From Gammaproteobacteria bacterium (GTDB lineage Bacteria > Pseudomonadota > Gammaproteobacteria > Steroidobacterales > Steroidobacteraceae): a stretch of 64,000 nt of DNA. The stretch spans positions 62,001 to 126,000 of the forward strand of contig JANYLH010000004.1 of assembly GCA_025357915.1 (NCBI GenBank), given 5' to 3'. The notes below the pieces were generated by a model. The model did no database searches, had not been told where the DNA came from, and was given only the letters and a program-made list of their open reading frames with translations. A program made the translations under genes and the position numbers. Of the stretch, positions 1 to 64,000 are shown piece after piece; within the stretch, counting starts at the first letter, position 1; the number at the start of each line of letters is the position of its first letter.

Positions 1-297
1 GTTCGAGAATTTCCGGGACTGAGGCGATGAATCCCCGGATAGTCGGGATCCAGAGTGCGCGGCTCGCGGGGCAAGCGGACTCGCATCTCACCCTCAGCCA
101 GGAAGAAGCGCTCGCCGGTTTCAATCAGGCCGAAGGCCTGTCACCCGGCAACGGGGATTTTCGCCACCATACCCTCACCCGTGGAGTCCACCTGAACGAC
201 CTGGTGGGCGTTACCTTCGGGCCGGGAACGGCGGTCGTGAAGGGACTGCGGCGGTGTGAACCGTGCGCCCACCTGGCCCGGGTGGCGAACCCGATCA
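1..297. other. left edge, no assignable gene
   Basis: No gene can be supported here. A minus-strand frame is open from the left edge to a TGA at 141-143. Its first ATG is at 84-86, giving a peptide beginning MRVRLPREPRTLD that runs out of the window. This could be the start of a gene downstream of aceK, but too little is visible to name it. The plus-strand frame over 27-305 resembles no protein I recognise and is probably antisense. Confidence 0.3.
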
Positions 298-2016
298 TTA
301 CTTGAGCGGCCGGCTGACTTCTGCCTGCCGCGCCCGCCACCAGCGCGCGGTCAGCAGCTCGGCGTGGCGCGCGAGGAACACTTCGCGGAGCGAGCCCGGC
401 ATGGCGAGGAACGGCAGCCACTGTTCGGGGAAAACGTCGCGGGGGCCAACGTAGAACCAGGGTTCGGCGGCGGTTTCTTCTTCGTCGCTCCGCGCGGTGG
501 GCAGGTCGCGGAACTCGCACTCGCCGAGCAGCGAGACCTCGTCGTAGTCGTAGAAGATGACCCGGCCGTGGCGCGTGACGCCGAAATTCTTCAGCAGCAG
601 GTCGCCGGGGAAGATATTGGTCGTGGCCAGATCGCGCAGTGCATGGCCATAATCAACGACGGCCGCTTCAGCCGCGGCTGGCTCCGCCTCGCGCAGGAAC
701 AGGTTCAGCGGCCGCAGGCGCCGCTCGATGTAGCAATGCTCGATGATCAGTTCGTCGCCCTCGACGCGGCAGCTGTGGCTGGCTCCACGCAGCAGTTCAT
801 CCACCAGCGCGGGCATGAAACGGGCCAGCGGCAAAGTCAGGCGCCTGAATTCCTGGGCGTCGACCATGCGCCCGGCGCGGTCGTGGCGGAACACGAAGCG
901 GTAACGCTCCATGACTTCCTCGCGCGTGGCGTGCTTGGGCGCGCCGAAGCGATCGCGGATCACCTTGAAGACCAGGTCGTGCGAGGGCAGCGTGAACACG
1001 ATCATCACCAGCCCGCGCTCCCCCGGCGCGTGCACGAAGGCGTCGATCGAGCTGTCCAGGTGCCGGCGCAGCGCGAAATAGCGTTCGGTCTTGCCCTGCT
1101 TGGCGCGCCCCAGCACCGTGTACAGCTCGTCCACGGGCTTGCGCGGCATGAACGAGCGCAGCAGCGTGACCGCGGCGCCCACCACCGGCAGGTCGACGTG
1201 AAAATAGGAGTTGGCGTAGCCAAACTGTGCGCTGATCTCGTTGCGCGAAAGCAGTACGGCTTCGACCTGGACGCCGGTCGGGCCGTTGCGGAAGGCGATG
1301 ACCAGCGGCGTCACCGCGCTGTCGCCGATCAGGCGGCCGACCAGGAACGCCTCGCCCGCGCGGTAGAACAGCGGTTCGATCAGCTCGATGGACTCCGGCG
1401 CCGCGCTTGACGGCCGGGATTCAAAGTGGCGCCCCAGTTCGGCGGTAATGCGGCGCACGGCGAGCAAGGGCGAGGCGAGGGCTGTGGTGAAGGGCAGGTC
1501 GGCGAGCACATCGGCAATTCCCGCCTGGAGCGAGCCGGTTGCCGGATAGACCCGGATCGGCACGGACCCCGAGGCACGACCACTGTGCGTGGCGCAGAAC
1601 TCCACCTCGGCGTTGACGCCCACCGTCCCGAACAGGTCGCGCGTCGCGGAGTTGAAGAAGGTGCGGTAGAAATCGCTGTCCGGAAGCCGCTCGATCAGCC
1701 GGCCATAGGCGGCGGTCGCCGCCACCCAGTAAGCGCGTGCGGCGCCGGAGTCCGGGTCGGCGGGCACCGCGCTGGCGGCGCGCAGGGCGGCCAGCGCCTG
1801 GGCGACGCACTGTTCGTAGAGTTCGATGCGCGCCACCGCGTCGCGCTCCCGCGCCACGCCGTCGCCGCTGAGAAAATGCGCGGCAGCGCGGCGCGTGATG
1901 CGGCCGAATTCCTCGTTGTAGGCGCGGAACTGCGCGACGATCAGTGCCGCGGCGTCCTGGGGCGAGCAGGGCGCGGCACGCGGGGGCGTGGCGGCGACGA
2001 TGGCGAGCGCGTTCAT
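298..2016 (-). CDS. aceK: isocitrate dehydrogenase kinase/phosphatase AceK
   Basis: Bifunctional cytoplasmic enzyme that phosphorylates and dephosphorylates isocitrate dehydrogenase, setting the split of isocitrate between the TCA cycle and the glyoxylate shunt. The 572-residue product matches the family length (about 580). The C-terminal kinase-like half carries the characteristic stretches VFKVIRDRFGAPK, LLLKNFGVTRHGRVIFYDYD and ECEFRDLP. The frame is open further upstream, but the ATG at 2016 gives a normal amino terminus (MNALAIVAATP) and lies 17 bases after the aceA stop, so the two are probably co-transcribed. The function follows from family membership and the aceA neighbour. Confidence 0.95.
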   Translation of the reverse strand: MNALAIVAATPPRAAPCSPQDAAALIVAQFRAYNEEFGRITRRAAAHFLSGDGVARERDAVARIELYEQCVAQALAALRAASAVPADPDSGAARAYWVAATAAYGRLIERLPDSDFYRTFFNSATRDLFGTVGVNAEVEFCATHSGRASGSVPIRVYPATGSLQAGIADVLADLPFTTALASPLLAVRRITAELGRHFESRPSSAAPESIELIEPLFYRAGEAFLVGRLIGDSAVTPLVIAFRNGPTGVQVEAVLLSRNEISAQFGYANSYFHVDLPVVGAAVTLLRSFMPRKPVDELYTVLGRAKQGKTERYFALRRHLDSSIDAFVHAPGERGLVMIVFTLPSHDLVFKVIRDRFGAPKHATREEVMERYRFVFRHDRAGRMVDAQEFRRLTLPLARFMPALVDELLRGASHSCRVEGDELIIEHCYIERRLRPLNLFLREAEPAAAEAAVVDYGHALRDLATTNIFPGDLLLKNFGVTRHGRVIFYDYDEVSLLGECEFRDLPTARSDEEETAAEPWFYVGPRDVFPEQWLPFLAMPGSLREVFLARHAELLTARWWRARQAEVSRPLK

Positions 2017-2033
2017 GGCGGCAGCGTGGCTGC

Positions 2034-3353
2034 TCAGGAGGCCACCGCGAGCGCCGGCGTTGCCGGAGGCGCGGTGAACTGTTCCTGCTCCGTGCTGCCT
2101 GCGAGCGCAGCGGTGGAGCACAGCCCCGCGGTGATCGCGCTCTGCACCGCATCGAAGTAACCCGTGCCCACGAAAGACTGGTGTTTGGCGGCGCGGTACC
2201 CGGCACGTTCCTGCGCGAACTCGCGCTGCTGGAGCTGCGAATAACCGTACATGCCCTGGTCGCGGTAGGCCGAGGCCAGTTCAAACATCGACAGGTTCAG
2301 CGCGTGCCAGCCGGCCAGCGTAATGAACTGGAAGCGATAGCCCATCGCCGCCAGTTCTTCGCGCCAACGGTGCATCGTGGCCTGGTCGACGTTCTTCTGC
2401 CAGTTGAATGACGGCGAGCAGTTATAGGCCAGCAGTTGTTCGGGGAAACGCGCGTGCATGGCCTCGGCAAAGCGGCGCGCCTGCGCCAGGTCGGGCTTCG
2501 AAGTCTCGCACCACACCAGGTCGGCGTACGGCGCGTAGGCGAGGCCCCGCTCGATGGCCTGGTCGATGCCGGCATGCACATGAAAGAAACCCTCACTGGA
2601 GCGTTCGCCCGTAAGGAAGCGCGCATCGCGCGGGTCGTGGTTCGAGAGCAGGAGGTTGGCGGCATCGGCGTCGGTGCGGGCGATCACGATCGTGGGCACG
2701 CCGGCGACGTCGGCAGCCAGGCGCGCGGCCACCAGCTTGTTGATGGCCTCGTCGGTCGACACCAGCACCTTGCCGCCCATGTGACCGCACTTTTTGGCCG
2801 AGGAGAGCTGGTCCTCGAAATGCACGGCGGCGGCGCCGGCGGCGATCAGCGCCTTGGTGAGTTCGAAGGCGTTGAGGTTGCCGCCAAACCCGGCTTCCGC
2901 ATCGGCGATGATGGGCGCCAGCCAGTCGTGCTCCTGATTACCCTCGAGGTGGTGGATCTGGTCGGTGCGCAGCAGGGCGTTGTTGATGCGCTCGACCATC
3001 TTCGGCACCGAGTCGACCGGGTACAGGCTCTGGTCCGGGTACATCTCGCCCGCCGAGTTGCCGTCGCCGGCCACCTGCCAGCCCGAACAGTAGATGGCCT
3101 TGAGTCCGGCCTGGATGGCCTGCACCGCCTGGTTGCCGCTCATGCAGCCCAGGGCGCCGATCACTGGTTCGCTGTGCAGCAGCCGCCAGAACTTCTCGGC
3201 GCCCAGGCGCGCCAGTGAATGCTCGACGTGCACCGAGCCCCGCAGCCGCACCACATCGGCGGCCGCGTAGGGGCGGGTCACGCCGCGCCAGCGTGGGTCT
3301 TGAGCCCAGTCGGCCTGCAGGCGGGCGGCCTGTTGGTTGCTTGCAGTAGTCAT
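2034..3353 (-). CDS. aceA: isocitrate lyase
   Basis: Cleaves isocitrate to glyoxylate and succinate, the first glyoxylate-shunt step, needed for growth on acetate and fatty acids. The 439-residue protein has the catalytic signature KKCGH at residues 187-191, with Cys189 as the expected catalytic base. A substrate and metal-binding region, CSGWQVAGD, lies near residue 90. The ATG at 3353 is preceded by AGGAG at a normal distance; the longer open frame upstream lacks family similarity. It is the first gene of aceA-aceK and divergent from the regulator at 3457. No malate synthase gene is in the window. Confidence 0.96.
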
Positions 3354-3442
3354 GCGCGGAGGTCTCCTGGCGGGCTCGGGGCGGTTGCTGCTTGACAGCC
3401 TAAAGCCAAAAAAGGAGGATTTACACATTAGAAAGTTAACAA

Positions 3443-3455
3443 TGTGAAATTCACA
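3443..3455. promoter_or_regulatory. palindromic operator candidate between aceA and its regulator
   Basis: TGTGAA-A-TTCACA is a perfect inverted repeat with a one-base centre that ends one base before the regulator's ATG at 3457. A third related half-site, TTTACACATT (3420-3429), reads AATGTGTAAA on the other strand. The divergent placement fits an operator serving both aceA and autoregulation. Binding is inferred. The GGAGGA at 3414-3419 is too far from 3457 to be its ribosome binding site. Confidence 0.5.
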
Positions 3456-3456
3456 A

Positions 3457-4956
3457 ATGAGCAGACTGCTGCGCCAGGGTCACTTTCTCGGCACCAAGCT
3501 CAGGACGCTGCGCAAGCGCAACGGCCTGACGCTCGACGAGCTGTCGGCGCGCTGCGTGCAGCTCGACCCGGATGCGGCGCCCTCGGTTTCCTACCTCAGC
3601 ATGATCGAGAACGGCAAGCGTGTGCCCTCGACGGAGCTGCTGGACATGCTGGCCAGGTTGTTCGGCAAGGACGCCCGCTGGTTTCTCGATGAGAACACCG
3701 CGGTCGAGGTCGCGCCGGCACGGCGCGAACGCGGCGGCCTCGAGGCAATGCCGCTCGAGCCGGCCTTCCTGTTCTCGCATGCGCTGCTGCAGAACGCGCT
3801 GCCGGAACTCCTGTCACAGACCGGCACCACGGGCCGGCAGTTCGCGCAGCTGCTGATCCGCGTCTGGCAGGAAACCCACCACAACGACTTTCCCGACATC
3901 GAGCGCGCTGCAGAGTCGGTCGGCAAGCGCGAATTGCCGCTGTCGCTCGAACGCCTGCAAGGCATCTGCCGGCAACTGGGGCTGCAGCTGCGCTGGTTCG
4001 ACCCCGAGCGCGCGAGCCCGGCGGTGCCGCTGCTGCGCGCGCGCTTCGAGGCCCCGGACACGGTGCTGATCAGCCGCCAGCTGCGCACGCAGGAGGAGCG
4101 GCTACGCTACGAACTGGCGTATTTCATCGGCCACAAGCTGCTGCACAATGGCGACGGGCTGGTCTCGCCGCGCACCGCGAGCTGGAGCGTCGAGGCCGAG
4201 GCGCCGCCCGGGCCTGCCGGCGCCGGTGGCATGGGCGCGCAGGACGTCCTCTATGCCTGGCGCGATTTCGAGTGCAGCTTCTTCGCCGGCGCGTTGCTGT
4301 GCCCGCGCGTCCCGTTCCGTCGCTTCCTGGTGCGCGAGGCGCATCGACTCTCCGCCTGCCGTAAGCTCGGTGTCACCACCGCGGTGGTGATGCGGCGCAT
4401 GACGGCGGTCTCGCCTTACCGCTACTGGCATTATTTCGACGCCTATCCGCCCGGGTTCCTGCGCGCGGTGTACCGCGGCAACGGCATCCCGCTGCCCTGG
4501 GGCAACATGAGCCTGGTTTCCGACCCCTGCCCCCGCTGGGCGGTATTCCGCCTGCTGGAGCACCCGCCCGCGAAGACAACGATCCAGCAGCCACGCTCGC
4601 AGATTTCCATCATGCAGGACGGCAAGCGCGCGCGCCTGTACTGCTGTCACTCGGTGGTGACGCGCGATGCGGCGCGAGCCGTGCACGTGCAGTCGGTTGG
4701 CGTGGACCTGTCGCCCGCGCTCGAGGCGCAGGGATACGACGCCGATGGCATCGTGGCACTGGTGGCCGAAACCTGCGCACGCAGCGGCGGCGACGCGCCG
4801 ATCGCGCCGGCGGCGGCAGACGCCCTGCGTTCGGTAGCGCAGGTGCTGAACATACATTGGATCCTCGATGCGCTGGCGAATCCGGCGGGCATCATCTGCC
4901 CCCGCAGCGGTGCCTGCCCGCGCACGCCGCGGCGCTGCAGCGCCGGCCACACTTGA
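3457..4956 (+). CDS. XRE-family regulator with IrrE-like domain (RamB/ScfR type)
   Basis: Probable transcriptional regulator of acetate or short-chain acyl-CoA metabolism. Residues about 11-70 form a helix-turn-helix beginning [19 protein letters not shown], with the recognition-helix context [15 protein letters not shown] central IrrE/DUF955-like segment around residues 220-235 reads [12 protein letters not shown], so the HExxH zinc motif is absent and peptidase activity is unlikely. The C-terminal 150 residues contain several cysteines ([16 protein letters not shown]), as in RamB/ScfR relatives. An in-frame TGA at 3445-3447 fixes the start to 3457 or later. No Shine-Dalgarno precedes it, so translation may be leaderless or weak. 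Divergence from aceA supports control of the glyoxylate shunt; that target is inferred. Confidence 0.85.
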
Positions 4957-4970
4957 GCGCCGCCGCGCGC

Positions 4971-5351
4971 TCAGGCGCAGCGGCCGGCCGGCGGGGGCAC
5001 GCCTGCCAGTGGCATCAGCAGGAAGCGGGCGCGCGCTTCCGGCGATTCCAGCACCTGTTTCGGATAATAGGCCAGCAGGGCGTCGCTCCGGAACAACTGC
5101 GGGTTGCGCACGCGAAACTCCTCCCAGTCACCGCCTTCGGCCTGGTGCCACAGTTGCCCATGGATCAGGCTCATGAAGGCGATCGTGATCGCCTCGTGGT
5201 ACCGCTCGCTCTTGCCGAGCGCGCGCACGTGCGCGACGTGATTGAAGCGCGCCTCGGGCAGCGTGCCCGCTTCCAGTGCAGCGAGAAACTCATCGTCGCT
5301 CAGGTGCGGAAGATCGGCCACGCTGCTGGGCTCAGCGGCGCTTGCGGCCAC
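4971..5351 (-). CDS. conserved small protein of unknown function
   Basis: A 126-residue protein with no signal peptide or membrane segment. It contains FNHVAHVRA (residues about 36-44) closely followed by RYHEAITIAFMSLIH and DWEEFRVRNP. From memory this resembles a widespread family of about 140-170 residues in which the two histidine-containing parts are separated by a longer helical stretch, so this copy may carry an internal in-frame deletion. That comparison is recollection and needs an alignment. It converges with the upstream regulator (14 bases between stops) and diverges from the small gene at 5399. Function unknown. Confidence 0.55.
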   Translation of the reverse strand: MAASAAEPSSVADLPHLSDDEFLAALEAGTLPEARFNHVAHVRALGKSERYHEAITIAFMSLIHGQLWHQAEGGDWEEFRVRNPQLFRSDALLAYYPKQVLESPEARARFLLMPLAGVPPPAGRCA

Positions 5352-5398
5352 GCTGCTGCTGCGGGTACCTTGGTAACTTGAATCCAGTGGAGACTCCC

Positions 5399-5707
5399 AT
5401 GATCGAAGTGCAGCGCGTGCAGACCGGAGTGCGCATGGAAGCGGCGCTCCTCAAGGTGCTCAAGGGGCTGGCCGAGTACAAGAACCTGGGCCTCGGTGAC
5501 CTCCTCGAAGGCATATGCCTGCACGCCTTCGAGGGCAAGGCGCCGTTTTCGCGCGAAACCATTGGCCAGATCGAGCGGCTGAAGCAGATCTACGGCCTGA
5601 CGCTCACCGCGACCGACAGTCACCGCCTGGTCGACCCCGGCAGGGGGCTGCCCGCCAAAGCCGGAACGCGGGCTGCGGCCAGGCCGCGCCGCCGCCAGCG
5701 GCCCTGA
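5399..5707 (+). CDS. small conserved protein, possibly DNA-binding
   Basis: A 102-residue protein starting MIEVQRVQTGVRMEAALLK. The ATG at 5399 is preceded by GGAG at 5389-5392; the longer open frame upstream is not protein-like. The first 80 residues look like a compact helical domain (VRMEAALLKVLKGLAEY, then LGDLLEGICLHAFEGKAPF). The tail is basic and arginine-rich (RAAARPRRRQRP). The pattern recalls small ribbon-helix-helix-like proteins, but I cannot assign a family. Related GGTACC/GGTAAC sequences lie on both sides (5365-5376 and 5733-5754), which could be self-regulatory sites. Confidence 0.6.
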   Translation: MIEVQRVQTGVRMEAALLKVLKGLAEYKNLGLGDLLEGICLHAFEGKAPFSRETIGQIERLKQIYGLTLTATDSHRLVDPGRGLPAKAGTRAAARPRRRQRP

Positions 5708-5734
5708 CGCCGCCGGGGCGGCAGCCAACTCTGG

Positions 5735-5764
5735 TAACATGGTGTTATGGTACCAAAATACCAT
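5735..5764. repeat. pair of adjoining inverted repeats after the 102-residue gene
   Basis: TAACA-TGG-TGTTA (5735-5747) is followed, sharing one base, by ATGGTA-CCAAAA-TACCAT (5747-5764). Both are perfect. This lies between convergent genes ending at 5707 and 5807. The AT-rich stems and missing T-tract argue against an intrinsic terminator. The resemblance to GGTACC/GGTAAC ahead of the 5399 gene suggests protein-binding sites, which is inference. Confidence 0.35.
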
Positions 5765-5806
5765 GGACCGGGCAACCTGGGGGGCGCTGGCGTGGGGCAA
5801 GAGCCG

Positions 5807-6193
5807 CTAACAGCGGCCGTCGCTCCCCGGGGCGCTGAAATCGCCCGGGGCGAGCGCGATCGGTTGCCCGTGCGGTGTGCGGTGTGCGGCCTGGTCCCAG
5901 GCCTGCCGGTAGCGGCGCAGTTCCTGCTCCGAACCGGCGCCCTTGGCGACCACCAGCGACTCGAGCGCCGCAAGCCAGTGATGGTAATAGGTGTCGCCCG
6001 GATCGGCGTCGCCGCCGGCCTGCGCGGCGCTGATCTGCTGCGCCAGCGCCGCGGCCCACTCGCTCCAGCTGAACAGACCGCGCTCGTGCAGCATCAATGT
6101 GGTCGCGAACGCCTGCGCTTCCCACGGCTCGCAAAATACCGGTCCGTCACTGCCGGGCGGCCGGCCCGGAGTGGCTGGCGGGGCGGCGCTCAT
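5807..6193 (-). CDS. nitrile hydratase accessory (activator) protein
   Basis: Small beta-subunit-like protein of the P14K/NhlE type, which in cobalt nitrile hydratases assists metal loading and oxidation of the alpha subunit. The 128-residue product has the family features FCEPWEAQAFATTLMLHERGLFSW and TYYHHWLAALESLVV, echoing the start of the beta subunit ([25 protein letters not shown]). The ATG at 6193 overlaps the beta-subunit stop as ATGA, so the gene is translationally coupled. It is the last gene of the operon. The exact activator mechanism for this copy is inferred from the family and gene order. Confidence 0.85.
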   Translation of the reverse strand: MSAAPPATPGRPPGSDGPVFCEPWEAQAFATTLMLHERGLFSWSEWAAALAQQISAAQAGGDADPGDTYYHHWLAALESLVVAKGAGSEQELRRYRQAWDQAAHRTPHGQPIALAPGDFSAPGSDGRC

Positions 6194-6852
6194 GTCACCG
6201 GCTCCAGGTAAGGCTCCCACGCGTCGACCGAGACCGTCAGGCCCTCGGCCGCGTCCTCACCCCACAGTTCGCTGCCCGTAAAGACCACGGTGTAAAGCCA
6301 CTGCGGCTGTTCGCCCAGGCCCTGGGCGTTGCTGTCGGCGTAAACGTGGGTGCCGCGGACCTGCTCGACGCGGCCAAGCTTGCCGCGCGCATAGCCCGGG
6401 AGCCGCGTGTGATGCGGCACCTCACCGCTCCGGGTACGCACCCGATCGCCGGCGGCGAATCCCGGCGGCGTGGTGGCGGGGCGCAGCGTCGGTGCGCCGC
6501 GCGCCAGCGTTGCGGCGACGTCCGCCGCGCGCAACTGCCGCGGCAGCGGCCGCGGTGTGCCGCGCGCATGTCCCTCGGCCAGCTCGGCGTTCGCGATGAG
6601 CCCGTGCCCGAGCAGGAGTTTTTCCAGCCCCTTGACCCAGATCGCGTAATAACTCGAGTCGGCGTAGTCCGGCAGCGTTTCGCGCGCGCTGCGCGTGGCG
6701 TCGATGGTCCAGGCGCCCGTTGCGCCCACCGCCAGCGTCAAGGCCAGCGCGCGCGCTTCCCACGCGGCGTGAAACAGCTCGCCTTCGGCCTCGGGCACCA
6801 CCGGCCCGAAGCCGTGCCTGCCACCCAGGTCCGCGTGACTCCGGTAGCTCAC
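6190..6852 (-). CDS. nthB: nitrile hydratase subunit beta
   Basis: Beta subunit of the enzyme that hydrates nitriles to amides. The 220-residue protein starts with the conserved region [11 protein letters not shown] (residues about 8-18). It ends in the SH3-like barrel that packs on alpha: [40 protein letters not shown] and [10 protein letters not shown]. The start is GTG at 6852, overlapping the alpha stop as GTGA; its own stop overlaps the accessory gene's ATG. Gene order alpha-beta-accessory is the arrangement known for cobalt-type enzymes such as that of Pseudomonas putida. Confidence 0.95.
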
Positions 6853-7484
6853 TGCGTGTCCTGCGGGCTCTTCGCCAGGCCGGTGCCGATCATCGAGTCA
6901 CGCGTGACCAGCGAGGCGAGCCGCTCCTCGCTCCAGCCTTCGGTGCCCTCCGGGCGGCGCGGTATGACCAGGTAGCGCAACTCGGCGGTCGAATCCCAGA
7001 CGCGTACGTCCGTGGAATCGCTCAGCGTCACGCCGAAATCGCGCAGCACGCCGTGCGGATCGCGCACCGCGCGCGCGCGGTAGGGCGCGCTCTTGTACCA
7101 GGTGGGCGGCAGTCCCAGCACCGCCCAGGGGTAGCAGCTGCAAAGCGTACAGACCACGAGGTTGTGGTGCGTTGCGGTGTTCTCGACGGCGACCATGTGC
7201 TCGCTCTGCCGGCCGGCGTAGCCGAGCGAGGCGATAGCCGCCGTGGCGTCCTGCCGCAGCCAGTCGCGGAACCCCGGATCGACCCAGGCGCGGGCGACGA
7301 CGCGTGCGCCATTACGCGGACCGACGCGCGTCTGGTACGTATCGATCAGGACGTCGAGGGCGAGCGGATCGATGTAGCCCTTTTCGGTCAGTACCGACTG
7401 CAGGGCGCGCACGCGCAGCTCCATCTCCCCGAGTTCGCCGGAGGCGTGCTGATCGTGGTGGTCGTGGTCGTCGTGAGCCGTCAT
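6849..7484 (-). CDS. nthA: nitrile hydratase subunit alpha, cobalt type
   Basis: Catalytic subunit carrying a non-corrin metal centre. The metal-binding claw C112-T-L-C115-S116-C117 is complete. Threonine at the second position marks the cobalt type; iron enzymes have serine there. In the family two of these cysteines are oxidised after translation. Residues 1-13 ([13 protein letters not shown]) are unusually rich in His and Asp, which could bind metal; that role is inference. The ATG at 7484 follows AGGA at good spacing and starts 15 bases after the stop of the thioredoxin-fold gene. No amidase or cobalt transporter gene is in the window. Confidence 0.95.
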
Positions 7485-7499
7485 CAGCGTCCTATTGGA

Positions 7500-9572
7500 T
7501 CAGCGCCCCAGCTCGGCCACCAGTGCCGCCAGCGTGCCGAGCGGCGCCGAACACTGGCTGCCGCGGCAGACATAAGCGACACCGCTGCTGGTCGCGCTTT
7601 TGCTGGCGATGGCGGGCGGCAGGTCTGCGGAATCGGTTGGCACAGCCAGCACCATGCGCCCCGGCGCGTACACGGCAGCCAGCTCGGCTCGCCAGGGTTC
7701 GATGATTCCCGCCGGGCCGCGCAGGATCACCAGCACCGGCGCGTGCAGGTATTCCGCCAGCGCCTCGAGCAGCGTGGCGTGCCCGCTCGGATATTCCTGG
7801 AGCACGGCCCAGGTGGCGCGCAAGGTGCGCTCGGCCGCCGCGAGATAGCGCGTCTCGCCGAGCAGGTAGCCGTACCTCTGCAGCACCACGGCGGCGACAC
7901 CGTTGCCCGCCGGCAGGGCCTCGTCACCGAAGGATTTCGGTCGGTAGACAAGCGTCTCGTGACCAGCGGAAGTGAAGTAAAAGCCGCCTGACGCCGGGTC
8001 GGCGAACTCGCCGAGCACGACCTCGAGCAGCTCGCAGCCGAAGCGCAGTTCGGCGGCGTCGAAGCGCACCATGGCCAGCTCGAGGATCGCGTCGGCCAGG
8101 AACACGTAGTCGTCGAGGTAGGCGTTGAGCCGCGCGTCACCGCCGGCGCTGGTGGCAAGGAGCCTCCCGCCCTGCCAATGGTGCCGGCGCAGGAAGGCGA
8201 GCGCGGCGGCGGCGGCGTCCGCGAGGTCGGGGCGATCCAGGAACCGCGCTGCCGTAGCCAGGCCGCGGATCGCCAGCGCATTCCAGCTGGTGAGTACCTT
8301 CTCGTCGCGCTCCGGGCGGGGGCGCAGGGCGCGCAGTTGCAGGAGTCTGGCGCGTGCGCTGGCCAGCAGTGCCGCCACGCGGGCCGCACCGCCTTCGTGG
8401 CTGGTGGCGAGCGCATCGAGGCTGGTGGCCACGATCAGGTGATGCGCATGGCCTTCGAAATTGGGTGGCAGATCGAGGCCGTGACGCGCAGCGAACACCG
8501 CGAATTCATCGCCGCTGAGTGCCTGCCGCACGGCGGCCGGCTCCCAGACGTAAAAACTCCCTTCGATGCCGGCGGCATCGGCGTCCAGGCTGGAATAGAA
8601 CCCACCTTCGGGCGCGCGCAGCTCGGTGAGCATCCAGTCGGCGGTACGATGCGCGACCTCGGCGAACAGCGGCTCGCCGGTGGCGGCGGCCGCCTCGGCG
8701 TAGGCGCCAAGCAGCAGGGCGTTGTCGTACAGCATCTTCTCGAAATGCGGAATGGCCCAGCGCCCATCGACGCTGTAGCGGTAGAAACCGCCGCCCAGCT
8801 GGTCGAACAGTCCGCCCTCCGCCATGCGCGTCAGTGTCAGCGTCGCCATGTAAAGGGCATGCAGGTCGGGGGACTGGTCGCTCGCGTTCGCCTGCCAGTG
8901 GCGCAGCGCGCGCAGCACCAGCGGCGCATGCGGGAATTTCGGCGCGGGTCCGAAGCCGCCCCATTCGCCATCGAAGCTGCGCTCGAGCTGCTCACGGCAG
9001 CTCTCGAGCGGGGCGGCACCGAGCGTCACTGCGCCGGCCGTGGGCGGCGGCTGCAGTTCGCCCAGGGCGTGGACCACCGCGCCGGAGTGCTCGCGCAGCT
9101 CGGCCTCGTGGTCGCGATAGTAATCGGCGACGTGTGTCAGGAGCTCACCGAAGGAGGGCATGCCGTGACGCGGGACCGGAGGGAAATAGGTGCCGCCGAA
9201 GAAGGGCCGCTGGTCGTCGTGCATCAGGAACATGGTCAGCGGCCAGCCGCCGCCGCGCCGCGCGAGCAACTGGTGCGCCAGCTGGTAGATGCGATCAAGG
9301 TCCGGGCGTTCCTCGCGGTCGACCTTGATGTTCACGAAGCGCGCGTTCATGAGCGCCGCGGTCGCCGGATCTTCGAAGGACTCGTGCGCCATGACGTGAC
9401 ACCAGTGGCAGGCCGTGTAGCCGATCGACAGCAGAATCGGGCGCCGCTCCCGGCGCGCCAGCGCCAGTGCCTCTTCGCCCCAGGGGAACCAGTCGACGGG
9501 ATTGCCAGCGTGCTGGCGCAGGTAAGGGCTGGTTTCCGCCGCCAGGCGGTTGCGGTGCTCGTTCTTATCCAT
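7500..9572 (-). CDS. YyaL/DUF255 thioredoxin-fold protein with (alpha/alpha)6 barrel
   Basis: A 690-residue member of the YyaL/SPATA20 family. Residues about 1-165 form a thioredoxin-like DUF255 domain with the hallmark C55-H-W-C58 followed by [10 protein letters not shown], and the conserved opening [14 protein letters not shown]. The rest (about 190-690) is the helical barrel resembling six-hairpin glycosidases, with [22 protein letters not shown] and [17 protein letters not shown]. The substrate is unknown for the family. Only 15 bases separate it from nthA on the same strand, so it probably heads the nitrile hydratase operon. A part in redox maturation of the alpha-subunit cysteines is possible but unsupported beyond position. 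Confidence 0.88.
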
Positions 9573-9640
9573 TGCCCATGGGTGAGTGCGGCGCGATTGA
9601 GTAGAATGCGCGCCACTATACGCGAGACCCCCCGCAAGCC

Positions 9641-10891
9641 ATGATTGACGACGACCTCCCAGAAGTTGCCGACGCCGATCTGCCGTCGACGGGCGCCGGC
9701 GCCGTGCTGCCCATCCTGCGGCTGAAGCGGGGCGAAGACCGGCGGCTGCGCGCCGGGCACCTGTGGGTGTTTTCCAACGAGGTGGATATCGGCGCGACGC
9801 CGCTCACCGGGTTTGCCCCGGGCGCCCACGCGCGGGTGCACGACTACCGCGATCAGTTCCTGGGTTACGCCTACGTGAACCCGCACGCGCTGATCTGCGC
9901 GCGCATCCTCAGCCGCAGCCCGGTGCATCCGGCCGATCGCTCGCTCCTGGTGCATCGGCTGAAGGTGGCGCTGGCGCTGCGCGAGCGCCACTACGCCGTG
10001 CCGTACTACCGGCTGGTATTCGGCGAGGGCGACGGCCTGCCCGGGCTGGTGCTCGACCGCTATGGCGAGGTGATCGTCGGCCAGATCGCCACGGCCGGCA
10101 TGGAAGCGATGCGCGGTGAAATAGAGTCCGCGGTGGAAAAGGTGCTCGCTCCGCAGGCGCTGGTCTGGAAAAACGACGGCGGCGCGCGCGATCTCGAGCA
10201 GCTTCCCAAGCAGATCATTGCTGGCCTCGGCAAGATGCCCGAGACGCTGCAGGTGGTCGAAGGCGTGTTGCAGTTCCACGTGCCGATGGCCGGCGCGCAG
10301 AAGACCGGTTGGTTCTACGACCAGGGCGCGAATCGCGAACAGTTCCGCCGGCTGCTGTGGCCCGGCGTGCGCGTGCTCGACATCTGCAGCTATGGCGGCG
10401 CCTGGGCGATTACGGCGATGCGCTGCGGGGCCCGCGAGGCGCTGTGCGTCGATTCCTCGGAGGCCGCGCTGGCGGTGGCCGAAAGCAATGCGGTGGCCAA
10501 CGGCGTTGCCGTGAAGACGCGCCGTGGCGACGCCTTCGACGTGCTCGACCAGTTGCAGCGCGAGGGAGAGCGGTTCGACGTCGTGGTGCTCGACCCGCCT
10601 GCGTTCATCAAGCGCCGCAAGGACCAACCGCGTGGCGAGGCCGCGTACCGCAAGCTCAACCAGCTGGCGATGCGGCTGCTCGAGCGCGATGCGCTGCTGG
10701 TGAGCTGTTCCTGCTCGTTCCACCTGGGAGCCGACGACCTCGCGGGGCTCATCCAGGCCGCGGCGCGCCATAACAGCCGCTTCGTGCAGATCCTGGCCGC
10801 CGGCGGCCAGTCGCCGGACCACCCCGTACACCCCGCCATACCCGAAACCCGGTACCTGAAGGCATTTTTCTGTCGGGTTACCCGCGCCTAG
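9641..10891 (+). CDS. rlmI: 23S rRNA (cytosine-5) methyltransferase RlmI-like
   Basis: S-adenosylmethionine-dependent methyltransferase of the RlmI/RlmK group, expected to modify C1962 of 23S rRNA. The 416-residue product has an N-terminal PUA-like domain ([14 protein letters not shown], residues about 32-45), a linker, and a Rossmann domain with motif [13 protein letters not shown] (near residue 247). It also has the catalytic-type motif [14 protein letters not shown] and SCSCSFHL. The ATG at 9641 lies 68 bases from the divergent yyaL start. A TAGAAT at 9602-9607 could be a -10 box, without a good -35. Confidence 0.88.
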
Positions 10892-10930
10892 GCCTGCCGT
10901 CGGCCGCTTGAGGTTAGAATTGCCCACCCG

Positions 10931-11749
10931 ATGCTGACCTACCCGCACATCAATCCGATCGCGCTCGAGGTCGGGCCGCTCCGCATTCACTGGTACGGCA
11001 TCATGTACCTGGTGGCCTTTGCCGCCGCATGGTACCTGGCGCGCCGGCGTGCGGCCGAGCCCCGCTCGACCTGGAGCGAGCGCGACGTCGATGATTTCAT
11101 CTTCTACGCCATGCTCGGCACCATCGTCGGCGGTCGCGTCGGCTACGTGCTGTTCTATGGCGAGGCCATGTGGCGCGCCGATTTGTGGTACCCATTTAAA
11201 CTGTGGGAAGGAGGCATGTCCTTCCATGGCGGGTTCCTCGGCGTCCTGACGGCGGTGGCCGTGTTCGCCCGCCAGCGCGGTCGGCGCATCTGGGACGTGG
11301 CCGATTTCGCTGCGCCGCTGCCCGGCATCGGCATCCTGGCGGTGCGCGTCGGCAATTTCATCAACAGCGAGTTGTGGGGACGGCCCACCGAGGGCTGGTG
11401 GGGCATGCGCGTGAGCGAGATGCCGGGAGGGCCGCTGATCGCGCGCCACCCCTCGCAGCTGTACGAGGCGGGCCTGGAAGGGCTGCTGCTGTTCTTGATC
11501 CTGTGGGTGTACACGCGGCAGCCGCGGCCGCGCTACCTGCCCTCTGCCCTGTTCCTGCTGGGTTACTCGCTGGCCCGCATCACGGTGGAATTCGTGCGCG
11601 TGCCCGACGTGCAGCTCGGTTATCTGGCCGCAGGCTGGCTCACCATGGGCCAGTTGCTGTCGTTCCCCATGCTGGTCGCGGGCCTGACGCTGCTGCTGCT
11701 CGCACGGCGGTGGCAGGAGCCGTCGGGTAATTTCAAGGCCGCGGCATGA
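10931..11749 (+). CDS. lgt: prolipoprotein diacylglyceryl transferase
   Basis: Inner-membrane enzyme that moves diacylglycerol from phosphatidylglycerol to the lipobox cysteine of prolipoproteins. The 272-residue protein has about seven hydrophobic segments. The family signatures are present: [12 protein letters not shown] near the start, SFHGGFLGV (with the conserved His-Gly-Gly near residue 99) and [14 protein letters not shown]. It provides the lipid anchor needed by LolB, RlpA and the small lipoprotein in this window. It overlaps thyA as ATGA at 11746-11749, so translation is coupled. Confidence 0.96.
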
Positions 11750-12537
11750 AGGCCTACCTCGATCTGCTCCGCCAGGTGCGCACCAGCGGTGCCCCCAAGG
11801 GCGATCGCACCGGCACCGGCACGCGGGCGCTGTTCGGTCACCAGATGCGCTTTGACCTGGGCGCGGGCTTCCCGCTGGTGACGACCAAGAAGATCCACCT
11901 GCCAGCGGTGATCCACGAACTGCTGTGGTTCCTGCGCGGCGAGACCAATACGCGCTACCTGCGCGAGCACGGCGTGACGATCTGGGACGAGTGGGCGGAC
12001 GCCCAGGGCGAGCTGGGCCCAGTCTACGGGCACCAGTGGCGCAGCTGGGGCGCGGCCGATGGCCGCTCGTTCGACCAGATCAGCGAGGCGCTGCGCCTGC
12101 TGCGCAGCAACCCCGATTCGCGCCGCATCATCGTCAGCGCCTGGAACGTCGGCGAGCTGGAGCAGATGGCGCTGCAACCCTGCCATGCGCTGTTCCAGTT
12201 GTTCGTCGCCGAGGGCCGTCTGTCCTGCCAGCTGTACCAGCGCAGCGCCGACGTGTTCCTGGGCGTGCCCTTCAACATTGCATCCTATGCGCTGCTGACG
12301 CATATGTTCGCGCAGCAGTGCGAGCTGCAACCGGGCGAGTTCATCTGGACCGGCGGTGATTGCCACCTGTACGTCAACCACTTCGAGCAGGCTGACCTGC
12401 AGCTGGCGCGCACCCCGTTCCCGCCGCCGCGCCTGGCGCTGCGGCGCGCGCCCAGCCTGTTCGACTACCAATATGAGGATTTCGAGTTCGTGAACTACCA
12501 ATGCCATCCATCGATCAAGGCGCCGATCGCGGTATGA
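11746..12537 (+). CDS. thyA: thymidylate synthase
   Basis: Converts dUMP and methylene-tetrahydrofolate to dTMP and dihydrofolate. The 263-residue protein aligns in length with the E. coli enzyme. The active-site cysteine is C146 in [13 protein letters not shown]. Other family parts are [28 protein letters not shown] and the C-terminal [10 protein letters not shown]. Its dihydrofolate product is recycled by FolA, encoded 2.4 kb downstream on the same strand. The stop overlaps the next gene's ATG (ATGA at 12534-12537). Confidence 0.97.
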
Positions 12538-13058
12538 ATACGATCCGCAAACCGATGTTCCGCGTGCGGCGCTCGCGCGTGCACGGCCTGGGAGTCTTTG
12601 CAACGCGGCGTATCCGCAAGGGCACCCGCATCGTCGAGTACCTGGGCGAGCGCATCTCGCACCGCGAGGCCGATCGCCGCTATGCGACCAAGGCGGCGAA
12701 CGACAACCATACCTTCCTGTACATCGTCGATCGTGGCGTGGTCATCGATGCGGGAGTCGACGGCAACGACGCGCGCTTCATCAATCACGGGTGCGACCCG
12801 AACTGCGAGTCGGTCACGGAGAATCGTCGCATCTACATCGAGGCGATCGGCACCATCCAGCCCGGTGACGAGCTGAAATACGATTATTCGATCGGCCGTG
12901 ACAGGGATGATCCGCCCAACATCGACGAGATCTTCGCCTGCCGCTGCGGGGTGGCGAGCTGCCGCGGCACCATGCTGTGGCCGGCCAAGCGCCCCAAGCC
13001 GCGGCTGCGCAAGGGACGGAAGGTGCGAACGCCGGCCCGCAAGACTGCACGCAAGTAA
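12534..13058 (+). CDS. SET-domain protein, putative lysine methyltransferase
   Basis: A 174-residue protein that is essentially one SET domain. It has [24 protein letters not shown] near the start, [12 protein letters not shown] in the middle (the RFINHSCxPNC motif with Ser replaced by Gly), DELKYDYS with the expected catalytic-region tyrosines, and a post-SET cysteine cluster CRCGVASC that normally binds zinc. The tail is very basic ([23 protein letters not shown]), suggesting nucleic acid or ribosome contact. The ATG at 12534 is inside the thyA stop, so expression is coupled. Bacterial SET proteins exist but their substrates are mostly unknown; the target here is unknown. Confidence 0.88.
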
Positions 13059-13069
13059 ACCAGTCGCCG

Positions 13070-14932
13070 ATGAGCCGCAAGCGATTGTCACCCCGAGCCA
13101 CCTTCGCGGCCATCGGCGTGGTCTTTGGCGACATCGGCACCAGCCCCCTGTATGCGCTCCAGCAGTCGCTGGCGGCGACCGGGAGCGATTCACAGTCGCC
13201 GGCGGTGGTGCTTGGCGTGTTGTCGCTGATGTTCTGGAGCCTGCTGGTCGTGGTCACGATCAAGTACGTCGTGCTGATCATGCGCGCCGACAACGACGGC
13301 GAGGGCGGCATCCTCTCGCTGTTCGCATTGGTGCAGCGCCGGCTCGAGGAAGCGCCGCGCTGGGGGCGGGCGGTCATCGCGCTGGCGGTCATGGGCGCCG
13401 CCCTGTTCTACTGCGACGCGCTTATTACGCCGGCTATCTCGGTACTCGGCGCGGTCGAAGGACTCGAACTGCTCAGCCCGAACATGGCGCATGTCGTCGT
13501 GCCCGTGACCCTGGTAATCATCGCGCTGTTGTTCGCAATCCAGCACCGCGGCACCGAACGGGTGGGGCGACTGTTCGCGCCAGTCATGTTGTTGTGGTTC
13601 GGCGTGCTGGCCTATACCGGATTGGTGTCGATACTGCGCAATCCGCAGGTGTTGGTCGCGATCAACCCTTATTACGGCTTGGCATTGCTCGCCAGACACC
13701 AGGCCGTCGCGCTCGCCATCCTCGGCGGCGTATTTCTGACGGTGACCGGCGGCGAGGCGCTCTACGCTGACATGGGCTCCTTTGGCAAGGGGCCGGTGCG
13801 GCTGGCCTGGTTCGGCCTGGTCTGGCCGTCATTGCTGCTCAGCTACTTCGGGCAGGGCGCGCTGGTGCTGACCGATGCCGCCGCGGCCCACAAACCGTTG
13901 TTCGCGCTGGTGCCGCAAGCGGTGTTGCCGTGGATGGTGCTGCTGGCAACCGCCGCCGCCATCATCGCCTCGCAGGCGACCATTACCGGCGCTTTCTCCG
14001 TGACGCGCCAGGCCGTGCAGCTCGATCTGCTGCCGCGCCTGCGGATACTGCAGACCTCAGCGCATGAGCATGCCCAGGTATTCGTGCCGGTGGTCAATGC
14101 CATGGTATTCATCGCGGTGTGCGTCTTTGTCATCGGCTTTGGCTCCTCGGACGCGCTGGGCGGCACCTATGGCGCGGCGGTTGCCTGCACCATGAGCATC
14201 GACACCATCTTGATCATGGTGCTGGCTGCCTCGCGTTGGGGCTGGTCGATGTTCAGGGTGATTCTCAGTTGCGGCGCGCTGCTGGTATTCGACCTGATGT
14301 ACAGCGTGGCCAACCTGGCAAAATTTGCGCAAGGTGCCTGGCTGCCGCTGTTGCTGGCGACGCTGCTGTTCGGTGTATTCATGACCTGGCGCTCCGGGCG
14401 CCGGCTGATGCACGCCGCCTTGCGTGAACTGGCCGTGCCGCTCAAGGAATTGCCGCGGTTGTTTGCGGCCGCAACGCGCGTGCCCGGCACGGCCATCTTC
14501 CTGGCGAGCGAGCCGCGTTTCGTGCCGACGGCGCTATTGCGCAGCATCGAGCACTATCATGTGGTGCACGAACGCGTGGTGTTTCTCAACATGGAGTTCG
14601 TCCGCACGCCGCGCCAGGATCCGAACGACCGGGTGCGCATTGAGACGCTGCAGGACAACGTGTTTCTGGTCACCGCGCGCTTCGGGTTCATGGAGACGCC
14701 GGATGTCAGCGCGGCGCTCAAGCAATGCCGGGTGCGCGGTTTGAAGCTCTTCGGCCAGGACTGTTCGTTCTTCCTCGGCTGGCATCTGGTCCGGCCACGG
14801 CCGCGCGGCGGCTACGAGGGCGCGCGCCGTCGGCTGTTCGCGTGGATGCAGCGGCGTAGCACCCAGGCCGTGGAATTTTTCCGCATGCCTGACAAGCGCG
14901 TCATCATCCTGGCGACCCAGGTCGAGCTTTGA
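13070..14932 (+). CDS. kup: KUP-family potassium uptake protein, copy 1
   Basis: Low-affinity K+ transporter, probably a K+/H+ symporter, of the inner membrane. The 620-residue product has the family opening FGDIGTSPLYAL, then ADNDGEGGILSLFAL and VLGAVEGLELLSP, about 12 membrane segments, and a soluble C-terminal domain. The ATG at 13070 gives the same start and length as copy 2; the longer open frame upstream overlaps the SET gene. It is about four-fifths identical by eye to the copy at 15443, with folA between them. Its stop overlaps the folA start as TTGA. Confidence 0.94.
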   Translation: MSRKRLSPRATFAAIGVVFGDIGTSPLYALQQSLAATGSDSQSPAVVLGVLSLMFWSLLVVVTIKYVVLIMRADNDGEGGILSLFALVQRRLEEAPRWGRAVIALAVMGAALFYCDALITPAISVLGAVEGLELLSPNMAHVVVPVTLVIIALLFAIQHRGTERVGRLFAPVMLLWFGVLAYTGLVSILRNPQVLVAINPYYGLALLARHQAVALAILGGVFLTVTGGEALYADMGSFGKGPVRLAWFGLVWPSLLLSYFGQGALVLTDAAAAHKPLFALVPQAVLPWMVLLATAAAIIASQATITGAFSVTRQAVQLDLLPRLRILQTSAHEHAQVFVPVVNAMVFIAVCVFVIGFGSSDALGGTYGAAVACTMSIDTILIMVLAASRWGWSMFRVILSCGALLVFDLMYSVANLAKFAQGAWLPLLLATLLFGVFMTWRSGRRLMHAALRELAVPLKELPRLFAAATRVPGTAIFLASEPRFVPTALLRSIEHYHVVHERVVFLNMEFVRTPRQDPNDRVRIETLQDNVFLVTARFGFMETPDVSAALKQCRVRGLKLFGQDCSFFLGWHLVRPRPRGGYEGARRRLFAWMQRRSTQAVEFFRMPDKRVIILATQVEL

Positions 14933-15453
14933 AGATAACGCTCATAGCTGCGCTGGCCGACAATGGCGTCATCGGCCGCGGCGGTGCGCTGCCATGGCAT
15001 CTGCCTGATGACCTGCGGCGCTTCAAGGCCCTGACGATGGGTCGGCCGATCCTGATGGGCCGGCGCACCTTCGAGTCGATCGGCCGGCCGCTTCCTGGTC
15101 GGCGCAACCTGGTGCTGACCCGCGGTCGGCTCGCAGCGACAGCCGCGGTCGAAACGGTAGCCGACATGACGGCGGCGATCGAGTTGTTCGACGCGGCTGC
15201 CGAACTTTGCGTGATTGGCGGCGCTGCGGTTTACCAGCAGGCTCTGCCGCTGGCCACACACCTGGAGCTGACACGTGTGCATGCGACAATTGATGGCGAC
15301 GTGTATTTTCCCACCTTCGACGCGGACCAATGGCGGGAGCGCTCGCGCATTGAGCGGCCCGCTGATGATCGAAATTCCTGGCCGATGACGTATCTGACGC
15401 TCGAGCGCATCACCCCGGTGACAGCAGGAGCCGCACACACACATGAATCGTAA
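14929..15453 (+). CDS. folA: dihydrofolate reductase
   Basis: Reduces dihydrofolate to tetrahydrofolate with NADPH, completing the thymidylate cycle with ThyA. The 174-residue product has ITLIAALADNGVIGRGGALPW, the catalytic acidic residue in LPDDLRRFK, the NADPH-binding GRRTFESIGRPLPGR, and VIGGAAVYQQAL. The start is TTG at 14929, overlapping the kup stop (TTGA). No ATG or GTG would keep the conserved N-terminal strand, so TTG is preferred. Its 3' end overlaps the second kup gene by 11 bases. Confidence 0.95.
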   Translation: MKITLIAALADNGVIGRGGALPWHLPDDLRRFKALTMGRPILMGRRTFESIGRPLPGRRNLVLTRGRLAATAAVETVADMTAAIELFDAAAELCVIGGAAVYQQALPLATHLELTRVHATIDGDVYFPTFDADQWRERSRIERPADDRNSWPMTYLTLERITPVTAGAAHTHES

Positions 15454-17305
15454 ACGTCTGTCCGCCGGCGCCACGCTTGGCGCCATCGGCATTGTCTATG
15501 GCGATATCGGCACCAGCCCGCTGTATGCGCTCGAACAATCAATGACGGCGACCGGTGCGGATTCGCACTCGCCGACAGCGCTGCTCGGCATTTTGTCGCT
15601 GATGTTCTGGAGCCTGCTGACCATCGTCACGCTCAAGTACGTGATGCTGTTCATGCGTGCCGACAATGAAGGCGAGGGCGGCATCCTCTCGCTGTTCGCG
15701 CTGGTGCAGAGACGCCTCGAGGATACGCCGCGCTGGGGTCGGGCGATCATTGCACTCGCGGTCATGGGAGCCGCGCTGTTCTACTGTGATGCACTCATAA
15801 CCCCGGCGATTTCCGTGCTGGGAGCGGTCGAAGGCCTCGAGCTGCTCAGCCCCGGCCTGACACATGCCGTGGTGCCGGTGACGCTGCTGATCATTGCGGT
15901 GCTGTTTGCGATCCAGAGCCGGGGCACGGAGCGCGTCGGCCGCTTGTTCGGGCCCGTCATGGTCTTGTGGTTTGCGGTACTGGCGTACACCGGCGCCGAG
16001 TCGATCATCCGTAACCCACAGGTGCTGGCCGCGCTCAATCCCGCGTACGGCATCGAATTGTTGCGCTCCCACCAGGCCGTGTCGCTCGCTATCCTCGGTG
16101 GTGTCTTCCTGACCGTCACCGGCGGCGAGGCGCTGTATGCCGACATGGGTTCCTTCGGCAAGGGGCCGGTGCGGATGGCGTGGTTTTTCGTTGTGTGGCC
16201 GGCGCTCCTGCTCAGTTACTTCGGGCAGGGAGCGCTGGTGCTCGGCAATGCAGCCGCAGCCCACAAGCCGCTGTTCGCGCTGGTGCCGGCCGCGGCGCTC
16301 CCATCGATGGTGGTGCTGGCGACGCTCGCGGCGATCATCGCCTCGCAGGCGACCATAACCGGGGCGTTCTCGGTGACGCGCCAGGCCGTGCAGCTTGATC
16401 TCCTGCCGCGCCTGCGGATCCTGCAAACCTCGGCACATGAACACGGACATGTCTTCGTGCCCATCGTCAACGTCCTGGTGTTCATTGCGGTGTGTATTTT
16501 CGTAATCGGATTTGGCTCCTCCGATGCGCTCGGCGGCGCCTATGGCGCAGCGGTCTCCGGCACCATGGGCGTCACGACCATCCTGGGAATCGTGCTGGCT
16601 TCCTCGCGCTGGAGCTGGTCCAAGTGGAAAGTGCTGCTGGTGTTCGGCCCGCTCCTGGTCATAGATCTGATGTATAGCGTGGCGAATCTGGCCAAATTCG
16701 TCCAGGGTGCCTGGGTGCCGTTGCTGTTTGCGACGCTTCTCTATGGCGTATTCATGACCTGGCGCTCCGGACGCCGGCTGTTGCGGGCGGCACTGCGCGA
16801 GGTCGCGGTACCGCTCAAGGACCTGCCGCAGCTGCTGGCTGCCGCGACCCGCGTGCCCGGTACGGCAGTGTTCCTGGTAAGCGAGCCCAATTACGTGCCG
16901 ACGGCATTCCTGCGCAACCTCGAACATAACCACGTGGCCCACCAGCGCATAGTCTTCTTGAACATGGAATTCGTGCGCACGCCGCGCCGGGATCCGGAAG
17001 ATCGCGTACGGATCGATACGCTGCAGGAAGGCGTGTTCAGGGTCACAGCGCGCTTCGGGTTCATGGAGACGCCCGACGTCAGCCTGGCGCTGCAGCAATG
17101 CCGCGTGCGCGGGCTGGGGCTGTTTGGCGTGGATTGCTCGTTCTTCCTGGGCTGGCATCTGGTGCGCCCGCGTCCGCGTGGCGGCTATGAAGGCCTGCGC
17201 CGCCGCTTGTTCGCGTGGATGCAGCGGCGCAGCACCCAGGCGGTTGACTTTTTTCGCATGCCCGACCGGCGCGTCATAGTGCTGGCGACCCAGGTTGAGC
17301 TCTGA
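15443..17305 (+). CDS. kup: KUP-family potassium uptake protein, copy 2
   Basis: Second K+ transporter, 620 residues like copy 1 and collinear with it throughout. It has YGDIGTSPLYAL, ADNEGEGGILSLFAL, TVTGGEALYADMGSFGKGP and the same cytoplasmic C-terminal domain ending ILATQVEL/VLATQVEL. Differences are scattered conservative substitutions rather than blocks, consistent with an old tandem duplication spanning the kup-folA junction. The ATG at 15443 sits inside the 3' end of folA, so translation is coupled. Whether the copies differ in affinity or expression cannot be told from sequence. Confidence 0.94.
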   Translation: MNRKRLSAGATLGAIGIVYGDIGTSPLYALEQSMTATGADSHSPTALLGILSLMFWSLLTIVTLKYVMLFMRADNEGEGGILSLFALVQRRLEDTPRWGRAIIALAVMGAALFYCDALITPAISVLGAVEGLELLSPGLTHAVVPVTLLIIAVLFAIQSRGTERVGRLFGPVMVLWFAVLAYTGAESIIRNPQVLAALNPAYGIELLRSHQAVSLAILGGVFLTVTGGEALYADMGSFGKGPVRMAWFFVVWPALLLSYFGQGALVLGNAAAAHKPLFALVPAAALPSMVVLATLAAIIASQATITGAFSVTRQAVQLDLLPRLRILQTSAHEHGHVFVPIVNVLVFIAVCIFVIGFGSSDALGGAYGAAVSGTMGVTTILGIVLASSRWSWSKWKVLLVFGPLLVIDLMYSVANLAKFVQGAWVPLLFATLLYGVFMTWRSGRRLLRAALREVAVPLKDLPQLLAAATRVPGTAVFLVSEPNYVPTAFLRNLEHNHVAHQRIVFLNMEFVRTPRRDPEDRVRIDTLQEGVFRVTARFGFMETPDVSLALQQCRVRGLGLFGVDCSFFLGWHLVRPRPRGGYEGLRRRLFAWMQRRSTQAVDFFRMPDRRVIVLATQVEL

Positions 17306-17411
17306 AGGCAAACACGCGGGCGGCGGCACCGCAATCGACACCACGCGGGGCCAGGAATTTTGCGTCGCCAGCCGCTTTCCGCGGCGGCGGTGATGTCGGT
17401 CAGCGGTGCGG
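17306..17411. other. convergent intergenic gap, kup/kmo
   Basis: A 106-base gap between convergent genes. It holds a GC-rich imperfect stem around 17380-17394 (GCCGCTTTCCGCGGC) but no T-tract, so no intrinsic terminator can be called. Confidence 0.3.
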
Positions 17412-18761
17412 TCAGCCGGACTCGCCCATGAGCCGCGCTGCCAGCGCCGAATCGGCGCCGGCACCCGCCGCCAGCAAGGCATCGAGGACGCCGCGCTGCA
17501 AGGTGCCGCGGCGCCGTGCCTCGGAGTAGGGAATCTCGGCGTGGAACATCACCATCGAATAGCGCGGGATGAACCGCCCCGGGAAGCGCCGCTCAAGGTC
17601 GAGCGCCAGCTGCTTGCGCGCGGCAAAATCCGGCGCCAGCACCGTCTCGCGCATTTCCTGGTAATTCTCGATCGCCATGGCGGCGATGGCGTCGGTGTCG
17701 GGGCGGCGCTGGTTTTCAAACTCGGTGCAGGCAAACTGGCTGTCGGCGTGGCGTGCCAGCAGGTCCGCCAGCAGCACGCAGTCTTCGAAGCCGCAGTTGA
17801 GACCCTGGCCGTGGAAGGGCACGATCGCGTGGGCCGCGTCGCCGATGAGCAGCACGCGCCGCACGTGCCAGGGCCAGCAGTAGAGCGTGGCCAGCTTCCC
17901 CTGCGGGTGCTGCGCGAACTGCTCGTCGAAATCCGGCACGAGAGCCAGGGCATCCGGGAATTCCCGGGCGAAGAAGGCGCGGGCCGCCGCCGGCGTGCCG
18001 AGTGATTCGAAGCTGGCGGCGCCGAGTGCGGGCATGAACAGTGTCGCCGTAAAGGAATGATCGGGGTTTGGCAGCGCAATGAGCATGAACTCGCCGCGCG
18101 GCCAGATGTGCAACGCGTGAGGTTCGAAGGCCCAGGCGCCGCCGGCCAGCGCGGGAATCTGCAGTTCCTTGTAGTCGTGAGCGAGCGCATCATCGGTGGC
18201 CTGAAGCAGGCCGCGATCCTGCAAGCCGTTGCGCAGCGCGGAGCCAGCGCCGTCGGCCGCAACCACCAGCGCCGCGGGTTCCTCGGTGACGACACTGCCC
18301 GCCGCGTCGCGCCAGTTCACGCAGCCAGAATCCGGGTCCACATCGATCCCGCGCCGCGAAAAATGCATTTCGATCAGCGGCACCTCGGCGGCCGCCTCGA
18401 TCAGCGCCGTGTTTAGGCGTGTGCGGCTGACGGCGTAAATTACTTCCTCTGGGCGCTGTCCGTAAGGCAGCAACGGGCCGCGGCCCTGGAGGTCGTGCAG
18501 TTGCCGACCGCGCATCTCGACCAGTTCGGGCCGCACGCGCTCGAGCACGCCTGCCTGTTCGAGTGCCGTGAGCCCGCGCGCCGCCAGCGCCAGGTTGATC
18601 GAGCGCCCGCGCTCGCCAGCGCTCTGCCGCGGGTCGGAGCGCTTCTCGAGCAGCCTCACGCGGCGACCGTCCCGCGCCAGCAGCAGCGCCAGCAGCGTGC
18701 CGACCGGGCCGGCGCCGACGATGGTCACCAGATCGGAGCCGTCGTGGCCAGCCGCGCTCAT
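17412..18761 (-). CDS. kmo: kynurenine 3-monooxygenase
   Basis: FAD- and NADPH-dependent hydroxylase converting L-kynurenine to 3-hydroxykynurenine. The 449-residue protein opens with the FAD-binding VTIVGAGPVGTLLALLLAR, then the family-specific GERGRSINLALAARG. It also has the second FAD motif LLIGDAAHAIVPFHGQGLNCGFEDC. The ATG at 18761 overlaps the kynU stop as ATGA; the open frame extends further upstream inside kynU but is not protein-like there. It is the last gene of the formamidase-kynU-kmo operon. Confidence 0.94.
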   Translation of the reverse strand: MSAAGHDGSDLVTIVGAGPVGTLLALLLARDGRRVRLLEKRSDPRQSAGERGRSINLALAARGLTALEQAGVLERVRPELVEMRGRQLHDLQGRGPLLPYGQRPEEVIYAVSRTRLNTALIEAAAEVPLIEMHFSRRGIDVDPDSGCVNWRDAAGSVVTEEPAALVVAADGAGSALRNGLQDRGLLQATDDALAHDYKELQIPALAGGAWAFEPHALHIWPRGEFMLIALPNPDHSFTATLFMPALGAASFESLGTPAAARAFFAREFPDALALVPDFDEQFAQHPQGKLATLYCWPWHVRRVLLIGDAAHAIVPFHGQGLNCGFEDCVLLADLLARHADSQFACTEFENQRRPDTDAIAAMAIENYQEMRETVLAPDFAARKQLALDLERRFPGRFIPRYSMVMFHAEIPYSEARRRGTLQRGVLDALLAAGAGADSALAARLMGESG

Positions 18762-20065
18762 CGTCCCGGCGCCCGGCCGTCGCGCAGTGACGCTGCCAGC
18801 TGTTCGGCGGCGCGCCAGGCATCGAGGTAACTGTTGTAGAGCGGTACCGGGGCCAGGCGGATCGTGTCCGGCTCGCGCCAGTCGCCGATGACGCCGCGCC
18901 GTTCCAGCGCCGTAAATATCTGCCGCGCCCGCTCGTTCCCGCCAAGCACGCGGACCGACAGCTGGCAACCGCGCTGTCGTGGGTCGGCGGGCGTGATGAT
19001 TTCAATTTCTCCGGCGCATGCGGCCAGCAGCGTGTCGTGCAGGAAGGCCGTGAGCTGGAGCGACTTGGCGCGCAACCGCTCCATGCCGGCAGCCGCAAAC
19101 AGTTCGAGCGAAGCGAACAGCGGCGCCGCGGACAGGATCGGCGGGTTGCTCAGCTGCCAGCCGGCCGCGCCCGGAGTCAGCTCGAACTCGCTCCCCATGC
19201 GAAAGCGCGTGGCCGGATTGCTTCCCCACCAACCCGACAGCCGCGGCACGCGCGCGTCATCGCCGTGCCGTTGGTGCACGAAGGCGCCGGCGATCGCGCC
19301 GGGCCCGCAGTTGAGGTACTTGTAGCTGCACCAGGCGGCAAAATCGGCGCCGCTGTCGTGGAGCGCGAGCGGCACATTGCCGATCGCATGCGCGAGATCG
19401 AAACCTGCCATCGCGCCCACCCGGTGCGCGCTGCGCACAATCGGCGCCAGCTCGAATGCCTGGCCGGTGCGGTACTGCACGCCGGGCCAGAGCACCAGCG
19501 CCAGTGAGGTCCCTGCCGCGCCAATGCGCGCCTCGACGTCCTCCATGCGCAGCAACTCTGCGCCCGGGCGCGGCGCCAGCTCGATGAGCGCCGTGGCGGG
19601 GTCGAGACCGTGCCAGCGGATCTGCGAGGTCACGAGATGCCGGTCGGAGGGAAAGGCGCCGGCCTCGATGAGAATGCGGAATCGCGTGCCGGTCGGCCGG
19701 TAAAAGCTCGCCAGCAGCAGGTGCAGGTTGACCGTGAGCGAATTCATCGCCACGACTTCGCCCGGCAGCGCGCCGGCAAGCTGTGCCAGCGACGGCGCCA
19801 GGCGTTCGGCGTAGCCGACCCAGGCGCGCCTGCCCTGTTCGTGGCCGCGCACGCCCAGTCGCTCCCAGTCATCGAGTTCCTCGAGCACCCGTGCGCGGGC
19901 CGCCAGCGGTGCGAGCCCGAGCGAGTTGCCACAAAGGTAAGTGAGTTCCTCGCCGCCCGTGCCGCGCGGCATCGAAAACTGCGTGCGGAATGATCGCAGC
20001 TCATCGCCCTCATCGAGCGCCAGCGCCCGCACCCGGGCGGCGTCCAGCGGTGCCGGACCGCTCAT
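18758..20065 (-). CDS. kynU: kynureninase
   Basis: PLP-dependent hydrolase splitting kynurenine or 3-hydroxykynurenine into anthranilate or 3-hydroxyanthranilate plus alanine. The 435-residue protein has the early motif YLCGNSLGLAPLAAR, the PLP-contact region MAGFDLAHAIGNVPL, and the Schiff-base lysine in CSYKYLNCGPGA. The ATG at 20065 overlaps the upstream formamidase stop (ATGA), and its stop overlaps kmo. With kmo present, 3-hydroxykynurenine is the likely in vivo substrate. Confidence 0.95.
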   Translation of the reverse strand: MSGPAPLDAARVRALALDEGDELRSFRTQFSMPRGTGGEELTYLCGNSLGLAPLAARARVLEELDDWERLGVRGHEQGRRAWVGYAERLAPSLAQLAGALPGEVVAMNSLTVNLHLLLASFYRPTGTRFRILIEAGAFPSDRHLVTSQIRWHGLDPATALIELAPRPGAELLRMEDVEARIGAAGTSLALVLWPGVQYRTGQAFELAPIVRSAHRVGAMAGFDLAHAIGNVPLALHDSGADFAAWCSYKYLNCGPGAIAGAFVHQRHGDDARVPRLSGWWGSNPATRFRMGSEFELTPGAAGWQLSNPPILSAAPLFASLELFAAAGMERLRAKSLQLTAFLHDTLLAACAGEIEIITPADPRQRGCQLSVRVLGGNERARQIFTALERRGVIGDWREPDTIRLAPVPLYNSYLDAWRAAEQLAASLRDGRAPGR

Positions 20066-20913
20066 TGCGCGCGCACCGGATACAGCAACGGGCGCGACGG
20101 CACGGCGTCGCCGCCCAGCGCTGGAATCTGCAGGCTCAACAGGTACGCACCGTCCGGCACGGCATCGTCGACATAGGCAAGCTCCGTGATCGTGCACTGC
20201 GGTCGCTGCACGGCGGCCAGCGCCGTTTCGCCCGCCGGCAGGCCGAAGAATTCACGGTGTGCAGCCAGCAGGCCCTGGTCGGAGGCGCGATCAGCGGAGG
20301 GCACGTCGAGCACCAGGTGTTCGATGCCGCGCTCGACCAGCAGCGCAGCCGCCGGCAGTGACAGGAACGCCGCCGGTTCCAGCTCATAGTCGCGCCGGCG
20401 CTTGGCGGGGGAATTGGGGCGGGTGCGTATGACGAGCGCGCAGGGTGCGTAGGGGAGGGCCGCCGGCCACGCCTGTGACAGCGCCGCACGCGTGATCAGC
20501 AGGTCGGCTGCCGCGGGAGGTGGCCGGCTGCCTTCCCCGCTGCTCGCAGCCGGCGCGGGCGTCACGGTCAGGAGCAGTGCCGGCAGGAAGCCTACCGGCA
20601 CCACCTGGTGGACATCGAATCGTTCGGCAGTCAGGTGTCCCGCGCTCTCCGTGTGTGTGCCATCGCAGTGCGGAGTGAGTGACAGCGTGCTGCAGTTGCA
20701 GCTGCCGCCACTCCCGACCCGGCCGGTGAAGGCGCCGCTGACGAGCGGCGTGCTGCGGGAGGGCGGGGCGCCGAACCAGCGGGGCTGCGCGCCGTCGAAA
20801 TTCTGGGTGATCGCCAGGTCGTGGGCGCGGCCCAGATCAACGCTGAAGCTCCGGCCCCCGATGGTCAGTATTGCCGGCTGCGGCGCCGCGGTTGGAGTCC
20901 TTGCACCAGGCAT
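20062..20913 (-). CDS. kynB: cyclase-family kynurenine formamidase
   Basis: Expected to hydrolyse N-formylkynurenine to kynurenine and formate. The 283-residue protein belongs to the metal-dependent cyclase family: the His/Asp metal motif HCDGTHTESAGHL is the HxGTHxD type, preceded by NCSTLSLTPH. Later conserved parts are GIEHLVLDVPSAD and ITELAYVDDAVPDG. It is longer than typical KynB (about 210 residues), so the exact substrate rests on its coupling to kynU and kmo. The ATG at 20913 is preceded by AGGAG. Confidence 0.82.
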   Translation of the reverse strand: MPGARTPTAAPQPAILTIGGRSFSVDLGRAHDLAITQNFDGAQPRWFGAPPSRSTPLVSGAFTGRVGSGGSCNCSTLSLTPHCDGTHTESAGHLTAERFDVHQVVPVGFLPALLLTVTPAPAASSGEGSRPPPAAADLLITRAALSQAWPAALPYAPCALVIRTRPNSPAKRRRDYELEPAAFLSLPAAALLVERGIEHLVLDVPSADRASDQGLLAAHREFFGLPAGETALAAVQRPQCTITELAYVDDAVPDGAYLLSLQIPALGGDAVPSRPLLYPVRAQ

Positions 20914-21044
20914 GCGCCCAATCTCCTGTCGACAAATACCGACAGCTGATAAATCGGTCCGGGCTCGCGTATGTTACGCAAAGCGGGGTAGCGCTCGCGA
21001 GCTATTGGACCGGCAGCTGCCCCGCAGGGGTCGAGGAACCAGTT
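20914..21044. promoter_or_regulatory. divergent control region, kynurenine operon and lipoprotein gene
   Basis: A 131-base divergent intergenic region with two perfect inverted repeats: GCGTA-TGT-TACGC at 20967-20979, and TGTCG with CGACA at 20927-20931 and 20940-20944. The second overlaps the leader just ahead of kynB. Either could be an operator for a kynurenine-responsive regulator, which is not encoded nearby. No confident -35/-10 pair was found. Confidence 0.35.
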
Positions 21045-21539
21045 GTGACTGAAGGCATTGTTCACAAGCGTCGGCGCGCGACGGGCGCGTTGCCGGCGCT
21101 GATCGCCCTGAGCCTGCTGGGCGGGTGCACTCATATGCAACGGCTCGAACCATCAAACTGGCATGCCCACTGGCCCTGGCATCACGCCCCGCAGGCGCCA
21201 GAGCCTCCGGTCAACGAGCTGGTCGTGGAGGTAGCGGCCGACGCACGTGCACCGAGCCTGGTGCAGACCTGGAACCGCAACACGTTGCGGGTGGCACTCG
21301 ACCAGCTCGCCGGCGAGGGTGAGCTGAAGCTGCGGCCCGTGCAGGGGCACGGCTGGCCGATCCGCATGGAATTCGTGGTGCAACCGGGTTCGTTCCAGCA
21401 ACTCGAGCTGCGCGGTGACCAGCGGGTCATTCTGAGCGTGCCCGCGACCGGCGGCGTGTCGGTGCTGCAGGCGCCGCAGGGCCTCTATGCCTCGACCACC
21501 ACCGAGCTCACGCTGCGCTACGGCGCACCGGCTCCCTAG
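21045..21539 (+). CDS. small putative lipoprotein of unknown function
   Basis: A 164-residue product starting with GTG at 21045, chosen because GAGGA (21033-21037) lies seven bases before it and because it gives a short basic n-region (HKRRRATG). A hydrophobic helix follows, then the lipobox LLGGC, so it should be exported and lipid-anchored by Lgt and Lsp. The mature part has a WHAHWPWHH stretch and a C-terminal beta-rich region (LKLRPVQGHGWPIRMEFVVQPG) that I cannot assign. It stands alone, divergent from the kynurenine operon, and its stop overlaps the end of the GntR remnant. Confidence 0.65.
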   Translation: MTEGIVHKRRRATGALPALIALSLLGGCTHMQRLEPSNWHAHWPWHHAPQAPEPPVNELVVEVAADARAPSLVQTWNRNTLRVALDQLAGEGELKLRPVQGHGWPIRMEFVVQPGSFQQLELRGDQRVILSVPATGGVSVLQAPQGLYASTTTELTLRYGAPAP

Positions 21540-22154
21540 CGCTTGCGGATCGACACTACGGTTGCCTTGTAGCGATCGGCGCGTAGCAGCGAGTGGCTGT
21601 GCTCGATGGCTGTGCGCCGCATGTCGTAGGTGGTCTCGCGCACGAACAGCAGCGGCTTGCCGGGCGAGGTATCGAGGATCCGCGCCACTTCCTCGGTTGC
21701 GGTGGTGGCACCGATTTCCTCCTCGGCCCAGTTCAATTTCCGCTTGTAGACTTTCTCGAAGATTGCATACAGCGAGGACTTGCCCAAATCCTGCTTGTCG
21801 AGATCCGGAAACAGTGCCGCCGGCAGAAAGCTCGTGACCAGTGCCACCGGCTCATTGTTCACATAGCGCAGCCGGCGCAGGGCAAACACCGCATCACCGG
21901 CGTTCATCCGCAACGCCTGTGCGGTCTCGGCGTCGGCGGCCGCGCGTTTCAGGCTCAGCACCTTGGCCGATGGCACCAACCCCCGCCGTCGCGATCTCGC
22001 CCTCGGAGTGGAACACCTCGCCCTCGCGCAACGCCTCCGACTTGATGTGCGCGCGCACCTGGTCGACGATCTGCTGGTAGTAGGGCACGTAGCTGTCGGT
22101 CTCGATATGCAGATCGAGTGGCAGGGGACCTGCGGGTGAATCGACGGACCCCAT
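21536..22154 (-). pseudogene. GntR-family regulator remnant lacking its DNA-binding helices
   Basis: Two minus-strand frames together read as one GntR/UTRA regulator. From the ATG at 22154 one frame encodes the family start (YVPYYQQIVDQVRAHIKSEAL, then FHSEGEIAT). Near 21980-21995 similarity jumps to another frame that encodes a complete UTRA effector domain, from LVPSAKVLSLKRAAAD through FLPAALFPDLDKQDLG to the stop. The roughly 30 residues that should hold the recognition helix and wing are missing, and the loss is not a multiple of three. A working repressor is therefore very unlikely. UTRA domains bind sugars or other small ligands. Confidence 0.85.
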
Positions 22155-22181
22155 GGTTGGCGCGCGTGGCTGTGATTGCCC

Positions 22182-22322
22182 TGTGCGTGGCGCTGCCATG
22201 CAGTGGCCGCTGCAGTGGGATCCCGCACATAACGAGGCCGATTTCGCGCAGATGTCGCGCATGGGCTTCAATACGGTGCGGCTCGACCTGATGTGGGCGT
22301 GGTTCGAGCCGCGGCCGGGCGA
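22182..22322 (+). pseudogene. glycoside hydrolase N-terminal fragment
   Basis: The frame encodes WDPAHNEADFAQMSRMGFNT followed by VRLDLMWAWFEPRPGD. This is the first beta-alpha unit of a TIM-barrel glycosidase of the beta-galactosidase or GH5-like type, in which an approach to the sugar is followed by W..EP.PG. Upstream, in a different frame, RVAVIALCVALPCSG looks like the matching signal peptide, implying a frameshift. After the PRPGD the similarity stops and an unrelated receptor tail begins in another frame. The exact glycosidase family cannot be decided from about 40 residues. Confidence 0.65.
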
Positions 22323-22454
22323 TTCCAGGTGTTCGTGGATGGCTCCAATCTCACCAAGGAGAAGGAGCACTACTATCTGGTCTGGCCGGACATGAAACTG
22401 AACACCACGCAGTTCGAAACCCGCTATGCTATCGGGGTGCGAGCGAAGTACTAG
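22323..22454 (+). pseudogene. TonB-dependent receptor C-terminal fragment
   Basis: The frame encodes 43 residues beginning FQVFVDGSNLTKEKEHYYLV and ending TRYAIGVRAKY before a TAG at 22452. This is typical of the last strands of a TonB-dependent outer-membrane receptor: the GSNLTKE turn, then a final strand ending in an aromatic residue. Everything upstream of it is gone, and it is joined directly to the glycosidase fragment. Confidence 0.7.
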
Positions 22455-22489
22455 CGTTCGTGCCTCATGCCGCGCGCACCGCCGCCAGC

Positions 22490-23320
22490 TCAATCGTTGG
22501 CGGCGGTGCTGCGGGACCGAACGGCCACTGGCGGCGCTTCCGGGTCGTCGAGATTGACGGCCGTGAGTGCGCCGCCCCAGACGCAGCCGGTGTCGAGCGC
22601 CAGCACGCCGTCGCCCCGATGGAAGCCCAGCGCCGACCAGTGGCCAAAGACCACGCGGGTCGCAGCGCTGGCGCGCCCCGGAACCTTGAACCAGGGCATC
22701 CACGGCGCCCGGCTGTCGTCCGGCGGTCCTTTCTGGCGCAGGTCCACGCGCCCCTGCGCCGTGCAGACCCGCAGGCGCGTGAGCACGTTGATAATGAAGC
22801 GCATGCGGTCCGCGCCCTCGAGGGCGTCATCCCACTGATCAGGCTCATCGCCGTACATCGAGCGCAGGGCCGCACAAGGGTCGTGGCGCAGCGCCTGTGC
22901 GACTTCGCTGGCAAGCACTGTGGCCTGCTGCGCGTGCCACTGCGGCACCAGCCCGGCGTGCACCAGCAGGTCGTGGCGCGCGCTGTCGTAGTGGGCGAGC
23001 GGGCGCTCGAGGAGCCAGCCCAGCAGCGCGTCGCGGTCGGCGGCGGCCAGCACCTCGTCGAGGGTATCGCCGCGGCGCAAGCGGTGTTCGGGGACGAAGG
23101 CCACCGCCAGCAGGTGCAGGTCGTGATTGCCGAGCACGACGATGGCGTTGGCGGCAAGCGAGCGCACGCGGCGCAAGGTGGCGAGTGATTGCGGTCCGCG
23201 GTTCACCAGGTCACCGGTGAACCACAACAGGTCGCGATCGGCATTGAAGCGGGTGCGCTGCAGGAGTTCGTCCAGCTCCGCACCGCACCCCTGGACGTCG
23301 CCGATGGCCCAGCGCGTCAT
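22490..23320 (-). CDS. apaH: symmetrical bis(5'-nucleosyl)-tetraphosphatase
   Basis: Hydrolyses Ap4A into two ADP, lowering the dinucleoside alarmone and the Np4 RNA caps. The 276-residue protein has the metallophosphatase signatures GDVQGC (residues about 7-12), GDLVNRGP and GNHDLH, and a later histidine in LLVHAGLVPQW. It is the last gene of the lptD-surA-pdxA-rsmA-usp-apaG-apaH run, 21 bases after apaG. Length and order match the gammaproteobacterial family. Confidence 0.96.
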   Translation of the reverse strand: MTRWAIGDVQGCGAELDELLQRTRFNADRDLLWFTGDLVNRGPQSLATLRRVRSLAANAIVVLGNHDLHLLAVAFVPEHRLRRGDTLDEVLAAADRDALLGWLLERPLAHYDSARHDLLVHAGLVPQWHAQQATVLASEVAQALRHDPCAALRSMYGDEPDQWDDALEGADRMRFIINVLTRLRVCTAQGRVDLRQKGPPDDSRAPWMPWFKVPGRASAATRVVFGHWSALGFHRGDGVLALDTGCVWGGALTAVNLDDPEAPPVAVRSRSTAAND

Positions 23321-23341
23321 GTCAGGACCCGCCCCAGCAGT

Positions 23342-23719
23342 TCAGTGCAGCAGGCCCGGCTTGGCGAGCCGGAACGCCGGGATCGGCGCGTCGAACTGTG
23401 CGCCGTCGTCGCCCAACATCTGGTAGCTCCCCTGCATCGCGCCGACCGGCGTTTCGAGCACCGCGCCGCTGGAGTAGCGGAAACCCTGGCCGGGCTGCAG
23501 GTGGGGCTGCTCGCCCACCACGCCTTCGCCGCGCACTTCCTGCACGCGTCCGTTGGCGTCGGTGATGATCCAGTGGCGGGTCATCAGCTTCGCGGGCACC
23601 TGGCCGGCGTTGCGCAAGGTCACGGTGTAGGCGAACACATACCGGTGTTCGGCCGGCGCCGATTGCTCCTCGAGGTAGGTGCTCTCGACCTCGACGTTGA
23701 TCTGGTGGCGGTCGTTCAT
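23342..23719 (-). CDS. apaG: ApaG protein
   Basis: Small beta-sandwich protein of the ApaG/DUF525 family, linked in other bacteria to Co2+ and Mg2+ sensitivity; its molecular role is unclear. The 125-residue product shows YVFAYTVTLRNAGQVPAKLM, RHWIITDANGRVQEVRGEGVVGEQP and the glycine-rich TPVGAMQGSYQM. It lies directly upstream of apaH on the same strand, the usual arrangement. Confidence 0.95.
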   Translation of the reverse strand: MNDRHQINVEVESTYLEEQSAPAEHRYVFAYTVTLRNAGQVPAKLMTRHWIITDANGRVQEVRGEGVVGEQPHLQPGQGFRYSSGAVLETPVGAMQGSYQMLGDDGAQFDAPIPAFRLAKPGLLH

Positions 23720-23728
23720 GCACGCACT

Positions 23729-24160
23729 CTAGCGCACGCGCATGGCGAGCACATCGCAGGGTGCACCGTGCAGCACCGTGTCTTCAGTGAGATTGACCAG
23801 GATCGACAGCCCGTGACGCTCGCGGCAGCCCAGCACGATCAGGTCGGCGCCCGCTTCGCGCGCCTGGCGCAGGACCTCGGCCTTGACATTTCCCGTCGAC
23901 ACCCGGCAGCAGTCGGCCGGGAGCCCGAGCGTCGCGGCCAGCGCCAGGATCTGTTCGCGGGCCCGGGCGATGACCCGGTCGTCGATCTGCACCACCGGCA
24001 CCAGCGCGTCGCTCATGGGTTCAACGGGCACGAACTCGATGACGTGCAGGAGCCGCATCTGGGCCTGCCACTGGCGCGCCAGTTCGGCGCTCTTCGCAGC
24101 AATGGCGCGGCTCTGGTCACTGAGGTCGATGGCGACCAGCAATTGGCGGTATCCGGACAT
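23729..24160 (-). CDS. universal stress protein family member
   Basis: A 143-residue single Usp domain. It begins QLLVAIDLSDQSRAIAAKS, the typical first strand and Asp, and has a core ADLIVLGCRERHG in place of the ATP-binding G-x2-G-x9-G pattern. Because the glycine pattern is imperfect, nucleotide binding is uncertain. It stands between rsmA and apaG, which are adjacent in most relatives, with 12 bases to rsmA and 9 to apaG. It therefore looks like an insertion into the operon that stayed co-transcribed. Confidence 0.88.
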   Translation of the reverse strand: MSGYRQLLVAIDLSDQSRAIAAKSAELARQWQAQMRLLHVIEFVPVEPMSDALVPVVQIDDRVIARAREQILALAATLGLPADCCRVSTGNVKAEVLRQAREAGADLIVLGCRERHGLSILVNLTEDTVLHGAPCDVLAMRVR

Positions 24161-24172
24161 GCCCCTAGTGAA

Positions 24173-24958
24173 TCACAGCGGCGCGGCGGCCGCCACTGCC
24201 CGCGCCAGCTCCCCGAACTGCCCCGCCGCCAGCGTCTCCGCGCGCGCCTTCGGGTCGATCCCGGCCGCGGCGATCTGCTCGGCGCTGAGGAGTCCGGCCA
24301 GCGCGTTGCGCAGCGTCTTGCGCCGCTGCCCGAAGGCTGCGCTCACCACCGCCGCGAATTGCGGCAAGCCGGCCCAGGACGGCGGGTCGGGCAGCACTTC
24401 CAGGCGCACCAGCGCCGACCAGACGCGCGGGGGCGGCCGGAACGCGCCCGGGCCGATGTCCAGCAGCTTCGTGGCGCGTACCCGCGGCGCCAGCATGACC
24501 CCCAGGCGCCCGTATTGCCGGCCGCCAGGCGGGGCGACAATGCGATCGACGACCTCCTTCTGCAGCATGAAGTGCATGTCGATGATCTGGTCGCTGGCTT
24601 CGAGCAGCCGGAACAGGAGCGGCGTGGAGATGTTGTAGGGGAGATTGCCGATTACCCGCAGTTTCCGGCCGCGCTCGCGCGCCAGCGCCGCGAAGTCAAA
24701 CCCGAGGGCGTCGCCCAGGTGCATGCGCAAGCCCGGCTGGCCGGAAAACTGCCGTTGCAGGGCCGCGGCGAGATCACGGTCAATCTCGACGACATCGAGC
24801 CGCTCCATGATGGCCAGCAGCGGGCCGGTCAGTGCGCCCGGGCCCGGGCCGATTTCCACCAGCGCCTCGTCCGGCCGCGGCGCGATCGCGGCCACGATCC
24901 GCGCGATCACCGCCGGATCATGCAGGAAGTGCTGGCCGAACCGCTTGCGAGCGCGCAT
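24173..24958 (-). CDS. rsmA: 16S rRNA dimethyladenosine transferase
   Basis: Dimethylates the two adjacent adenines in the 3' terminal hairpin of 16S rRNA (A1518 and A1519 in E. coli numbering), a late small-subunit assembly step. The 261-residue protein has KRFGQHFLHD at the start, motif I EIGPGPGALT, the catalytic NLPYNIS and the C-terminal helical domain (FRPPPRVWSALVRLE). It lies 15 bases after pdxA. Confidence 0.96.
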   Translation of the reverse strand: MRARKRFGQHFLHDPAVIARIVAAIAPRPDEALVEIGPGPGALTGPLLAIMERLDVVEIDRDLAAALQRQFSGQPGLRMHLGDALGFDFAALARERGRKLRVIGNLPYNISTPLLFRLLEASDQIIDMHFMLQKEVVDRIVAPPGGRQYGRLGVMLAPRVRATKLLDIGPGAFRPPPRVWSALVRLEVLPDPPSWAGLPQFAAVVSAAFGQRRKTLRNALAGLLSAEQIAAAGIDPKARAETLAAGQFGELARAVAAAAPL

Positions 24959-24973
24959 CAGTGGCGGGCGGCC

Positions 24974-25975
24974 CTAGCGCAGCCGCGTGCTCAGGCCGGA
25001 AGCCAGCTCGAGCGCGGCGATCAGGCTCCCCGCCGCGGCGCGCCCGGTGCCGGCGAGGTCGAGCGCGGTGCCGTGATCAACCGAAGTGCGGATGATCGGC
25101 AGGCCCAGCGTGACGTTGACCGCCGTGTCGAAGGCGGCATGCTTGAGCACCGGCAGGCCCTGGTCGTGGTACATGGCGAGCACCGCATCGTAGGGCTCGA
25201 GATGGCGCGGCACGAACATCGTGTCGGCGGGAAACGGCCCGTGCACCTCGAGCCCCTGGAGGCGCGCCGCCGCCAGCGCCGGGCTGATGATGCGCTGCTC
25301 TTCGGTGCCCAGATGCCCGTTCTCGCCGGCGTGTGGATTGAGGCCGCACACGCCGATGCGTGGCCGGGCTATGCCGAACAGCGCTCGCAGGTCGCGATCC
25401 AGCACCGTGAGCACGGCGAGCAGGCCCTCCTGCGTGATTGCATCGGGCACCGCACGCAACGGCAGGTGTGTCGTAGCGAGTGCGACCCGCAGCCTTCCGG
25501 CCACCAGCAGCATGACCGGGAGCGGTGCGCCGCAGAGTGCAGCCAGGAATTCGGTGTGACCGGTAAAGGGCAGGCCGGCTTCGTTGATGATGCTTTTCTG
25601 CACGGGTGAGGTGACCAGGGCGGCGAACTCACCGCTCCGGCAGCCGTCGACGCCGCGCTCGATAAGCCGCAGTACTGCGGGCGCGTTGCGCACTTCGAGC
25701 CGCCCGGGAATGGCGGGACACTCGAGTGGCTGGTGCAGGATCGTAAGCTCGCCCGCGCCACGTGCCGCAGGCGTGCCGGGCGCGTACTCGTGGAACCTGC
25801 AGGCGAGTCCGAGTTGCCGCGCCCGATCGCGCAGCAGCTCGCGATCGGCAAGGCACACCAGCGGGTAGCGGCGCGCGGCCTTCGCGACCGCGAGGCACAG
25901 GTCCGGCCCTATGCCGGCGCTTTCACCGCAGGTCAGGGCGATGGGCGCAGACGTGTCGTGTGCGGCGGCGCTCAC
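24974..25975 (-). CDS. pdxA: 4-hydroxythreonine-4-phosphate dehydrogenase
   Basis: NAD-dependent enzyme of the DXP-dependent pyridoxal phosphate pathway. The 333-residue product has GESAGIGPDLCL near the start, the metal and substrate regions TGHTEFLAALCG and NPHAGENGHLG, and AMYHDQGLPVLKH near the C-terminus. The start is GTG at 25975, which preserves the family N-terminus. It sits between surA (26 bases upstream) and rsmA. The cofactor made by this pathway is needed by KynU and the D-amino acid aminotransferase encoded here. Confidence 0.95.
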   Translation of the reverse strand: MSAAAHDTSAPIALTCGESAGIGPDLCLAVAKAARRYPLVCLADRELLRDRARQLGLACRFHEYAPGTPAARGAGELTILHQPLECPAIPGRLEVRNAPAVLRLIERGVDGCRSGEFAALVTSPVQKSIINEAGLPFTGHTEFLAALCGAPLPVMLLVAGRLRVALATTHLPLRAVPDAITQEGLLAVLTVLDRDLRALFGIARPRIGVCGLNPHAGENGHLGTEEQRIISPALAAARLQGLEVHGPFPADTMFVPRHLEPYDAVLAMYHDQGLPVLKHAAFDTAVNVTLGLPIIRTSVDHGTALDLAGTGRAAAGSLIAALELASGLSTRLR

Positions 25976-26001
25976 GGAAGCGGTGCCCTGGCGGGCGCGG
26001 C

Positions 26002-27327
26002 TCAGAGCCGCAATTCGACGTAAGCCTCGTCGCGCAACTGCTGCAGCCAGATTTCGGTGGCTTCGTCGACGCGGCTCTCGCGCAGCTGCTGATAGGCCTG
26101 TTCGCGCTCGGCCGTGGCCGTATTGTCGAAATCGCGCCGCCCCAGGACTTGCAGGATATGCCAGCCGAACTGGGTCTTGAACGGTTCGCTGATTTCCCCG
26201 TCCTTGAGTGCGGCCGCTTGTCGGGCGAATTCCGGCACGAAGGTCTCGAGCGTGGCCCAGCCCAGGTCGCCGCCTTCGACAGCCGAGCCCGGATCGGCCG
26301 AGCTGGTCTTGGCGAGCACGGCGAAGTCAGCGCTGCCCGCGAGGATCTGCGCGCGCATCGTGGCAAGCTTCTGCTGCACCGTGGCGTCGTCCTCCACCTC
26401 GCTGGTCTTGAGCAGGATATGGCGCAGGTGCGACTGCTTGACGATCTGCGTGCCCGCCGCCGAGCGCATCTCGTTGAGCCTGACCAGATGGAAACCGCTC
26501 CCGGTCTGCAGTACTTCGCTGACCTGGCCGGGCTTCATGCGCGGAATCACGTCGGCGAGGAACGTCGGCAGCGAGGGGCCCTTGAGCCAGCCGAGTGCGC
26601 CGCCTTCCAGGGCGGTCTGGCTGTCCGAGTACGTTACTGCCAGCTGATTGAAGGCTTCGCCCTTCGCGGCGCGCGCCGCCACGTCCTCGGCCTTCTGCCT
26701 GGCCGCGGCCAGTTGCGTGGGGCTCGCATCCTGGGCGACGGCGATCAGGATGTGCGCGACGTTGTATTCGTTGTTGCCCGAAGCCGTGTTCTTCTGGCGC
26801 TCCATGTACTGCTCGAGTTCGCGCGGCGAAATGTTGATGCGCTGCATGACGTCGCGCGAACGCAGCATCTGGCGCTGGATCTCGCGGCGCAGATTCTTGC
26901 GGTAATCGGCGTAGACCAATCCTTCGCTGGTGAGTTTTTCGGGCAGCTGGTCGAAGCTGACCTTGTTGCGCGCCGCGATGTCCTGGAGGGCCGCGTTGAC
27001 CTGCTCATCGGAGACGACGATGCCGGCGTGCTCGGCGCGCTGCGCCTGGACTTCTTCGAGGACCAGGCGCTCGAGCACCTGTTCGCGCACCACGGCGGGC
27101 TCCGGGAGCGGTACGTTCTGCGCATGCAGGCGCTGGGTGATTTCCGCGACCTGGGTGTCGAGTTCGCTCTGCAGCACCACCCCGTCGTTGATGACGGCTA
27201 CCACGCGATCGAGCGTGGTACCGCGGCTGGCATGCGCGCGGGGCGAGGGGGCGTCGGCAGCCGCGGCGTGCAGCGCGCCGCTGGCCAGGGCTGCGATCAG
27301 CAGGCCGGGGAAAGTGCGGAATTTCAT
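26002..27327 (-). CDS. surA: periplasmic chaperone and peptidyl-prolyl isomerase SurA
   Basis: Chaperone that escorts unfolded outer-membrane proteins, including LptD, across the periplasm. The 441-residue precursor has a signal peptide (TFPGLLIAALASGALHAAAA), an N-terminal SurA domain, and two parvulin-like domains, seen as AHILIAVAQD...GGALGWLKGPSLP and RHILLKTSEV...GGDLGWATLETFVPEF. The start codon overlaps the stop of lptD (27324-27327), so its synthesis is coupled to one of its main clients. Confidence 0.96.
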   Translation of the reverse strand: MKFRTFPGLLIAALASGALHAAAADAPSPRAHASRGTTLDRVVAVINDGVVLQSELDTQVAEITQRLHAQNVPLPEPAVVREQVLERLVLEEVQAQRAEHAGIVVSDEQVNAALQDIAARNKVSFDQLPEKLTSEGLVYADYRKNLRREIQRQMLRSRDVMQRINISPRELEQYMERQKNTASGNNEYNVAHILIAVAQDASPTQLAAARQKAEDVAARAAKGEAFNQLAVTYSDSQTALEGGALGWLKGPSLPTFLADVIPRMKPGQVSEVLQTGSGFHLVRLNEMRSAAGTQIVKQSHLRHILLKTSEVEDDATVQQKLATMRAQILAGSADFAVLAKTSSADPGSAVEGGDLGWATLETFVPEFARQAAALKDGEISEPFKTQFGWHILQVLGRRDFDNTATAEREQAYQQLRESRVDEATEIWLQQLRDEAYVELRL

Positions 27328-29501
27328 GGCGGCGAGTATCCCTGAATCGAACCCTGCAGGAAAGAGTCGGCACCGGATCCGACACTGGAAAGTCCCTTCA
27401 GTTCCAATTGCAGGTACCAGCCGGTATCGCGCGTACCGGAACGGTTGCTTACCGAGTCGCGGATGACAAGGCGCACTCCCCAGCAGCTGGCACGGTACTG
27501 GAATCCGGCAAAATTCTCGATCGGGCGCCGGTCCCGGAAGGAATACACGCGGCGGCCATAGAGGTCCCAGTGCTTGCCGACCGGCCAGGCCGCCGACGCT
27601 TCGCCCTGCTCGACGCTGCCGCGCGTGTAGCGGTACCCGAGGTTCACCACCTGGTTGCCCTGCGGCCGGTACTGCAGTCCCAGCAGCGATTTCTCGGTGT
27701 GCGACTGGTCCGGATTCCAGGCCAGGTCGTAGTGCAGGTTCCAGTTCCGGTAGGCCGTCAGCTCGAGGTTGGCGAGCAGGTCGGAGCGGCGGCGCGTATC
27801 CGCCGTTTCACCCGGCAGCGCGACCCGCGGTTGGGAAAAATGCAGTGCCTGGCCCACGGTGGCGCTCAGGTACTGCTGGCCGGTGCGCGACTCCAGCATG
27901 CGTGCCGTGATGGCCATGGTCAGGTTATTGGCGTCGCCGATGCGGTCGAACCCTGCGTAGCGGTTGGCGCGGAACAGCGAGACGAAATTGGGATCGGGAA
28001 CGCCGGTGTCGAACACCGGCAGCATGCCCTGGTCGCGGTACGGAATGTAGACGTAGTTGATCCGGGGCTCGAGCGTCACCAGGCGGGTGCCGCCGCGTCC
28101 GGTGCTGCGTTCGAGCTGCACTGCGCCGTCCAGGGTCACAATCGGCAGGTTCCGGCTCGGTGTCGCCGCGGCGGTGGGCGCCGCCTGCAACCGGTAAGCT
28201 GTGAAATCCCAGCTTGCTGCGGGCCGCAGATAGAAGCCCGGGCGCGTGTAGTCGAAGTTGATGCCCGGTTGCACCCGGCCCCGCCATCCGCTCGCGCCAG
28301 TATCGCGGCGGAAGTCGACCAGCTCGGATTCCAGCGCGCTCCCCAGCCCGGAGGTGCCGCGCCATTGCGCCACGGCCGTGAGCCGCGGCAGTTGCGCGTA
28401 CGGGCGGTCGCTTGCGGCCAGCGTGTCATCGAGTGTCTGGAACTTCAGCAATTGCGCGCCCAGCCGCCAGGTATCGCCGCGCATGCCGACGCGCAGGTCA
28501 CGCGGCAGGAAAGTGGTGCTGGTGGCCTGCGGGCCGTCGGCGAAATCCTCGAAGTAGTGGGTGTCGCTGACCTCCTGTGCATCGAGTTGCGCACGCCAGG
28601 ATCCGCCGAAGAACCGCGTCGCGTTCGCCCCCACCCAGTTGCGGTTCGTGTGCGTGAGGCGGTCGCCCCGCAGGTACTCGCCGCGCAGCGTGCCGTCTCC
28701 GGAACGCGTGAGCAGGCGGTACTCTGCGCCAAGCTCCAGGCCGCGGCGCGAATAGAGCGTAGGCGTCGCGGTCAGGTCCTGGTTGGGCGCGATGTTCCAG
28801 TACCACGGTATCGACAGCGTTGCGCCGCTGCGCGAGGAGCTGCCGAGCATCGGGAACAGGAGTCCGGTCTGGCGCGCGCTGGAGAGCGGAAAGGAAATCC
28901 AGGGCAGGTAGAGAATCGGCACGCCCTTGAATACCACGCGCGTGCTTTGACCGACGCCGCGCTGCGAGCGGGTGTTGAGCGTGATGCGCCGGGACCGCAG
29001 CTCCCAGTCGGCCTTCCCCTTGGGGCAGGTCGTGTAAGTGACCCGGTCGAGCACCACGAGACCGGCCTTTGCTGTCGACACCGTTTCGGCCTCGCCGCGC
29101 CCCGGGTGCTGGAGCATTTCGAACTGCGCGTGGCTGAACTGCGCGCCCCCGCTCCCGTAGTTGCCGGCATCGCCGGTGACGCGCAGCGAAGGGTCTGCAT
29201 AGCGCACGGTGCCGGCGAGCTTGATCTCCTGCGTGAGCGCGTTGAAGCTCAGGCGATCGCAGTGCATTTCGCGACCGCCGATGCTCAGCGTGACGTCCCC
29301 GCTCAGTTCCGTGTCGCCGTTGGCCGCAATGTCCAGTTGGCAGCCCGACCAGTGGATCGTGCCGTCCGGGATCGCCAGTGATGGTGGCGCGTCCGCAGCC
29401 GCCGGCGGACAGGGCGCTTCCGCGGCCCGCGCGAGTGCCGCGCAGGCCCAGATCAGCAGCAGGAAATGCGGACGGACGTGGCGGTGCGGGAAGGCAATCA
29501 T
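27324..29501 (-). CDS. lptD: LPS-assembly outer-membrane protein LptD
   Basis: Forms with LptE the outer-membrane barrel that inserts lipopolysaccharide in the outer leaflet. The 725-residue precursor has a signal peptide (HFLLLIWACAALARAAEA), an N-terminal jellyroll region with cysteines (WSGCQLD; MHCDRLSFN), and a long C-terminal beta barrel with GRVQPGINFDYTRPGFYLRP and RNWNLHYDLAWNPD. I chose the ATG at 29501 because it leads directly into the signal peptide; the in-frame ATG at 29513 adds four residues. The TATAAT palindrome just upstream would make the leader very short. Confidence 0.94.
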   Translation of the reverse strand: MIAFPHRHVRPHFLLLIWACAALARAAEAPCPPAAADAPPSLAIPDGTIHWSGCQLDIAANGDTELSGDVTLSIGGREMHCDRLSFNALTQEIKLAGTVRYADPSLRVTGDAGNYGSGGAQFSHAQFEMLQHPGRGEAETVSTAKAGLVVLDRVTYTTCPKGKADWELRSRRITLNTRSQRGVGQSTRVVFKGVPILYLPWISFPLSSARQTGLLFPMLGSSSRSGATLSIPWYWNIAPNQDLTATPTLYSRRGLELGAEYRLLTRSGDGTLRGEYLRGDRLTHTNRNWVGANATRFFGGSWRAQLDAQEVSDTHYFEDFADGPQATSTTFLPRDLRVGMRGDTWRLGAQLLKFQTLDDTLAASDRPYAQLPRLTAVAQWRGTSGLGSALESELVDFRRDTGASGWRGRVQPGINFDYTRPGFYLRPAASWDFTAYRLQAAPTAAATPSRNLPIVTLDGAVQLERSTGRGGTRLVTLEPRINYVYIPYRDQGMLPVFDTGVPDPNFVSLFRANRYAGFDRIGDANNLTMAITARMLESRTGQQYLSATVGQALHFSQPRVALPGETADTRRRSDLLANLELTAYRNWNLHYDLAWNPDQSHTEKSLLGLQYRPQGNQVVNLGYRYTRGSVEQGEASAAWPVGKHWDLYGRRVYSFRDRRPIENFAGFQYRASCWGVRLVIRDSVSNRSGTRDTGWYLQLELKGLSSVGSGADSFLQGSIQGYSPP

Positions 29502-29507
29502 GGGCCC

Positions 29508-29523
29508 GGCCATTATAATGGCC
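29508..29523. promoter_or_regulatory. 16-base palindrome with a two-way TATAAT box
   Basis: GGCC-ATTATAAT-GGCC is a perfect palindrome, so a consensus TATAAT can be read in both directions: 29514-29519 on plus, and 29517-29512 on minus. It lies between lptD (starts 29501) and amgK (starts 29584). For amgK this would leave a leader of about 55-60 bases; for lptD transcription would start within a few bases of the ATG. No good -35 box is visible on either side. Confidence 0.5.
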
Positions 29524-29583
29524 GCGGTTCCCGCTGGCCCCAGCCAATCACGGCCGGGCCCTCGGTTGCAGGGTGAATAGCGG

Positions 29584-30624
29584 ATGGGCGATGCACGGAT
29601 TGCGATGATTCGGGACTGGCTGGCGGACGAGCTGGGCTGGCCGCGCGACTGCCGACTCGAGCCGGCCTCGGCCGATGCCAGTTTTCGCCGCTATTTCCGG
29701 GTCTGGCAGCCTGCGGGGGCGACTCGGGTCGTCATGGACGCGCCGCCGGGAAAGGAGGACACCCGGCCTTACCTGCAGGTAACGCGGCTACTCCAGGGCT
29801 GCGGCGTGCATGTGCCCGAGGTCGAGGCGGCCGACGTCACGCGCGGCCTGCTGCTGCTCGAAGACCTCGGCAGCACCCACATGCTCGCGCGGCTGCGCGG
29901 CGGCGGCGATGCCGGGCAACTCTACGGTGACGCCCTGGCTACCCTGGCGCTGATCCAGCTGCGGGGTGCCGCAGCCGCGCGCGACGAACTGCAGCCCTAC
30001 GATGTCGAGGCGCTCGAGCGCGAAATGCGCCTGCTGCCGGACTGGTTCTGCGCCCGCCACCTGCAGCTCGCCCCGGACGCGGACACGGCGGCGCTGCTGG
30101 CCGAGACCTTCAGTTTCCTGATCCGGGAGCTGCTGACCCAGCCGGTCGTGCTGGTCCACCGCGACTATCATTCGCGCAATCTCATGATCACGCCGGAGCG
30201 GAGTCCCGGCGTCATCGACTTCCAGGACGCCGTCGCCGGACCGATCGGCTACGACCTGGTCTCGCTCCTCAAGGATTGCTACATCGCCTGGCCGCGTGCG
30301 CGCGTCGTGGCCTGGCTCGCGGGCCACCGCGAGCAGCTGCGCGTCGCAGGAGCAGACGTCGGCGCCAGCAACGAGCAGTTCCTGCGCTGGTTCGACCTGG
30401 CGGGGCTCCAGCGCCACATCAAGGTGCTCGGCATCTTCGCGCGCTTGTGGTACCGGGACGGCAAGCGTGCCTATCTCGCCGACCTTCCGCTCACGCTCGA
30501 ATACGTGCGCGACACGGCCAAGCGCTACCGCGAATTGCAGCGCTTCAGCGCCTGGGTGGAGCGGGATCTGGCGCCGGGGCTCGCCGCGGCCAACGCGCGT
30601 GCGCTCGCCGCGGTGCCGGCTTGA
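29584..30624 (+). CDS. amgK: cell-wall sugar anomeric kinase AmgK
   Basis: Phosphorylates N-acetylmuramate and N-acetylglucosamine at the anomeric position in the peptidoglycan-recycling route that bypasses de novo UDP-MurNAc synthesis. The 346-residue protein has an aminoglycoside-phosphotransferase fold: the phosphate-loop region [11 protein letters not shown], the catalytic [13 protein letters not shown] and the metal-binding [16 protein letters not shown]. It is followed by murU with overlapping stop and start, and is divergent from lptD, the same arrangement as in Pseudomonas. Confidence 0.92.
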
Positions 30625-31295
30625 AAGCCATGGTGCTGGCGGCGGGGCGCGGCGAGCGCCTGCGTCCGCTCACCGATCACACGCCCAAGCCCCTGCTGCA
30701 GGTTCGCGGCAAGCCGCTGATCGCCTGGCACCTCGAGGCGCTGGCGCGTGCCGGGGTAGGCGAGGCGGTGATCAACCTGTCGTGGCTCGGCGCGCAGCTG
30801 CGCGCAGCGCTGGGGAGCGGCGAGCGTTATGGCCTGCGCATCCACTACAGCGAGGAACCCGACGGCGCGCTCGAAGTGGGCGGCGGCATCTGCAACGCGC
30901 TTGCGCTCCTTGGGGATGCGCCGTTCATCGTTGTCAACGGCGACACCTTCACAAGTATTGATTTCTCGCGCCTGGCGATCGCGCCGCAGGCGCTGGCCCA
31001 CCTGGTGCTGGTGCCCAACCCCGCGCATCATCCGCGCGGCGACTTTGCGCTGCGCAACGGCGCGGTCGAGGAAACGGGCGAGCCGCGCCTGACCTACTCC
31101 GGTATCGGCGTGTTCCGTCCCGCATTGTTCGCCGCCTGCGCACCCGGCCGCTTTCCGCTGCTGCCGCTGCTGCGCTCCGCCATCGCCGCACACCGCCTCA
31201 GCGGCGAACGGTTCGATGGAGCCTGGACCGACGTGGGCACGGCAGAGCGCCTTGCCGCACTGAACGAGAGGGCGCACGATGATGTGGGAGTCTGA
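30621..31295 (+). CDS. murU: MurNAc-1-phosphate uridylyltransferase MurU
   Basis: Makes UDP-MurNAc from the AmgK product and UTP, feeding peptidoglycan synthesis. The 224-residue nucleotidyltransferase has the signature [15 protein letters not shown], then [21 protein letters not shown] with the metal-binding aspartate, and [10 protein letters not shown] near the end. The start is taken as TTG at 30621, overlapping the amgK TGA as TTGA, because it restores the usual family opening M-K-A-M; an ATG at 30630 is the alternative. Confidence 0.92.
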
Positions 31296-31301
31296 ACAGG
31301 C

Positions 31302-32333
31302 ATGAGCGAATTCAAGAACATTCCCGTCGTCAGCGCGGCGCCCCGGAGTGGCGAGAAATACCTGACGCCGCAGGGTTTCACCGCCATCAAGGACGGCGCC
31401 CGCGCCCGCCCGTCCCCGGATCCGCGCGGACTCACCGGCAAGCCGCGCTGGCTCAAGGCGCCGCTCGCCGCGGGCGCCGGGTTTGACGCCGTCAGGCGCA
31501 CGGTGCGCGAGCACCGCCTGGCGACCGTCTGCGAAGAAGCCAAGTGCCCGAACATCGGTGAATGCTGGAACGCCGGCACCGCCACCATCATGGTCATGGG
31601 CGCGGTGTGCACACGTGCCTGTCGTTTCTGCGCGGTTGACACCGGCAACCCCCGCGGTTGGCTTGACGCGGACGAGCCGGCCCATGTCGCCGCCAGCGTC
31701 GAACTCATGAAACTCAGGTACGTCGTGCTGACCTCCGTCGACCGCGATGATCTGCCCGACGGCGGCGCCGCGCACTACGCCGCCTGCGTGCGCGCCATCA
31801 AGCGGCGCACACCGGCCACGGCCGTGGAGGCACTGACGCCCGATTTCCAGGGCGTGTTGCGCGACGTGGAGCTGGTGGTCGAATCTGGCCTCGAGGTGTT
31901 CGCACAGAATATCGAGACCGTGCGGCGCCTGACGCACCCGGTGCGCGATCCGCGCGCCGGCTATGAACAGACGCTGGCCGTGCTGGCGCACGCCAAGACC
32001 CATCGGCCGGGCGTGCTGACCAAGAGCAGCCTGATGCTGGGCCTGGGCGAAACGGACGCCGAGATCGTCGAGTGCATGAACGAGCTGCGCGCGGCCGGCG
32101 TGGATATCCTGACGCTCGGCCAGTACCTGAGGCCCACGGTGCATCACCTCGCAGTCGAGCGTTTCGTCACGCCGGACGAGTTCGCTCGTTACCGCGAAGT
32201 GGGGCTGGCGCGCGGCTTTCGCGAGTGCGTTTCGGGCCCGCTGGTGCGTTCCAGCTATCGCGCGGAACAGGCGCTTGCCGGGAACAACGTCGGCCTGGGG
32301 CTGGGTGCCGGCAGCGGCGCGCACGCGCCTTGA
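31302..32333 (+). CDS. lipA: lipoyl synthase
   Basis: Radical SAM enzyme that inserts two sulfurs into protein-bound octanoyl groups to make lipoyl cofactor for pyruvate and 2-oxoglutarate dehydrogenases. The 343-residue protein has the auxiliary cluster [12 protein letters not shown] and the radical SAM cluster C-T-R-A-C-R-F-C, followed by [12 protein letters not shown] and a C-terminal RSSYRAEQ whose serine is a conserved auxiliary-cluster ligand. It starts six bases after murU and its stop overlaps the lipB start as TTGA. Confidence 0.97.
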
Positions 32334-32995
32334 ACGCGCAGCTGCACCCGGGTGTGTCGCCCGTGTCGCCACTCGATGTCAAGTGGCTGGGTCGGGTCCC
32401 GTACGAGCCGACCTGGCGAGCCATGCAGCGCTTCACCGATACGCGTGACGAGCACACGCGCGACGAACTCTGGCTCCTCGAGCACGAGCCGGTGTTTACG
32501 CTCGGCATGAACGGCGACCCCGCGCACGTGCTGGCGGCAGGCGATATCCCGCTGGTCCGCATCGACCGCGGCGGGCAGGTGACCTATCACGGACCGGGGC
32601 AGCTGGTCGTGTACGCGCTGATCGACTTGCGGCGCGCCGAGCTGGGCGTGCGCGAGCTGGTCACGGCGCTCGAGCGCGCCGTGATCGATCTGGCCGCGCG
32701 GTATGGCATCACTGCGGCCTGCCGTGAGCGGGCGCCCGGCGTCTACGTCGGGGGGCGCAAGCTGGCGAGCGTGGGGTTGCGCGTCCGCCGCTGCGGCAGC
32801 TACCACGGGCTCGCGCTCAACGTGAACATGGACCTCGAACCGTTCGGGCGCATCAACCCCTGTGGCTATGCCGGCCTGGAGATGACGCAGCTCGCCGCGC
32901 TCGGTGGGCCCTCCGGCGTAGAGCAGGCGGGGCGCGAGCTGGCGCCGCTCCTGCTCAGCCGGCTCCCACCAGGCGATGGACGGACCGGGCGCTGA
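32330..32995 (+). CDS. lipB: octanoyltransferase LipB
   Basis: Moves octanoate from acyl carrier protein to target lipoyl domains, the step before LipA. The 221-residue product contains [16 protein letters not shown], the substrate-binding lysine in [11 protein letters not shown], and the catalytic cysteine in [14 protein letters not shown]. The start is TTG at 32330 inside the lipA stop; a GTG at 32354 is the alternative. Order here is lipA-lipB, the reverse of the usual lipB-lipA order in relatives. Confidence 0.93.
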
Positions 32996-33142
32996 CTCGC
33001 CAGCACACTTCACGAATCCTTACCGGATTCTTCCCGCTACCTTCATGCACGGTGCAGCCGGGTACCTGAGGATGGTTCCCGAGCGGCAGGGAGCCGCTCA
33101 CTTGAACCTGAACTCAACCGTTTGATACCCAAGGGGTACCCC
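32996..33142. promoter_or_regulatory. intergenic region with hairpins ahead of the peroxidase cluster
   Basis: This 147-base gap holds three perfect short inverted repeats. GAATCC/GGATTC (33014-33030, 5-base loop) is followed by a weak pyrimidine stretch that may help end lipB transcription. GAGCGGC/GCCGCTC spans 33081-33099. The 10-base palindrome GGGGTACCCC (33133-33142) covers the AAGGGG ribosome binding site and touches the ATG at 33143, so it might limit translation. No clear promoter boxes were found. Confidence 0.4.
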
Positions 33143-33697
33143 ATGAAGAACATTCGTCGATCTGCCACGACTGTCGTCTGCACGGCTCTGTTTGCCGCTG
33201 CATGTCTGACTGCCGCCGGCGCCGCAGTGGCCGCGGCACCCTCCAGCCCGGGCCAGCGAATATTGGGCCTGTCAGACATGCTGAGACTTTCCGACCGGAC
33301 GGAGGATCAGCTCGAGGTGGCCAAGGAGGCGACCGAAAAGTACCGGGACGTCAACGTGGCCGTGGCCGAGGGCTACTTCCAGGGAAGTCCGGATGTCCCT
33401 GGCGAGGGATTCCACTATCTCAACCCCAAGTGGCTGGATTGCAACTTCGACCCGGCGCATCCGGAAATACTGCTCTATGCCTTCCTGCCCGGCCAGACGA
33501 AACTGCGGTTGGTTTCGCTCGAGTACGCCATTCCCTTCGCCTGCATGCCGGCCAGCGGCCCGCCCCCGGAAGGCTTCGCCGGTAGCCTCGACGTGTGGAG
33601 CAACGATGAGCCGGTTCCCTTCTGGACCGTGAATGCGTGGCTCTATCTCAGGAATCCCAACGGCCTGTTCACCCAGGCGAATCCGCGCGTTCCCTAG
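33143..33697 (+). CDS. secreted protein of unknown function
   Basis: A 184-residue precursor with a clear signal peptide (MKNIRRSATTVVCTALFAAA, cleaved near AAGAAVAAA) and an otherwise soluble mature part. The core FHYLNPKWLDCNFDPAHPEI followed by LLYAFLPGQTKLRLVSLEYA and WTVNAWLYLRNPNGLFTQAN resembles, from memory, a family of secreted proteins with a GYHYVNP...DPxRPEVLLY...LVAVEY pattern. No function is known to me. Two mature cysteines (in LDCNF and FACMP) could form a disulfide. The ATG at 33143 has AAGGGG upstream. The peroxidase gene follows after 89 bases. Confidence 0.75.
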   Translation: MKNIRRSATTVVCTALFAAACLTAAGAAVAAAPSSPGQRILGLSDMLRLSDRTEDQLEVAKEATEKYRDVNVAVAEGYFQGSPDVPGEGFHYLNPKWLDCNFDPAHPEILLYAFLPGQTKLRLVSLEYAIPFACMPASGPPPEGFAGSLDVWSNDEPVPFWTVNAWLYLRNPNGLFTQANPRVP

Positions 33698-33710
33698 CGC
33701 GTCGTCTTAT

Positions 33711-33740
33711 CGGCCTGTCCGGCGCTGGCCGGGCAGGCCG
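33711..33740 (+). terminator. strong hairpin between the secreted-protein and peroxidase genes
   Basis: A 13-base-pair stem, CGGCCTGTCCGGC paired with GCCGGGCAGGCCG with a single G-U pair, closes a GCTG loop. It is highly stable but is followed by GTACCTGCAC, not a T-tract. It is therefore more likely an RNA-processing, attenuation or mRNA-stability element than a classical intrinsic terminator. Confidence 0.45.
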
Positions 33741-33786
33741 GTACCTGCACATTTGTAGTTACAGTGATCGGGAAGAGGAGAATCAC

Positions 33787-35307
33787 ATGGCACATCTGGT
33801 TGGAAAGCGGATCACCTTGGTGATGACTGCCCTGGCCCTGGGATTGGCGGCGGCCGGATCCGCCGCGAACGCCGAGGATCTCGACGGCCGCCTGACGGGG
33901 GTCCTGCATGCCGCGGGTTTCAGTGGCCAGGTGGAAGCGCGGCTGCCGGCGCGGCTGGGCCGGCCGGTCAACAGGCAGCTGGCGGACCTCGGCCGACTGT
34001 TGTGGTTCGACACGAGCGGGGGGCTGCACTCCGACAATACCTGTGGCGGGTGCCATTCACCCGCAAACGGCTTCGGTGACAGCCAGTCGATCGCGATTGG
34101 CGTCCAGAACAATAATCGGGTGGGACCCAATCGCGCCGGCCCCCGCAACCAGCGCCGCACTCCAACCGCCGTCAACACGGCGTTCTATCCCAAGCTGATG
34201 TGGAACGGCCGGTTCGCCGCGCTCTCAGGCGATCCCTTCGATAATTCCGCGGGCTACAGCTTTCCGCAGCCGGAAGGGACCAGCCGCTTCCCGCCGTACG
34301 ATCCCATCGTGACTCATCTGCTGATCGCCCAGGCCCACATACCCCCGACCGAACTGGTCGAAGTGGCCGGGTTCACCGGCACGAAGGGAACCATCGGGCC
34401 CGAGTTCGACCAGTTTGATGACGGCCTCGGATCGGTCGTGCCCTTGCCGGATGCCAGCGGCTTTCGCAACGAGCCGATCCGCCAGGCGGTGCTCGAGCGG
34501 CTGAATTCAACGCCGGCCTATCGCCGGAAATTCGGGGCACTGTTTCCTGCGGTAGCCGCCGGGGGAGCCATTGATTTCATCATGTTCGGTAGGGCCATTG
34601 CCGAGTTCGAATTCACGCTGGTGTTTGCCAATGCGCCCATCGATCGTTATGCGCGCGGCGAGAAATCAGCCTTGAGCGAGTCGCAGAAGCGCGGCGCGCT
34701 GATATTTTTCGGCAAGGGCAAATGCGTGCAATGCCACGCCGTCGCCGGGCAATCCAATGAGATGTTCAGTGATTTCCAGATGCACGTGATCGGCGTGCCG
34801 CAACTTGCGCCGGCCTTTGGCGTGGGCAAGGGCAACGTGATCTTCGACGGACCGGGCCGGAATGAGGATTTCGGCCTGGAGCAGATCACCGGCAACCCGG
34901 CCGACCGTTACAAGTTTCGCAGCTCGCCGCTGCGGAACGTGGCCCTGCAGCCCGCCTTCTTTCACAACGGCGCTTTCACCCGCCTCGAGGATGCGATCCG
35001 CCATCACCTGGACGTATTCCTGTCGGTGCGTGATTACGATCCGATCACGGCCGGGGTGGACAACGATCTCACGCTGCCCATCGGACCGATGGCGCCGGTG
35101 CTGGCGAGACTCGATCCGCTGCTGGCGACACCGATCGGCCTGGGCCCGGAGGAGTTTCGCAATCTGCTGGCCTTCGTGCGCGAGGGCCTGCTGGACGAGC
35201 GCGCCCGCAAGGAGCACCTGTGCAGGCTGGTGCCGCGCGCGGTGCCCAGCGGTTTCCCCGTGCTGCAGTTTGAAGGTTGCCCGAGGCGCGGGGGCGAGAG
35301 CGAATAA
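33787..35307 (+). CDS. di-haem cytochrome c peroxidase family protein
   Basis: A 506-residue secreted protein of the CcpA/MauG superfamily. It has a signal peptide (ITLVMTALALGLAAAGSAANA) and two haem c motifs, CGGCH at residues 86-90 and CVQCH at 313-317. The first domain contains HSDNTCGGCHSPANGFGDSQ, and the second KFRSSPLRNVALQPAFFHNG, typical of this superfamily. It is longer than classical peroxidases (about 330), with extra sequence between the haem sites. It could reduce peroxide in the periplasm or act as a MauG-like oxidase. The ATG at 33787 has an excellent GAGGAG upstream. Confidence 0.9.
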   Translation: MAHLVGKRITLVMTALALGLAAAGSAANAEDLDGRLTGVLHAAGFSGQVEARLPARLGRPVNRQLADLGRLLWFDTSGGLHSDNTCGGCHSPANGFGDSQSIAIGVQNNNRVGPNRAGPRNQRRTPTAVNTAFYPKLMWNGRFAALSGDPFDNSAGYSFPQPEGTSRFPPYDPIVTHLLIAQAHIPPTELVEVAGFTGTKGTIGPEFDQFDDGLGSVVPLPDASGFRNEPIRQAVLERLNSTPAYRRKFGALFPAVAAGGAIDFIMFGRAIAEFEFTLVFANAPIDRYARGEKSALSESQKRGALIFFGKGKCVQCHAVAGQSNEMFSDFQMHVIGVPQLAPAFGVGKGNVIFDGPGRNEDFGLEQITGNPADRYKFRSSPLRNVALQPAFFHNGAFTRLEDAIRHHLDVFLSVRDYDPITAGVDNDLTLPIGPMAPVLARLDPLLATPIGLGPEEFRNLLAFVREGLLDERARKEHLCRLVPRAVPSGFPVLQFEGCPRRGGESE

Positions 35308-35518
35308 GAGCATCTTGGCGTGCCGTAACCTGACGCCGCCACCTCGCCTGTCGGCCAGGCCTCGCCAGCGGCGTGGCTTGGTCCGGCGGCGGTCGGGGGA
35401 GTATGCTTCTGCTCCGGCGGATTGGCGGGTTGCGTCATGCAAACGGAACTGAGGCGGGGACGCCAGTGGTACGCGCACCGCAGTCGCCTGACGTACCTGG
35501 CGCTGGCGGTTCCCGGCT
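35308..35518. other. intergenic region, nothing identified
   Basis: A 211-base GC-rich gap between the peroxidase and the CadC-like regulator. I see no RNA gene, clear promoter boxes or long inverted repeat. It may hold the regulator's promoter. Confidence 0.3.
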
Positions 35519-37894
35519 GTGCAGCCCCCGACGAGCGCCGCTGACCCTCCGCCCGCGTCAGAGGTCACCCGCTACCGTGCGGGTGATCTGCTCATCGATC
35601 TTGGCCGCGCCGTCACCACGCGCGGCGGCGTGGAAGTTCCCCTGCCGCGCCTGACTTTCGATCTGCTGGTCGCCCTTGCGCGCGCAGCCCCCAACGTCGC
35701 GACTACCGATGAGTTGATGCGGCAGGTATGGCCGCGGGTCGTTGTCAATCCGGAAACGGTAAGCCAGCGGGTCAAATTGCTGCGCAGCGCCCTCGGCGAC
35801 GATCCGCAGGAGCCGCGCTACATCGCTGGCGTCCGGGGCCGGGGCTATCGGTTCGCGTGCGCGGTTGAGCCGCTCTACGAGCCGGTTGGGGTCGCGCCAC
35901 TGCGTACCGATGCGCCCCGGAAGCGGGCTACTGCCCTTGCGCTGCCGCTCGTCATGGCCGTGGTCGTGGTGGCGGTGGTGGCGGCCGGATGGGCCATGTG
36001 GGGCCGCCCGCTGCACACGTCGGCTGCACCTGCGGCTGCGGCCACGTTGCCGCCGCGGTCCATAGCGGTACTTCCTTTCAAAGACCTGAACGGTGATCGC
36101 GAAGACGACATCCTCGCCCTGGGCATCCCGGAGGCGCTGCTGCATCAACTGGCAAGCTTCGAGAACCTCGAGGTGATCGCCAGGACTTCGTCGTTTTCCT
36201 TTCAGGGCCGGGATCTGGACGTGCGGGATATCGGCCGGCAGCTCGGAGCCCGCTACATACTCGAAGGCAGCGTGCAACGGGACCAGCAGCGCCTGCGTGT
36301 CACGGCGCAGCTGGTCGACGCACAGTCCGGCGGGCATGTCTGGTCGATGCAATTTGACAAGAGCCCGCAGAATGTCTTCGAACTGCAGGACGCCATAGCG
36401 CTCGAGGTCGCGCGCGCGCTGAGCATCAGCCTGCAGCCAGGCGAGGTGCCGAGGAAGCCGGAATCAACTTCTTTTGAAGCCTATCTCGAGTACCTGCAGG
36501 GTAGCAGGCTGCTCGAGACCTGGCGCCGGGCGGACATGAAGGCGGCCGCCGACCATGCAGCGCGCGCCATCGCCATCGACCCGCAGTATGCGGACGCAAT
36601 GATTTTGCTGGCGCGGGCGAATGTCCGGGTTGCCGAGTACGATACCAGTCCGGACCACGCAGGCCGCTTCCGCACGGTGCAGCGTGCCGCGCTGGCATTG
36701 CTCGATCACGCCCTCGCGCTCAATGCGCGCTCGAGCCGCGCCTACGCTGAACGGGGTTACGTCAACGCGTTCTCTGATCTGGCCGTCGCGGAGACCGACT
36801 ACCGCAAGGCACTGGAACTCAACCCCAGCGATGTGCAGGCCCTGGAGGAGCTGGCGGCGGTGGTCTATGAGAATCCGGTACGCAGGGGCGAAGCGCTCAC
36901 CTTGATTGACAGGGCGCTCAAGCTCGACCCGCTTGAGCCAAGGCTTGACGTCGTCAAGGCAGTCTACCTGTGCTATGGCCGCAGTGACTGTGCAGGGGCC
37001 GAGAAACTCCTGCAGGACGCGCTGCGACTCAATCCATTGTTCGTACCCGCGCTGGAGCGCCTGGCCGAGGTCTACTGGTCTTCAGGCCGCTTCGCCGAAG
37101 CGATCAAGATTGCTGAACAGGTCGTTGCCGCGGATCCCACCGCCGCGCAGCCGCGACAGGTGCTGCAGAACCTCTACCTGGAGGTTCAGGATCTCGATGC
37201 CGCAGAGCAGGTTACGCGTGCAGTGCCGCCGGCGAATCCCGTGCTCATGGCGGCCTTGCTGCTGGCCCAGGGCAGGTTATCCGCGGCGGGTCTGCAAAGT
37301 TACCGCGCGCTCGCGCTCGGGGCGATTACGCCCATCGCCGAACCCCTGCCCATAGCTGCGCTGCGACTGCGCGCGCGCATCACAGGCCAGTATCGGCAGG
37401 CCATCAGCGTCCTGGCGGAACGATCGCAGACCGAATGGGATACCGCCGATCAACCGACTGTGCACGACCCCTCCAGCGGGTATATGAATGTGGTTGGGCT
37501 CGCCGATCTGCTTATTCAGTCTGGCCAGGCAGTGCGCGGCCGGCGCCTGCTCGAAGCGACGCTAGCCGCGATGGACCACGAGGCGACCGCCCTCGGGAGG
37601 GGGACGCTATGGCAGCACCCGATGCGGCCCGTGGCGCTGGCGCTGCTGGGCCGCAACGATGAGGCCATCGCCGAGCTGCGCTCGACGTTAGTCACGCGTT
37701 ATGAACTGAACGACGCCTGGTACTTTCTCGGGCTGGAACCCGCCTACGAACAGTTGCGCAAGGATCCGCGCTTCCAGGACATCGTGCGTGTGGCCCGGGA
37801 GCATGCGGCGCGTGAGCGCCGCGCGCTCGCGCAGCTGCGCGCAGACAGGATCGTGCCTGATCGCAGCCGGAATTCCACGGCGGTCAGCCGCTAG
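35519..37894 (+). CDS. membrane-anchored CadC-type regulator with TolB-like and TPR domains
   Basis: A 791-residue protein. Residues about 15-115 are an OmpR/PhoB-type winged helix (RLTFDLLVALARAAPNVATT, then VSQRVKLLRSALGDDP, RYIAGVRGRGYRF). One membrane segment lies at about 138-160 (ALALPLVMAVVVVAVVAAGW). A periplasmic TolB/FlgO-like domain follows (RSIAVLPFKDLNGDREDDIL, then LGARYILEGSVQR), then many TPR-like helical repeats. This layout is that of one-component membrane regulators that bind DNA from the membrane and sense in the periplasm. The start is GTG at 35519. Its position after the secreted protein and peroxidase suggests it senses a related periplasmic signal; that link is inferred. 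Confidence 0.87.
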   Translation: MQPPTSAADPPPASEVTRYRAGDLLIDLGRAVTTRGGVEVPLPRLTFDLLVALARAAPNVATTDELMRQVWPRVVVNPETVSQRVKLLRSALGDDPQEPRYIAGVRGRGYRFACAVEPLYEPVGVAPLRTDAPRKRATALALPLVMAVVVVAVVAAGWAMWGRPLHTSAAPAAAATLPPRSIAVLPFKDLNGDREDDILALGIPEALLHQLASFENLEVIARTSSFSFQGRDLDVRDIGRQLGARYILEGSVQRDQQRLRVTAQLVDAQSGGHVWSMQFDKSPQNVFELQDAIALEVARALSISLQPGEVPRKPESTSFEAYLEYLQGSRLLETWRRADMKAAADHAARAIAIDPQYADAMILLARANVRVAEYDTSPDHAGRFRTVQRAALALLDHALALNARSSRAYAERGYVNAFSDLAVAETDYRKALELNPSDVQALEELAAVVYENPVRRGEALTLIDRALKLDPLEPRLDVVKAVYLCYGRSDCAGAEKLLQDALRLNPLFVPALERLAEVYWSSGRFAEAIKIAEQVVAADPTAAQPRQVLQNLYLEVQDLDAAEQVTRAVPPANPVLMAALLLAQGRLSAAGLQSYRALALGAITPIAEPLPIAALRLRARITGQYRQAISVLAERSQTEWDTADQPTVHDPSSGYMNVVGLADLLIQSGQAVRGRRLLEATLAAMDHEATALGRGTLWQHPMRPVALALLGRNDEAIAELRSTLVTRYELNDAWYFLGLEPAYEQLRKDPRFQDIVRVAREHAARERRALAQLRADRIVPDRSRNSTAVSR

Positions 37895-37922
37895 GGATCC
37901 CGCGCGCGCCGGTCCGGATCCC
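37894..37922. terminator. weak hairpin between convergent genes
   Basis: GGGATCC (37894-37900) and GGATCCC (37916-37922) form a 7-base stem with a 15-base GC-rich loop, between the stop of the CadC-like gene and the stop of ybeD. No T-tract follows on either strand, so terminator function is only possible. Confidence 0.25.
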
Positions 37923-37926
37923 GGTA

Positions 37927-38190
37927 CTACAGCACCATCAGCACACCATCGATCTCCTTCAGGTCGGCAAACAGCGCCGCGATATGCTGCGGGTCCCGCG
38001 CGCGGATCGTATAAGTCACGGCGCTGAAATTGCCCTGGGCCGAAGGGCGCGCGGTGGCCGCCGCGCTGACCGCGGCGCCCGCGTGACGCGCCATAACCGC
38101 GTCGACATGGGCGCGCGGCCCGGCGCCCGCGCGCAGCATCACCTTGATCGGGTAATCACAGGGAAAGGTGAGCAGTTCCGGGCTGGTCAT
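37927..38190 (-). CDS. ybeD: YbeD/DUF493 family protein
   Basis: An 87-residue ACT-like protein of unknown regulatory role. The product begins TSPELLTFPCDYPIKVMLRA and ends FSAVTYTIRARDPQHIAALF followed by DLKEIDGVLMVL, matching the family at both ends. The ATG at 38190 is used; the open frame continues upstream but is not protein-like. In many gammaproteobacteria it lies between dat or dacC and lipB, and it keeps the dacC/dat side here while lipB is about 5 kb away on the opposite strand. Confidence 0.9.
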   Translation of the reverse strand: MTSPELLTFPCDYPIKVMLRAGAGPRAHVDAVMARHAGAAVSAAATARPSAQGNFSAVTYTIRARDPQHIAALFADLKEIDGVLMVL

Positions 38191-38250
38191 GCCCGGCAGC
38201 ATAGCCTGCCGGCGGTGACAAGCGAACCGCCCGCGGCGCAGAACGCGCGC

Positions 38251-38421
38251 ATGCCCGTGATATTCCGCACCATAGCACTGCTGCTGATCTCCGATATCTT
38301 CATGACTTTCGCGTGGTACGCGCACCTGCGCAATCTCGCGCACCGACCCTGGCTGATCGCGCAGACGCCGGCCGGAGTGGCCGGTTACGCCTACGCCTGC
38401 CGCTGGAAGGAGCGCCGCTGA
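38251..38421 (+). pseudogene. truncated DUF486 membrane protein
   Basis: Fifty-six residues starting MPVIFRTIALLLISDIFMTF, then AWYAHLRNLAHRPWLIA. This matches the first membrane helix and the FMTFAWYGHL signature of DUF486 (DMT-type) proteins, which are normally about 110-120 residues with four helices. After LIA the family sequence is replaced by TPAGVAGYAYACRWKERR and a stop, so the last three helices are missing. It lies between ybeD and dat and is probably non-functional. Confidence 0.65.
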
Positions 38422-38443
38422 TCCTGCGCGAGCCCGCTCCGGC

Positions 38444-39301
38444 CTAGGGCCGCACCCAGCTCGCTTCGACCAGCGCGCGCATGCGCCGCCACAGCGGTCC
38501 GGGCCGGCCGTTCCCGACGCTTACGCCATCGAGGTGCGTGACCGCCACCACTCCGCGCGTCGCCGCGCTCAGCCAGATTTCGTCCGCGCCGCGCAAGCCC
38601 GCCTCGCTCACCGGGACGCTGCGGCAGGGAATGGCATGGGCCGCGGCGAGTTCCTCGATGAGCCCGCGGGTGGTGCCCGGGAGCAGCTGATGGCTGCGCG
38701 GCGGCGTGCGGATCTCGCCGTCGATCACCACGTGCACGGCCGAGGCGCTGGCGTCGGTGAGCCAGCCCGCGCGCAGCAGGATGGTCTCCGCCGCGGCGGC
38801 CTCGACGGCCTGCTGGCGCAACAGCACGTTGGCCAGCAGCGCCACCGACTTGATGTCGCACCGTGCCCAGCGGGTGTCCTCGGCCGTGATGCACGCGACC
38901 CCGTGTTCGAGCACTTCCGCGGGTGTCGCCGGGAGTGGCGCGCAGAACCCGAACACCGTCGGTTCGAGGTCGGGGAGTGGCGCGTGATTGCGACCGAATT
39001 CGGCGCCGCGCGAGACCTGCAGATAGACGTACAGATCCCCGCCGCCATTGGCTGCCGCCAGTTCCTGCACCAGTTCGTTCCAGCGCGCGTCGCTGTGCGG
39101 ATTGCGGATGCGCAGTTCCGAGAGGCTGCGCTTCAGCCGGGCAATATTGGCGTGCAGCCGCGAAGCGTAGCCGCCGTGCAGTGCGATAACCTCGTAGACG
39201 CCGTCGCCGAACAGGAAACTGCGATCGAGCGGCGAGATGCGCGCCTCGCGCAGCGGCAGCAGCGCACCGTCGAGATGGCAAAGCGGCAGTGGTTCGGCCA
39301 T
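38444..39301 (-). CDS. dat: class IV aminotransferase, probable D-amino acid aminotransferase
   Basis: PLP enzyme of fold type IV, 285 residues. It has ISPLDRSFLFGDGVYEVIAL near the start, the PLP lysine in ARCDIKSVALLANVL, and LLPGTTRGLIEELAAA. The closest expectation is D-alanine aminotransferase, interconverting D-alanine and D-glutamate precursors for peptidoglycan. Position directly after dacC, which releases D-alanine, supports this, but branched-chain or aminodeoxychorismate activities share the fold. Eighteen bases separate it from dacC. Confidence 0.85.
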   Translation of the reverse strand: MAEPLPLCHLDGALLPLREARISPLDRSFLFGDGVYEVIALHGGYASRLHANIARLKRSLSELRIRNPHSDARWNELVQELAAANGGGDLYVYLQVSRGAEFGRNHAPLPDLEPTVFGFCAPLPATPAEVLEHGVACITAEDTRWARCDIKSVALLANVLLRQQAVEAAAAETILLRAGWLTDASASAVHVVIDGEIRTPPRSHQLLPGTTRGLIEELAAAHAIPCRSVPVSEAGLRGADEIWLSAATRGVVAVTHLDGVSVGNGRPGPLWRRMRALVEASWVRP

Positions 39302-39319
39302 GACGCGCGTACCGCCCGG

Positions 39320-40501
39320 CTAGAACCACAGGCTGATCGTGTCGATCATCCGGCGCCACAGGCCCCCTGTGGCCACGGCGGTCACCGGGTAGAGCGGCAC
39401 CCTGGCCACCGTCTTGCCGGCGACGTCCACCTGCAGTTCGCCCACCACGCCGCCGGCAGCGAGCGGCGCGATCAGCGGCCCGCGTACGGTGGCGCGCGTA
39501 CTGACCGTGGCGCCCTGGCCCCGCGGCACCGTGACCTGTACGGCGCCGCGCGGTCCCACGGCGATGTACTGCTCCGCACCCTTGTAGACGCGCGGCCTGA
39601 GTACCATTTCGCCCGCTTTCTTGACGGTGATCGACTCGTAGAAATTGAAGCCGTAGTTCAGCAGCGCAGCGCTCGCAGTTTCGCGGGCCGTGACTCCCGA
39701 TGTGCCCAGCACCACGGACACCAGCCGCATGCCGGAACGGAGCGCCGAGCTGATCAGGCAGTAGCCCGCGGTCTCGGTGTGACCGGTCTTGATGCCATCA
39801 ACGGTGGGATCGCGTTCCAGCAGGCCATTGCGATTCTCCTGGCGGATCTTGTTCCAGGTGTACTCACGCAGCGAATAGATGCCGTAGTACTCGGGGAAAT
39901 CGCGGATGATCGCGCGCGACAGCGTCGCCAGGTCGCGCGCCGTGCTGTAGTGGGTGGGCGAGGGCAGGCCGCTGGCGTCCTCGAAGTGCGTGCCGCCCAT
40001 GCCGAGCCGCTGCGCGTAGCCATTCATCATCTGCACGAACGCCGGTTCGCTTCCGCCCACACGCTCGGCGAGCGCGATGGTGGCGTCGTTCCCCGACTGC
40101 ACGATCATGCCCTTGACGAGCACTTCGACCGGCACCCGCGTGCCGACCTGCACGAAGGTGCGGGAGCCCTCGGCGCGCCAGGCGTGTTCGCTGATCAGCA
40201 CTTCCTCGCTCATCTTCAGGCGGCCGTCGCGCAGGGCGCTGAACACCACGTAGGCGCTCATGAGTTTGGTCAGGCTCGCCGGCTCGACGCGCTGGTCGGC
40301 ATTGCCTGCCGCCAAGGTTTGTCCGGAGGCGAAATCGACCAGTATCCAGCTGCGCGCCTCGATCACGGGCGGCGTGGCGAGCGGCGGCGCCATGGCGGGT
40401 TGCGCCACCGGCACGCCCACTGCATCGGCAGGCAAGCCAGCGCACAACGCCAGAATCAGGGCCAGCGCGGCGGGGATGATATTGCGACGGCTCGACTTCA
40501 T
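39320..40501 (-). CDS. dacC: D-alanyl-D-alanine carboxypeptidase (PBP5/6 family)
   Basis: Trims the terminal D-Ala from peptidoglycan pentapeptides in the periplasm. The 393-residue precursor has a signal peptide (IIPAALALILALCAGLPADA), the active-site S-L-T-K in EPASLTKLMSAY, S-G-N in VQSGNDATIALAE, and K-T-G in VDGIKTGHTETAGYC. A C-terminal beta domain and an amphipathic membrane anchor (GLWRRMIDTISLWF) follow. The ATG at 40501 is 70 bases after rlpA; the frame continues upstream without family similarity. Confidence 0.95.
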   Translation of the reverse strand: MKSSRRNIIPAALALILALCAGLPADAVGVPVAQPAMAPPLATPPVIEARSWILVDFASGQTLAAGNADQRVEPASLTKLMSAYVVFSALRDGRLKMSEEVLISEHAWRAEGSRTFVQVGTRVPVEVLVKGMIVQSGNDATIALAERVGGSEPAFVQMMNGYAQRLGMGGTHFEDASGLPSPTHYSTARDLATLSRAIIRDFPEYYGIYSLREYTWNKIRQENRNGLLERDPTVDGIKTGHTETAGYCLISSALRSGMRLVSVVLGTSGVTARETASAALLNYGFNFYESITVKKAGEMVLRPRVYKGAEQYIAVGPRGAVQVTVPRGQGATVSTRATVRGPLIAPLAAGGVVGELQVDVAGKTVARVPLYPVTAVATGGLWRRMIDTISLWF

Positions 40502-40571
40502 CAGCAGGTCTCCGGGAGCACAGTGAATACCGCTGGCGGCGCCAGGGCGGTGCGCAGTGTAGCGGCCCGCC

Positions 40572-41384
40572 TCAGTCATTGGCGAGCCGGGCCTCGGAGT
40601 AACCGAGCGCAGCCAGCCGCTCCGCCAGCTGGTCGAATTCCAGGACGGTGGCAATCGGGCCGATGCGCACCCGGCGCACCACCCGCCCGGTGTCGCTGTT
40701 GGCGAGTGAAAAGACGTGCGGGACGCCGCTGGACTGGAGCCGGTCGATCACCCGTTGCGCGTTGCTCTGGTCGGCGAAGGCGCCGACCTGAATGTACAGC
40801 GCGACCGTCCTGGCCTCGGGCGGTGTGGCTGCGGGTGCTGCGGGTTCGGGTGGTGCGGCTTCGGGCGGCGCCTCGCCCGGACCGATGGTGCGCAGTTCGA
40901 CGAACGCGGTCCCGGTGCGCACAATGTCGAGGCGCGTGGCCGCCGCATAGGACAGGTCGACGATGCGGTTGGCCACGAATGGGCCGCGATCGTTGATGCG
41001 CACGACGACGCTGCGGCCGTTGCCAAGATTGGTGATGCGCGCATAGCAGGGAATCGGCAGCGTGCGGTGCGCGGCGGTCATGGCGTACATGTCATAGCGC
41101 TCGCCGCTCGAGGTGTTGTGGCCATGGAAGTCGGGCCCGTACCAGGAGGCCACGCCCCGTTCGAGGTAACTGTCGGCGCTGGCCAGCACCGTATAGCGCC
41201 GGCCGTTCACGTCGTAGAAGGGTGGGTTGCCGTGGCTGCTGCGCGGTTCGGCACGCGGCACCGCGTCGGGGACCGCCTCTTGCGGCGGCGCGGTGACCGG
41301 CGGGGTGGGGCGGCGCGGCGCGCCCACGCAGGCGGCGAGCAGCAGCGTCATGACAGCCCCGGCTGCCGCCTGCGGCCCGCGCAT
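40572..41384 (-). CDS. rlpA: septal ring lytic transglycosylase RlpA
   Basis: Outer-membrane lipoprotein that cleaves peptide-free glycan strands. The 270-residue precursor has a lipobox LLLAAC near residue 19. Its double-psi barrel domain has RGVASWYGPDFHGHNTSSGE and the catalytic-region VVVRINDRGPFVANRIVDLS. A proline/alanine linker and a C-terminal SPOR domain (ALYIQVGAFADQSNAQRVID) follow, the latter binding denuded peptidoglycan. The start overlaps the mltB stop (TGATG), coupling the two hydrolases. Confidence 0.94.
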   Translation of the reverse strand: MRGPQAAAGAVMTLLLAACVGAPRRPTPPVTAPPQEAVPDAVPRAEPRSSHGNPPFYDVNGRRYTVLASADSYLERGVASWYGPDFHGHNTSSGERYDMYAMTAAHRTLPIPCYARITNLGNGRSVVVRINDRGPFVANRIVDLSYAAATRLDIVRTGTAFVELRTIGPGEAPPEAAPPEPAAPAATPPEARTVALYIQVGAFADQSNAQRVIDRLQSSGVPHVFSLANSDTGRVVRRVRIGPIATVLEFDQLAERLAALGYSEARLAND

Positions 41385-42457
41385 CAGGGCGCGTCGGGCG
41401 CCAGCACGCGCGCGCTGATGGCCTGCGCCAGATCATTCACCGCCATGGCGTACAGCGGGCTGTGGTTGTAGCGCGTGATCACGTAGAAGTTGCGGAAGCC
41501 TACCCGGTAACTCATGCCCTCGCTCAGTGGCGCCGCAATCGTCAGGCACGGCGTCGCGTCATCCAGCAGGCTCACCACCTGCATGCCCCGACCGCGCAGC
41601 GCGCCCAGTGTCTCATTGAGCGTGCTGCCCGGAGCTGCAACCGGCTCGGGCGCAGTGCCCAGCGTAGCCTCGGCCAGCACCGGCTGACCGTACTCCCAGC
41701 CATGCTGCGCAAGGTAATTGGCCACGCTCCCGAAGATGTCGGCCCAGTCCGTCCACAGGTCGCGACGCCCGGTGCCGCTCTCGTCAACCGCGAAATTCCG
41801 GAAGCTCGAGGGCATGAACTGTGCCGCTCCCATGGCGCCGGCGTAGGAGCCCAGCGCGGTCAGCGGGTCGATTTCGCCGCTTTGCGTCAGCAGCAGGAAC
41901 TGCTCGAGCTCGCGCTGGAAGAAGTCGCCGCGCGCCGGATAGTCGAAGGCCAGGGTGGCGAGCGCGTCGAGCACCCGGTAGCGTCCCATAATACGGCCGA
42001 AAAAGGTCTCGACGCCGACGATGCCGAGCACGTACTCGGGCTGCACGTGCCGCTGCATGGCGATGGCGTCGAGCAGCTCGCGATGTTCGCGCCACAGGCG
42101 CGCACCCGCGTCGATCCGCTCGCTGTTGAGGAAGCGGGCACGGTATTCCCACCACGCGAGCGACTTCTCCGCCGGCCGGTTCATGGCTTCGATGATCCTG
42201 GGCTGCGGCTCGGCCTTACCGAGCAGCGCGTAGACCGCTTCGCGCGTGAAACCCTTGCCGGTCATGCGCTGGACGAAGGCGGCGATATCGGCGCGGTCGA
42301 GGTCGAAGCGCGTGTGGCCCGGCAGCACGCGCTCGGGTTCGGCGCTCGCCCCGGGCGCAGGCGCCGCGGCCGCAGGCGTGTCGGCCGCCTGCGCGGTGGC
42401 TGGCGACAGCTGCGGCGCGAGGGCCAGGCTCAGGGAAAGCAACACGCCGCGCGGCAT
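41384..42457 (-). CDS. mltB: membrane-bound lytic murein transglycosylase B
   Basis: Cleaves glycan strands with formation of 1,6-anhydro-MurNAc. The 357-residue precursor has a signal peptide (MPRGVLLSLSLALAPQLSPA) without an obvious lipobox. The catalytic glutamate lies in VLGIVGVETFFGRIMGRYR, and GSYAGAMGAAQFMPSSFRNF is the family signature. The ATG at 42457 overlaps the rodA stop; a much longer open frame upstream lies inside rodA. Its anhydro-sugar products are the kind of material that enters the recycling route ending in AmgK-MurU. Confidence 0.93.
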   Translation of the reverse strand: MPRGVLLSLSLALAPQLSPATAQAADTPAAAAPAPGASAEPERVLPGHTRFDLDRADIAAFVQRMTGKGFTREAVYALLGKAEPQPRIIEAMNRPAEKSLAWWEYRARFLNSERIDAGARLWREHRELLDAIAMQRHVQPEYVLGIVGVETFFGRIMGRYRVLDALATLAFDYPARGDFFQRELEQFLLLTQSGEIDPLTALGSYAGAMGAAQFMPSSFRNFAVDESGTGRRDLWTDWADIFGSVANYLAQHGWEYGQPVLAEATLGTAPEPVAAPGSTLNETLGALRGRGMQVVSLLDDATPCLTIAAPLSEGMSYRVGFRNFYVITRYNHSPLYAMAVNDLAQAISARVLAPDAP

Positions 42458-43593
42458 CACGAGTTGACGAGCTTCCGGTGCGAATACAGGCCCATGAGAA
42501 TACCGAACCCCGCCAGCAGCGTCACGACGGAGGTGCCGCCGTAGCTGATGAGCGGCAATGGCACGCCGACCACGGGCAGGAGCCCGCTGACCATGCCGGC
42601 ATTGATGAATACGTAGACGAAGAAAGTCAGCGCCAGGCTCAGGCCCAGGAGCCGCGCGAAGGTGCCGCTGGACTGGCTCGCCAGGAATACGGCGCGCGAG
42701 ACGATGAACAGGTACAGCACCATCAGCACGATCAGCCCCAGCAGGCCGAATTCCTCGCCTATTACGGCGAAAATGAAATCCGTAGAACGCTCGGGAAGAA
42801 AGTCGAGCTGCGCCTGGCTGCCGTTCATCCAACCCTTGCCGAACAGGCCCCCGGAACCGATCGCGATCTGCGACTGGATGATGTGATAACCCGAACCCAG
42901 CGGATCGGACTGCGGATCGAGAAAGATGCGGATGCGCTGGCGCTGGTAGTCGTGCAGGAAGCGCCAGCCGACGAACGCAGCGCCCGCGCCGGCACAGGCG
43001 AGCCCGGCGATGACCTGCCACTGGAGGCCCGCCATCAGCACCACCAGGGCGCCGGTGGCGAAGATCAGCACCGCGGTGCCGAGGTCGGGCTGCATGGCGA
43101 CCAGCGCGGCGGGCAGGATCACGATTGCGGCGAGCACCATGAGGTTGCGCCAGTCGGGCGGCAGGCGGCGCTCGTGCATGAACGACGCGGCGAGCATCGG
43201 TACCGCGAGCTTCATGATCTCGGAGGGCTGGAAGCGGATCAGCCCCAGGTCGAGCCAGCGTTGCGCCCCCTTGCCGACGTAGCCGATCGCGTCGACGACG
43301 AGGAGCAGCACGATGCCGGCGCCGTACAACCAGGGCGCCAGGCTCCGCAGGAAATTCGGGCTGCTGTGCGCCAGCGCGATCATGGCGAAGGCGCCGATCC
43401 CGATGCGCATCAGCGTGCGCAGGATCGTCTCGAGGCTCTGTCCCGAAGCGCTGTACTGCACGACCAGCGCGTAGACTGCGAGCAGTGCGAGCCCCACCAG
43501 CAGCGGTCCGTCCAGTTTCAGAGCGGACAATAGCCGCGCCGTGGCCGAAAAAGTCCGGCGCGCGGCAGAATCGCGGTTGTCGTCCAGGATCAT
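42457..43593 (-). CDS. rodA: peptidoglycan polymerase RodA (SEDS)
   Basis: SEDS glycosyltransferase that polymerises lipid II during rod elongation, in complex with PBP2. The 378-residue protein has about ten membrane segments, the conserved loop KGAQRWLDLGLIRFQPSEIMKL, and near the end GVPLPLISYGGTSVVTLLAGFG. It overlaps mrdA at its start (43590-43593) and mltB at its stop. Length and order are standard. Confidence 0.96.
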   Translation of the reverse strand: MILDDNRDSAARRTFSATARLLSALKLDGPLLVGLALLAVYALVVQYSASGQSLETILRTLMRIGIGAFAMIALAHSSPNFLRSLAPWLYGAGIVLLLVVDAIGYVGKGAQRWLDLGLIRFQPSEIMKLAVPMLAASFMHERRLPPDWRNLMVLAAIVILPAALVAMQPDLGTAVLIFATGALVVLMAGLQWQVIAGLACAGAGAAFVGWRFLHDYQRQRIRIFLDPQSDPLGSGYHIIQSQIAIGSGGLFGKGWMNGSQAQLDFLPERSTDFIFAVIGEEFGLLGLIVLMVLYLFIVSRAVFLASQSSGTFARLLGLSLALTFFVYVFINAGMVSGLLPVVGVPLPLISYGGTSVVTLLAGFGILMGLYSHRKLVNS

Positions 43594-45503
43594 GGCGGCG
43601 GAGCTCTCGTGGCAGCCGGGGGGGATGCGGCCGCGGCCCCGGCGACCGGGCCCGCGAGCAGGTAGGCGTCCAGCACGCGGCGGGCGATGGGCGCAGCGGC
43701 GCTGGCGCCGAAGCCGCCGTTCTCCACCAGTACGCAGATCGCTATGCGCGGCGCTTCAGCGGGCGCGAAGGCTATGAACCAGGCGTGGTCGCGCAGCCGC
43801 TCGGCGACGGTCTTCTCGTTGTAGCGGGCATTCTGCGCCACGGTGTACACCTGCGCGGTGCCGGTCTTGCCGGCAATGGTATAGCGCGCATCCTTGCTGA
43901 TCGCGGCGGCGGTCCCGTAGGTGGTGGCGCCGATCATGCCGCGCAGTACCAGCGCCCAGTTTTCATCGCTGATGCCGGTGGCGCCCCGCGTGGCCACCGG
44001 CGCGTTGCGCACGATGGCGCCGCCGGCAGCGCGTTCGCCCATCACGACGCGCGGCTGAAAGCTCTGGCCGCGCCCGGCGAGCGTTGCGGCCATGTGCGCC
44101 AGCTGGAGCGGAGTCACCAGCAGGTAGCCCTGGCCGACGCCGAAATTGACGGTTTCGCCCGGGAACCAGATCTGGTCCTGGGGGCGCTTGAAGGCCTGCT
44201 TCTTCCACTGCGGCGTCGGCAGCAGCCCTGGTTTCTCGCCACTGATGTCGATGCCGGTGAGCGCGCCGATGCCGAACTGCGCGGCAAACGCGGCGATGCG
44301 GTCGACGCCGAGCTGCGCGGCGAGGCTGTAGAAATACACATCGCAGGATCGCGCCACGGCGTCCACCAGGTTGACTGCGCCGTGTTTGCCGCCCTTGCCT
44401 TCGCGGTACAGGTGGCTGCTGCCCGGCAGATGAAACGCCCCGTTGCAGAATTCCCGCCGCTCCGGATCGACGATCCCGTAACTGAGGCCAGCCAGCGCCA
44501 TCACCGGCTTGATCGTGGACCCGGACGGGTAGGCGCCGCGCAGCGCGCGGTTCAGCAGTGGCTTGTCCTCGTTGCCGGTCAGGAGCGAGTACTCACTGCG
44601 CGTCAGGCCGCGGCCGAACAGGCTCGGATCGAACCCGGGATGGCTCACCAGCGCCAGCACGTCGCCATTGGTCGGATCGAGCGCCACGACCGCGCCGCGC
44701 CGATCCCCCAGCGCCTCCTCGGCCGCCTGCTGCGTGGGCAGGTCGAGGGCGAGCACCAGGTCCTTGCCCGCCACCGGCGCTTCCGCCCGCAGGTCGGGCT
44801 GGTAGGCGCCCTGGAATTTCACCGAGCGCCCCTGCGCGTTCACCAGGATCTGCTGGTAGCCGTTGAGGCCGTGCAGCTGCGCCTCGTAGGCGCTCTCGAC
44901 GCCGAGCTTGCCGATCAGCGTGGTGCCCGCGTAGCCGGGCTTGTCGATGCGATCGAGATCGTCCTCGCTGACTGCGGCCACGTAGCCGAGCGCGTGGACG
45001 CCGAGCTCCCCGAAAGGGTAGTGGCGGGTCTGCCGCGCGCGCAGTTCCACTCCCTGGAATTCGAAGCGGTGCACCGCAAAGCGGCCGATTTCCTCATCCG
45101 AGAGCCGCAGCCTCACGGGCACGCTGTCGAAACCGCGGCGCGAGCGGATGATGCGCTTGAGCGGCTCGATGTCGTCCCGATCGAGCAAACCCAGCGCGGC
45201 GAGGCGTTGCAGCGTGCCGGGAAGCTCGGGCGTCTGTTCCGGAATCAGTTCGAGCTGGAAGGCAGGCTCGTTGTCGACCAGCACCCGGCCACGCCGGTCG
45301 AGGATCAGGCCGCGGCTGGCCGGGATCGGATCCTGGCGCACGCGGTTGCCTTGCGAGAGCTCCAGGTAGTAATCGTGGCGGATGATCTGCAGGTAGGCGA
45401 GCTTGCCCAGGAGCGCGAGGCTCAGCAGGCCGATGACCAGCAGCGCCGCGAACGTGCGGCTCGAGTAGATGCGCTGCTCGTTCCACTGGTCCTTGATGCG
45501 CAT
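43590..45503 (-). CDS. mrdA: penicillin-binding protein 2 (MrdA)
   Basis: Elongation-specific transpeptidase partnering RodA. The 637-residue protein has one N-terminal membrane anchor (TFAALLVIGLLSLALLGKLA), the pedestal motif ASRGLILDRRGRVL, the active-site S-T-I-K in GSTIKPVMALAG, an S-C-D motif in ARSCDVYFYS, and K-T-G in IAGKTGTAQVYT. The C-terminal 20 residues are rich in Ala and Pro. It starts 10 bases after mreD and overlaps rodA, so polymerase and transpeptidase are made together. Confidence 0.96.
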   Translation of the reverse strand: MRIKDQWNEQRIYSSRTFAALLVIGLLSLALLGKLAYLQIIRHDYYLELSQGNRVRQDPIPASRGLILDRRGRVLVDNEPAFQLELIPEQTPELPGTLQRLAALGLLDRDDIEPLKRIIRSRRGFDSVPVRLRLSDEEIGRFAVHRFEFQGVELRARQTRHYPFGELGVHALGYVAAVSEDDLDRIDKPGYAGTTLIGKLGVESAYEAQLHGLNGYQQILVNAQGRSVKFQGAYQPDLRAEAPVAGKDLVLALDLPTQQAAEEALGDRRGAVVALDPTNGDVLALVSHPGFDPSLFGRGLTRSEYSLLTGNEDKPLLNRALRGAYPSGSTIKPVMALAGLSYGIVDPERREFCNGAFHLPGSSHLYREGKGGKHGAVNLVDAVARSCDVYFYSLAAQLGVDRIAAFAAQFGIGALTGIDISGEKPGLLPTPQWKKQAFKRPQDQIWFPGETVNFGVGQGYLLVTPLQLAHMAATLAGRGQSFQPRVVMGERAAGGAIVRNAPVATRGATGISDENWALVLRGMIGATTYGTAAAISKDARYTIAGKTGTAQVYTVAQNARYNEKTVAERLRDHAWFIAFAPAEAPRIAICVLVENGGFGASAAAPIARRVLDAYLLAGPVAGAAAASPPAATRAPPP

Positions 45504-45513
45504 GCGTCAACAG

Positions 45514-45987
45514 CTAGCGGGAGGAATGGAACCGGCCGAGCACGCCGACCACGACAGGCCAGATCAGCGCGCCGGTCAGCGTGTGTACCCAGCGCAACGG
45601 GTTCGACAGCGAGCGTCCGGTCCAGCCGTCGATCAGCCACAAGAGCGTCTCGTAGGCGATCAGCGCAACCAGCACGTACAGCGATTGCTCGAAGATGGGC
45701 TTGGCGCGCATCAGCAGGTTGAGGCGCAGCGCCAGGTAAGTGAGAAACGCGAGCACCAGCGCGTGTTCGCCCAGCAGCGAGCCCTGAAAGACGTCGAGCG
45801 CCAGGCCGCCGACGAAGCCGAGCGCCATGCCGGCCACGAACGGCGCCATCGTCGACCAGTAGAGCACGGCCAGCACGAGGAACGCCGGCCGGATGACCTG
45901 CAACCATTGCGGAAGCGGCAGGATGTTCAGCACCAGCGCCACGATGGACGTAAACAGGATGACCAGCAGATGCTCCCGGCTTCTCAT
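45514..45987 (-). CDS. mreD: rod shape-determining protein MreD
   Basis: Small inner-membrane protein of the elongasome, 157 residues with about five hydrophobic helices (HLLVILFTSIVALVLNILPL; LALVLAFLTYLALRLNLLMR-like region). It contains the family pattern PAFLVLAVLYWSTMAPFVAG and GFVGGLALDVFQGSLLGEH. The start overlaps the mreC stop by four bases. Confidence 0.93.
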   Translation of the reverse strand: MRSREHLLVILFTSIVALVLNILPLPQWLQVIRPAFLVLAVLYWSTMAPFVAGMALGFVGGLALDVFQGSLLGEHALVLAFLTYLALRLNLLMRAKPIFEQSLYVLVALIAYETLLWLIDGWTGRSLSNPLRWVHTLTGALIWPVVVGVLGRFHSSR

Positions 45988-46856
45988 GGCTTGACGGGCG
46001 CCGCCGGATTCGCCGGATCAAATTCGATGAGCATGACTTCGCGGGCGCGATCGATCTTCGCCTGTGGTTCCGCACGTACCTGTGCCAGCAGCTGGTTCGC
46101 CTCGCGGCGCACGCCGGTGATGTGCCCGACCGGGTAGCCAGCGGGGAATATGCCGCCGAGCCCGGAGCTCGTCAGCTCATCGCCGCTTCTGACGTCCGAG
46201 TTCGCGGCCAGGTAGGTCAGCAGCAGTTCATCCGCGTTGCCGGAGCCGACGGCAATCGTGCGCAGGCCCGTGCGGGTAATCTGCACCGGCAGCGCGTGCT
46301 CGGGGTCGGTGATCAGGATGACCTCGGAACTCCACGGTCCGACATGCGCCACCTGGCCCATGACGCCGAACCCGTCGACCACCGGCTGGTTGATGTGCAC
46401 GCCGTCGCGTGCCCCCTTGTCGATGATCAGGCGCTGGCGCAGCGTCCCCGAATCGACGCTGATGACTTCGGCCACCAGCCATTTCTTCACCAGCGGTGGC
46501 AGCGCCTGGCGCAGTTCGCGCAGCTGCTCGTTCTCCCGCTCGAGCGCGCGCTGGCGCAGCAGGCCGAGCTGCAAGGCGTTCACCTGCGAACGCAGCTCCA
46601 AGTTCTGGGCGCGCAGCGTGCTGCGGGTCGAAAAACTGTCGGTGAACCAATGCCAGGCCGCGGCCGGGGAATGCACCGCAACCTGCACCGGGTAAGCGGC
46701 TGCCTGCATGCCGTAGCGCAGGCGTTCCGACCAGCGCGCGCGCTGGTCGAGGTACATTAGTGTCAGGGACAGCAGTGCGTAGACGGTGAAGCGCAGCCCC
46801 GGGGACGGCCCGCGACCGTAGATGGGCCGACCGACGCTTGTGCCGAAGCCGGCCAC
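45984..46856 (-). CDS. mreC: rod shape-determining protein MreC
   Basis: Periplasmic scaffold that regulates PBP2-RodA. The 290-residue protein has an N-terminal membrane helix (FTVYALLSLTLMYLDQ), a coiled coil at about residues 75-115 (LRAQNLELRSQVNALQLGLL), and the beta-rich core with DKGARDGVHINQPVVDGFG and SGLGGIFPAGYPVGHITGV. It ends with a short Ala/Pro tail. It lies nine bases after mreB. Confidence 0.95.
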   Translation of the reverse strand: MAGFGTSVGRPIYGRGPSPGLRFTVYALLSLTLMYLDQRARWSERLRYGMQAAAYPVQVAVHSPAAAWHWFTDSFSTRSTLRAQNLELRSQVNALQLGLLRQRALERENEQLRELRQALPPLVKKWLVAEVISVDSGTLRQRLIIDKGARDGVHINQPVVDGFGVMGQVAHVGPWSSEVILITDPEHALPVQITRTGLRTIAVGSGNADELLLTYLAANSDVRSGDELTSSGLGGIFPAGYPVGHITGVRREANQLLAQVRAEPQAKIDRAREVMLIEFDPANPAAPVKP

Positions 46857-46865
46857 GTCGGTTTC

Positions 46866-51242
<4,377 letters not shown>

Positions 51243-51250
<8 letters not shown>

Positions 51251-52154
51251 AGCCCGGGATGCCGGCGAACTGCGCCGCTTCCTGCTCGAAGGCCACCCGC
51301 TGCGCGGACAATGGGTGCGCCTGGGGCCGGCATGGCAGGAGCTGCGCTCGCGCCGCGCTTACCCACCGCTGGTCGAGGCGCTGCTCGGCGAGGCCGCTAC
51401 CGCGTCCGTTTTGCTCGCCGCGACCCTGAAATTCGCCGGCACGCTCACCATGCAATTCGCCGGCAACGGGCGCGTCCGTTTGCTGGTCGCGCAGTGCAGC
51501 GACGACTTCCGGCTGCGCGCCGTGGCGCACCACGACCTGGTCGCAGGCGAGGCCGTCGATTTCCACGCGCTGGTTGGTGCCGGCAACCTGGTGGTCACGG
51601 TGCAATCCGACAGTTCGGCGGCAAATTACCAGGGTATCGTGCCGCTCGAGGGCGACACGCTCGGCGCCTGCCTGGAGCGCTACTTCGAGGGTTCCGAGCA
51701 GTTGCCAACGCGGCTCAAGCTGGCAGCCGACCACGCGCGCGCCGGCGGCATGCTGCTGCAGAAGCTCCCGCACGGCGGCGAGGGCGGCGAGGGCGCCGGC
51801 GCATTGCTGCAGGACGCGTGGGAAAACCTGCAGCTTGGCCTCGCTGAGTTGCCGCCCGAGGCACTGCTGGACCTGCCGCCGGAAGACGCGGTGCGCCGCG
51901 TATGCGGTGCCCACGACTGCCGTCTGTTCGGCGTCACGCCGGTCAGTTTCGGCTGCCGCTGCAGCCCCGAGCGCGTCGCGGGTCTGGTGCGGTCGCTGGG
52001 GGCCGAAGAAGTTCACGCCGCGCTGGTCGAGCAGGGCGCGCTGACGGTGACCTGCGAGTTCTGCGGCCGCGACTATCGCTATGACGCGGTCGATGTCGAG
52101 CAGCTGTTTGCCGCCGATGGATTGCTGCAGCCTGACCCGGGCCGCCTCAACTAG
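51243..52154 (+). CDS. hslO: redox-regulated chaperone Hsp33
   Basis: Holdase activated by oxidative unfolding. The 303-residue protein has a start at GTG (51243), inside the end of gatB. It ends in the zinc-binding redox switch with C-R-C in [12 protein letters not shown] and C-E-F-C in [12 protein letters not shown]. The N-terminal domain contains [20 protein letters not shown]. All four switch cysteines are present, so the chaperone should be functional. Confidence 0.95.
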
Positions 52155-52160
52155 CTAACG

Positions 52161-53018
52161 ATGGCGGAGCCTCTGAACGTGGTGATCACCGGCGCCACCT
52201 CCGGCATCGGCGAGGTTGCCGCCATCCGCCTGGCGGAGCGCGGTGCACGCATTGTCTTCGTAGCCCGCGATGCGGCGCGTGCCAGCGCTACGCTGGAACG
52301 ATTGCGGGCGGCGGGGCCGCGCGCCGCACACGCCGCGCACATGGCTGATCTGTCGGTCATCGCCGAGTTGAAGCGCGTCGGCGCGCAGATCGCCGCGGCG
52401 GAACCGCGCATCGATGTGCTGATCAACAATGCCGGCGCGGTCTTCATGGGGCGTACGCGTACGGTGGATGGGTTGGCCGCGACCTTCGCCACCAACCACC
52501 TGGCGTACTACGCGCTCACGCTGCAATTGCTCGCGCCGCTCCGGGCCGCGCCCGCGGCGCGGATCGTGTGCACCTCATCGCGCGCGCATCAATATGGCCG
52601 CGTGGACTTCAAGCACCTGCAGCGTGATGGCATTGCCGGCTACGCGCAGTCGAAACTCGCCAACCTGCTGTTCGTGCGCCGGCTGGCGCAGCTGCTGGGC
52701 CCGGGCGGCGTCACGGTCAACGCCTTGCACCCGGGTTTCGTCGCCACCCGGTTTGCGGACAATTGTGGTCCGCTGTGGCGCGCGTTCATGCGTTGGCGCA
52801 AAGCCGCCTCCGGCCTGACGCCCGAGCAGGGCGCCCAGACGCTGATCCACCTGGCGCAGTCGGCCGAAGTGGCGGGCCGCAGTGGCGGCTACTACGTACG
52901 TTGCGCGCCGGCGGAACCGGCCGCCAGCGCCCGGAACGACGCTGACGCTGCGCGCCTGTGGCGGGTATCCGCGCAGCTCACGGGCCTGGATTTCCACACC
53001 GTCGGAGCGACGGCCTGA
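52161..53018 (+). CDS. short-chain dehydrogenase/reductase, retinol-dehydrogenase-like
   Basis: NAD(P)-dependent oxidoreductase of the classical SDR type, 285 residues. It has the cofactor motif ITGATSGIGEVAA, the structural INNAGAVFMG, TNHLAYYALTLQLL, and the catalytic Tyr-x3-Lys in IAGYAQSKLANLLF. An arginine (VARDAARASATLE) after the second strand favours NADPH. The natural substrate is unknown; members of this subgroup act on lipids, retinoids or steroids. It follows hslO after six bases. Confidence 0.85.
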   Translation: MAEPLNVVITGATSGIGEVAAIRLAERGARIVFVARDAARASATLERLRAAGPRAAHAAHMADLSVIAELKRVGAQIAAAEPRIDVLINNAGAVFMGRTRTVDGLAATFATNHLAYYALTLQLLAPLRAAPAARIVCTSSRAHQYGRVDFKHLQRDGIAGYAQSKLANLLFVRRLAQLLGPGGVTVNALHPGFVATRFADNCGPLWRAFMRWRKAASGLTPEQGAQTLIHLAQSAEVAGRSGGYYVRCAPAEPAASARNDADAARLWRVSAQLTGLDFHTVGATA

Positions 53019-53024
53019 AAGAGC

Positions 53025-53732
53025 TCAGGCCTGCAGCGAAAACGGCGTGAAATTGGTGCCGGTGTCATAGAAATCTTCGCGTTCGACGCGCTTGAGGAAG
53101 GCCACTACGCGATAGGTGACCGGCGTGATGAGCACTTCCCAAAGGGTCTTGAGCACGTATTGCGTGACCATGACGGTCAGCAGCAGGTGGTGGTCCCACA
53201 CTCCGTAGAAGGCGATCGTGTAGAACAGCCCCGAGTCCACGGCCTCGCCGCAGATCGTCGAGCCGATCGTGCGGGTCCATAGCCACCGTCCGCGGGTGAG
53301 GATCTTCATCTTCGCGAGCACGTAGCTGTTGACGAGCGAGCCGCTCCAGAAAGCGATGATCGAGGCGCCGACGATGCGCCAGGTGCTGCCAAAGATAGCC
53401 TCTACGTAGGGCTGCCGGTCCCGCCACTCCGCCGCCGGCGGGAGCGCGACGATGACCGAGGCCATGAACGCGGCGAAGGCGAGCGCCGCGAAGCCCGCCC
53501 ACACGCAGCGCCGGTCACGCGCGTAGCCGTACACCTCCGTGAGAATGTCACCGAAGATATAGGAGATCGGAAAGAACAGTACGCCGGCGACGAAAGTCAC
53601 GCTGCCGATCACCGGCACCTGCACCGTGGCCACCTTCGACGGCCCGATCAGGTTCGCGCACAGCAGGATGCACACGTAGGCGGCCATGATCAGGTCGTAG
53701 TAGCGGTAATTGCGTTCGCGCGGCAGGTTCAT
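53025..53732 (-). CDS. yhhQ: queuosine precursor transporter (YhhQ/VUT family)
   Basis: Inner-membrane importer of preQ0/preQ1 used for queuosine in tRNA. The 235-residue protein has about six hydrophobic helices, an N-terminal YYDLIMAAYVCILLCANLIG, the signature FPISYIFGDILTEVYGYARD, and FWSGSLVNSYVLAKMKILTR. The family's C-terminal helix (TVMVTQYVLKTLWEVLITPV) is present. It is convergent with the upstream SDR gene, whose stop is six bases away. Confidence 0.9.
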   Translation of the reverse strand: MNLPRERNYRYYDLIMAAYVCILLCANLIGPSKVATVQVPVIGSVTFVAGVLFFPISYIFGDILTEVYGYARDRRCVWAGFAALAFAAFMASVIVALPPAAEWRDRQPYVEAIFGSTWRIVGASIIAFWSGSLVNSYVLAKMKILTRGRWLWTRTIGSTICGEAVDSGLFYTIAFYGVWDHHLLLTVMVTQYVLKTLWEVLITPVTYRVVAFLKRVEREDFYDTGTNFTPFSLQA

Positions 53733-53759
53733 GGCTGGTTTACCCCGGCGGTCCGGTAA

Positions 53760-54455
53760 TCAAAGTACGCCGAAAACTTTCTTGAGGATCGAGCTGGCCT
53801 GGCCCATCGGGTCCTTGCGAATGGCACGCTCCTCGTCGGCCATCACCACGAACAGCCCATCGAGCGCCCTGGCCGTCACGTACTCGTTCATGTTGGCATC
53901 GGTGCTGTTCATCAGGCCGTACTGCGCCGCCTTGCCCGCATATTGATCATACAGGCCGGCGAGGCGAACCTTGGCCGTGGCGCGGGCGACAATAGGTCTG
54001 AACGTGTTCCGGAGTGCGTCGCCCGCGTTGCGGCGAAAGTAGCTGGTGGCCGCGTCATCGCCCCCGGCCAGAATGCCCTTCGCGTCGGCCAGGGTCATGC
54101 GGCGGAGCGATGTCTTCAGCACCGGCCCCGCTTGACTCACGGCGTCCTCGGCAGCGTGGTTGAGACTGGTCTTGAGCGCATCGGCGTCCCCGGCCCGGCC
54201 GAACAGTCGCAACGCCGCATCGACCTTCTGGAATGCCGGGGGCAAGGGAATGGTCACTTTGGCGTTCTTCAGGAAACCGTCGGGCGCGCCGAGCTGTTGC
54301 ACGGCCTTGTCCGCGCACTGGGCGAGCGCGGTCTTCAGGCCGGAGGCAGCGTCCTTCTTGCTGAGGGTCGCGAGCGCATCTGCCTGCGCTGGCAGGTGAT
54401 AACCGACCAGGAGCGACAGCAGCAGGAGCGGGCGGCACTTCAGGTTCGGCAGCAT
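53760..54455 (-). CDS. DUF4197 family periplasmic protein
   Basis: A 231-residue secreted protein of unknown function. It has a signal peptide (LLLLSLLVGYHLPAQADA) and a helical mature domain beginning LSKKDAASGLKTALAQCADK. VTIPLPPAFQKVDAALRLFG and a C-terminal AGLYDQYAGKAAQYGLMNST are typical of DUF4197. The ATG at 54455 has AGAGGA upstream and is preferred to the one at 54479. It is separate from the yhhQ gene by 27 bases on the same strand. Confidence 0.85.
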   Translation of the reverse strand: MLPNLKCRPLLLLSLLVGYHLPAQADALATLSKKDAASGLKTALAQCADKAVQQLGAPDGFLKNAKVTIPLPPAFQKVDAALRLFGRAGDADALKTSLNHAAEDAVSQAGPVLKTSLRRMTLADAKGILAGGDDAATSYFRRNAGDALRNTFRPIVARATAKVRLAGLYDQYAGKAAQYGLMNSTDANMNEYVTARALDGLFVVMADEERAIRKDPMGQASSILKKVFGVL

Positions 54456-54515
54456 CGGCAGTTTCCTCTGGGCAAGCACAGCGACCCAATCATAAGGCCG
54501 GCCAGCTGCGTGCTG

Positions 54516-55244
54516 TTAGCGGGTATCGGCCTCGACCAGGTCCAGGTACGAAGTGCCGCCCAGTTCCGCCATCTGAGCGGCTATCCACTCGCGCCGTGAG
54601 AGCACGTAGCCCGAGGGAGCCTCGACGCGCAGGCGCCGGGGGTTGGGCAGCACGGCGGCCAGCAGCGCGCTGTCGCTGCGGTTCAGGCGTCGCGCGTCCT
54701 TGTGGAAATAGCGCTGCGCGGCGGCCTGGACGCCATAAACACCGGGGCCGAATTCGGCGATGTTCAGGTACACCTCGAGGATCCGCTCCTTGGGCCAGCA
54801 CCATTCGATCAGCAGCGTAAACCCGGCTTCCAGGCCCTTGCGGACATAGCTGTGTCCGGACCAGAGAAACAGGTTCTTGGCCACCTGCTGCGAGATGGTG
54901 CTGGCGCCGCGCGCGTGACGGCTGTGTGCGTTGTGGCGCACGGCTTCACGGATCGACTTGAAATCGAACCCGGCATGGAACGGGAACTGCTGGTCCTCGG
55001 AGGCGATGACCGCCAGCGCGGCCTGCGGCGAGATCTGCTCCAGGTCGACCCACTGGTAGTGGGTCTGGTAGTGGTGGTCGCCGGCGAACAGGGCCCCGAG
55101 CCTCGAACCCATCATGAATGCGCTGGTGAACGGGTTGATCCAGCGCAGCAGGAGGACCAGCAGCAGCGCCAGCACGGCTGCGCCGGCCAGGGCCGTCAGC
55201 AGCCCGCGCGCGCTGCGGCGCAGGAGCCCGGCCCGTTTCGCCAC
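54516..55244 (-). CDS. mtgA: monofunctional peptidoglycan glycosyltransferase
   Basis: Single-domain family GT51 enzyme polymerising lipid II. The 242-residue protein has one N-terminal membrane anchor ([20 protein letters not shown]), the catalytic region [16 protein letters not shown] with the key glutamate, [20 protein letters not shown], and [20 protein letters not shown]. All GT51 motifs are intact. Twelve bases separate it from ppiB, which precedes it on the same strand. Confidence 0.95.
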
Positions 55245-55256
55245 TCCCCTTGGTCC

Positions 55257-55751
55257 TTAGCCCTTGACGGTTGCGCGCCGCGCGCTGGTGATGATCACAT
55301 CTTCCATCGGCGCGTCGGTATAGCCCTGGCGGCGGCCGGTGCGGACGGCGGCAATCTTGTCGATGACCTCGAGTCCCTCGACCACACGTCCGAACACGGC
55401 GTAGCCGTGCTGGCCGGGGCGATGATCGAGAAAATCATTGTCCTTGAGATTGACGAAGAACTGCGAGGTGGCGCTGTGCGGCGAGTCGGTGCGGGCCATC
55501 GACAGCGTGCCGCGCTCGTTCTGCAGGCCATTGTTGGCTTCGTTCTTCACCGGCGCGCGAGTCGGCTTCTGGGAAAAATCGCTGGTCATGCCGCCGCCCT
55601 GGATCACGAAACCGGGGACGATACGGTGGAAGATGGTGCCGTCGAAGAACCCGTCATCCACGTACTGGCGGAAGTTGGCCACGCTCAGTGGCGCATCCTT
55701 TTCGAACAATTCCACCGTAAAGGCGCCGTGCGTGGTTTCGAAACGAATCAT
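55257..55751 (-). CDS. ppiB: cyclophilin-type peptidyl-prolyl isomerase
   Basis: A 164-residue cytoplasmic cyclophilin without signal peptide. The catalytic arginine is in FHRIVPGFVIQGGGMT. Other family parts are LSMARTDSPHSATSQFFVNL, GYAVFGRVVEGLEVID and an opening FETTHGAFTVELFEKDAP. Its start overlaps the stop of prmC (55748-55751), so it is translationally coupled to a ribosome-linked methyltransferase gene. Confidence 0.94.
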   Translation of the reverse strand: MIRFETTHGAFTVELFEKDAPLSVANFRQYVDDGFFDGTIFHRIVPGFVIQGGGMTSDFSQKPTRAPVKNEANNGLQNERGTLSMARTDSPHSATSQFFVNLKDNDFLDHRPGQHGYAVFGRVVEGLEVIDKIAAVRTGRRQGYTDAPMEDVIITSARRATVKG

Positions 55752-56638
55752 GTTGATGAGCTCTGCGTTGGTGAGTGGGCGGTGGTCGCTGGCCGCTGCG
55801 CTTCCGTGACGCGCGGGAGGCCAGCCAGGTCAGCGTGGCAGCGTACGTGACGGAACCCCCGCGCGACAAGCAAATCCGCGACCGCAGCGGCCTGGGTGGC
55901 GCCGTGTTCCAGCACCAGCCACCCGCCTTCGAGCAGACAGGCGCTGGCGCCGGCGATCAGCGCAGCCAGCGCTTCGAGCCCGGTCGGGCCGCTGCTCAGG
56001 GCATCTGGCGGTTCATGGCGCAGTGCGGGATCGTCCAGGGCCGCGTCGCCTGCGCCGATGTAGGGCGGGTTGCTGGCGATCAGGTCGAAGCGCTCCGCTC
56101 CGAGCGCGCCAAACCAGTCGCCAGCGAAGAAGCGGACGTTGTCGATCGCCAGCGAGCGGGCATTGGCCGTCGCAACCTCCAGTGCCGCCGGGGACTGGTC
56201 GGTCGCTGCGATCTGCCATCGCGGCCGCTCGCGCGCCACCGCCAGCGCGATGGCGCCGGACCCGGTGCCGAGATCAGCGACACGTGCAGTGGGTGAGTCG
56301 AGCAGCGCGAGGCAACGTTCGACCACCAGTTCGGTCTCGGGACGCGGAACCAGCACGGCCGGCGATACCTGCAGTTCCAGCGACCAGAATTCCTTGCGGC
56401 CGGTGATGTAGGCGAGTGGCTCACCCCGGGCGCGGCGCTCGAGCGCGTGTTCGAAAGTCGCCAGCTGCCCGGGCTGCAGCAGCTCACTTTCCTGGGCCAG
56501 CAACCGGGCGCGCGGGCGCGCGAGGACGTGAGCGAGCAACAACTGCGCATCGAGTGCCGCGCCCGCCGCCGGCAGCAGTCGGGCGGTGGCCCGCGCCAGC
56601 GCGGCGGCCACGGAGTGCGGAGATTGCTCAGTGTTCAT
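55748..56638 (-). CDS. prmC: release factor glutamine methyltransferase PrmC
   Basis: Methylates the glutamine of the GGQ motif in release factors 1 and 2, improving termination. The 296-residue protein has the N-terminal helical domain with PLAYITGRKEFWSLELQVSP, the SAM motif VADLGTGSGAIALAVARERP, and the catalytic IASNPPYIG. Its substrate RF1 (prfA) is encoded just upstream on the same strand but separated by one inverted gene. The start at 56638 is 54 bases from the divergent membrane-protein gene. Confidence 0.94.
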   Translation of the reverse strand: MNTEQSPHSVAAALARATARLLPAAGAALDAQLLLAHVLARPRARLLAQESELLQPGQLATFEHALERRARGEPLAYITGRKEFWSLELQVSPAVLVPRPETELVVERCLALLDSPTARVADLGTGSGAIALAVARERPRWQIAATDQSPAALEVATANARSLAIDNVRFFAGDWFGALGAERFDLIASNPPYIGAGDAALDDPALRHEPPDALSSGPTGLEALAALIAGASACLLEGGWLVLEHGATQAAAVADLLVARGFRHVRCHADLAGLPRVTEAQRPATTAHSPTQSSST

Positions 56639-56692
56639 GCCGGTAATGATAGATTGCGCGCCTGTCGGCCATGCCCTGATACGGAGTTTCTC

Positions 56693-57439
56693 ATGCCCCA
56701 GCTCAAGCTGCCCTCGCGTGCAGCCTCGGTCAGCGACCTGCTGGATGCCGCGACCGCATTGTTCCGCATGACCCTCGCCAAGGGACTGCCGGCCGCCCTG
56801 TTCGGGATCCTGCTGGCCGCGCTTCCCAACATGTACTGGCTGACCACCGGTAAACCCATGGACCCCTGGCATCCGCCACGCGATGCAAAATTCTGGGCGC
56901 TCACGCTCGTCGGCCTGGCCGCCTACCAGCTGCTCGCCGCCATATTGATGCTGCGCCAGCGCGCCATGCTCGATGGCGCAGCGCCCGACCTGCAACGCGA
57001 AACCGCCACCGCCCTGGCGCGCTGGCCGATGCTGGTGATCACTGCCGTGCTGGCCGGAATCGCGGTGTTTGCCGGCGCGCTGGCGCTGCTGATCCCGGGC
57101 GTGTTCCTGCTGGTGTGCTTCCTGCTGCTGCGGCCGGTGGTGCTGTTCGAATCCCACGGCCCGTTCCAGGTGCTGCTCCGCTGCGTGCAACTGGCGCGAC
57201 CCATGTGGCCCAAGGTGCTGGCCTCGACGGTAATCGCCGGGCTCATATTCTTCGTCTGCGTGATTGCGGCCGCGGCCGTCCTTGGCATCCTGAAGCTGAT
57301 CATCGTGCCCTTCGGCGTGCAGCCTGCGGCGATCAGCGCTTTTGCAGCAGCTTGTGAACTCGGCGTGGAAGCGGTGGCGTTGGTCTACTTCAACGCCCTG
57401 TGGCTGGTGCTTTACTCAGCCGCGAGTTCTTCGGCCTGA
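56693..57439 (+). CDS. integral membrane protein of unknown function
   Basis: A 248-residue protein with about five to six hydrophobic segments ([80 protein letters not shown]). It has the general look of membrane proteins related to glycerophosphodiesterase membrane domains, but I cannot assign a family. It is transcribed against its neighbours, between prmC and prfA, which are usually adjacent. Its last 28 bases overlap the 3' end of prfA on the other strand. Confidence 0.7.
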
Positions 57440-58488
57440 TGCTCGCGCCGCAGCGCGTCGAGCAGCTCGTCGAGGTCGCCGTTCAAGATCGCGGCGAGCT
57501 TGTAGAGTGTGAGGTTGATGCGATGATCGGTGAGGCGCCCCTGCGGAAAATTGTAGGTACGGATCCGCTCCGAGCGATCGCCGCTCCCCACCTGGAGTTT
57601 GCGCGTGCGGGCCTGGGCGCTGGCGCGTTTTTCCTGCTCGGCCGCCAGCAGCCGCGCCTGCAGCAATGACATGGCGCGCGAGCGGTTCTTGTGCTGCGAG
57701 CGCTCGTCCTGGCATTCGACCACCACGCCGGTCGGGAGGTGCGTGATGCGCACGGCCGAATCCGTCTTGTTGACGTGCTGGCCGCCGGCGCCCGAGGAGC
57801 GATAGGTGTCGATGCGCAGGTCGGCCGGGTTGATCTCGATGCGATCAATCTCCACCAGCTCGGGCAGTATCGCCACCGTGCACGCGGAAGTGTGGATGCG
57901 GCCCTGCGCCTCGGTCGCGGGCACGCGTTGCACGCGGTGCGTGCCGGATTCGAACTTGAGACGCGAGTAGGCGCCGCGGCCGACCACGCGGCAGATCACC
58001 TCGCGGTAGCCGCCGTGTTCGCCGGGACTTTCGCTCAGCAACTCGATCTGCCAGCCGCGAGCCTCGGCGTAGCGGCTGTACATGCGCAGCAGGTCGCCGG
58101 CGAAGATGGCCGCCTCGTCGCCGCCGGTGCCGGCGCGGACTTCCAGGAATATGTTGCCCTCATCGTGCGGGTCCTGCGGCAGCAGCAGGCGCTGCAGAAA
58201 TTCGCTGCGCTCGGCCAGCGCGCTGCGCAGCCGCACCGCCTCTTCCTCGCCGAGCACGCGCATGGCCGGATCGCCGTCGGTGCGCAGCGCCTCAGCCGAG
58301 GCGAGGTCGGCCTCGAGCTGGCAGTATTCCTGCAGGGCCGTCGCGGTCGGCAGGAGCCGTGCGTACTCCATCGACAGCTCGCGGAACTGCTCGCTGTTGC
58401 CGAGCAGCTGCGGGTCGGTGAGCATCCGGCCGACTTCTTCGCAGCGTTCGGCGGACTTTTCCAGTTTCTGGCGGATCGAACCTTTCAT
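57412..58488 (-). CDS. prfA: peptide chain release factor 1
   Basis: Recognises UAA and UAG stop codons and triggers release. The 358-residue protein has the GGQ motif in [20 protein letters not shown] (methylated by PrmC), the anticodon-like tripeptide region within the [20 protein letters not shown] segment, and the N-terminal helical domain. hemA, which lies upstream of prfA in many relatives, is missing; a TPR protein gene begins 17 bases away in the opposite direction. Confidence 0.97.
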
Positions 58489-58505
58489 CGCCCTGCTATA
58501 GTCGC

Positions 58506-60230
58506 ATGATCATGCCGCTTTGCCACCGCTCCTCGCCCCGCGCGCCGCGCTACGCGGCCATTGCCGCCGTGCTTGCCGGCGTCCTCGCCCCGCTGCCGGG
58601 TGCCGCCGCGACTGCCGGACGCAGCGACGGCGTGGCAGCCGCGGCCAGCGCCGACGAGGCGCTGCGCAAAGGCGACTGCGGCGCCGCGAGCGGCCTTTAC
58701 CGCCAGGCGTCGCAGGCACTTGAACAACCCGAGCTTGCCGCGCGAGCGAGCGAGGTGGCGCTGGCCTGCGGGCAGTATCCGGCCGCGCATGCCATCGCCG
58801 AGCGCTGGTTGCAATTCGCGCCGGGCGACACGGGCGCCATGCTGGCGCTGACCCAGGCCGAGCTCGGCAGCTACCGTATTGCGGATGCGCGCGGCCACTT
58901 CAAGGAGTTGCTGAAGGGCGCCGGCAAGAAGGCAGCCGAGGCCATCGACGCCGTGGTGCGGCGTGCCGGGAGCGAGCCGGCGCTCGCCATGCTGCGCGAT
59001 CTGGACGCGGCGCCGCTGCGTGGCGCCGAGGCGCAACTCGAACTCGGCGCTCTGGCGCTCGAGGCCTGGGACGCCACGCTGGCGCTGCGATACGCACAGG
59101 GCGCCAGGGCCGCCGGCGCCAGTGCCCCGGCCGCCGCGCTCATCAGCGCGCGGGCGCACGCGATCCTGGGCAACGCCGCCGGGGCCGACGCCGCGGCGCG
59201 GCAGGCAGCGGCGGAGCCGGGCGGGCGCCTCGCGCTGGCGCAGGCGTTGCTGGTGCTGGGCGACGATGCCGGCGCGCAGGCCGAGCTGGATCGGCTGCGC
59301 ACCGATCCGGAGGTGGGCGGCGCGGCTGCGTGGCTGCTGGCGCAGTTCGCTCTTGAAAGGGGCGATTACGCGGTGGCCGAGCAGCGCTGCCTCACGCTGA
59401 TCAATGATCCGAACTCCGCGCCGCTTGCCGTTTACTACCTCGGTTTGATCGCCGAGCGCCGGGGTGACGATACCGCCGCGGCACGCGACTACGCGCTCCT
59501 CGCGGGCACCGGCTTCGAACCGCAGGGACGGCGGCGCGCCGCCGGCATCCTCTACCGGCAGGGCGAGCGCGACGCCGCCGTGCGCGTCCTCAACGCCGCG
59601 CGCGACGCCGAACCGGACGAGCGTATCCAGAGCGAACTGGCCGCGGCGGACCTGCTGTCGGAAGCGGGCGCCGATGACGAGGCCCTGAGCCGCATAGACA
59701 GCGCGTTGCGACGCTCGCCCGGCAACCCCGGAATCGCCTACCAGCGCGCCGTGCTGCTCGAGCGCGCGGGTCGCGTTGATGCGGCGCTCGCTGCCCTGGA
59801 AGGCCTGCACCGCGAACGGCCGCTCGACGTCGGCGTCACCAATGCGCTCGGTTACACGCTGGCCGATCACAAGCGCGATCTGCCGCGGGCCGAGCAGCTG
59901 ATCCGGGCGGCGCTGGCCGCGCAGCCCGACAATCCCGCGCTCCTCGACAGCCTCGGCTGGGTGCTGCACCGGCGCGGACAGAGCGCCGCGGCACTCACGC
60001 CGCTGGCGCGCGCCTACCGCTTGCTGCACGACGGCGACATCGGCGCCCATTGGGGCGAGGCGCTCTGGGCTGCTGGCCAGAAGCCCGCGGCGCGCGCCGC
60101 CTGGCAGCAGGCGCTGGACGCCGCTCCCGACAACAAACTCCTGGCCGCGACGGTGAAGCGTTACGCGCCGACGCTCAAGGCGCCCAAGCCCCCGCCGGCG
60201 CTCGAGCCGGCGCCGCGTACCTCCATCTAG
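58506..60230 (+). CDS. periplasmic tetratricopeptide-repeat protein
   Basis: A 574-residue protein with a probable signal peptide ([20 protein letters not shown]) and TPR-like helical repeats throughout, for example [20 protein letters not shown] and [20 protein letters not shown]. It occupies the place upstream of lolB where Pseudomonas also has a TPR protein gene. Function is unknown; a scaffold for envelope assembly is plausible. ATGs at 58506 and 58512 are both possible. A TATAGT (58497-58502) just upstream would put the transcription start very near these codons. Confidence 0.8.
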
Positions 60231-60245
60231 GCGGTCAACGGAGCC

Positions 60246-60827
60246 ATGCGCGCGTTACTGGCCTGGTCCGCGCTGCTCACCCTGACGGCATGCCAATCCC
60301 TGCCGCCGATCCCGGCCACGGCGTGGCCTGTGCGCCGGGCTGCGCTACAGGGCATTGAAAGCTACGCCTTCAATGGCCAGCTCGCGGCAGCGACCGCCAG
60401 CGAGGGGTTCAGCGCGTCGCTCCGCTGGCGGCAGCAGGGCGCAGCGAGCGATCTGTTGCTGCGTGCGCCGCTCGGCGTGGGTGGCGCGCACGTGCGTTTT
60501 GACGGTGAGCTGCTGGGGGTGAGCGCGAGCGACGGCTCGGAGCTGCAAGGCGCGGCGGCGCGCTCCGAACTGGTGCGGCTGCTGGGCTTCGAGCCACCGC
60601 TTTCGAGCCTGCGTTACTGGCTGCTGGGCGTGCCCGATCCGGCGACACCGGGCGCGATCGAGGCCTTCGATGCTGCGCAACGCCTGTCGCAGCTCCGGCA
60701 GGACGGGTGGCAGGTCGACTACAGTGAATACCTGCGCAGCGCCGGGCAGTGGCTGCCACGGCGCCTGGTGCTGCAGCGCGGCGCCCTGAAGCTGAAACTG
60801 CGGGTGTCGAACTGGCAGCTGCCATGA
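60246..60827 (+). CDS. lolB: outer-membrane lipoprotein receptor LolB
   Basis: Accepts lipoproteins from LolA and inserts them in the outer membrane. The 193-residue precursor has a short signal peptide with lipobox LTAC (residues about 13-16) and the half-barrel fold with FNGQLAAATASEGFSASLRW, YWLLGVPDPATPGAIEAFDA and WQVDYSEYLRSAGQWLPRRL. The start is 15 bases after the TPR gene, and the stop overlaps ispE as ATGA. Confidence 0.94.
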   Translation: MRALLAWSALLTLTACQSLPPIPATAWPVRRAALQGIESYAFNGQLAAATASEGFSASLRWRQQGAASDLLLRAPLGVGGAHVRFDGELLGVSASDGSELQGAAARSELVRLLGFEPPLSSLRYWLLGVPDPATPGAIEAFDAAQRLSQLRQDGWQVDYSEYLRSAGQWLPRRLVLQRGALKLKLRVSNWQLP

Positions 60828-61690
60828 GCGCGCGCGCCCAGCCCGACGATGACAGCCTCCATTGGTGGCCGGCGCCAGCAAAACTCAACCTGTTCCTGCA
60901 CGTCACCGGCCGCCGCGCCGATGGTTTCCATAATCTCCAGACCCTGTTCCAGCTGCTGGACTGGGGCGACGACATCGGCCTGCAATCCAGCGATGACGGG
61001 CGCATCGAACGCCTCGCCGGACCGGCGGCCATCGCACCGGAGGACGATCTTGCGGTCCGCGCTGCAAGGGCGCTGCAAGAGGCCACGGGGACCCGGCGCG
61101 GGGCGCGCATCCGGGTGCGCAAACGCATCCCGCTGGGCGGGGGCCTGGGCGGTGGCAGCTCGGACGCCGCCACGGTGCTGCGGGTGCTCAACCACCTCTG
61201 GGGCACGGGACTTGGGCTCGCCGAGCTCGCCAGCCTGGGCCTCGATTTGGGTTCGGACGTGCCGGTTTTCGTCTACGGTTCATCAGCTTGGGCGGAGGGG
61301 AGGGGCGAGGAACTGATGCCGTTCCCCATCCCTCCGGCCTGGTACCTGATCGTCCACCCGGGGGTCGCAGCCGGCACGGCCAGCATATTCCAGGCCCCTG
61401 AATTGACACGAAATTCCCCCCTCATCACAATACGCGCCTTTTCGCCAGCCCAGTCCCGCAACGATTGCGAACCTGTGGTGCGCTCGCGCTACCCGGAAGT
61501 CGCGGCGGCGCTCGACTGGTTGGGTCCTGCGTCACGGCTGAGCGGCACGGGCTCATGCGTGTTCGCCGCGTTCGACAACGCGGCCGCGGCAGAGCGCGTC
61601 GCGGCGCGGGTGCCGGACGAGTGGACGAGTTTCGTGGCGCGCGGCGTAAATCGATCGCCGCTGGATGCCGCGTTGGCGATAATCACCTGA
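60824..61690 (+). CDS. ispE: 4-diphosphocytidyl-2-C-methyl-D-erythritol kinase
   Basis: GHMP kinase of the MEP isoprenoid pathway. The 288-residue protein has WWPAPAKLNLFLHVTGRRAD, the ATP-binding glycine loop RIPLGGGLGGGSSDAATVLR, and the third GHMP motif LSGTGSCVFAAF. The ATG at 60824 overlaps the lolB stop. tRNA-Gln follows after 14 bases, so the tRNA may be processed from the same transcript. Confidence 0.96.
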   Translation: MSARAQPDDDSLHWWPAPAKLNLFLHVTGRRADGFHNLQTLFQLLDWGDDIGLQSSDDGRIERLAGPAAIAPEDDLAVRAARALQEATGTRRGARIRVRKRIPLGGGLGGGSSDAATVLRVLNHLWGTGLGLAELASLGLDLGSDVPVFVYGSSAWAEGRGEELMPFPIPPAWYLIVHPGVAAGTASIFQAPELTRNSPLITIRAFSPAQSRNDCEPVVRSRYPEVAAALDWLGPASRLSGTGSCVFAAFDNAAAAERVAARVPDEWTSFVARGVNRSPLDAALAIIT

Positions 61691-61704
61691 GGTGAGCGGT
61701 TTGA

Positions 61705-61779
61705 TGGGGTGTCGCCAAGTGGTAAGGCAGCGGGTTTTGATCCCGCCATTCGTAGGTTCGAATCCTGCCACCCCAGCCA
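61705..61779 (+). tRNA. tRNA-Gln (anticodon UUG)
   Basis: A 75-nucleotide cloverleaf including an encoded CCA end. Acceptor stem TGGGGTG pairs with CACCCCA, discriminator G. The D arm contains AGTGGTAAGGC, the anticodon arm is GCGGG-TTTTGAT-CCCGC with anticodon TTG at 61737-61739, and the T arm is GTAGG-TTCGAAT-CCTGC. The position between ispE and prs is shared with Pseudomonas. Confidence 0.97.
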
Positions 61780-61806
61780 GTCTAGATATCGAGGGATGAG
61801 CCAAGA

Positions 61807-62760
61807 GTGGATTCGCAGTCGATCACGCTGTTCACGGGCAACGCCAATCCGGCGCTGGCCAATGATATTGCCCGGCACCTGATGGTGCCCATGGGCCGCG
61901 CTTCGGTCACGCGTTTCAGCGACGGCGAAGTGAACCTTGAGCTCATGGAAAACGTCCGCGGGCGCGACGTATTCCTGCTGCAATCGACTTGTCCGCCGGT
62001 GAATGAAAACCTGATGGAGCTGCTGGTGATGGCTGATGCCTGCCGCCGCGCCTCGGCCGGCAGCATCACCGCGGTGATCCCGTATTTCGGCTACGCGCGC
62101 CAGGACCGGCGGCCGCGCGCCACGCGCGCTGCGATCACCGCCAAGCTGGTGGCCGACATGATCTGCGGCGCCGGCGTCGAACGCGTACTGACGCTCGACC
62201 TGCACGCCGAGCAGATCCAGGGGTTCTTCGGCATCCCGGTCGACAACGTGTTCGGCTCGCCGGTGCTGCTGGGCGACGTGTGGCGCAAGGCCTATCCGAA
62301 GCTGATCGTGGTCTCGCCCGACGTTGGCGGTGTGGTGCGTGCGCGCGCTTTTGCCAAGCGACTCGACGACGCGGACCTCGCCATCATCGACAAGCGCCGC
62401 CCGCGGGCCAACGAATCGAAGGTGATGAACATCATCGGTGAGGTGGCCGGCAAAAGCTGCGTGCTGATCGACGACATGGTCGACACCGCCGGCACGCTGT
62501 GCCTCGCGGCGCAGGCGCTCAAGGACGAAGGCGCGGAGCGCGTGGTCGCCTACATTACCCACGCGGTGCTGTCGGGCGGCGCGGTCGAACGCATCGCGAA
62601 GTCGGCGCTCGACGAGCTGGTGGTCACGGATACGATTCCGCTGTCCGCGGCCGCGCAGCAGTGCGGCACGATCCGCCAGCTGTCGGTCGCGGCGCTGCTC
62701 GCGGAGACCATCCGCCGCATCCGCGACGAGGAATCGGTCAGTTCGCTCTATATCGACTGA
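61807..62760 (+). CDS. prs: ribose-phosphate pyrophosphokinase
   Basis: Makes PRPP from ribose 5-phosphate and ATP for nucleotide, histidine, tryptophan and NAD synthesis. The 317-residue protein starts with GTG at 61807, giving the family opening [20 protein letters not shown]. It has [20 protein letters not shown], the catalytic flexible-loop region [14 protein letters not shown], and the PRPP-binding [17 protein letters not shown]. All motifs are intact. Confidence 0.96.
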
Positions 62761-62775
62761 GCGGAGCAGTTTTTT
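62742..62775 (+). terminator. possible intrinsic terminator at the end of prs
   Basis: TTCGCTC (62742-62748) pairs with GAGCGGA (62759-62765) with one G-U, closing a 10-base loop. Four bases later is a run of six T (62770-62775). The stem overlaps the last prs codons and the spacing to the T-run is loose, so the call is tentative. Partial readthrough into rplY is likely. Confidence 0.3.
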
Positions 62776-62780
62776 CTGGT

Positions 62781-62808
62781 GGGCTGGCACTGGTCGCGGT
62801 GCTGGCCC
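62781..62808 (+). promoter_or_regulatory. leader hairpin upstream of rplY
   Basis: GGGCTGGCAC (62781-62790) pairs over ten positions with GTGCTGGCCC (62799-62808), two pairs being G-U, with an 8-base loop. It ends 27 bases before the rplY ATG, leaving the AAGGAG ribosome binding site free. rplY of E. coli is known to be autogenously controlled; whether this stem is the L25 target here is inference. Confidence 0.4.
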
Positions 62809-62835
62809 GTGTTGTCAACGTCAAGGAGCATTTCA

Positions 62836-63573
62836 ATGCGTATTGCTTTCGAACTCAGCGCGGAACCGCGGAATGATCAGGGCAAGGGTGCGAGCCGCCG
62901 CCTGCGTCATTCCGGCAAGGTTCCCGCCATTCTCTACGGCGCTCACGCGGAGCCGACCCGGCTCTCGCTCGAGCATCACAAACTGCTGGCTTTGGTGGCG
63001 GATGAGAAATTTTACTCATCGATCATCAGCGTCAGCGTCGGCGCTCAGAAGCAGCCGGTCATCGTCAAGGACGTGCAGATGCACCCGGCGCGCAACGCCG
63101 TCGTGCACGTCGACCTGCAGCGCGTCCTCGAGAACGAGAAGATCCGCCTGCACCTGCCGATTCACTTCAAGGGCGAAGCCGCGGCTCCGGGCATCAAGAC
63201 CCAGGGCGGCGTGGTATCGCACCACATGGCCGACATGGAAGTGGTCTGCCTGCCCAAGGACCTGCCCGAGTACATCGAGCTCGACCTGTCGGGCATGAAC
63301 CTCAACGATTCGCTGTACCTGAGCGACGTCAAGGTGCCCGCGGGCGTGACCATCTCGGCGCTTGCGCACGGCGCCAACCCGCCGGTGGTCTCGATCCATG
63401 CGCCGCGCGTCGCCGAACCGGAGCCGACTGCCGAAGCCGCCGCCACACCCGCCGAGGGCGCCGTGGCTGCTGCTCCTGCCGAGGGCGCCGCCGCTGCGGC
63501 TCCTGGCGCGAAGAAGGAGGAAGGCAAGAAGGAAGAGGGCAAGGACGCGAAGAAGGAGGGCGGGAAGAAGTAA
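62836..63573 (+). CDS. rplY: 50S ribosomal protein L25/Ctc family, long form
   Basis: 5S rRNA-binding ribosomal protein with the C-terminal TL5/CTC domain. The 245-residue product begins AFELSAEPRNDQGKGASRRL and has KVPAILYGAHAEPTRLSLEH (5S-binding domain). The beta domain has NLNDSLYLSDVKVPAGVTIS. The last 60 residues are a low-complexity Ala/Pro/Glu then Lys/Glu/Gly tail (KKEEGKKEEGKDAKKEGGKK), longer than usual. The ATG at 62836 follows AAGGAG. Confidence 0.95.
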   Translation: MRIAFELSAEPRNDQGKGASRRLRHSGKVPAILYGAHAEPTRLSLEHHKLLALVADEKFYSSIISVSVGAQKQPVIVKDVQMHPARNAVVHVDLQRVLENEKIRLHLPIHFKGEAAAPGIKTQGGVVSHHMADMEVVCLPKDLPEYIELDLSGMNLNDSLYLSDVKVPAGVTISALAHGANPPVVSIHAPRVAEPEPTAEAAATPAEGAVAAAPAEGAAAAAPGAKKEEGKKEEGKDAKKEGGKK

Positions 63574-63623
63574 CCGCCCGACGGCATGTGTGCGCCACTA
63601 CTGTGAGGCAGCGCGTCGTCACG

Positions 63624-63719
63624 CGGCATCATTCGCTGTCGGGAACGCCGTGAACCCGTCCATGGGGGCTCCGGCCGCGACATCCGTGTCGCGGACGGTC
63701 CCGACAGCGAATGATGCCG
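63624..63719. repeat. nested palindromic intergenic repeat element
   Basis: A perfect 21-base inverted repeat (arms 63624-63644 and 63699-63719, beginning CGGCATCATTCGCTG) encloses 54 bases. These contain a second perfect stem, CCGCGACA-TCCG-TGTCGCGG (63675-63694), whose TCCG loop is of the stable UNCG type. The enclosed GTGAACCCGTCCATGGGGGC resembles, from memory, intergenic repeats found in many copies in some gammaproteobacteria. Only one copy is in this window. No T-run follows, so it is not a classical terminator. Confidence 0.75.
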
Positions 63720-63810
63720 TGCGCCGACGCGCCGACTCACGGTCTGGGCCAGGCGCTACATTTATTGCGCGCTTGCTGCTTGCCCGCGGTGCGAATGGTG
63801 GTGGGCTCCT

Positions 63811-64000
63811 GTGACGGGACTTCCCCTGAAACTGGTCGTGGGGCTGGGAAATCCCGGGGCGGAGTACGCGCGCACCCGCCACAACGCCGGCTTCTGGTAC
63901 GTCGACGAACTGGCGCGCGCCGGGGGCGGCAACTGGCGGCGCGAGTCGCGCTACCAGTGCGAGCTCGCGCGCGTGAGCGTGGCCGGCCATGAGCTGTGGC
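63811..64000 (+). CDS. pth: peptidyl-tRNA hydrolase, 5' part only
   Basis: Recycles peptidyl-tRNA released by stalled ribosomes. Only the first 63 residues are in the window. [20 protein letters not shown] is the family N-terminal signature, with the conserved asparagine and the catalytic histidine in [13 protein letters not shown]. The start is GTG at 63811. Position after rplY matches the usual rplY-pth order. The gene runs off the right edge. Confidence 0.95.

Follow-up and report, generated by a model that had tools for sequence, protein, structure and literature searches.

CsrB/CsrC, RsmX/Y/Z and the RsmU RNA of Xanthomonas sequester CsrA and have in common that ANGGA is presented in hairpin hexaloops, with several sites on each RNA (PMC7652899, PMC7694677). 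RsmU is the 3′ UTR of a comEA gene (PMC7694677). The SELEX consensus for CsrA is given as RUACARGGAUGU and the RsmE site as an ANGGAN hexaloop, and most SELEX hairpins are described as having four or fewer contiguous pairs (PMC7652899). The TwoAYGGAY RNA (Rfam RF01731), which is predicted to bind CsrA (PMC4333381), is listed for human gut, gamma-Proteobacteria and Clostridiales (PMC2864571). At the level of DNA, REP sequences have stems of 5–13 bp (GTAG) or 8–9 bp (CGTC) (PMC3733652, table 1), and template switching in replication is described as making perfect stems and keeping them complementary by fold-back (PMC8794818). The element analysed here resembles TwoAYGGAY in having two hairpins with AYGGAY loops (PMC2864571). 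In contrast to the CsrA-sequestering RNAs, however, it is a dispersed palindromic repeat, with two putative sites per copy and a long locus-specific stem. TwoAYGGAY, for its part, is presented as a structured RNA and is not called an interspersed palindromic repeat in the descriptions cited (PMC2864571, PMC4333381).

The window, by which we mean the whole stretch of 64,000 nucleotides that was analysed, carries the element between rplY (50S ribosomal protein L25/Ctc; 62836–63573, plus strand; NCBIfam NF004130, 258 bits) and the start of pth (aminoacyl-tRNA hydrolase; 63811–64000, plus strand). The pth fragment of 63 aa matches TIGR00447 with 53 bits, under the whole-protein cut-off of 100, because the window ends within the gene. 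Two perfect arms of 21 bp, at 63624–63644 and 63699–63719, enclose 54 bases, exactly as the preliminary description had placed them. A repeat search extends the arms imperfectly to 48 nt each, with 63600–63647 being 85% complementary to 63696–63743. This is the sole perfect inverted repeat in the window with arms of at least 14 bp and a spacer of at most 150 bp; the longest arm in 100 first-order Markov surrogates was 16, and a length of 21 was reached in 0/100. Folding of 63615–63725 as RNA gave −72.9 kcal/mol (z = −6.95), which bears out the earlier claim of a long RNA hairpin.

The inner part of the palindrome holds two hairpins. The covariance model built for the element matches 63632–63711 on the minus strand, the folding strand according to the wobble test described below, with 79.5 bits. 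Hairpin 1 (63647–63669, minus strand), which had been overlooked in the first reading, runs GCC-CCC-AUGGAC-GGG-UUCAC-GGC by sequence and consensus structure, with the hexaloop AUGGAC at 63658–63663 and a conserved bulge in the consensus structure at 63650–63654. Hairpin 2 has the perfect 8-bp stem that was first noticed (63675–63682 and 63687–63694, found again by sequence and by repeat search). Its loop is TCCG on the plus strand (63683–63686) and, once the closing A-U pair is opened, ACGGAU on the minus strand (63682–63687). The conserved loops of both hairpins are better read on the strand opposite to the one first considered. No T-run directly follows either arm of the window copy on either side.

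The covariance model found three strong copies in the source genome (G000): the window copy, C35:23126–23205 (77.7 bits) and C35:23427–23506 (69.8 bits), with the next best match at only 17.2 bits. The core pattern was found in 22 of the 148 relatives, in 26 of 369 genomes sampled from the class and in 16 of 398 genomes from the phylum, every one of those 16 belonging to that class; a reversed control pattern gave zero matches among the genomes listed for each of the three sets. Bearing genomes contain between 1 and 268 copies by pattern, with the maximum in G408. An exact 26-base core was found in 118 stretches of a named genome collection, and the 80 matches listed include Xanthomonas, Stenotrophomonas, Lysobacter, Arenimonas, Alcanivorax, Alloalcanivorax, Parahaliea, Haliea, Marinobacter, Microbulbifer, Saccharospirillum and one Serratia, among others. 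These names point to Gammaproteobacteria as the class of the window. The element is an interspersed repeat confined to the window's class in the genomes sampled, and the suggested likeness to multicopy gammaproteobacterial intergenic repeats with a TGAACCC-TCCATGG core is upheld. A blastn search with the 111-bp unit found no match among plasmids or phages. One stretch among the viral contigs, and only one, contains the core pattern (L339 6229–6254). Elsewhere, five copies in the same orientation lie at a regular spacing of 227–229 bp (G701:C1:94448–95380).

Across 185 distinct copies, the core is mostly 52–53 nt long and the arms have a median length of 28 bp; the arm sequence differs from locus to locus, yet is self-complementary. 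An RNAalifold consensus was obtained from 76 of 100 candidate copies, the 24 left out being broken copies, array halves and copies with odd ends. It comprises the stem, a hairpin 2 of about 7 pairs and a hairpin 1 of the form GCC-NNC-loop-GNN-bulge UUYAC-GGC, and 20 of its 24 pairs show changes on both sides with the pair kept. The outer ends differ by lineage (in G408, G024 and Alcanivorax) while the core is constant.

Several variant arrangements were also seen. One genus (G108 and G121; L193–L197) has tandem arrays, with a period of 78–81 bp, of the hairpin 1 half and one arm, in which only the last unit is complete with hairpin 2 and the other arm, and in which GGA hairpins are multiplied on the folding strand. 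Several copies in G408 (L269–L308) are hybrids with another repeat containing CGCCATCCATGGCG, which also has an ATGGAT loop on one strand. Outside the window, two long ORFs on contig C76 of the source genome flank a large nested palindrome whose inverted ends are GTGAATGCGCCTATG (L030 1560–2100). It folds over approximately 300 nt, and the covariance model of the element gives no match there.

The strand whose folding is maintained was read from wobble mismatches in the arms of 152 copies with arms of at least 18 bp, leaving out the 33 of 185 with shorter arms, and with a pairing score that treated both wobble types alike. On the plus strand, A·C mismatches outnumber G·T by 172 to 26 and are spread over many columns. 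Since A·C and G·T on this strand are G·U and A·C on its complement, the complement is the strand whose folding is kept. The bias persists after thinning to arms less than 60% alike (62 versus 16 in 61 copies; 31 copies lean in one direction and 5 in the opposite one), although the accompanying p-values ignore shared ancestry. It is also seen within genera, at 25:3 in Stenotrophomonas, 33:2 in Xanthomonas and 20:0 in Parahaliea; the table of strand by genus, like that of partner counts below, covers 140 of 141 matches, the weakest being left out. Among the 21 copies from the window's own family and order, the bias is weak (20 versus 13). Judged from these substitutions, the folding strand is the complement of the window's plus strand, weakly so in the window's own family. 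RNA and single-stranded DNA gave no distinguishable signal in this test, and because single-stranded DNA would give the same bias, a REP-like life at the DNA level is the main rival to an RNA function.

On the folding strand, both window hexaloops read ANGGAY, namely ACGGAU in hairpin 2 and AUGGAC in hairpin 1, so that more than one ANGGA is carried in a hairpin hexaloop, as in CsrA/RsmA-binding RNAs. The constancy of the hairpin 1 loop proves nothing, since it was demanded by the search pattern. The GGA of hairpin 2 was not demanded, and it is present in 151 of 152 copies, more commonly than any other triplet. The preceding base varies freely (T 97, A 32, G 19, C 3), and this free position coincides exactly with the free position of the CsrA consensus. 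It follows that TCCG, which had been taken for a UNCG-type loop, is one state of a variable position: the base that makes it occurs in 3 of 151 copies, and it is the GGA of the opposite strand that is conserved. The sequence UACANGGAYGU is found in hairpin 1 of 19 of the 152 copies. Set against the four or fewer pairs of most SELEX hairpins, the 8-bp stem of hairpin 2 argues against an ideal CsrA site there.

The source genome has one CsrA gene. CsrA was found in 19 of 22 element-bearing relatives and in 105 of 126 others, shares so similar that the presence of CsrA does not discriminate between them; the three bearers in which it was not found have genomes that are 72–84% complete. In genome G024, where the pattern occurs 18 times, there are ten matches to CsrA (PF02599), far more than in the genomes listed beside it.

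We compared the element with known RNAs. The RF01731 model has no match in the window at E up to 10 and none in ten loci at the gathering score, and Rfam as a whole returned for the window (E up to 10) only microRNA, lncRNA and sRNA matches, all below gathering scores. RsmU was weighed as a known copy of the element; a search of 31 Xanthomonas and Stenotrophomonas loci showed no comEA-like motif, a result that does not settle identity. No paper was found that contains any of six 21-base forms of the core, and no description of the element was found in the literature searched, which lay mostly outside subscription journals; it may be in print elsewhere.

Among relatives, the rplY–pth gap was found filled, decayed or empty. 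G000, G013 and G004 carry the element (in G004 it adjoins a run of N), truncated remnants that start at the same left-arm end are found in G014 and G001, and it is absent from G002, G005, G006, G007, G008 and G011; G009 and G010 (short loci) and G003 and G012 (no rplY match) were left out. Between G000 and G013 the left arms agree at 27/30 positions and the right arms at 23/30, with pairing kept despite these changes at 27/30 and 25/30, respectively. The window copy was most likely already present in a common ancestor of this genome and part of the genus, with other species having decayed or lost theirs. With three copies in the genome, and with empty and decayed sites here, it is neither single nor conserved at this site in all relatives, the combination that the preliminary description had named as fatal to a repeat. 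The gap in G008 (L069) holds an unrelated perfect palindrome of approximately 31 bp.

The other two copies of the source genome lie inverted to each other between parE and parC (L029 2050–2510, equivalent to C35:23050–23510), where 553 bp separate the parE stop from the parC motif. In nine genomes with empty sites this distance is 68–136 bp and the genes overlap or lie close together. The element runs to contig ends at this site in G004 and G013, and the G012 contig ends one base past the parE stop. On the far side of the G000 insert lies an inverted copy of the parE 3′ end, with ~36 nt nearly identical and a weaker extension that reaches further into the gene. Comparing the last 60 nt of parE with the reverse complement of the next 900 nt gave 28 in G000 and 8–16 in the nine empty-site genomes. 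As the empty sites lack such a palindrome, the one in G000 arose at the time of the insertion or later and was not already in place.

Inverted sequence outside the arms is not limited to this case. Over 172 copies it reaches a 95th percentile of 26.8 and a maximum of 49, against a maximum of 20 in mispaired controls, and several unrelated copies (L120, L045, L057 and L108) have inverted host sequence ~15–17 nt beyond the arms. A general origin of the arms from host flanks was nevertheless cut back as a proposal: such outer inverted sequence is confined to a subset of copies, and within many genomes the same arms recur from copy to copy, so that host-flank fold-back does not hold in general.

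Our main reading, held tentatively at a probability of about 0.45, is that the element is a non-autonomous repeat of Gammaproteobacteria whose core would be kept as a putative CsrA/RsmA-binding RNA and whose arms may be renewed by fold-back. The folding (minus) strand of a copy would be transcribed by read-through or from a nearby promoter, and the two ANGGAY loops on that RNA would be held by a CsrA/RsmA dimer, each copy forming a small CsrA-binding site. CsrA binding would keep the core, while the outer ends, and hence perhaps the means of spreading, differ between lineages; mobility would be provided by borrowed enzymes. The arms would be made and kept complementary by fold-back copying (template switching) from the adjacent strand; in one copy this may have extended into parE. 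By comparison with template-switch hairpins as described (PMC8794818), fold-back would here act repeatedly, at many loci, beside one conserved mobile core. A bolder form, which we regard as doubtful, would make the element a class-wide mobile riboregulator whose core spreads CsrA/RsmA sites and, where it lands, grows its own stem by fold-back of host DNA, with up to hundreds of CsrA traps in a genome, each on a palindrome of its own that mends itself.

It is quite possible instead that the element is a REP/REPIN-like mobile element acting as single-stranded DNA, in which a transposase other than the classical RAYT recognises the two hairpins on one strand and the GGA is a recognition sequence with no RNA function. 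The strand asymmetry of the arms fits such a life equally, as do several features shared with REP/BIME/REPIN sequences: copies are intergenic, multicopy, able to fold and often in inverted pairs. A divergent partner lies within 450 bp, 5′ of the folding strand, in 78 of the 120 copies that have 600 bp of flank on each side, as in the inverted dimers of RAYT-mobilised REPs, and neighbouring pairs comprise 42 divergent, 7 convergent and 2 parallel. The window copy is single, and the copies in G408 are mostly single. The same reading would account for the lack of preference for gene orientation in G408, where 72 of 73 matches (the weakest left out) were placed in 40 stretches: 19 and 18 fall in the two co-directional classes, 13 are convergent, 9 divergent and 13 at edges. 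The balance of 19 to 18 does not suggest that copies act locus by locus in one direction. A replication-strand bias in G408, suspected from the first ten places listed, was rejected as an artefact of listing order.

Also in favour of a REP-like element, the core in G408 sits, by inspection, inside a unit of ~180 bp with the ends TATACC...GGTATA. These inverted ends recall a MITE, but the window copy and most genera have neither a common terminal repeat nor a target duplication that we could find, and it is the ends that are lineage-specific and the core that is common, the reverse of what an end-recognising transposase would leave. The free loop position, lying exactly where the CsrA consensus is free, also speaks against a purely DNA-level recognition sequence. 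Moreover, the stem, with its median of 28 bp and its two-hairpin tip in 185 copies, is unlike the short stems tabulated for REPs (PMC3733652). As for the stem feet, those listed were judged by eye; they vary from genus to genus, with neither GTAG nor CGTC throughout.

The enzyme expected of a REP is likewise not associated with the element. The Y1/RAYT transposase domain (PF01797) occurs in 18 of 44 genomes; it is absent from G000 and from the element-rich G108, G121, G024 and G152, and none of 30 Y1 loci examined contains the element. The suggestion of a non-autonomous mobile repeat stands; mobilisation by a RAYT/Y1 transposase is not supported, and the element is not a short REP hairpin.

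An improbable alternative is a plain structural hairpin, either a bidirectional terminator or a protector of mRNA 3′ ends, spread by drift. The length of the stem would suit this role, as would the paucity of copies between divergent genes: among 136 copies, 20 were at the edge of a locus, 12 fell within predicted ORFs, and the 104 that could be classed with a crude gene caller comprised 30 convergent, 65 co-directional and 9 divergent. Such a hairpin would not, however, explain conserved loops and a conserved bulge or the lack of orientation preference; the window copy has no T-run of an intrinsic terminator after either arm, and a terminator between the nearly touching parE and parC would cut the operon. 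Least probable of all is that the core lands in pre-existing palindromes such as terminator hairpins, the arms being two halves of the target, a proposal that would accommodate the inverted host sequence outside the arms at the four loci named above but not the empty parE–parC sites.

The element has consequences even if CsrA plays no part. It is widespread, Rfam matched none of the scanned loci at threshold, no description was found in the literature searched, and it breaks assemblies, with several contigs terminating within copies. Filled, decayed and empty sites within one genus also provide a natural series for how perfect palindromes arise at defined points. Under the reading that we favour, in which the loops serve as CsrA sites, part of a cell's CsrA-binding capacity would depend on how many copies of a selfish-looking repeat it holds, ranging from a few sites to more than five hundred (two loops on each of the 268 copies in G408).
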